A stretch of DNA of 35,114 nt from Anaerolineales bacterium (GTDB taxonomy: Bacteria > Chloroflexota > Anaerolineae > Anaerolineales > UBA4823). This document shows, piece by piece, positions 1-35,114 of the stretch. Below the pieces are notes generated by a model, which was given only the letters and a program-made list of their open reading frames with translations, did no database searches and was not told the origin of the DNA. The translations under genes were made by a program, and so were the position numbers. The first letter of the stretch is position 1. Every line of letters begins with the position of its first letter. The DNA is taken from positions 1-35,114 of the forward strand of contig JACUUU010000005.1 of NCBI GenBank assembly GCA_014859065.1. Reading direction: 5' to 3'.

Positions 1-788
<788 letters not shown>

Positions 789-902
789 AAATCGCATCTT
801 GTCGATGCGTTACGTATCGTTTGTTACTTTCGCCAGAATTGTCGAGTTCTCGTCTTCCTATCACTCTTCAGTTGTTAAGGTTCCGTCATATTAGCGGGCA
901 CT

Positions 903-931
903 ATTCTACCAGTCGCACTTACCCTTGTCAA
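903..931 (-). promoter_or_regulatory. rRNA promoter P1 (proximal)
   Basis: Minus strand TTGACA (931-926), 17-nt spacer, TAGAAT (908-903), upstream of 16S. Confidence 0.75.
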
Positions 932-1088
932 GCTTGTTTCAGACTAAAGCGCCGATGCCTCTTCAGCATCGACGGTCATGTGCTCCGACAAGCTTCATGC
1001 TTTCTTGGTATTTGACGCAGGGCGCCGCCCCTCTAACTTTTAGTGGTCTGCCTTCCTCGGCGAGACACTCTTTTCTCACTGCCCTTTT

Positions 1089-1116
1089 ATTATACTTGGT
1101 TTGGGACATTTGTCAA
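1089..1116 (-). promoter_or_regulatory. rRNA promoter P2 (middle)
   Basis: Minus strand TTGACA (1116-1111), 16-nt spacer, TATAAT (1094-1089). Confidence 0.8.
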
Positions 1117-1280
1117 GGTGCATCATCAATTGCCACAAACCTAAACTACCGATGCCTTCAGACATCGGCCCGTCAGACCGACAAGCCACTTGGCTCTGGT
1201 CTCTGACGCTGGGCGTCTATTATTCACTCATGTCACAATCTTCCCCTGTCAGGGCAAGATCTTCAACTTTTGTTATCTTT

Positions 1281-1308
1281 ATTATATTCAATCTTCAAGG
1301 GCTGTCAA
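1281..1308 (-). promoter_or_regulatory. rRNA promoter P3 (distal), with A-rich upstream tract
   Basis: Minus strand TTGACA (1308-1303), 16-nt spacer, TATAAT (1286-1281). A-rich UP-like sequence lies upstream (1310-1345). Confidence 0.8.
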
Positions 1309-1379
1309 GCTCATTTTCTCTTTTTTACATATTTCTTGTAGATTCTCCCTCCTGCCCCCCTGCTTCATTCCCTTTTCAA

Positions 1380-1985
1380 TCACTTCATCATTTGCCTACC
1401 TGCCAGTGCCCTTAAAAGCGTGCTCTGATCAGCGTATTCTAGATCTCCTCCCACTGGTAATCCTCGCGCCAGCCGCGTCACCTGAACTCCTTTCGGTAAA
1501 AGCTGCTGCTGTAAATACATCGCGGTTGCGTCCCCCTCCATGCTCGGATTCGTAGCAAGGATAACTTCGGTTACACCACCTTGGTCCACCCTGGCAATCA
1601 ACTCTCGAAGCTTGATATCTTCAGGTCCGATCCCCTCGATTGGCGAGAGCGTTCCATGCAAGACATGATACTTTCCCTGGTAACCCTCCGTGCGCTCCAA
1701 CGCCAGGACATCTAATGGGTCCTCAACCACACAGATCACATCGGCTTGCCTATCTTTACTCTCACATATCTCGCATTCCTCTTTTCCAACCTCGGTTATG
1801 TTAAAGCAGACCTGGCAATAAGTTATTTTGCTCCTTAACGCGGTTAGCGATGCTGCCATTTCATCAGCCAGATCATCCGGTGCCTTTAACAAGAAAAAGG
1901 TCAGTCGAGATGCAGTCTTTGGTCCTACCCCAGGCAAACGCGCGAAAGCAGTAATCATATTTTGAATAGGTCCAGGCAATAGCAT
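1380..1985 (-). CDS. recR: Recombination mediator RecR
   Basis: Protein has the RecR HhH (LPGVGPKTASRLTFFLL), the zinc motif CQVCFNITEVGKEECEIC and a Toprim region (VICVVEDPLDVLALE). Synteny dnaX-ybaB-recR. Confidence 0.97.
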   Translation of the reverse strand: MLLPGPIQNMITAFARLPGVGPKTASRLTFFLLKAPDDLADEMAASLTALRSKITYCQVCFNITEVGKEECEICESKDRQADVICVVEDPLDVLALERTEGYQGKYHVLHGTLSPIEGIGPEDIKLRELIARVDQGGVTEVILATNPSMEGDATAMYLQQQLLPKGVQVTRLARGLPVGGDLEYADQSTLLRALAGRQMMK

Positions 1986-2067
1986 TTTCTTATTTCCTCA
2001 GCTGGTCATCCGGCCAGGCACTCTAATGCACCATGAAATCAGCTCACCTGTTTGTCAGCCTGGGGCT

Positions 2068-2388
2068 TTAGAATGATAGACCACCAGCCAATGGTCCCAG
2101 CCGTTCAGCTGCCATCTCCCGCGATTGGTCCAAAGCTGCATTTACTGCGCTTAGGATTAAATCCTGGAGCATTTCCACGTCAACATCTTCCAACAATTCT
2201 GCTTCGATCTCAACCTCCCGGCAGCGCTGGTCGCCAGTCATCGTAACCTTAACTACTCCGCCTCCTACAGTTGCAGTAACCGTTTCTTCAGCCAACTGCG
2301 CTTGAGTAGCCTGTACCTGTTCCTGAAGTTTTTGCAATTGCTGCATCATCCCCGCTTGCCCCTTCGGTCCTTTGAATCCTTTCGGCAT
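2068..2388 (-). CDS. YbaB/EbfC family nucleoid-associated protein
   Basis: 106 aa; MMQQLQKLQEQVQATQAQLAEETVTATVGGGVVKVTMTGDQRCREVEIE is typical of the family; lies between dnaX and recR. Confidence 0.95.
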   Translation of the reverse strand: MPKGFKGPKGQAGMMQQLQKLQEQVQATQAQLAEETVTATVGGGVVKVTMTGDQRCREVEIEAELLEDVDVEMLQDLILSAVNAALDQSREMAAERLGPLAGGLSF

Positions 2389-2518
2389 TTTCCCTCCAAA
2401 TCTAAGCTTAGTAGTTTATTTTCCTGTTCTCTTGCACGATAAAGCACAAATCTCTATAAAATAATCTTTCCCTACACCTGGTGTTTCAGCTATTGTTCAT
2501 CCACTCTCCAGGTATTGC

Positions 2519-4114
2519 TTATTGCACATCTACTATCTCTCCACCCAGATCTCGTAATGCGGAGGCAACCATCCCTTCATTGTCCACCTCATCAGGAATA
2601 GCCGATCGCTGCGCTGTGCTGATAATACACTTGATGTGAACTTCTTTTTCTAACACCTGGGATAAGACTTTTTCTACAATAAGAAGATTGTCCTTTTTTG
2701 TCATCTGATTTTTCAATACATCACTGGCATAACCCAAGATCAGGGTATTTCCCCTCATTACTCTGGTTTTGCATGAATTTAATAAACCATATGTGTTGGG
2801 GTTTTGTCGCCGTACCAGGTTTAGAATTTGCTGCCAGTTACTCATCAAGGACTGTAATGATTGGTGGTCTTCTGAAGCAATATCCCCTGAAGCTTCTCGA
2901 TTTTCCCGAGATCCCACCTCTTCGCGCTTCCTTACCGACGCCTCCTTTTTTGCGGCTGCGATTTTAGAGTTAGAATCATCATTTCCTCCCCCGAGATTTT
3001 CAGAACCACCAGTAATATCTACACCCTCTTCCCTGTTGGAAGCATCTAAAGATCCGACAAACGCCATTTCGAGTGGGAGGGCTGGCTGCCAGGCTGCAGC
3101 TGTATTTGTAGCTGCCTGGTTGAAATTCTGGATTACCAGCAGCAGATTGCTCACCTCAAAACGATCGGCATGCTCTCTCATCAAAGCCAGCGCTTCTGCT
3201 GTTGCATCGACTTGGCTTACATTTTTCATTCGGATCAGAAGCAAGTTGCGCAAGTAGTCCACGACTTGCCGGGCGAACTGGCGGGAATCGCTGCCCGCAT
3301 CCAAAGCCTGGTGAATGTCACTAAGTCCCTTACCTGCATCGCCGGCTATCAGGGCTTCGATCACACTTCTCACCGCCTGGTTAGTGGCAGTTCCCAGGAC
3401 TTTGTGCGCTAATTCGAGGTCGATATCCTCGCCAGTAGAAGCCAGCTGATCGAGCAAGGAAATGCCATCACGCATACTCCCGGTCGCCTGCCGGGCTATA
3501 AAGGTCAGTGCATCTGCAGAAACTGTGATTTTTTCAGCTGCCGCCAGATTAGTCAATAAATCGGCTATTTCGCTGACAGCAATCCGTTTAAACTCGTGAC
3601 GCTGGCAGCGAGAGTGAACCGTCGCAGGTATTTTGTGTGGCTCGGTGGTCGCCAGTATAAAAATTGCGTGTGCTGGTGGTTCCTCTAGAGTTTTAAGTAA
3701 TGCATTGAAAGCTGCCGTGGACAGCATGTGTACTTCATCGATTATGTAAACTTTAAACCTGCCCTGGTTGGGAGAAAAGTTAATCTTATCTCGCAAGTCA
3801 CGCACATCATCCACACTGGTGTTAGAGGCCGCATCTATTTCTATCATGTCTAAGAAGCGTCCCTGGTTGATTGCCTGGCAGCATTGGCATCCATCACAAG
3901 GTCGTTTTGAAAGGTCTTCATCCAGGCAGTTAACCGCTTTTGCCAGTATGCGCGCCGTGGTCGTCTTTCCAGTTCCACGCGGACCGGCGAACAGCAGTGC
4001 GTGGACGATCCGATCTGCTGCCACTGCGTTACGCAGCGTGTTGATTACATGTTCCTGACCTACCACTGAATCCCATTGGCTCGGCCGCCATTTTCGATAC
4101 AACGCTTGTGACAT
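2519..4114 (-). CDS. dnaX: DNA polymerase III subunit gamma/tau
   Basis: MSQALYRKWRPSQWDSVVGQEHV, Walker A GPRGTGKTTTARILAKAVNC, zinc cysteines CDGCQCC, DEVHMLSTAAFNALLKTLEEPP. Confidence 0.98.
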   Translation of the reverse strand: MSQALYRKWRPSQWDSVVGQEHVINTLRNAVAADRIVHALLFAGPRGTGKTTTARILAKAVNCLDEDLSKRPCDGCQCCQAINQGRFLDMIEIDAASNTSVDDVRDLRDKINFSPNQGRFKVYIIDEVHMLSTAAFNALLKTLEEPPAHAIFILATTEPHKIPATVHSRCQRHEFKRIAVSEIADLLTNLAAAEKITVSADALTFIARQATGSMRDGISLLDQLASTGEDIDLELAHKVLGTATNQAVRSVIEALIAGDAGKGLSDIHQALDAGSDSRQFARQVVDYLRNLLLIRMKNVSQVDATAEALALMREHADRFEVSNLLLVIQNFNQAATNTAAAWQPALPLEMAFVGSLDASNREEGVDITGGSENLGGGNDDSNSKIAAAKKEASVRKREEVGSRENREASGDIASEDHQSLQSLMSNWQQILNLVRRQNPNTYGLLNSCKTRVMRGNTLILGYASDVLKNQMTKKDNLLIVEKVLSQVLEKEVHIKCIISTAQRSAIPDEVDNEGMVASALRDLGGEIVDVQ

Positions 4115-4242
4115 ACCTTTACCTTTCTTCCCAAAAGTGTACCAGATGCCGGATGGTAAGGCAAGTAAAGCCCATCTGATTTCACTTATTCGGAAGGTCG
4201 TTTATCTTACAACAAATAACTTTGTTTATAGTATCCTGTGGT

Positions 4243-5058
4243 TTATGGAACCCGATAAGTCGCCCGCACCTGGCCTTGATCATCTAGCACGGTCACTAAT
4301 TCACCAGGCTGCCAAACCGGCTCGTCAAGTCCCCAGAACAATTGTACGGATGTCGACTGACCTGCCCTGGTATAAATATATACAGCACCAGCCTCGAACA
4401 ACTTGAATTGCGGGAAGGTGAACGTCAATCCACCTTCTTCTACCAGTTGCCAACCTTCCAGAGAAAGCTCACCTGAGCCGCTCCTTTTCAACATAACTCG
4501 TTCATTCGCCAGGTCACCTGCCCCAATAACGCTATCAATAATTATTTGAGCTTCTCCACCCTGCTCAGGTGCAGTTGCTGTAACTCGCGGAGTCGCGGTA
4601 GCTGTTGGCATAGTTGCAGTTTGTGTTGCTGTCAACGTCGCTGTAATAAGTTGCGGGATAACCAGCAGCTGCCCGACATCCACCCTATTAGGGTCGCTGA
4701 TATTGTTCGCCTCCATCAACAGCTCTAAACTTAAACCAAATCTGGAAGCGATGCCTCCCAATGTATCCCCACTCTGCACCTGGTATTCGGTTATGACAGG
4801 TGTTGCCTGCTCTTCTGCTGCTTCGCTGGTTCTTTCGTCTATCTGCTCGACCTCTTCTGAAGGTGTTCCTGTGCCCTCAAAGCCATGTGATGGTGTCTCC
4901 GACCATCCTGGTTCTACAATCGGGATATCCGCTCCACTGATTTCATCCATCGTCGGCGCACGCGCTCGATCCCAGAGTGAAAGGACAATCAGCACAGTGA
5001 TGGCTGATACGACCACATTGATCAGCAGGTAGTAGAAAAGGCGCTTCCAATTTCTCAT
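4243..5058 (-). CDS. Membrane-anchored LysM-domain protein with C-terminal lamin-tail-like domain
   Basis: N-terminal TM helix (RLFYYLLINVVVSAITVLIVLSLW), LysM (YQVQSGDTLGGIASRFGLSLELLMEANNISDPNRVDVGQLLVIP), T-rich linker, C-terminal LTD-like sequence (ANERVMLKRSGSGELSLEGWQLVEEGGLTFTFPQF). Confidence 0.8.
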   Translation of the reverse strand: MRNWKRLFYYLLINVVVSAITVLIVLSLWDRARAPTMDEISGADIPIVEPGWSETPSHGFEGTGTPSEEVEQIDERTSEAAEEQATPVITEYQVQSGDTLGGIASRFGLSLELLMEANNISDPNRVDVGQLLVIPQLITATLTATQTATMPTATATPRVTATAPEQGGEAQIIIDSVIGAGDLANERVMLKRSGSGELSLEGWQLVEEGGLTFTFPQFKLFEAGAVYIYTRAGQSTSVQLFWGLDEPVWQPGELVTVLDDQGQVRATYRVP

Positions 5059-5120
5059 GACTTCTCTCAGATATTGAGCGTTCTTTGCCCGTCAAACCCC
5101 ATCATAGCACAATATGCTGG

Positions 5121-5149
5121 TTGACGGGGGTCGATTTCCAAACTAAAAT
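5121..5149 (+). promoter_or_regulatory. Candidate promoter of the NYN-domain gene
   Basis: TTGACG (5121-5126), 17-nt spacer, TAAAAT (5144-5149). Confidence 0.5.
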
Positions 5150-5246
5150 GAGTTCATTCATCCTTCAAAACACCTTTAGCAGACAACTTCACACAATTTG
5201 TTAAGATTGTTCTGGCACCTTCTGCCTAATACTTTCAGGATCATCC

Positions 5247-5720
5247 ATGCCATTTATAATCGACGGTCATAACCTCATCCCAAAAATACCCGGGCTTGAC
5301 CTGGAGGTTGTGGATGATGAAATACAACTGGTAGAGTTGTTGCAAGAATTCTGCCGCATCACGCGCAAAAAAGTCGATGTTTATTTCGACAACGCCCCAC
5401 CAGGATCTGCCCGTTCACGTCATTTTGGTAGTGTAACGGCTCATTTTACTCGGCAGGGTTATTCTGCCGACCAAGCCATCCAGGGCAAGCTTAAACAGCT
5501 AAAACGCGCGGCTGCTAATTGGACGGTTGTGAGCTCTGATCACGAAGTCCAATCCAATGCCCGCACGCTCCATGCTCGTGTTATATCGTCCGAGCAGTTC
5601 GCGGCTGACTTAATCGAAATTTTATCTCGGAAGGATAAAGAACAACCCGAAAATGAGCGCCTGGACCCCTCAATGGGTGATTTGCGTGAGTGGTACCGTT
5701 TGTTTGGTATCGATGAATAA
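5247..5720 (+). CDS. NYN-domain (YacP-like) putative ribonuclease
   Basis: MPFIIDGHNLIPKIPGLDLE..., VDVYFDNAPPG and WTVVSSDHEVQSNARTLHARVISSEQFA are typical of the YacP/NYN PIN-like fold. Confidence 0.85.
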   Translation: MPFIIDGHNLIPKIPGLDLEVVDDEIQLVELLQEFCRITRKKVDVYFDNAPPGSARSRHFGSVTAHFTRQGYSADQAIQGKLKQLKRAAANWTVVSSDHEVQSNARTLHARVISSEQFAADLIEILSRKDKEQPENERLDPSMGDLREWYRLFGIDE

Positions 5721-5799
5721 TGAATGAATTATTTTGGACAATTCTTCTCGAATTTCTAATCATTTTTTAATGCAATTTAGATCAATTTGGGGTATATTA

Positions 5800-5942
5800 A
5801 GGACATCGACACCTGCCCTCCCTTTTATTGGTATTTCAGGTGTCAGCCACTGGAAAAGATGCACCAGCACCAAATGTTGGTTACTAACCGGTGGCCCTCC
5901 TTAGAACGCCGGGCGTGCCCCCCCCACGTCCGGCGGTTTTTT
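5800..5942 (+). ncRNA. Candidate structured small RNA ending in a Rho-independent terminator
   Basis: Intergenic. Stems 5808-5815/5837-5844 (GACACCTG/CAGGTGTC), 5846-5853/5888-5895 (GCCACTGG/CCGGTGGC, one G-U) with inner 5864-5869/5875-5880, then terminator 5907-5942. The 5' end is inferred from a weak -10 (TATATT, 5793-5798). Confidence 0.5.
5907..5942 (+). terminator. Strong Rho-independent terminator with C7 loop
   Basis: CGCCGGGCGTG (5907-5917) pairs with CACGTCCGGCG (5925-5935), 11 bp with one G-U. Loop CCCCCCC, followed by GTTTTTT. Confidence 0.88.
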
Positions 5943-5994
5943 ATCACATCCGATATAGTAATTCGCAGCGAATAAACCTGGCTTTCCTTTTACC

Positions 5995-6756
5995 TCATGC
6001 AATGTCCCCAACCGATGGATATACTCTAGTCGGGATATAAGGATATGCATCGATATCCTCTTCCCGAGTTACTCCAGAGAGCACCAGGATGGTTTCCATA
6101 CCACTCTCTACACCACTGATGATATCTGTATCCATGCGGTCTCCCACAATGATGGTGTCTTCAGAGTGCACCCCCAGGTAATTCAACGCCATACGCATCA
6201 TCAATGGATTTGGTTTTCCCACAAAAAATGGTGTTACCTGCGCAACCTCCTTGATTAATGCAGCCACTGCCCCGCAAGCTGGCACCAAACCCTCTTCTGA
6301 AGGTCCCGAAGAATCAGGGTTCGTTGCTACAAATCGTGCACCACTCATTATCAAGCGGATCCCTTTTGTGAGCACTTCCTGACTATATGATTTGGTCTCA
6401 CCCAGCACCACATAGTCAGGATTATGATCGGTGATAATATAATCGATATCATGCAGTGCGGAGGTCAAACCACTTTCTCCAATGGCATAAGCTGTTCCTT
6501 TGGGGTTCTGCTTTTCCAAGAAAAGCGCAGTCGCCATCGCTGATGTGAAGATCAAATCTGATGAAATATCCAACCCGATGCCCCGCAATCGGTAAGCCAA
6601 ATCTTTGGGCGTATATAGGGAGTTATTGGTAAAAACCAGAAATTTTAGATTGTTCTTTTTAAGGTTTTCGATGAATTGGTTAGCTCCCGGTATGATGGTT
6701 TTACCGCTGATGAGCACACCGTCCATATCAATTAGATAGTTTTTTTTATTTTTCAT
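5995..6756 (-). CDS. HAD superfamily (subclass IIA, NagD-like) hydrolase
   Basis: [18 protein letters not shown] (DxDGV), [26 protein letters not shown]. Confidence 0.93.
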
Positions 6757-6934
6757 GGCAAATATCCATATTAATCAAGACTACATAACAACACCTGATT
6801 TAGTTTCATCAGGTGACCAAGGAGGTCCAAATTTTGATTGAGATTAAAGCGTATCTTCGATTATACCAGCCAGCAACAATTATTTCTGTCACCCAATAAT
6901 GTCACTTGAAGTAGAAGTAGAAATAAAAATTGGC

Positions 6935-7586
6935 TTAACCAGACTTTGATATCGTCCCCAGACCATTAACTTTATTCAGATAAACCATCACGCGAGCATC
7001 AAGCTGAGAAAGGTAATCATAACCAAGCTTGTTTGCAACTTCAACCCCCACTTCCCGGAACAACTCGATTGTCACGAACAAAGCCCACCAATTCTGCATA
7101 CTCGCTCTTGCTGGGTGGATCAGGGATATAAGCCTTGTAGGTCGGCGGTCTCAATCTCGCTGCCAGTTGGTCTTTATCCAGCAGAAGGCAGTAACCTACA
7201 TCTAAATCTTCAGGGAGTTCCTCAGCTTCAACAATCTGCTGCATTATTTCAAACGCCCATAATGTGAAATCGATCTTGATCCCATCCTCATATTGGGTAA
7301 TATAAGCAAATCTCTCGAAACCTTTTTCCAGTCTGATCGGATCGCGATAGACTACCAGCACATCACCGAAATCTTCCAACCAGCTTAGATCTTCAAAGTA
7401 AGGGTGGATATCCTTTACAATTAAAATAATATCGTAGTCAGAAAATGAGTCAATAATCCCACCTGGAACAGCTCGGGTGCTGGTCAACAAAGCTGCACGA
7501 ACATCATCCCTTTCTCGCGCCCATTGGATGATATTTTGAGTAACCGGATCGTTATTAAAAAAAGTTCCCTTAGAATGGCTCGCCAT
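6935..7586 (-). pseudogene. Aminoglycoside 6-adenylyltransferase-like (AadK family), internally deleted and frameshifted
   Basis: N-terminal ORF 7041-7586 (TQNIIQWARERDDVRAALLTSTRA...FSDYDIILIV) ends out of frame. A +1-shifted frame just downstream (stop at 6935) reads WALFVTIELFREVGVEVANKLGYDYLSQLDARVMVYLNKVNGL, resembling the family C-terminus. Confidence 0.8.
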
Positions 7587-7611
7587 CTTCTAAACGCCCT
7601 TTAATCATCCC

Positions 7612-8925
7612 CTAGGTATCACCACTCTTTCCCCCAGAAACGGGTATACTTTCCTCTCGTCCCGTCGGAAGCTTCAAGATTGCTAACATCATCGCGCCGA
7701 GGTAAAGCAGTCCTGTAGCTAAGAAGGTTGTCCGCAATCCAAACCAAATCGCCAGCCCGGATCCAATCAGTGGGGCAACTGACCGCGCGCCTGAGATGAT
7801 CGAGTTGTCCAAACCAAAGACTGCCCCTTCCCTGCCTTCCTGGGTGAACTTGGCCAATAGAGCGCTGATGGCTGGCAAGATGCCTCCCACTGGAATGCCT
7901 GCCAGCGCTTGTAGCCCGATCAGTTGCCAGTCTCTGGTTACCATACTCTGGGGAATATATAGTAATCCGACTACCCCCATGCACACAATCACAATTTTAC
8001 GATGCCCAATCCGATCACCCAAACGACCCAGATAGACAGCGCTTATAGTTGCAGTTGCTGCATGCGCTCCGATCATTAAACCGGTCATGGTGTTGACTCT
8101 ATCTTCTCCAACCATTAGACTGGCAACAAACAATGGAGCAACCGGCACGATCATCATACGACCTAGCTGGCTGAAGAACCTCAATGTGTATGCAACCCTT
8201 ACCCCCGATGACCGCAGGATCTCCCGCCATGCGCTCATGAAGCTCTTACGTTTTTGAACTTCAGTTGGTACAAAGCTCTCTTTTACTCCCCACCAGACCA
8301 ATAAACCCGCTGCAAACAGCAGCGCTGAGGTAACATAAAAAGCCTCACTGTAACCAAAAGTATCGGCAACTACCCCGCCTAAAAGTGGTCCCAGGGCAAT
8401 CCCTGCTCCCAGACCAACTTGAATTAAACCCATGGCGTATCCCATCTGCCGCCGTGGAGCTATCCCGGCAATCAGAGCATTAGCGGCTGCCATGGTCCCA
8501 GTGATCAAACCCTGGATTGCTCGTAATACCACCAGCTCTTCTGCCGAACGCACGAATGCCATCAACAACAGGAGAATCGCGCCACCGAACATCGAGCGCT
8601 CGACCATTAATTTGCGCCCGTAACGGTCTGCAACCGACCCCCAAACCGGGGATGCAATCATCATAGTGATCGCCTGGGCAGAGAAAACCGCGCCTGCCAG
8701 AAACTCTATGCTCAATCCGGTCTGAGTCCCCAATTCTCTCACGTACAATGGCAGGAACGGGAAAATGCTCGAAAAACCTACCGCTGTCATCAACTGTCCG
8801 AAGAACATGATGTAGAGCGTTCGCTCCCAACCAGGTGTGATCAATTTCCTGAAATGTTTTGTGATGCCTGTGTTAATCCTTTGAATCGTCATGCAACTGT
8901 CACCACATTCTCTCCGGCCCCACAT
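7612..8925 (-). CDS. Major facilitator superfamily transporter
   Basis: 437 aa, ~12 hydrophobic segments, MFS motif [16 protein letters not shown] and [13 protein letters not shown]. Start could be internal (MTIQRINTG). Confidence 0.93.
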
Positions 8926-8945
8926 ACCTCTCAGCCATTATAACA

Positions 8946-8975
8946 ATTAAAAAACGCAGTAGGTGTTACTGCGCT
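8946..8975 (-). terminator. Terminator retained downstream of a decayed tRNA copy
   Basis: Minus strand GCGCAGTA-ACACC-TACTGCGTTTTTT; near-identical to 10513-10541. Confidence 0.8.
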
Positions 8976-8983
8976 TGAAACAT

Positions 8984-9018
8984 GGGCTCGACAGGATTCA
9001 GACCAACGACCAAACGGT
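8984..9018 (-). pseudogene. Remnant of the 3' half of tRNA(CAU)
   Basis: tgggctcgacaggattcagaccaacgaccaaacggt aligns to tgggcccggtaggattcgaacctacgaccaaacggt of the intact tRNA at 10549-10620; similarity ends in the anticodon loop. Confidence 0.8.
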
Positions 9019-9059
9019 ACACAATCCATATTCACAGGTAAAATCGGCAATTAAATGTC

Positions 9060-10178
9060 TCATCGCACAACCTTCTCGATAATTGCAAGTAAACGCTTAC
9101 CGGCAGCCTGCCAGTTCAGTTCCCGTTCAAAACGTTGGCGCGTACTCCGTCGCAGTTCCAGGTAGTCCTCTGGTGCATCTAGCCAACGCTGCAGCGCTGC
9201 CACATAAGCCTCTGCCGGGCTGCCTCTGGGCAACACAATCCCTGAAACCTGGTCTTCTACCGTCGTTGCCAGCCCCCCGGCCGCATTTGTCAGGGTCGGC
9301 ACCCCAAAAGCCGCGGCCTCGCTAGCCACAATCCCGGCCGCCTCAAAGCGCGCGGGGTGGATCAAAAAATGCGCCCACTGATAATGGCCGGTATATTCAG
9401 CCAGGTCAGCTGGTTGTACCTTATCATACAAGCGCGTAAACTGCACGTGCGGCCGGTCTTCGCCGCTCAACCCCACAATCCGAAGTTCTGTCGCAATCCC
9501 AGCCCGGTTAAGCTGTTCCACCACCTCGATCGCAATATCAATCCCCTTACGCTGGTACATGCGACCCACCAGCAGCAAACGCAAAGGGCGAAACTGTGGC
9601 TTCTCAAAATCCAGCTCCTGCGGAATAGCCGCCGCCGGCAGCGAAGCCGGGATCGGGAGAACTGTAATCCGCTCCGCCAACAAGCCATAATCACGCTCTA
9701 AAAACTCAGCCGACCAGCGGCTGCACGTAATCACATGCGCGCTCTTCCTAACCACCTCCCGTTCCCAAGCCAACATACGCCGGTACTCTAACCACGAAAA
9801 GAGCGGGTCTTGCTGCTGCTGCCCAATAATGGTTGTATCCAACATATACACCAGCGGCACATTGGTTCGCAGCCGCACGAACGGCGCTCCAAAAAAACCA
9901 AAAATCACCTGTGGCTCAAACGCCTCAACCACTCTTTCCACCTCGCGCGCACTCGCCCTCAGATAAGCCAACGAATGCTTGGCATAGCGCTCCTTACTGA
10001 ACAACCGATGCAGCTTACGATACCCCCTCTCAATCAGCCCGCACACCTCAGCGAACGGCCCCACCACCTCCACCGTCCCACCCTGCGCCAGCAAAGCATG
10101 GTAAAGATCATAGTCCGTCCCGCTCCCATCCTGCATCCGTAGCGGGCTATAACGATTAGCAACATACAGAATTTTCAT
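9060..10178 (-). CDS. Glycosyltransferase (GT4-like)
   Basis: MKILYVANRYSPLRMQDGSGTDYDL, LRLLLVGRMYQRKGIDIAIEVVEQL, RFEAAGIVASEAAAFGVPTLTNAAGGLATTVED. Confidence 0.93.
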   Translation of the reverse strand: MKILYVANRYSPLRMQDGSGTDYDLYHALLAQGGTVEVVGPFAEVCGLIERGYRKLHRLFSKERYAKHSLAYLRASAREVERVVEAFEPQVIFGFFGAPFVRLRTNVPLVYMLDTTIIGQQQQDPLFSWLEYRRMLAWEREVVRKSAHVITCSRWSAEFLERDYGLLAERITVLPIPASLPAAAIPQELDFEKPQFRPLRLLLVGRMYQRKGIDIAIEVVEQLNRAGIATELRIVGLSGEDRPHVQFTRLYDKVQPADLAEYTGHYQWAHFLIHPARFEAAGIVASEAAAFGVPTLTNAAGGLATTVEDQVSGIVLPRGSPAEAYVAALQRWLDAPEDYLELRRSTRQRFERELNWQAAGKRLLAIIEKVVR

Positions 10179-10204
10179 TTTCGTCCATACCTATCAGCCA
10201 CCGA

Positions 10205-10505
10205 ACCTCAAACTGGCGATGCGATCCTCATGATGATCGCCGGGGGAGAGAACACCACGCCTGCCAGGAATATTATGTTCAATCGGTCTGAATTCCTAAT
10301 TATTTCACATGCAAAGGCAGGAATGGGAAAATTTTCGCAAGGCTCAATTCGGTCATCAGCTGGCGAATAAACATATTTCAAAGAGGTCACTCCCAGCCAG
10401 GTGTTTTCAATTTCTTGAATTGTTTTGTGATGCCTGTGCTAACCCTTTGAATCGTCATGCGGCAGTCACTGCACTATCTTTGGCCGTGTTTACCTTCCAG
10501 CCATT
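10205..10505 (-). pseudogene. 5' fragment of an MFS transporter gene, paralogous to 8645-8925
   Basis: ORF 10208-10390 has FLAGVVFSPPAIIMRIASPV against [20 protein letters not shown] in the intact MFS. Nucleotide similarity continues through the start and upstream region. Confidence 0.9.
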
Positions 10506-10512
10506 ATAACAA

Positions 10513-10541
10513 TTAAAAAGCGCAGTGGGTGTTACTGCGCT
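10513..10541 (-). terminator. Rho-independent terminator downstream of tRNA(CAU)
   Basis: Minus strand AGCGCAGTAACACCCACTGCGCTTTTTAATT. Confidence 0.8.
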
Positions 10542-10548
10542 TGAAACA

Positions 10549-10620
10549 TGGGCCCGGTAGGATTCGAACCTACGACCAAACGGTTATGAGCCGTCCGCTC
10601 TGCCGCTGAGCTACGGGCCC
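10549..10620 (-). tRNA. tRNA with CAU anticodon (elongator Met or lysidine-type Ile2; not resolved)
   Basis: GGGCCCGTAGCTCAGCGGCAGAGCGGACGGCTCATAACCGTTTGGTCGTAGGTTCGAATCCTACCGGGCCCA; full cloverleaf; CCA not encoded. Confidence 0.96.
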
Positions 10621-10636
10621 TCTCAGGGGAGTGAAG

Positions 10637-10708
10637 AGCGGGCGATGGGACTCGAACCCACGAATGTCAGCTTGGAAGGCTGATGCCTTACCACTTGGCG
10701 ACGCCCGC
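10637..10708 (-). tRNA. tRNA-Gly (UCC)
   Basis: GCGGGCGTCGCCAAGTGGTAAGGCATCAGCCTTCCAAGCTGACATTCGTGGGTTCGAGTCCCATCGCCCGC; anticodon loop CTTCCAA. Confidence 0.96.
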
Positions 10709-10762
10709 GTGTCCATCATTTTAATCTACATCACTGCCCTTGGCAAGTCTATATTCAAAACG

Positions 10763-11851
10763 CTACAATACCTCGTCCAGGTCCAACTCACGTGACCTGG
10801 CGCGGGCTTTCATCCAATCCATCTCCCTTACTGGAGGGGGAGTGATCTCTGTTTCAGGACGAAGGACCAGTTGAAGAGCGCCTTCCTGGCAGGCAAGGAC
10901 GCAAACCCCGCACCCCGCGCAACGCTGTGTATCAATGTTTAGCGCTTCTTCCATTCTCAACGCATTAAACTGGCAACGCTCAATACAATCACCACACAAA
11001 ACGCACAGCTCACTATCAACTGTGTTGACGAAGGCCGAGCGGGCGACTACACCAGCCAAACCCAGTTCTGACATGCCGCGCAAGATGCCGCACGAGCAAG
11101 TACAGCAGTTGCAGATATACCATAAGCCATCCTGGTTGTTGCTGACCGAATGCACCAGTCCTGCCTCGGCCGCGCGGTGCAGAACCTGTAAGGCTTCCTC
11201 CTGAGTCAAAGCGCGAATAGTGGTGGAATGGTCGAAGGCTCCGGGGACAGTGCTCATGGCCATACAAACATCCAACGGATGCTGGCAAGGCTGGCCAATG
11301 AGCATCTTCTGTTTACGGCAAATGCAATCTAAAACCCCCCAGGATTTGTTGGAGGCTATGATTTCAGCAGCGCTCTCGAATGGGTGTACTTCCAAACCAA
11401 TGGGAATGCTCTCATTGATTGGAATGACCCGATGAACGGGTGGTTGGACTTCAAGCAGTTTCCGAAATCCTTGGTTGTAATAGCTTTCAAAAAGCTCAGC
11501 CAGTTCGGTATCTATGCTGGCAAACTGCATTTCGTAAATGCCAACCACAAATGGCATCAGGCCAAAACCGAGACCTCCCCGAGTCTTTCCAGCGGAGATT
11601 AAGCCCCGTATAGACATCTCTTTGAGCTGTTTACGCAATAAAGCTGCATCTCCTCCAATTCGGGCAGCTATCTGCTCTGGGGTTTCCAGGGTCAGTCGTA
11701 GTTGAGAAGCCAGCTCTGCTTCTTCAGGAGAGTAGAGCTTTGCTAACAAACGCAGCTCCGTGCCATCCGGGGTTGCAGGAAAACCACTCGGCAGGCTGTC
11801 CAGGCGTTTAGCCAATTTCTGGTATGAGGTAAGTTCTGTTATATCTGACAT
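10763..11851 (-). CDS. 4Fe-4S ferredoxin-type protein with N-terminal helical/winged-helix-like region
   Basis: C-terminal clusters CVLCGDCIERC and CAGCGVCVLAC; additional Cys motif CNCCTCSC. ORF extends to 11965, but MSDITEL (start 11851) avoids overlap with the upstream gene. Confidence 0.82.
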   Translation of the reverse strand: MSDITELTSYQKLAKRLDSLPSGFPATPDGTELRLLAKLYSPEEAELASQLRLTLETPEQIAARIGGDAALLRKQLKEMSIRGLISAGKTRGGLGFGLMPFVVGIYEMQFASIDTELAELFESYYNQGFRKLLEVQPPVHRVIPINESIPIGLEVHPFESAAEIIASNKSWGVLDCICRKQKMLIGQPCQHPLDVCMAMSTVPGAFDHSTTIRALTQEEALQVLHRAAEAGLVHSVSNNQDGLWYICNCCTCSCGILRGMSELGLAGVVARSAFVNTVDSELCVLCGDCIERCQFNALRMEEALNIDTQRCAGCGVCVLACQEGALQLVLRPETEITPPPVREMDWMKARARSRELDLDEVL

Positions 11852-11910
11852 ATCATCCCGTGTCATCATGCGAAAAGTCCATTTCGTCCGGACTTCTAGT
11901 GCATATTCAA

Positions 11911-12975
11911 CTACCCAAGATCGACCTGATAACCCAATCCAGGTATATCGCTGGCAATCAACCAACCTTCTTGAAGCTCAAAGCCAGCTTGCGACGGGTC
12001 ACCAACCAAATCCAGATACCCATCCAGGTCGCAAAAAGCCACGTTAGGGCTGCTCAATGCCAGGCTGAGGCCGGCACTGATGAGAAGCGACGGCTCGATG
12101 AAACAACCCACCATGGTGGTCAGTTTGGCAGCCCGTGCAATCGCATCGATCTGGCGTGCATTGCGCAGTCCCCCGCTGGTTACCAGCTTAATACTCAATC
12201 CATTCACAGCTCCTGCAGAGGCCAGAACTAATGCTGACTCTGGTCCTGTCAGGCTTTGATCGGCCAGGATTGGGATAGGGGAAGTTTCACGCAGCTGGCG
12301 CAGCCCATTCAAATCATCAGGGGCTGTTGGCTGCTCAAGCATCTCGAGCACATTTTCCAGAGCACGCGCTAATTCCGTGGCCTGGCGGACTGAATACGCG
12401 CCATCCGCATCCAGGCGCAAAATGTGGTCTGGTAGTGCCCGATGGATTGCTCGTAACCTTTGGACATCTTCTTCCACGTCAAGACCCCCCTTTACCTTCA
12501 ACATGCGGAATCCCTGGTTTGCCCGACCGCATGCCAGTTCAACACTTTCTTTCACCGGTGAAATGGGGATCGTTGCCGAGGTTTGAATGCGCGTACGGTA
12601 ACCTCCCAGGATACGATAAAGGGGCAATCAGGCTGCAAGTCCCAATAAGTCATGAAATGCCAGGTCAAAGGCGCAAAGAACGGCGGGAGGAGCATTGGTT
12701 TGAGCTATTAGCTGATCGAGGGAATATTCAATATCGATCGGATGAAGATCAGGGACAAGTTCGGCACATTCCTGGCATGCTTTGATGATATCTTGTGGTA
12801 TTTCTCCCGTTAAATATTGGTTAGCGACCGTACATCCCCATGCAGTTTGCCCATGTTTCGTCTCCAGGCGTACAAATATGGCCGTGATCGAATCTATGTC
12901 CGGTAGTCCAGCCATTTTGGCAGGTTTTAATAATTTCAGTTCGACAGGTGTTACTTTGACCCTGGTGATCTGCAT
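11911..12975 (-). pseudogene. Enolase-superfamily dipeptide epimerase-like gene interrupted by one in-frame TGA
   Basis: Same-frame halves 12628-13029 (...FDLAFHDLLGLAA*) and 11911-12627 (LPLYRILGGYR...LKVKGG...LRLDADGAY...LADQS...SIKLVTSGG...MVGCFIEPS...DLDGYLDL). TGA at 12630-12628. Likely start MQITRV at 12975, preceded by GGGAGG. Confidence 0.85.
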
Positions 12976-13206
12976 TTTAAACCTCCCTCGATTGAATCGC
13001 TTAGAATTTAATCGTCTTTTATTATACACCGGCTAAAGTATGACTTCAGCCATTATCTTTACCTGTCACCATACAAGCAATCCTAACTGGATTGAGGTAG
13101 AATAAATCTTACCCTTTTACGATTATAATAAATACAGTAAAAAGATAGCCTTATACTGATTAGTTGCGGTAATTATTCATTGGAAAGGTGAAAATAAAGA
13201 GAAATT

Positions 13207-14151
13207 ATGCCTCGAACCCCAACTCGTGACCGATTGACAACAGGACAAACGGATATCAAACCAATTCGGCGACCAGAATGGATAAAAGTACGCGCTCCAT
13301 CTGGCGAGAATTTTCATTGGTTGCACAACCTGATGCGCAGTAAGCACCTCAATACTGTATGCGAAGAAGCGATGTGCCCTAATATCGGTGAATGTTGGGG
13401 TGATGGCACCGCCACTTTCTTGATGATGGGCGACATTTGCACCCGTTCGTGTGGGTTTTGTGACATCAAGCGCGGTCAGCCCAACGACCTCGATTGGCTC
13501 GAACCTGCCCGAGTTGCCCAAGCGGTGAAAACAATGAACTTGAAGCATGCCGTGATCACCAGTGTAAATCGTGACGAACGCAAAGATGGGGGCGCTCCTA
13601 TCTTCGCCATGGTTATACGCCATGTCCGCCAAATCCACCCAGGTTGTTCGATCGAAGTGCTTATCCCCGATTTCAAAGGCAGCCTTGAAGCTCTCCAGAT
13701 CGTGATGGATGCGCGTCCCGAGATACTCAATCACAATGTCGAGACTGTTCCCCGTCTCTTCAAGCGTGTTCAACCCCAGGATCGTTACGAGTGGGCTGCT
13801 GCCACCCTCACCAACGCCAAGAAACTCGATCCCGAGGTGCTGACCAAGTCAGGCATTATGGTCGGTCTTGGAGAGAGCCTTGCGGAGGTCAAAGACGTTA
13901 TGCGTGACCAGCGTCTCTGGGGAGTCGACATCCTCACTGTAGGTCAATATCTCCAACCCAGCAAGAAGCACCTTCCAATTGAACGCTACTACACCCCTGA
14001 AGAATTCGCCGAAATCAAGCGGTTTGGCTTAGAGATCGGTTTCAAGTGGGTAGAAAGCGGCCCCTTGGTGCGCTCTTCCTACCGCGCAGCCGATCAGGTG
14101 CGCGCCCTCAGCGTCGTCCACCGCCGACTTTATGGAGAAAATCCTGATTAG
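13207..14151 (+). CDS. lipA: Lipoyl synthase
   Basis: [39 protein letters not shown] (both cluster motifs), [48 protein letters not shown]. Confidence 0.98.
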
Positions 14152-14187
14152 ATTCGTATAGCTTTGGTCTTAATCTGGTCCCACAAA

Positions 14188-14604
14188 TCAACCCCAGGCA
14201 TTTGACCCTGTAATCCCGGGCAACCTGGGATTAACCTCTCTCCTGGGGATGTACCCTCGAGCTTTATGGGGTGGAAATGGGTGATGGGTTTCTACTTTTG
14301 CCACTAGGCATGATTCTTGGTCAATCCCATCGATTTTAATCACGCTAGCAATGATTTCATCTAAGGCATCTAGGTCCTGACCATATAGGGGCACGACTAT
14401 ATCGAATTCCCCCGTGACCACATCAGCTCGGGTAATGAATCTGCTTGTAGGCTTATTTTCAGGGATGAGCTCCGCATGAGAATTCAATATCCTCTCAGCG
14501 ACTTGATCCTTATCAAATCCCTTTTCGACCTTTAGCAACACCCATGCACGGGCAGCATTCTCCCAGATATTTCCTTGACCTTCCCTGGTTGTATTTACGT
14601 TCAT
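14188..14604 (-). CDS. Lrp/AsnC ligand-binding (RAM)-like domain protein
   Basis: 138 aa; ARAWVLLKVEKGFDKDQVAERILNSH...ADVVTGEFDIVVPLYGQDLDALDEIIASVIKIDGIDQESCLVA; no HTH visible. Confidence 0.65.
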   Translation of the reverse strand: MNVNTTREGQGNIWENAARAWVLLKVEKGFDKDQVAERILNSHAELIPENKPTSRFITRADVVTGEFDIVVPLYGQDLDALDEIIASVIKIDGIDQESCLVAKVETHHPFPPHKARGYIPRREVNPRLPGITGSNAWG

Positions 14605-14654
14605 AGTTTTTTGCTCCTCATCTTTGGCTTATAAATATCCTTTTTTATCAAATA

Positions 14655-17600
14655 TCACCGCTGAGAGCGATCAATGTGAAGTTCCCGAAAAGATATCGGA
14701 TACGATGTCTTCTTGGGAAGCTTAACCCACGGCTTGGCAAGCATGTACCTTTCACCATAAGTTAACGGCATTATCACAGCCTGCTCCCTGACCAGGATTT
14801 GATCAGCCCGCTGATAAAGCATCATCCGCCGCTGATGGTCAGATATTACACTTGCTTCTGCTGTGATGGCATCAAATTTCAGGTTCTGCCAGAGAGGCAA
14901 ATTAATCCCTTCATTGCTGTGGAAGGTTATCCGCAGCAGACTATCCGGATCCGGATAGTCTGCACTCCACCCAGTTAACATTAACTCTGCTGGATCATGG
15001 TACAGCTTTTGCAAGAAATCATCCCAATCCTCCACGCTTTGGGGAACCAGATCTATGTTAAGATTCTGCCTCCAAGAGTTGCGCAGGTAACGAAGAACAC
15101 GGTTTCCCCCCGGGATATGCAGCCAGGCAACTTGTGGGAAACCTTTCCCCTGCGGATAACCTGCCTCACTGAGCAGCTGGCGAGCTCGCTCCGGGTTATA
15201 TGGCAACCCAATTTTGGCTGAATGTCCTGGCATCCCCGGAGGGATGAATCCACCTATCGCTGGAAGCCGCTGACCGGAGAACGCTTCGGCAATTAATCCC
15301 TGCCGATCGACTGCCTGGATTAGAGATTTCCGCAAACGGGGATCATTAAACGGAGGTCGATCTACTCGGAAATTTAGAAATAGAGTCGAGGGATACTGGA
15401 TGCGGATGATTTCCTTCCCATGTTTTTCGATCACCCGAGCGATTGTGTCTGGATCTGCATTCAGCAGGGTGACCATGTCAACTTCTCCTGAATCATATGC
15501 GTCCAACGCCTGCCCGTAACTGCTGAAGAAATTACACTCGATCCTTTCCGCATTCCCTTCAAAGGGTCCCAAGTACAACGGGTTTCGAACCAGCACAAAC
15601 CCTTCATCTGACTTCCTTTCCTGTAACTGGTAGGGGCCATTTGAGATACATACCCCTGCTCCTGTCCAATCAGATCCATAGCATTCTGGCGACCGTTTCG
15701 GTAAGGCGCAGGCGATATTTTGAGCCAGCAGATAGGGGATGTATGCCGAGGGGCTTTCCAGCTGCAGCTCAAGTGTTTTGTCATCAATTACTCGGATCCC
15801 TACCTCATCCACCTGTGCCAGCTCACCATTCCAATAGGCACGCGCATTTTTAATCGGGGAAAGCAAGTGAGCGTATGGGAATTTTAGCTCCGGATTCAGG
15901 TTTCGTTTTAGTGCAAATTCGAAATCCTCCGCAGTGACTGGCGTGCCATCACTCCAGAGGGCATCATCGCGTAAAAAAAACCTGTAGCTGCATCCATCAG
16001 GTGAGACTTCCCAACTAGCCGCCATTGCTGGGAGCACATTAAAATCTTCACCTATGCGGACCAATCCCTGGAATAACTGGCTGGTAAAAAAGGTCGATAC
16101 GTCATCGTGAACCTCTCCCGGATCTAACGAAATCGGATGTTCGGCAGCAACGGCTACTGTCTCCCCAATAAAACCATGCTTCTCTGGAATGTTGCCTCCA
16201 GTCTCTATAAGACTAAAAGCTTCCTTGTAAGCTTGGCGGGCTTTCTCAGTTTCAAACGCCCCTGTGTAGACTAATCCCAACTTAAATAAAGTCCTGGAGG
16301 CTGCTTCGAGTTCTCCTCGCTCTCGCTGTAATTTTATTGCTTGAAGGTAATGGCGTTCTGCTTCTCGATGGGCATACACTGACCGCGCTTGATCTCCTGC
16401 CCTGGTTAGATAAGCCACAGCTCGTTCGCTGTCCCCGGCTAATACCAGGTGTTCAGCGATTAATCCGGTGTATTCACTAATTCGCCCGCCGCTATGTTCG
16501 ATCAACCACTCAGCGATCCGCTCATGAGCTGCACGCCGGCCTCGCACCGTCAAGCTTTCATAGGTCACATCTCTCAGCAAACTGTGTTGGAAGATATACT
16601 CTTGGGCGTCTGCCAAAGTAGATTTCTCCCGACGATAAATTAGATTCTTATTTCGCAATGAAGATAATGCCTTTTCCACCTCCTCAGCGCTCAATTTCAT
16701 ATCGAATGAACCGGAAGAATATATAACCGCTCCATTCCAGAACACCCTGCCCACAACTGACGCTTGCTGCAATACTGTCCTCTCAACTGGAGTCAGGGTG
16801 TCAATGCGTGCCTGGAGAACACCTGTCAATGTCATGGGAATATCCACCTCTCCCAAACGCTCAAGGACCGCTTCCCAACGTTCATGCCCAATCTCCCCAC
16901 CCTCATTCCTGCCTTCATCTACATGCCTGGAAATAACTCTCTGGTCGATCAGCACCTTTATCAGTTCTTCAACATAAAAAGGGTTTCCCTCAGCCAAACC
17001 TACCACCAGGTCATATAAAACTTCAGGGATTTGAGACATGTATTTGAGAATTTCGCTGACCAGCTGGCAGCTCTCTCTCCGGGTAAGCGGTTTTAGGTGG
17101 ATTCGAAAATGCTGCTGTTGACCTTCTCCCCAATATGGTCTGCGCTCAAATATCTGCGGTCGGGTAAGGCAAAGAACAAGTATCGGTGTATTTGTGGTTA
17201 AATTAGCCAGCTCGTTGATAAAATCCAATGAGCTATCGTCAGACCATTGCAGATCTTCTAGGACAATCACGATTGGTGATCCCATTGATAGCTGTGTAAA
17301 AAACTCCTTGATGTGTTCAAACCCACTTTCACGCAGTAATTGGGCATCCTCCCAGACCTTCTCATCAATTTGACTTGTGCGAAAATCAAAGCCCAGCAGT
17401 TGTCCAACCAGGTGTGCCCTTTCAACCCAGGTTTCATCGATACCAACGGTATCTCCAATTCCAGCCATGATTTTTTTCCAAACCAACCTTATCGAATCGC
17501 CTTCATAGATCTGAAAGCGATAGGCGAAGATATCTCGCAGCAACCCGTATGGTTGGTTCTGAGTCTCTGGTCGCGCTCGACCTTTGAAGAAATATACGTC

Positions 17601-18527
17601 TTTTTCTTGCGGTAATATATCAAGCCAATTTTGAAATTCATAGATCAAACGTGATTTACCAATCCCCGCATCTCCCAGGATTGTAATGACTTTTCCTTCT
17701 TTATCTTCAAAAGCGGATTGTAGAGCATCTTTCAACAGCTCGAATTCAGCCCTGCGGCCCACCATTTGGGTCTCGACACCCTCTACACCCCGACTGGGAG
17801 TCCGGAAAGGTCGCGGCAGGACATCAATAACCTGGTAGATCATAATTGCTTCTGGAAAACCTTTGACTGAAATTGGAGTAAGTGGGTTAACTCTAAAGAT
17901 ACCTCTTACATGACGGTAAGTATCATGGGTCATCAATAAACCGTCCACTGGGGCAGCTTTCTCCAGGCGGGCTGCTAAATTAACAGCTTCTCCCATGATG
18001 GTATCCTGCGCTTCTGTCTTCCCTCCTGTAGCAATAATACCGGTGTTTATCCCCACTCGAACTCGAAAACTTGAAATTCCCCATTGTTTTTGCAGATCCT
18101 GGGAAATTTCTCTTGCGACTGCCAGAATACCTAACCCAGCTCGCACTGCATGCTCCGGGTCGCTCTCGCGCGCGGTCGGTAGACCAAATACTGCTTTGAA
18201 TCCATCACCTTGATAGCGGGCGACATGCCCTCCGTATTCCTCTACCGGTTCCGCCAGCCGCTTTAAGGCCGCATCCATGATCTCTAATACCTCATCCGGT
18301 TCAAGGTGATGTGCCAGGTTGGTAGAGTCAACTACATCCGTAAATAAAATCGTTGCGAATTTCCGCTCCTGTTTAGGAGTTTCAAATTTCCCCTCTAATT
18401 CAGCTAATTCTCGCCTTAATGATTCTTGGGCTGAATCTACCACTGTATTACCCAATATTTCTCTTTGGGTTTCTAGCACTGCGATAGCTTCTTTTATCTT
18501 GATGATGTGCTCAGCAGCTGCGTTCAT
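14655..18527 (-). CDS. Class III adenylate/guanylate cyclase + AAA/STAND-type ATPase + TPR-like region + peptide ABC transporter substrate-binding (SBP_bac_5-like) fusion
   Basis: FATILFTDVVDSTNLAHHLEPDE, YQGDGFKAVFG, MGEAVNLAARLE (cyclase); ILGDAGIGKSRLIYEFQNWL and IVIVLEDLQWSDDSSLDFI (ATPase); AYLTRAGDQARSVYAHREAERHYLQAI (repeats); LFQGLVRIGEDFNVLPAMAASWEVSPDGCSYRFFLRDDALWSDGTPVTAEDFEFALKR and GWSADYPDPDSLLRITF (SBP). Confidence 0.9.
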   Translation of the reverse strand: MNAAAEHIIKIKEAIAVLETQREILGNTVVDSAQESLRRELAELEGKFETPKQERKFATILFTDVVDSTNLAHHLEPDEVLEIMDAALKRLAEPVEEYGGHVARYQGDGFKAVFGLPTARESDPEHAVRAGLGILAVAREISQDLQKQWGISSFRVRVGINTGIIATGGKTEAQDTIMGEAVNLAARLEKAAPVDGLLMTHDTYRHVRGIFRVNPLTPISVKGFPEAIMIYQVIDVLPRPFRTPSRGVEGVETQMVGRRAEFELLKDALQSAFEDKEGKVITILGDAGIGKSRLIYEFQNWLDILPQEKDVYFFKGRARPETQNQPYGLLRDIFAYRFQIYEGDSIRLVWKKIMAGIGDTVGIDETWVERAHLVGQLLGFDFRTSQIDEKVWEDAQLLRESGFEHIKEFFTQLSMGSPIVIVLEDLQWSDDSSLDFINELANLTTNTPILVLCLTRPQIFERRPYWGEGQQQHFRIHLKPLTRRESCQLVSEILKYMSQIPEVLYDLVVGLAEGNPFYVEELIKVLIDQRVISRHVDEGRNEGGEIGHERWEAVLERLGEVDIPMTLTGVLQARIDTLTPVERTVLQQASVVGRVFWNGAVIYSSGSFDMKLSAEEVEKALSSLRNKNLIYRREKSTLADAQEYIFQHSLLRDVTYESLTVRGRRAAHERIAEWLIEHSGGRISEYTGLIAEHLVLAGDSERAVAYLTRAGDQARSVYAHREAERHYLQAIKLQRERGELEAASRTLFKLGLVYTGAFETEKARQAYKEAFSLIETGGNIPEKHGFIGETVAVAAEHPISLDPGEVHDDVSTFFTSQLFQGLVRIGEDFNVLPAMAASWEVSPDGCSYRFFLRDDALWSDGTPVTAEDFEFALKRNLNPELKFPYAHLLSPIKNARAYWNGELAQVDEVGIRVIDDKTLELQLESPSAYIPYLLAQNIACALPKRSPECYGSDWTGAGVCISNGPYQLQERKSDEGFVLVRNPLYLGPFEGNAERIECNFFSSYGQALDAYDSGEVDMVTLLNADPDTIARVIEKHGKEIIRIQYPSTLFLNFRVDRPPFNDPRLRKSLIQAVDRQGLIAEAFSGQRLPAIGGFIPPGMPGHSAKIGLPYNPERARQLLSEAGYPQGKGFPQVAWLHIPGGNRVLRYLRNSWRQNLNIDLVPQSVEDWDDFLQKLYHDPAELMLTGWSADYPDPDSLLRITFHSNEGINLPLWQNLKFDAITAEASVISDHQRRMMLYQRADQILVREQAVIMPLTYGERYMLAKPWVKLPKKTSYPISFRELHIDRSQR
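14936..14963. repeat. 28-bp perfect palindrome in coding sequence
   Basis: GCAGACTATCCGGATCCGGATAGTCTGC equals its own reverse complement. Confidence 0.95.
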
Positions 18528-19033
18528 AGACTAACCTAAAGTGTACTATAGCAGTGGGTAAATTGGCTTGGTGATGAGACAATGGGGGCTCAATGCTGAT
18601 TTTTTGGACTTCAATTATACATTATTTTTTGCATTTGGTACCGGCTTGAAGAAAATCATTATTCTTATAGAGGACATTAAAATTCTAATTCTTAAATGGT
18701 TATCATTTAACTTCTTTCTTGGTTGTCAATAGAAATGATCAGGAGGTAAAATTACTGCATGCAATAAAATATGGTAATTTATCGATGAAACGATTATAGA
18801 TAGCGACTAAGAAAAAATAGACGCGCGCTTGCCAGTGGGAGCAGGAAGATACGCAGCTTGAATTTTGCCTAGGGGTTAGTCTTAGGGGGCATACACACCC
18901 TGTTTTTCTCTCGCAGGTTATTCTTCGGGTTTTCAGATTTCAAGTAGGTGTGGATCTGGTTTGGATCACCGCCCCAGAATTCGGCATTCACTGCTTCCAA
19001 CCTGGTCGCGATATTTACCTGAAGGGTATTAAC

Positions 19034-20722
19034 ATGAAAGAGACCAGTTTATCTCAAATTGATCAGGCGTTATCTCAACTACAGTCGAACAAAGACCGCT
19101 GGGCTAGTTCTGCCATTCCACAACGGCTGGCGATCCTGGAACAACTTACCAGGGATATATTATCTATTGCTGATAAATGGGTTGCAGCTGGTCTTTCAGC
19201 TAAGGCACTCCCTCGCGATTCTATGGGAGAAGCGGAGGAATGGCTCTATGTAGCGGCGATCATGCGGTGTTTGCGCATGATCCGCAAGACCCTGCTCGAA
19301 ATCCAACGCTATGGTAAACCACGCTTACCGGGCAAGGTGACCCGCACCATTCATGGGCAGACAGCTGTGCAGGTATTCCCGCGTGATCTCTGGGATACAA
19401 TCGTTTACCGTGGTGACCGCGCCGAAGTATGGATGGAACCAGGCGTGACGATCTCCAAAGCAGACAGCTGGCATACCTGGCAAAACCCACCGGCTGATAC
19501 AGATGGTAAAGTAGCACTGGTATTAGGCGCGGGCAACGTCTCCTTCCTCCCAGTGATCGACCTGCTTCACCGATTGTTTGTCAGAAATCAGGTGGTGGTC
19601 ATCAAATTGAACCCAGTCAACGATTATTTAGGTCCTTTAATGGAAACTGGCTTGCGAGCCCTCATTCAGCCTGGTTATCTGCAAATCGTCTACGGCGGGG
19701 CAAATCAAGGCAGCTACCTCACCCAGCACCCCTTAGTGGACGAAATGCATCTGACCGGTTCGATAAATACCTTTGAAACAATCGTCTTCGGGCCTGGGGA
19801 GGAGGGACAGCAGCGGAAAGCGAGTCGCGACCCTAAGATTTCTAAACCTTTTACCTGTGAACTGGGAAATGTCAGCCCGGTTATCGTTGTTCCCGGTCCA
19901 TGGAGCAAAGCTGATCTACAAGACCAGGCTGAACAAATTGCCACCTGGTTCACGGGAAACGCCGGATTTGGTTGCCTTAATCCCCGTATGATCTTGCAGC
20001 ATGCTAACTGGGAAGCTCGCCGCCCGTTCCTGGATGCCATCGTTGAGGTTTTAGGTAAGATACGAACGCGCCGCGCTTACTATCCCGGTGCGAGTGATCT
20101 GCTCAATCAATATTTAACCGCCCACCCATCAGCTTTGCAGATCGGCAATCCTTCTGGCGAGGAGTTACCCTGGACCATCGTGCCCGACCTGGACCCATCC
20201 CAAAGGGATGATATCTGTTTTACCCAAGAAGCGTTTTGCAGCCTGATGGGGGAAACCGGGCTGGAAGCAGCCGATACGATTGACTTCATCCAACGCGCGG
20301 TGGAATTTGCCAACTCGACTTTGTGGGGGTCGCTGTGCGCCACTATACTAGTCCATCCAGCCTCACTTCGTGACCTTGCTGTAGCAGCCGCGGTCGATTC
20401 TGCTATCGCCAACCTGCGTTATGGTAGCGTGACGGTAAACCTGTCATCATTTATCCCCGTTTACTCCCAGGTTACTCCCTGGGGAGGTTACCCAGGTAAT
20501 CCCATGCACGATGTCCAGTCAGGAATTGGGAAAACCTCCAACACCTTCATGTTTGCCCACCCACAGAAATCGGTCTGGTGGGGTCCTTTCCGTAAATACC
20601 CAGATCCGCTGCGGGCGACAGCCAGGCGCCCAGCCACATTAGCCAGAAAAATAGCAATGGTTGAGGGATCACCATCTTTGTTAAAAATCCCTGGCTTGCT
20701 TTGGAGCTCCTTAGTGGATTGA
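19034..20722 (+). CDS. Aldehyde dehydrogenase family protein
   Basis: VALVLGAGNVSFLPVIDLLHRLFVRNQVVVIKLNPVND, ELGNVSPVIVVPGPW, NAGFGCLNPRM (putative catalytic Cys). ORF extends to 18950; MKETSLSQ (19034) is the likelier start. Confidence 0.82.
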   Translation: MKETSLSQIDQALSQLQSNKDRWASSAIPQRLAILEQLTRDILSIADKWVAAGLSAKALPRDSMGEAEEWLYVAAIMRCLRMIRKTLLEIQRYGKPRLPGKVTRTIHGQTAVQVFPRDLWDTIVYRGDRAEVWMEPGVTISKADSWHTWQNPPADTDGKVALVLGAGNVSFLPVIDLLHRLFVRNQVVVIKLNPVNDYLGPLMETGLRALIQPGYLQIVYGGANQGSYLTQHPLVDEMHLTGSINTFETIVFGPGEEGQQRKASRDPKISKPFTCELGNVSPVIVVPGPWSKADLQDQAEQIATWFTGNAGFGCLNPRMILQHANWEARRPFLDAIVEVLGKIRTRRAYYPGASDLLNQYLTAHPSALQIGNPSGEELPWTIVPDLDPSQRDDICFTQEAFCSLMGETGLEAADTIDFIQRAVEFANSTLWGSLCATILVHPASLRDLAVAAAVDSAIANLRYGSVTVNLSSFIPVYSQVTPWGGYPGNPMHDVQSGIGKTSNTFMFAHPQKSVWWGPFRKYPDPLRATARRPATLARKIAMVEGSPSLLKIPGLLWSSLVD

Positions 20723-20777
20723 ACCTGCATTGAATCGAGAGTAGAATACAACCGGCAAGTTTACGAGGTTAACCTGC

Positions 20778-21911
20778 ATGGAGATCAGCAAACAACAGGC
20801 GCGTTCCTTCCTACTGTTTTATCAAGGTTTGTGGTCAAACGATAGATATACCAGCAAGTTAGGTATCATGGATTACATCCGCAAAGTAGGTTGTATCCAG
20901 TATGACCCGCTCAATATCGTCGGTCACAACCCTGAGCTGGTGCTCCAGGCACGCGTAGCTGACTTTCGTCCCCGGTTGCTGAAAGAACTGCTCTACCACG
21001 ACCGTCGCCTGCTTGATGGTTTTGACAAGCTCATGTCGATCTATCCCATGGAAGACTGGCCTTATTTTCGACGCTGGCGTGAATCTGCCCGGCATGACTC
21101 AGGCGACAGCGCAGAAATGATCCACTCGGTCGTGGATCATGTGCGGGAGCAGATCAAAGCTCGGGGACCCTTATCTTCCCTGGACCTGAACCTGCCGGAA
21201 ATCGTAAATTGGGACTGGACACAAGCACGCCTGGCGCGGGCTGCTTTGGAAAGCATGTACTTCTGGGGCGAGCTGGTCGTCCACCACCGCGTGCATACTC
21301 GTAAATATTATGATTTCGCCCATCGCCACCTGCCGAGTGAGATCCTGCACGCACCTGAACCTAACCCGAGAGAAGAGAGCTATCAAGACTGGCATGTACA
21401 TCGTCGCATCGGAAGTGTTGGCTTATTATGGGACCGCTCTGGTGAAGCCTGGTATATTCACTCGATCAAAAGTAAGGAGCGTAAAGCGGCCTTGAAACGC
21501 CTGCTTGAGCAGAAAAAAGTTGTCCAGACGCAGGTTTCTGGCATCAAAGACCCCTTCTACTTTCGCAGCCAGGATTTGCCTATCCTAGAAGATGCCCTGG
21601 CTATTGAGCCATCTCCACCAAAAGCTCGGATCATGGCACCGCTGGACAATATGTTATGGGACCGCCGTATGCTAAGGCAAATCTTCGCTTTTGAATATAC
21701 CTGGGAGGTCTATGTACCTGCCAGTAAACGCCGTTATGGCTACTACGTGCTGCCGATCCTGTACGGCGACCGCTTCATCGCCCGTTTCGACCCTGGCTTT
21801 GATAAGAAAACAGCAATATTGACGATCAAGAATTGGTGGTGGGAAGATGGGGTTGAGATGTCTCAACAGATGAGGGCTGACCTGCTCACCTGCTTCCGCC
21901 GCTTTTTGTAA
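20778..21911 (+). CDS. Winged-helix DNA-binding protein, YcaQ/AlkX-like (HTH_42 family)
   Basis: IRKVGCIQYDPLNIVGHNPELVLQARVADFRPRLLKELLYHDRRLLDGFDK...RIMAPLDNMLWDRRMLRQIFAFEYTWEVYVPASKRRYGYYVLPILYGDRFIARFDP. Confidence 0.88.
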   Translation: MEISKQQARSFLLFYQGLWSNDRYTSKLGIMDYIRKVGCIQYDPLNIVGHNPELVLQARVADFRPRLLKELLYHDRRLLDGFDKLMSIYPMEDWPYFRRWRESARHDSGDSAEMIHSVVDHVREQIKARGPLSSLDLNLPEIVNWDWTQARLARAALESMYFWGELVVHHRVHTRKYYDFAHRHLPSEILHAPEPNPREESYQDWHVHRRIGSVGLLWDRSGEAWYIHSIKSKERKAALKRLLEQKKVVQTQVSGIKDPFYFRSQDLPILEDALAIEPSPPKARIMAPLDNMLWDRRMLRQIFAFEYTWEVYVPASKRRYGYYVLPILYGDRFIARFDPGFDKKTAILTIKNWWWEDGVEMSQQMRADLLTCFRRFL

Positions 21912-22030
21912 TACCTGGGAGCAGCAGAACTCAGGATTGAGCTGCCTACAAACCAGACAGCCAACCTAGCCTGGTTAGCCAGACAACTCTAAACATAAAT
22001 TGTATAAAAGGCGCCCCTTACACAACAATC

Positions 22031-22804
22031 TTATGCTGGTAGAGACTTTTTTTTCCTGCTCAACAAGAAAATAACAATGCCTGAAAGCAACAATAATAGG
22101 AGCAGCAGACCGATACAAGCCAACACCCAGGGAAGATACCTGACCCATTCAGCCACAACCTGGAATTCAGCAACCATCTCGACCGGTTCGGTAAAAACTG
22201 TATACATCGGGATATCCCATTCTACCGTATTGGTGTTTTGATCCCACTCACCATTTGTCCAGACAACATTCGGTAAAGTTAGCTTCAAGTTCCAAGTATA
22301 GTCAGCCATCATCCCAGCAACCAGGCCGCGGGTAAATTCATCTTCCCAATCTGCTGACGAGTCATCTGCCTGACTCATATCTAGCACCTGCTTGAACTGC
22401 CAGTTACCATCATCAAGTTCTGTCAATGTGATCACCATCGACTCATCATCCATGTCCATTTGCCATTCGCGGAAAAATGCCTCCATATTGGTGACATCCG
22501 CCTCGAAGCCAAAGCGTCGTGTCCCATCTCTGCTGGTTTCCCATACTTCAACAAAGACAACGTAAGGGTTCTCGGAAATTTCACTCTCAATTTCAGCTAA
22601 ATCCCCAAATTGAAAATCCGATATGTCCGCATCAAAGGCTGTCAGCATCTCAGAGATACCGATTTCCATGGAAAACTTTCCCGAGCCATCCCGGTTAATG
22701 GTTATCTCCTGGTTGATGTCGATACAGGCAGAGATAGATAGTCCAGCAATCAGCAGGATGATGATTCTCAAGGACTGGATGATTTTCATTGGGATGAACT
22801 CCAT
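22031..22804 (-). CDS. Membrane lipoprotein (DUF3153-like)
   Basis: Signal and lipobox LIAGLSISAC, then IDINQEITINRDGSGKFSMEIGIS; C-terminal TM WVLACIGLLLLLLLLSGIVIFLLSRKKK. Confidence 0.7.
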   Translation of the reverse strand: MEFIPMKIIQSLRIIILLIAGLSISACIDINQEITINRDGSGKFSMEIGISEMLTAFDADISDFQFGDLAEIESEISENPYVVFVEVWETSRDGTRRFGFEADVTNMEAFFREWQMDMDDESMVITLTELDDGNWQFKQVLDMSQADDSSADWEDEFTRGLVAGMMADYTWNLKLTLPNVVWTNGEWDQNTNTVEWDIPMYTVFTEPVEMVAEFQVVAEWVRYLPWVLACIGLLLLLLLLSGIVIFLLSRKKKSLPA

Positions 22805-23016
22805 CGATGTTTATCTCAATTCCATCTGGCAACAGAGGCGCCGAAGGCAAGGACTATACTGGTAAATATCAGAGTAATTTCAAACTTTGAGCGTAGATGC
22901 TAGTGCTTTGTCCAGGCTGAAAGTCCATTATCAGGCAAATCAAAATGATGCTTGGATAAAGCCTAACGTGTTCCGTCAAAGACGTTCCAAATTATTGAAA
23001 CATGTTTGCAAAAACA

Positions 23017-23913
23017 CTAAAACACCCCATACACCTGATCCGGACCTAAAACCTGCGCGAAGCGATCTCTCAAAATTACTCTTGCCTGGTAGCAGAGGTG
23101 GCAGGCGTCGGCGTAATTCTCCTGGGGCGTAATTTCATAACGACGCAGCAGCTCTGCTGGTCCACCCTTTATTAACGTCGATATGATCGGATGCGTTACC
23201 GGGTCGTAATTCGCGAAAATCTCTGCCAAATGATTTTTATGGAAATTGCCTATGGAGATACCCTGACAGATGTGCACGTTACCCACTGCATCAAGGTGCA
23301 CTCTTCCAGGTTCGTTCAAATCCTCGTACGGGCACTCGTTGAACTGTTGCCAGTCGCAGGCCGCTGCTTCAGCAGCCAGCTTATCAACCGCCCGTCCACG
23401 GAACATCATCTTCGTTTCACCCAATGGCAGCTGCCCGCTGCTTTGGGCACCATTTCCACTGCAGGGTTGTGCAATGCTGATCACCCCCACGGGGATACTA
23501 ATTTCGTCCGCAGCTGCCAGAGCCCACTGGCATTGTCGGCTGATTTTTTCGTCATAATGAAACAGGTCACTGCTCACTGACAGGTCCTGCACCAAACCAG
23601 CCAGTGGCTTCAGGTTTTCGCGGGCATCCTCCAGGCTGGTTGCCCAATAGCCGTTCGTAACCACTCCAACTTTGAATCCCATTTCCGCTGCTTGGCGCAT
23701 CCCTTTGGACATCGTCGCATAAAATAAGAATGGCTCACCACCCTCGAAGTAGATCCATTCAATTGAACCGACTTCCTTGGCTTGCTGTAAGATCTCACCA
23801 ATATCCCTCAGCGTCATTGTCCCGCTCTGTTTGGGACTCCCCCACACAAAACAATGATCGCATTCCAGTGTACATTGGTAAGTCAACAACAGGTGAAGAC
23901 CAGTAATGCGCAT
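23017..23913 (-). CDS. Radical SAM protein
   Basis: LLLTYQCTLECDHCFVW (CX3CX2C), EGGEPFLF, with further Cys residues (ECPYEDLNEPGRVHLDAVGNVHICQGISIGN, CHLCY). Confidence 0.9.
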   Translation of the reverse strand: MRITGLHLLLTYQCTLECDHCFVWGSPKQSGTMTLRDIGEILQQAKEVGSIEWIYFEGGEPFLFYATMSKGMRQAAEMGFKVGVVTNGYWATSLEDARENLKPLAGLVQDLSVSSDLFHYDEKISRQCQWALAAADEISIPVGVISIAQPCSGNGAQSSGQLPLGETKMMFRGRAVDKLAAEAAACDWQQFNECPYEDLNEPGRVHLDAVGNVHICQGISIGNFHKNHLAEIFANYDPVTHPIISTLIKGGPAELLRRYEITPQENYADACHLCYQARVILRDRFAQVLGPDQVYGVF

Positions 23914-23930
23914 GCTTTATAAAGGAGCAC

Positions 23931-25451
23931 TCATGGCAGCCCTGCCACAGTCGCGCTCTGAACGACCATAACCAGCTGGTCAACGGCTGGTCCCATCAGG
24001 TTGAAGAAAGGTCTTGGATATAAACCGATCCAGAAAATTAAGATCAGCAGAGGCACCAATGTGACAACTTCCCGAATATTTAAATCGACCAACTTGCGGT
24101 TCTCATCCTTATCCACAGGGCCTAAGAACATCTTTTGAAACATGTAGAGGATGTAAATTGCTGCCAGGATCACCCCTAATACTGCCACACCTGCAAACCA
24201 CGGAGTCCCCAGGACATCGGAACCGAAAGCGCCAAGCAATATGGTGAATTCTCCTACAAACCCGTTTAGTCCCGGCAGAGCCATTGACGAGAGTGCAACG
24301 ATTAAAGTTAATGCAGCATAGACTGGCATAACAGTCCAAAGTCCCCCAAATGCGCTCATGTCGCGTGTGTGCCTTCGTTCATAGATCATCCCAACGATGA
24401 GAAATAATGCCCCCGTGCTGATACCGTGGTTAACCATCTGTAAAATGCTGCCCTGTATGCCTAACGGGTTTAGGGCAAATAAACCCAGCATGACAAAACC
24501 AAGGTGACTGACGGATGAATAAGCGACCAGCTTTTTTACATCTTTCTGTGCGTAAGAGACAAGCGCTCCATAGATGATGCCCACCACAGCTAATGCCGCA
24601 ATCCACGGAGCCAACTGGATCGACGCTTGAGGGAATAAGGGGATATTGATGCGCAGGAAACCATATGTACCCATCTTTAGAAGTACACCTGCCAGGATTA
24701 CTGAACCTGCTGTGGGGGCTTCTACGTGCGCATCAGGCAACCAGGAATGTAGTGGCCACATAGGCACTTTTATCGCGAAGGCAGCCGCGAATGCCAAAAA
24801 GAGCCAGAATTGGATCCCTTCAGGGATCACCGAGGTTGCGATCAGTTCTGGTAATGAGAATGTGCCGCCCTGCAAACCTAACCACAATATCGCCAGTAAC
24901 ATCAAGATCGAACCTGCCATGGTGTAGAGGAAAAACTTGATGGCAGCGTAGAGTCGATTAGGACCTCCCCAAATACCGATCAGAAAATACATCGGCACCA
25001 GTGTGAATTCCCAAAAAATATAGAATAAGAACAAATCCATCGCCAGGAAAACACCCACCATACCAACCTCTAACAGCAGGAAGAAAAGCATGAAATCCTT
25101 TACCCTCACCTGGATATCTGACCAGGTAGACAGGATCGCGATAGGTGTCAACAATGTAGTCAGCAGCACCAGTAAGATGCTCAACCCATCGATTCCCAGG
25201 TAATAGCTGATGTTAAAACCAGCAACTTGAATCCATGGCAGATTTATTACCATTTGAAGTCCCGGCTGCTCCGAATTAAATTGCACCAGCACCCAAATGG
25301 ATATCGCAAATGTGATTAATCCCGTGATCAGTGCGGTCCAGCGGATGATATTCTTATGCGCCTCAGTATTCAATAACAGGATAACCAGGACACCCAGCAA
25401 GGGAAAGAATGTCACTAGTGTTAGGGGGTGAAATACGTACTCCATGTCCAT
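23931..25451 (-). CDS. nuoM: NADH-quinone oxidoreductase subunit M
   Basis: 506 aa polytopic; LFLFYIFWEFTLVPMYFLIGIWGG, PLHSWLPDAHVEAPTAGSVILAGVLLKMGTYGFLR, VAYSSVSHLGFVMLGLFA, ALPGLNGFVGEF. Confidence 0.97.
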   Translation of the reverse strand: MDMEYVFHPLTLVTFFPLLGVLVILLLNTEAHKNIIRWTALITGLITFAISIWVLVQFNSEQPGLQMVINLPWIQVAGFNISYYLGIDGLSILLVLLTTLLTPIAILSTWSDIQVRVKDFMLFFLLLEVGMVGVFLAMDLFLFYIFWEFTLVPMYFLIGIWGGPNRLYAAIKFFLYTMAGSILMLLAILWLGLQGGTFSLPELIATSVIPEGIQFWLFLAFAAAFAIKVPMWPLHSWLPDAHVEAPTAGSVILAGVLLKMGTYGFLRINIPLFPQASIQLAPWIAALAVVGIIYGALVSYAQKDVKKLVAYSSVSHLGFVMLGLFALNPLGIQGSILQMVNHGISTGALFLIVGMIYERRHTRDMSAFGGLWTVMPVYAALTLIVALSSMALPGLNGFVGEFTILLGAFGSDVLGTPWFAGVAVLGVILAAIYILYMFQKMFLGPVDKDENRKLVDLNIREVVTLVPLLILIFWIGLYPRPFFNLMGPAVDQLVMVVQSATVAGLP

Positions 25452-25566
25452 TCCTCAGTTAAAGTGTTGAAGTTTCTTTTCAAAAGATAATCCAAGCCAA
25501 TTTATCGATCCGAAACAAATCATCCGTCTCTCAACTGGATCATCCAAAATAATACAATCTGGGCTA

Positions 25567-27681
25567 CTAATAGCGTAAGACCAGATATCCCAAAATAAGC
25601 ACCACGCCGAAAAAAACCATCAGTGCATAATTGCGCACAAAACCTGTCTGCGTGCGGCTTAATAGCCGTGAAAACGATTTTGCGCCGCTTCCTAAGCCAT
25701 TAGCAATCCCATCGATAATACCCAGGTCGATCCTCACTGCCATAATCCGGGTAAAGACTCGGAAACCTCCAGCTATTACCACGTTATGGACCCAGTCATG
25801 CCAGAACCGCCAGTCAATTATCTCTCCCACGAAATTCGAGACAGCCATATAAGGTTTTACAAACAATAATTCATACAACTCATCCACCCAGAATTTGCTC
25901 TCCATGGCAACAAAAACTGGACCCAACGACTTTCGCAAGGGGTCATCAGGTCTCTTGGCTTTTGGCAGCTTCAACAATTCTTCATAGCGGGGACCATAGA
26001 AAATCCAGGCAATGCCTAACGCCAACAAAGCCAACCCGGTCGATATGATCGCCACCAGCAGGTTGAATTCACCTTTATGCAAATGAGCGATAGAATGCTC
26101 CAACCAGTTTGTGAATGTATACACCCCAGGTAGGTTTAGCGCCCCTCCAATTACAGAAAAGAATGCCAGGATAATCAATGGGTACGTCATTACCCTGGGG
26201 CTTTCTTCTGCGTGCCCAGCTGCCTGAGATCTAGGGCTACCAAAAAACACCAACAGCAGCTGTCTGCCAACATAAAATGCTGTAAATATTGCTGCAATTG
26301 TTAACAACCAGTAGACTGGGGGCTGTAACAGCAGAGATTCAGCCAGGATTTCGTCCTTGGACCAAAAACCTGCAAACGGAAATATCCCAGCCAATGCCAG
26401 GCCACCGATCGTAAATACCCAAAACGTTGTTGGCATTCTATTCCGCAAGCCACCCATATTTCGAATGTCCTGAACATCTAGATGAGGACCATCCTGGTGT
26501 TTCATTTTCGAGGTGCCATGGTGACTGACATAATGTTGCCCATGGTGCATACCATGGATCACAGAGCCTGCAGAAAGGAAGAGCAGAGCCTTGAAGAACG
26601 CGTGCATTACCAGGTGGAACATACCCGCAACAAATGCCCCCATCCCGACTGCAGCTACCATGAACCCCAATTGGCTGATGGTTGAGTAAGCCAGCACTTT
26701 CTTAATATCGAACTGACCTGCCGCGATAATGGCAGCCATGAGAGCGGTAATACCACCTACAAATGTCACCCAGGTTTGCGCTGCCGGAACCAGCATGTAT
26801 AGTTCACCTGTCCGCGCTATCAAATAAACACCCGCGGTAACCATTGTCGCAGCATGGATCAGAGCAGAAACCGGAGTTGGGCCTGCCATTGCATCTGGCA
26901 GCCATACAAAAAGCGGCAGCTGAGCTGATTTCCCGGTTACTGCTACCAGGAAGAAAAGCGTGATCGCCAGGATTATCCAGGGAGTCGCCTCAGCAATTTG
27001 TGGGCCAAGGGCAAAAACCTCTTCAAAGGTCAGGCTTCCAAAAGCCCCAAACATGATGAACAGCGCGATTAGGAAGCCGGCATCGCCAATCCGGTTGACC
27101 ACCATCGCTTTTTTAGCCGCAGTTGCGTTGGCAGTTCCATTAACGCCCTTCTCATACCAGAAACCGATTAACAAAAACGAACAAAGCCCCACGCCTTCCC
27201 AACCCACAAACATCATCAAGTAGTTGTCGCTGCTGACCAAGATCATCATCGCCGCGATAAATAAATTCATGTAAACAAAGAAGCGTTTGTATCTACCTGG
27301 ATCACTGTTATGACGGACATCTTCGTGCATGTAACCAATAGAATAAATGTGGATTAATGTACCCACACCTGCCACAACCAACATCATGGTTACTGATAAA
27401 GTGTCAATCTGAAAAGCCCAATTCAAGTTCAATCCCCCAATCGTGATCCACTCTACCAAGGGCACCACTCCCCCTTCAGGTTTACCGATGAGGGCAAACA
27501 TCATAAGTAAGGCGGTCAAAAAAGAAAGGCCTGCTGCCAGACTTGCTACCGTACCGATAACCTTTTCTTCAAACCGGCTGCCGAAAATGATGTTAATCAG
27601 CAACCCAATTAGCGGGAAGATTACAATCAACGGCGCCAAGCCAAAAATACCTTCAGGAGTCGTTAGATTACTCAATGTCAT
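25567..27681 (-). CDS. nuoL: NADH-quinone oxidoreductase subunit L
   Basis: 704 aa; MMFVGWEGVGLCSFLLIGFWY, GKSAQLPLFVWLPDAMAGPTPVSALIHAATMVTAGVYLIAR, KKVLAYSTISQLGFM, HAFFKALLFLSAGSVIH. Confidence 0.98.
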   Translation of the reverse strand: MTLSNLTTPEGIFGLAPLIVIFPLIGLLINIIFGSRFEEKVIGTVASLAAGLSFLTALLMMFALIGKPEGGVVPLVEWITIGGLNLNWAFQIDTLSVTMMLVVAGVGTLIHIYSIGYMHEDVRHNSDPGRYKRFFVYMNLFIAAMMILVSSDNYLMMFVGWEGVGLCSFLLIGFWYEKGVNGTANATAAKKAMVVNRIGDAGFLIALFIMFGAFGSLTFEEVFALGPQIAEATPWIILAITLFFLVAVTGKSAQLPLFVWLPDAMAGPTPVSALIHAATMVTAGVYLIARTGELYMLVPAAQTWVTFVGGITALMAAIIAAGQFDIKKVLAYSTISQLGFMVAAVGMGAFVAGMFHLVMHAFFKALLFLSAGSVIHGMHHGQHYVSHHGTSKMKHQDGPHLDVQDIRNMGGLRNRMPTTFWVFTIGGLALAGIFPFAGFWSKDEILAESLLLQPPVYWLLTIAAIFTAFYVGRQLLLVFFGSPRSQAAGHAEESPRVMTYPLIILAFFSVIGGALNLPGVYTFTNWLEHSIAHLHKGEFNLLVAIISTGLALLALGIAWIFYGPRYEELLKLPKAKRPDDPLRKSLGPVFVAMESKFWVDELYELLFVKPYMAVSNFVGEIIDWRFWHDWVHNVVIAGGFRVFTRIMAVRIDLGIIDGIANGLGSGAKSFSRLLSRTQTGFVRNYALMVFFGVVLILGYLVLRY

Positions 27682-28187
27682 CCTTCACCCTCTCAACAAA
27701 GTGACCTTTTTACCTACAGCAGCCAGATCCTGTAAGAGATAAGCACTAATTCGACCACCTTGCACTCATTCGAGTCATCCATACCGAGCAAATGATCACA
27801 TCCATCTATCACATAGATTTCACTTGTGTGTTTAAATGCTGCTGAATTCAAGATACCGGTAAGCATACTATCAACTAGGTGAAAAGTTCAGCCAGGAGGC
27901 TGTCCAAGCACAAAGGAAAATGAAAAATAACTTGTCATCCATCAAATTGAACCAGATAAGAATATCACCCTGGGCAAGCGTTCACTCTTCATAATCAATC
28001 AACCTCACAAAGCGGATTAACAGCGTTATACAGTATTTTGTTACTAAATTCGACCTTTTAAGGAATCACTAAACTCAATGCCGAAGTGTATCATAAGGCT
28101 TGCCGGGTGTCAAATTTCACAAAGAACCGCCCCATAAGCCAAACTTTAAATTAACCGTTCTGGACAATAAATTGTTCTTGCCTTTAC

Positions 28188-30047
28188 TTACCTTTCTGTG
28201 TGATCCACTACTTCATAAATGTAGATCCCATTCCTCTCATAGATCAGAGCTACTTCAGCGCAATCCTCTAAAGATAGTGGCGTAAGTGACCCACTGGCTT
28301 TGTTCAAATAGACATGCGTCAGGTTGGCATCCTCGAGCAGCCTTCGAAAATCCTGACCGCATCGATCTAGCAGGCTGGCTTTTTGTGCATGTGCTAATAT
28401 CCCTTCTACGTAATCACGCTCTCCCATTATGTAGATCACCGGTGGAAGCAGCGTATCTCGCCCGATTAGTGGTGTAATCCACCAACCCCCATCCACACCT
28501 CGGTATGACCCGGATTGCCAGTAGGTGACATTAATAAAAAAGCGTGCATCCTGCGATACATGTTCATCGATCCATTCCAAAGCCTGTAAATCCGCCGATG
28601 TTGCCAGGATGGTGGTTGGATTGAGCAGTTCTCGCGTCGATAATGTTCCCCAAACCAACACCAACAGCACTACAGTAATTACAAGTAGATTTCCTGCCAG
28701 CTGCAATTTGCCAGATTTCAATCTCTCCCAACTGCTGATCAAAAATTTAGATGCTAATAAAGTGATCGGCAGGAACAGCACAATGACTGCATGGTCTGGG
28801 CGAAATGGGCTAATATTAAGTCCCCAGGGCTGGCTCATCAAGACCAGGGCAAGCGACCAAAAGGCAAATGCTCTGGTCTTTGTTTCCCGAAATGCCAGCA
28901 ACAACCCCATTCCAGCCAGTACGATTAACAGGTAATTATGTATGGGACCCAAAAGGCTCCAAAGGTAGGATAAATAATTGGGAAAATAAAGATTGGCAGC
29001 GGTTTCCATTTCTGTAACTAAGCTGATGCTGACTCCGTTTCTGACATAACCCCACACACGCACGATCCATACCCCGACTAGAATGAGCCCGGCGATACCA
29101 CCAGAAAGGATATAGAACCACCGCTTGCCTCCCAGCAGATCCGCTTTGCGGATATCCTGGTAGATAATCTGGGTGCCCAGGACAACCAGGAATACAGCAA
29201 ATAACACAGCTGCGAAGTAATGCGAAAGCAGCAGTCCTCCGGTCAATAAAGCCAGGTGAATTAAACGCCGAACCGATCCGCCTTTCCGGGAGATATCCAC
29301 CGCTACAGCCATTGCTAAAGGCAATAAAACTAAACCAACCAGTAAAGTGTAGCGACCCCAGCTGACGTAATAGGCTGGCATTGTTGAGGCAAAACCGACC
29401 AGCATTGCAGCCAAACCTGCCCTGCGCCAATCTTCCCACAATGCCAATCCCAGCCGGTAGACCGAAAGGGCAATCGCCGCATTGATAACCTGACCGATCA
29501 CCAAGACTGCTTTGTGCGGGACGAACCCGCTAAATACAGCAAATACACTGGCAAGCGAATGAAAACCAAAGTGATAATAGAATGGAACTGGTAGATAGGG
29601 TTCTAAGGTGTTGGGGATACCACCATTTTCCAGGAATAAATTGACAATAAGCACATGGTGCAGCGAATCGACCCATGCAGGCAGCAATAGATCGCTAGCC
29701 TGATATAAACGCCAGAACAGCAGGATTACCACAAAACTCAAGGGAATAAGAGACAGGATCCACATCCTTTTTTCCGTTCTGGGTCTCTTTATAATTACTA
29801 CCAGGGCTAACAATCCAAAAATCAGATAGCCAACTACCAGGCTGGCGCTGGAAAACCGCCATCCAAGGATATTAGCCCACAGTGCGAGTATAGCTATGAG
29901 TGCAACGCTCAAGCCAACTGCATCGCTCAATAGATCCAGAAGGTCTTTATTCTGTTCCTTAAGAATCAGGGATAACGCCAAGCCGGGGAGGACTAATACA
30001 ACCGCTCCTGCAAGCAGCTGCCCCAAGATCGTCAGTTGATAACTCAT
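28188..30047 (-). CDS. Large polytopic membrane protein, glycosyltransferase-like/DUF6541-like
   Basis: 619 aa with many TM segments; LLPAWVDSLHHVLIVNLFLENGGIPNTLEPYLPVPFYYHFGFHSLASVF; hydrophilic C-terminal domain. Confidence 0.75.
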   Translation of the reverse strand: MSYQLTILGQLLAGAVVLVLPGLALSLILKEQNKDLLDLLSDAVGLSVALIAILALWANILGWRFSSASLVVGYLIFGLLALVVIIKRPRTEKRMWILSLIPLSFVVILLFWRLYQASDLLLPAWVDSLHHVLIVNLFLENGGIPNTLEPYLPVPFYYHFGFHSLASVFAVFSGFVPHKAVLVIGQVINAAIALSVYRLGLALWEDWRRAGLAAMLVGFASTMPAYYVSWGRYTLLVGLVLLPLAMAVAVDISRKGGSVRRLIHLALLTGGLLLSHYFAAVLFAVFLVVLGTQIIYQDIRKADLLGGKRWFYILSGGIAGLILVGVWIVRVWGYVRNGVSISLVTEMETAANLYFPNYLSYLWSLLGPIHNYLLIVLAGMGLLLAFRETKTRAFAFWSLALVLMSQPWGLNISPFRPDHAVIVLFLPITLLASKFLISSWERLKSGKLQLAGNLLVITVVLLVLVWGTLSTRELLNPTTILATSADLQALEWIDEHVSQDARFFINVTYWQSGSYRGVDGGWWITPLIGRDTLLPPVIYIMGERDYVEGILAHAQKASLLDRCGQDFRRLLEDANLTHVYLNKASGSLTPLSLEDCAEVALIYERNGIYIYEVVDHTER

Positions 30048-31661
30048 TTATCCCAAATAATCGCGCAGTCCGCGGCTGCGAGTGGGATGGCGCAGCTTGC
30101 GCAAAGCTTTTGCCTCAATCTGGCGGACCCGTTCCCGCGTCACCTTGAAATATTGGCCAACCTCCTCAAGGGTGTGATCTTTCCCATCTTTCAACCCAAA
30201 ACGCAGCTCAAGCACTTCGCGCTCACGGTCCGAAAGTACCGCCAGTGCGTTCTTGACTTGCTCGCGCAGCATTTCTCGCGCCGCGGCATCCATTGGCTCC
30301 TGCGCCTCTTGATCCTCGATAAAATCTCCTAACTGGCTGCTTTCCTCAGATCCAACCGGGCTTTCCAAGGACATAGGTTCTTCGGCTGCCCGCAGGATAC
30401 GGATCACTTTATTTGCTGCTCGTTCCCACCGTTGGGATACGTCAACCGGGATGGGGGTATCGCTGGAATGCGCTTGTAAGATGATTTGCTCATCATCCGG
30501 ATCTAAGAAACCTGCCTCCAATGCCAGCTCATCGGGTGTTGCTTCGCGGCCTAACTGCTGAACCAACCTGCGCTGGATTCTCACCAATCGATTTATCGAA
30601 TCGAATACATGAACCGGAATCCTTATCGTGCGAGCTTGGTCAGCGATTGAGCGAGTTATCGATTGACGGATCCACCAGGTTGCATAGGTGCTGAACTTAT
30701 ATCCACGGGTGGGGTCGAATTTCGCCACTGCCCGCAGCAAACCGATGTTTCCTTCCTGGATTAAATCCAAAAAGGAGCTCCCCCTCCCGATATACCGTTT
30801 GGCAACACTGACTACCAGACGCAGGTTAGCGCGGATAATTGCATTTTGCGCATCCTTGGCATGTAAACGAATTATCTCCAGCTCTAAAGTCAGCTTCTCG
30901 TTGGATGGTAATATCTTCATAAAAGTCTTCGCAGTTGGCAGCCCTCCATGCTTCTGGATATACACCTTCATTTCATTTGCTAGAGTATAGGGAAGCATGT
31001 ATAAACACAGGAAAACAGTAAATGCGTTGCGGGCAACCCCATCCCATAGTGGACTCTCTCCCCACATTCCATTATCCAGGTATGTGTGGAGATATGACTT
31101 TCCTGCAGCTCTCCAGGAGTTACGCAGCTGCTGAGCCTCATCTAAAATAGATACCAAATCGGGCAAGGAAAAACCTAGTCTTATTGTGTCTTCGATCAGT
31201 CGTTTCCACGCAGTCCTCAGTTCCTGGAATAAAGCTAAGTAGATGTTCTGAGTGCTGGAGATGTCCTTGCGCACTAAGGGATGTTGGCGTGACAATGTGG
31301 CAATAAAACGAGCTGCTTCCATTTTTGTAGCAAGAAAAAATTCATGATGAGATTCCAGAAGATCGATCCCGCCAATTTCATTCAGGTAAAGCCGGACTGG
31401 ATCTTCGCTCAACTCCTTCATCATCCTCGGATCTTCGAATAGATCGAGTGGCTCATCCTTTACTAGATTCTCAAGCGCTTGGGCTTCTTTCGAAAGCACT
31501 TCCTCGTCAGGTTCGTATTCTTCGTCTTCACCCACAACGGTCAACAGATCATCGACCTCTCCAATTGGGAGCGTGACCCGGTCTCCAGGTAAACCCTGGT
31601 TGCTCTTCTCGCCTGAGGTTGACGATATGTTGTTTCTCTCTTGCCGATCAGAATCTGACAT
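30048..31661 (-). CDS. rpoD: RNA polymerase primary sigma factor (RpoD/SigA)
   Basis: Region 1.2 [11 protein letters not shown]; region 2 [78 protein letters not shown]; region 4 [15 protein letters not shown]...[30 protein letters not shown]. Confidence 0.98.
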
Positions 31662-31683
31662 GCTAACTGTTCTTCATTTTGAA

Positions 31684-33621
31684 TTACACAACATGATCAG
31701 TGAATTTCCCCATTGCTTTATCAAGACGGATACGTGCTTCAGAGTACTGATTCATAGTCTGCAGGTATTCACCAAGCGATGTCTCACCGCTCTGTTGTGC
31801 TTCTTCCATCAGAAAACGCAGGTGATCGATATTTTGACGTAAATTCCGCCTGCGCAGTTCCAACACCGTTCGAATTAGATCCTCCAGTACGCGCTCTTCG
31901 TTGGGATCCAAATTCTCTGTACCCTTCAATAACCTGTCTGCTAATTCCATCAAAGGCAGTGACAGGCTGTTCAACACATAATAAACCGGTTCAGCATGAT
32001 CCTGTCTCAACGAAGCTGCGATCAGCTCCAGGATGATTTGTTTATCCGATGAACGGAGATCAGCTGTTGAAAGCCTTCCCAGCTGATATTCCTGGAGTGC
32101 GCGGTCAACCCGGTACAACAATTCAGGTTGACGCAACAAGATCCCCAGGCAGTGCATTTCAAGTGGTTCATTTTCCGCAGCCTGAGATAGCACCTGAGCT
32201 GTCGGTTGGCTTTCAGTGCGGTCATCGCCAGAGACTCTCAGTCGGAAGCTCCTGCGCGTCCCTTTGCGTGCCCGCATCCCTAGCAACACCCGTTCATCTA
32301 CACGCAATACTCGCGCCAACCGCTGGCGATAAGTCTCGCGCTCTACCGGGTCGGGGATATCTTCGATCAAAGGCAGAACCTGAGCTGCAATTTCGGATTT
32401 CGCTTTTGGGTCTTCCAGATCACGGCTGGCGACCAGAGTCCTCATCACATGTTCTACGATTGGCTTTGCGCTTTCGAGGATCTGCTCCCACTCCTGGGGG
32501 TTTTCATTGACCACATCATCTGGGTCTTTCCCTTCTGGTAGTGTTGTAACCCGAATATCTGCATTCAGTCGCGCCTCATATCCCAGTAAACCGCGCGCAT
32601 CAAAGACCACATCGGTTTCACGTTCTAGTGCCTGACGAGCAATTTGTAAACCCCTCAGAGTGGCTTTATCACCAGCAGCATCAGCATCCAATGCCAGCAC
32701 GATCCGGCGAGTAAAACGCTTTAACAGACGCAGCTGCGTTTCGGTTAATGCTGTCCCCATCGGGGAGACAGCATTGTTGTAGCCTGCCTGATGTAAAGCG
32801 ATGACATCCAGGTATCCTTCGACAATTAACGCCCTATCGTTGCTGCGGATGCTCTTCCGTGCCCGATCTAGCCCATATAACAAACCACCCTTATCAAATA
32901 TTGGTGTTTGAGGGGAATTTAGAAATTTTGGCATGTCCTCGGGATCGAGACAGCGTGCCCCAAAACCCGCCATACGCCCCCGGTCGTCTCGAATAGGGAA
33001 CATGATGCGGTTGCGAAAGCGATCATATACCCCCCCATCACCCAACCCCCCTTCACCTTCCCTTTCCGACACCAATCCGCAAGCCACCAGGTCATCCTGT
33101 TTGTAACCTTTTGACATAAAGTGGTTGGTCAGAGCCTCCCATGAATTCAAGGCATAACCCAACCCAAAAGCCTCAATCGTTTTACCCGTCAACCCTCTTT
33201 TTTGGCGAAGGTATTCTAACGCAGATTTCCCCTCTGCGGTGTTTACCAGATTGTGGTGGAAATATGTAGCTGCTTCCTCAAGCATAGCCCGCAGCCCTTC
33301 ATGTTCTTCTGCAGCAGCCTGTTCTGCGGGAGTTGGAGGTCGCAGCACGACTCCAGCGCGTTCAGCCAGACGTCTTAAGGCTTCACTAAAATCCCAGCCT
33401 TCTTTCTTCATCACGAAACCAAAGATATCTCCACCATCATTACATTGTCCAAAACAACGCCATGTTCCGGTTTCCGGAAAGACTACAAAGGCAGGCGTGC
33501 GTGTATTGCTGTGGAACGGACAAAATCCAGTATAGTTTTTCCCAGTTCGCCGTAGTTGCACGGATTCGGAGATCAAATCTACAATGTCGATCCGCGATTT
33601 TATCTCATCTAATGATGACAT
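31684..33621 (-). CDS. dnaG: DNA primase
   Basis: Zinc-binding FCPFHSNTRTPAFVVFPETGTWRCFGQCNDGGDIFGFVM, Toprim region RALIVEGYLDVIALHQAGYNNAVSPMGTALTETQ, ALDADAAGDKAT. Confidence 0.98.
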   Translation of the reverse strand: MSSLDEIKSRIDIVDLISESVQLRRTGKNYTGFCPFHSNTRTPAFVVFPETGTWRCFGQCNDGGDIFGFVMKKEGWDFSEALRRLAERAGVVLRPPTPAEQAAAEEHEGLRAMLEEAATYFHHNLVNTAEGKSALEYLRQKRGLTGKTIEAFGLGYALNSWEALTNHFMSKGYKQDDLVACGLVSEREGEGGLGDGGVYDRFRNRIMFPIRDDRGRMAGFGARCLDPEDMPKFLNSPQTPIFDKGGLLYGLDRARKSIRSNDRALIVEGYLDVIALHQAGYNNAVSPMGTALTETQLRLLKRFTRRIVLALDADAAGDKATLRGLQIARQALERETDVVFDARGLLGYEARLNADIRVTTLPEGKDPDDVVNENPQEWEQILESAKPIVEHVMRTLVASRDLEDPKAKSEIAAQVLPLIEDIPDPVERETYRQRLARVLRVDERVLLGMRARKGTRRSFRLRVSGDDRTESQPTAQVLSQAAENEPLEMHCLGILLRQPELLYRVDRALQEYQLGRLSTADLRSSDKQIILELIAASLRQDHAEPVYYVLNSLSLPLMELADRLLKGTENLDPNEERVLEDLIRTVLELRRRNLRQNIDHLRFLMEEAQQSGETSLGEYLQTMNQYSEARIRLDKAMGKFTDHVV

Positions 33622-33700
33622 TGCTCGTTTTCCTGCCCATTATCTGCACCAATCTTGGCAGTAAGAATTATCATTCTTGCTAAAATCATTATACCAATGC

Positions 33701-35113
33701 TCAAAAACCTTCCAATTTCGACATTTCGACCACCCCCTCAGCTAACCGTGATATTCGCTGTAACATCCCCAAGCGATTCTCCCTTAAATCGGTTTCATCT
33801 GTCATTACCAAGACATCATCGAAAAAAATATTGATTACCGCAATGAGAGGCATGAATGTGTTCAGGAAGTCATCAACCGAACCTGGCTTACGGGATGTCG
33901 CTTCGGCATTTCGGAGGGCGATAAACAAATCGTTTTCTGCTTTTTCCACTAGATTATTCGGTGAAACCTCAAAGGTTTCTTCGAGATGGCGGGTGATACG
34001 GACACATCTCGAGTACGCTGGCAAGATATTATGCCAATCCGACCGTTGCACCCATTCGCTCAGTTCCCTGATCGCTTTAGAAGCTCGATAAGGGTTTTCT
34101 CCCTGAGCTGCCAATACGGCATCTATCACGTCATACCGAAAACCCAGCTCCAAGAACAGGTGGCGCATACGCTCGATGATGAAACTCAAACACGCTTCCT
34201 TTCTGGTTGCATCTATCTCCTGAGGTAGATATTGAGCCGCGAGATTCAAACCGCTGGTTAAATCGAAATCTATTTCCCAGGCTAATAGGGTCTGCACCAA
34301 CCCCAAAGCAGCTCTCCGTTGAGCGTATGGATCTTTTGCCCCGGTTAGCGCTAACCCCACAGAAAACAACCCCATCAATGTGTCCAACCGGTCAGCTATG
34401 CCAACCACCAGTCCAGGCTTTGTGGAGGGAATTGCGTCATTGGCAGAGCGCGGCAGGTAGTGTTCGAAGATTGCTTTAGCAACACCTTGAGGTTCTCCAG
34501 ATTTCCGTGCGTAATAACTGCCCATGAACCCCTGTAAAGCGGTCATTTCAACGACCATATTGGTTGCCAGATCAGCTTTACACAATTCTGCTGCCCGTTC
34601 TGCCACTTTGGATTCCTCTGCGTTCAATTGCAGATTTATCGACAGGTCTTTCGCTAATTTTTGTATTCGAACAGCTTTATCGAACATCGAACCCAGCTCG
34701 ACTTGAAAGGTCATGGTATGCAGATTGGGAAGATACGCATCCAGCGGTTTCTTCAAATCTTCCTGGATAAAGAATGCCGCATCGGCGAAGCGAGCTCGAA
34801 TGACATGCTCATTCCCAGCAATCACCCGCTCCAACCCAACACCATCACCATTCCGTAATGCGATGAAGTAGGGCAGTAGCTGTTTTCTTTTCTCAGCCTC
34901 CAAAGGTTTCTTCTGCACCGGAAAGTAGCGCTGGTGCTTTTTCATGACAGAGATCAAAACTACAGAAGGTAGCTCCAGATAAGCCGAGTCAAAATCACCT
35001 CTCAACGCGACTGGTGCCTCAGCCAGGTTGGTTACTTCAGCCAATAAGTCTGCATCTTTCCCCACTTCCCCCTCTACTTCAGCAGCCAGCGATTTGACCT
35101 GCTCGAATATCAC
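33701..35113 (-). CDS. glyS: Glycine--tRNA ligase beta subunit, C-terminal part (5' end outside the window)
   Basis: SVMKKHQRYFPVQ, VIAGNEHVIRARFADAAFFIQEDLKKPLDAYLPNLHTMTFQVELGSMFDKAVRI, PSTKPGLVVGIADRLDTLMGLFSVGLALTGAKDPYAQRRAALG. Confidence 0.97.
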   Translation of the reverse strand: MIFEQVKSLAAEVEGEVGKDADLLAEVTNLAEAPVALRGDFDSAYLELPSVVLISVMKKHQRYFPVQKKPLEAEKRKQLLPYFIALRNGDGVGLERVIAGNEHVIRARFADAAFFIQEDLKKPLDAYLPNLHTMTFQVELGSMFDKAVRIQKLAKDLSINLQLNAEESKVAERAAELCKADLATNMVVEMTALQGFMGSYYARKSGEPQGVAKAIFEHYLPRSANDAIPSTKPGLVVGIADRLDTLMGLFSVGLALTGAKDPYAQRRAALGLVQTLLAWEIDFDLTSGLNLAAQYLPQEIDATRKEACLSFIIERMRHLFLELGFRYDVIDAVLAAQGENPYRASKAIRELSEWVQRSDWHNILPAYSRCVRITRHLEETFEVSPNNLVEKAENDLFIALRNAEATSRKPGSVDDFLNTFMPLIAVINIFFDDVLVMTDETDLRENRLGMLQRISRLAEGVVEMSKLEGF

Positions 35114-35114
35114 C

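Follow-up and report, generated by a model that had tools for sequence, protein, structure and literature searches.

The window analyzed here, a 35,114-nt stretch of DNA from an Anaerolineales bacterium, contains a genuine conserved noncoding RNA gene, previously uncatalogued, at positions 5808 to 5943 of the forward strand. A sequence-only reading had claimed that the gap between the NYN gene (forward strand) and the HAD gene (reverse strand) was not empty, and a conserved small RNA (sRNA) gene indeed lies there. Computation establishes that this gene exists, along with its structure, conservation, and promoter. We propose, with a probability of roughly two in three, that it is an independent gene for a trans-acting anti-Shine-Dalgarno (anti-SD) sRNA that blocks translation initiation at G-rich ribosome-binding sites. 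The features on which the argument draws are as follows.

5247–5720, forward strand: NYN_YacP (PF05991) gene, the conserved upstream neighbor (Pfam score 63.7 bits, cutoff 24.6)
5754–5771, forward strand: promoter box TTCTAAT-N4-TTTTAAT, with two TAAT half-sites 11 bp apart; a likely activator site
5793–5798, forward strand: −10 element TATATT, each position 86 to 98% conserved across 59 loci
5808–5943, forward strand: body of the small RNA, about 136 nt, from blastn and covariance-model homologues, covariation, and fold
5808–5844, forward strand: hairpin A, stem GACACCTG/CAGGTGTC (5808–5815/5837–5844); 8/8 pairs changed on both sides, 98.0% of cells paired
5816–5822, forward strand: C-rich segment of loop A, CCCTCCC; a C-rich YUCC-type segment occurs here in most f1, f2, and f66 loci
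5823–5834, forward strand: loop A motif TTTTATTGGTAT around a UAYUGGUA core; among the unpaired elements, the best conserved
5846–5895, forward strand: hairpin B, outer stem GCCACTGG/CCGGTGGC (5846–5853/5888–5895); 7/7 model pairs changed on both sides
5864–5869/5875–5880, forward strand: inner stem of hairpin B, CCAGCA/TGTTGG; 7/7 model pairs changed on both sides
5895–5904, forward strand: single-stranded linker CCCTCCTTAG, its first C doubling as the final base of stem B
5907–5935, forward strand: intrinsic terminator hairpin, stem 5907–5917/5925–5935 with a C7 loop at 5918–5924, from a terminator scan and covariation
5936–5942, forward strand: terminator U tract GTTTTTT, read directly

We found close relatives of the element in 31 of 38 same-family genomes using a blastn-type search, always as a single copy. 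A covariance model (R1) built from 29 same-family copies matched 106 of the 250 genomes of the order Anaerolineales, including 67 of the 138 good-quality ones, with one copy in each, and these matches span several families (f1, f2, f3, f63, f65, and f66). When a broader model (R2) was run against the class (299 genomes) and the phylum (301 genomes), nearly all strong matches again came from the same order, and the element is almost absent outside it. As a separate observation, three loci of family f23, from another order of the class (L193, L194, and L196), gave weak model matches with E values of about 1e-4; in these a terminator with a C-rich loop comes after a C-rich linker, no NYN gene is nearby, and they may be remote relatives or a case of parallel invention.

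The conserved structure is supported by pair-keeping changes on both sides of all 35 consensus pairs in four helices, as seen in an alignment of 59 sequences (A3). Standard pairs fill 93.7% of the cells in this alignment, compared with 31 to 40% when partners are slid by 1 to 3 columns, and none of 500 shuffles reached any of the covariation measures. A3 was fitted to the covariance model and leans towards it; in a plain MAFFT alignment (A1), with the structure taken from RNAalifold, compensatory changes are already present in 13 of 25 pairs. The terminator contributes 13 of 13 covarying model pairs, with 96.7% of its cells paired. Because homologues occur across the order and all 35 pairs covary, chance is excluded as an explanation for the element. 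The sequence-only reading had said that it would be undone if relatives lacked conservation or covariation, or if the terminator alone proved to be conserved; both conservation and covariation are strong, and they extend far beyond the terminator.

Folding of the 138 nt from 5806 to 5943 gave −58.3 kcal/mol (z = −5.7), and none of 200 dinucleotide shuffles was equally stable, which answers the folding check that had been suggested. The minimum free energy model of this segment places hairpin A first, then hairpin B with its inner stem, and then the terminator with its C7 loop and U tract. All stem, loop, and terminator coordinates proposed earlier were reproduced exactly by scripted matching, including those of stem B with its single G-U pair. 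An outer stem (5798–5803/5898–5903) that appeared in a first fold was rejected, as it includes bases 5′ of the inferred start and is gone when the transcript is folded alone.

Throughout the family, the stems vary by compensatory change while the unpaired loops and linker keep their sequence. The linker, previously read as CCTCCTT at 5896–5902, is C-rich and present as described, but it is longer than that, running from 5895 to 5904; it is unpaired when the inferred transcript alone is folded. Within it, CCCUCCUU matches the ribosomal anti-Shine-Dalgarno sequence, the 16S anti-SD core being CCUCCUU, and 45 of 60 loci have CCTCC here. In hairpin B the inner loop has at least six C in 48 of 60 loci, typically C6–7; a run of at least five C occupies the terminator loop in 37 of 60, with C7 in the window. 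These C-rich segments are not universal: among the 60 loci, the CCCUCCC of loop A is absent from the f3 and f63 copies, several short f2 copies have no third hairpin, and the copy in the window is atypical in not having the C6–7 inner-stem loop that most relatives carry. The short f2 copies (L083–L086 and similar) measure about 91 nt, and in these hairpin B, with a C7 loop, has apparently become the terminator.

By sequence alone, the sRNA has its own conserved promoter and terminator, independent of the neighboring gene. The promoter, at approximately 5754–5798, was missing from the earlier reading. Across 59 loci the TATATT element usually lies 6 to 10 nt 5′ of the RNA start GACACC, and the upstream box forms an 11-bp direct repeat centered near −41.5, with half-site positions that are mostly 68 to 90% identical in 59 loci from 6 families. 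No good −35 hexamer at the usual spacing was seen in the 59 upstream regions. In our reading the box has the position and periodicity expected of class II activator sites, such as that of an OmpR/PhoB-type response regulator, and the promoter is probably activator-dependent. Since matches to the box elsewhere in the same genome do not exceed a reversed-pattern control, the box looks dedicated to the sRNA, and no shared regulon was found in that genome.

Our proposed mechanism follows from the RNA's anatomy and from its analogues. Transcription would start at the sRNA's own, probably activator-dependent promoter and stop at the intrinsic terminator, yielding an RNA of about 136 nt whose 5′ end is placed by spacing from the −10 element and whose 3′ end is placed by the terminator. 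Rigid hairpins would display several C-rich single-stranded segments, and these would pair, without Hfq, with a set of mRNAs at their G-rich ribosome-binding sites, so that initiation is blocked. The covarying stems carry anti-SD segments that are conserved and unpaired, and each segment has a fitting counterpart: the linker could pair with the canonical AAGGAGG, loop A with GGGAGGG, and the C6–7 loops with runs of G. Duplex energies for isolated segments, which ignore the cost of opening structure, are −12.6 kcal/mol for the linker with AAGGAGG, −17.7 for loop A with GGGAGGG, and −14.9 for the C7 loop with G6. Hfq was not found in any of the 26 genomes searched, which is consistent with Hfq independence, and a control search detected it in Escherichia coli, Bacillus subtilis, and three others. 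In the RNA's own genome the pattern GGGGGG-N3-10-ATG occurs 143 times, versus 78 for the reversed pattern; most of the sites inspected open no long reading frame and are not gene starts, so that this excess says nothing about targets. Transcription, activator control, SD pairing, and translational repression are the parts of this reading that we infer from anatomy and analogues, and the UAYUGGUA loop would serve as a second functional element, for protein binding, an extra target contact, or an RNA-RNA contact.

It is this loop that sits least comfortably with an anti-SD function. TTTAYTGGTAT, within 5823–5834, is the most conserved loop element and had been overlooked in the sequence-only reading. 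The strict form TA[CT]TGGTA is found in 48 of 60 loci and a loose form in 59 of 60, so that the motif is steadier than any C-rich segment and is kept in the f3 and f63 copies without CCCUCCC. SD pairing does not account for this constancy, which counts against the anti-SD reading. The RNA could instead be one in which the UAYUGGUA loop and the hairpins bind, titrate, or guide an RNA-binding protein, with the C-rich loops being part of the site or structural. However, anti-SD-like C-rich stretches recur at several positions, the linker clearly matches the anti-SD, and no protein partner is known. We consider a protein-binding role unlikely, though by no means negligible.

The octamer UAYUGGUA (5826–5833 in the window, and its counterparts in homologues) is also self-complementary, with G-U pairs allowed, in 51 of 58 sequences; a loop-loop dimer or kissing contact is conceivable.

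The genomic neighborhood is shared by most copies. Using tblastn, we found a same-strand YacP/Rae1-type NYN gene upstream of the RNA in 55 of 60 loci (55 of the 59 testable), with a median of 75 nt between its stop codon and the RNA start. Five loci are without it; one of these ends at a contig edge, and the other four have at least 2.8 kb of upstream sequence. YacP of B. subtilis is Rae1, a ribosome-associated endoribonuclease. The linkage holds across the order, and the sRNA might form a functional pair with the protein encoded next to it, a putative ribosome-associated endoribonuclease; we regard this idea as speculative and distinctly improbable. The nuclease might then act on mRNAs whose ribosome-binding sites are held by the sRNA, or it might process the sRNA, and the UAYUGGUA loop might be the protein or RNA contact. 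If true, the pair would amount to a riboregulation module that dispenses with Hfq and has a nuclease of its own.

The same proximity could mean that the element belongs to the NYN mRNA, stabilizing or terminating it as part of its 3′ untranslated region (UTR), or giving rise to an sRNA cut from it. The sequence-only reading had raised the possibility of a 3′-UTR-derived sRNA, and the upstream position of the NYN gene in most loci remains in its favor. Its case is weakened, however, by the dedicated promoter (TATATT plus the 11-bp repeat box) just 5′ of the RNA in 59 loci and by the four copies with no NYN gene detected in at least 2.8 kb upstream, and covariation extends to every hairpin rather than the terminator alone. 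Because it has its own conserved promoter, the sRNA is more than the 3′ end of the NYN mRNA, and we hold an origin in that mRNA to be quite improbable.

On the other side of the element, the neighboring gene is variable. A forward-strand gene does start 20 to 200 nt downstream in several loci of f2 and f66, as a cis-acting leader or attenuator would require. Against this, the gene that follows is convergent or unrelated both in the window and in most f1 loci, and a strong terminator usually closes the element. The sequence-only reading had judged a cis riboswitch unlikely, and we concur, since the gene downstream differs between loci and is frequently convergent; the chance that the element acts in cis on a downstream gene seems to us very small. 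That it is a short coding sequence is next to impossible: a 62-aa frame (5787–5975) is open in the window, but there is no common frame, relatives of 131 to 143 nt either have other frames open or have no open frame, and the stems change by compensatory pairs.

Several other features of the window were recorded in passing. A LysM/LTD-domain gene (4243–5058, reverse strand) lies divergently upstream of the NYN gene, and a similar minus-strand neighbor is present in many homologous loci. A terminator-like inverted repeat, CACCTGAT/ATCAGGTG, is found at 6792–6815 (reverse strand), upstream of the HAD gene. A gene at 7041–7586 (reverse strand) encodes a 181-aa protein that matches PF04439 (streptomycin adenylyltransferase) at positions 7–154 of 279 only, and the 5′ half of a 16S rRNA gene that is truncated at the contig end occupies 1–788 (reverse strand).

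Returning to the anti-SD sRNA, we asked how it compares with known RNAs. A cmscan search, as had been recommended, matched the element to no Rfam family at gathering thresholds; in agreement with the sequence-only reading, it is not 6S RNA, tmRNA, SRP RNA, or RNase P, there being no such match within it. The description of a novel structured small RNA with unpaired C-rich segments holds, with no Rfam family and with segments that are both conserved and unpaired. In Helicobacter RepG and the UCCC sRNAs of Staphylococcus aureus, C-rich loops target G-rich or Shine-Dalgarno sequences; in this comparison, made by cmscan alone, no match to either was reported. Pseudomon-1/ErsA (RF01719) scored 19.7 bits against a gathering threshold of 50, and it is alike in its C-rich terminator loop, over the 3′ portion only.

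The best subthreshold match over the whole element was alpha-r14 (RF02344), at 23.2 bits (E = 0.021), far below the gathering score of 58.8 bits that membership would take. Members of alpha-r14 have three hairpins, each with CCUCCUCCC; NfeR1 of Sinorhizobium meliloti is Hfq independent and 123 nt long, its three motifs redundantly silence translation initiation regions, and a conserved stretch lies upstream of the promoter (PMC10746234). The element resembles these RNAs in its three hairpins, its exposed anti-SD motifs of the CCUCC type, and the conserved sequence 5′ of the RNA. Unlike the identical CCUCCUCCC motifs of alpha-r14, however, its C-rich segments differ from one another (CCCUCCC, C6–7, the CCCUCCUU linker, and C6–7), and it has the additional UAYUGGUA loop motif and belongs to the Chloroflexota rather than the Alphaproteobacteria.

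A second likeness is to the 6C RNA/B11 of Actinobacteria, with hairpin loops of at least six C; the B11 loops pair with G-rich 5′ UTRs and are redundant, and in mycobacterial B11 either of the two C-rich loops can by itself repress a 5′ UTR containing six G (PMC10470900). The Rfam models of 6C/B11 gave no match at E values up to 10 in the window and up to 1 in six relatives, and the element differs in its three hairpins, linker anti-SD, UAYUGGUA loop, phylum, and promoter.

Most likely, then, the sRNA works like alpha-r14/NfeR1 and 6C/B11 but constitutes a separate family and is a member of neither. Our literature search found no characterized regulatory sRNA in Chloroflexota, and the RNA described here is an order-wide family absent from Rfam, whose conserved promoter, constant UAYUGGUA loop, and lasting linkage to a YacP-type NYN gene offer experimental handles. 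Anti-SD RNAs with multiple C loops that act without Hfq are already known in Alphaproteobacteria and Actinobacteria; because the Chloroflexota family is alike in build and has no detectable sequence relation to them, the comparison suggests that this design arose more than once.
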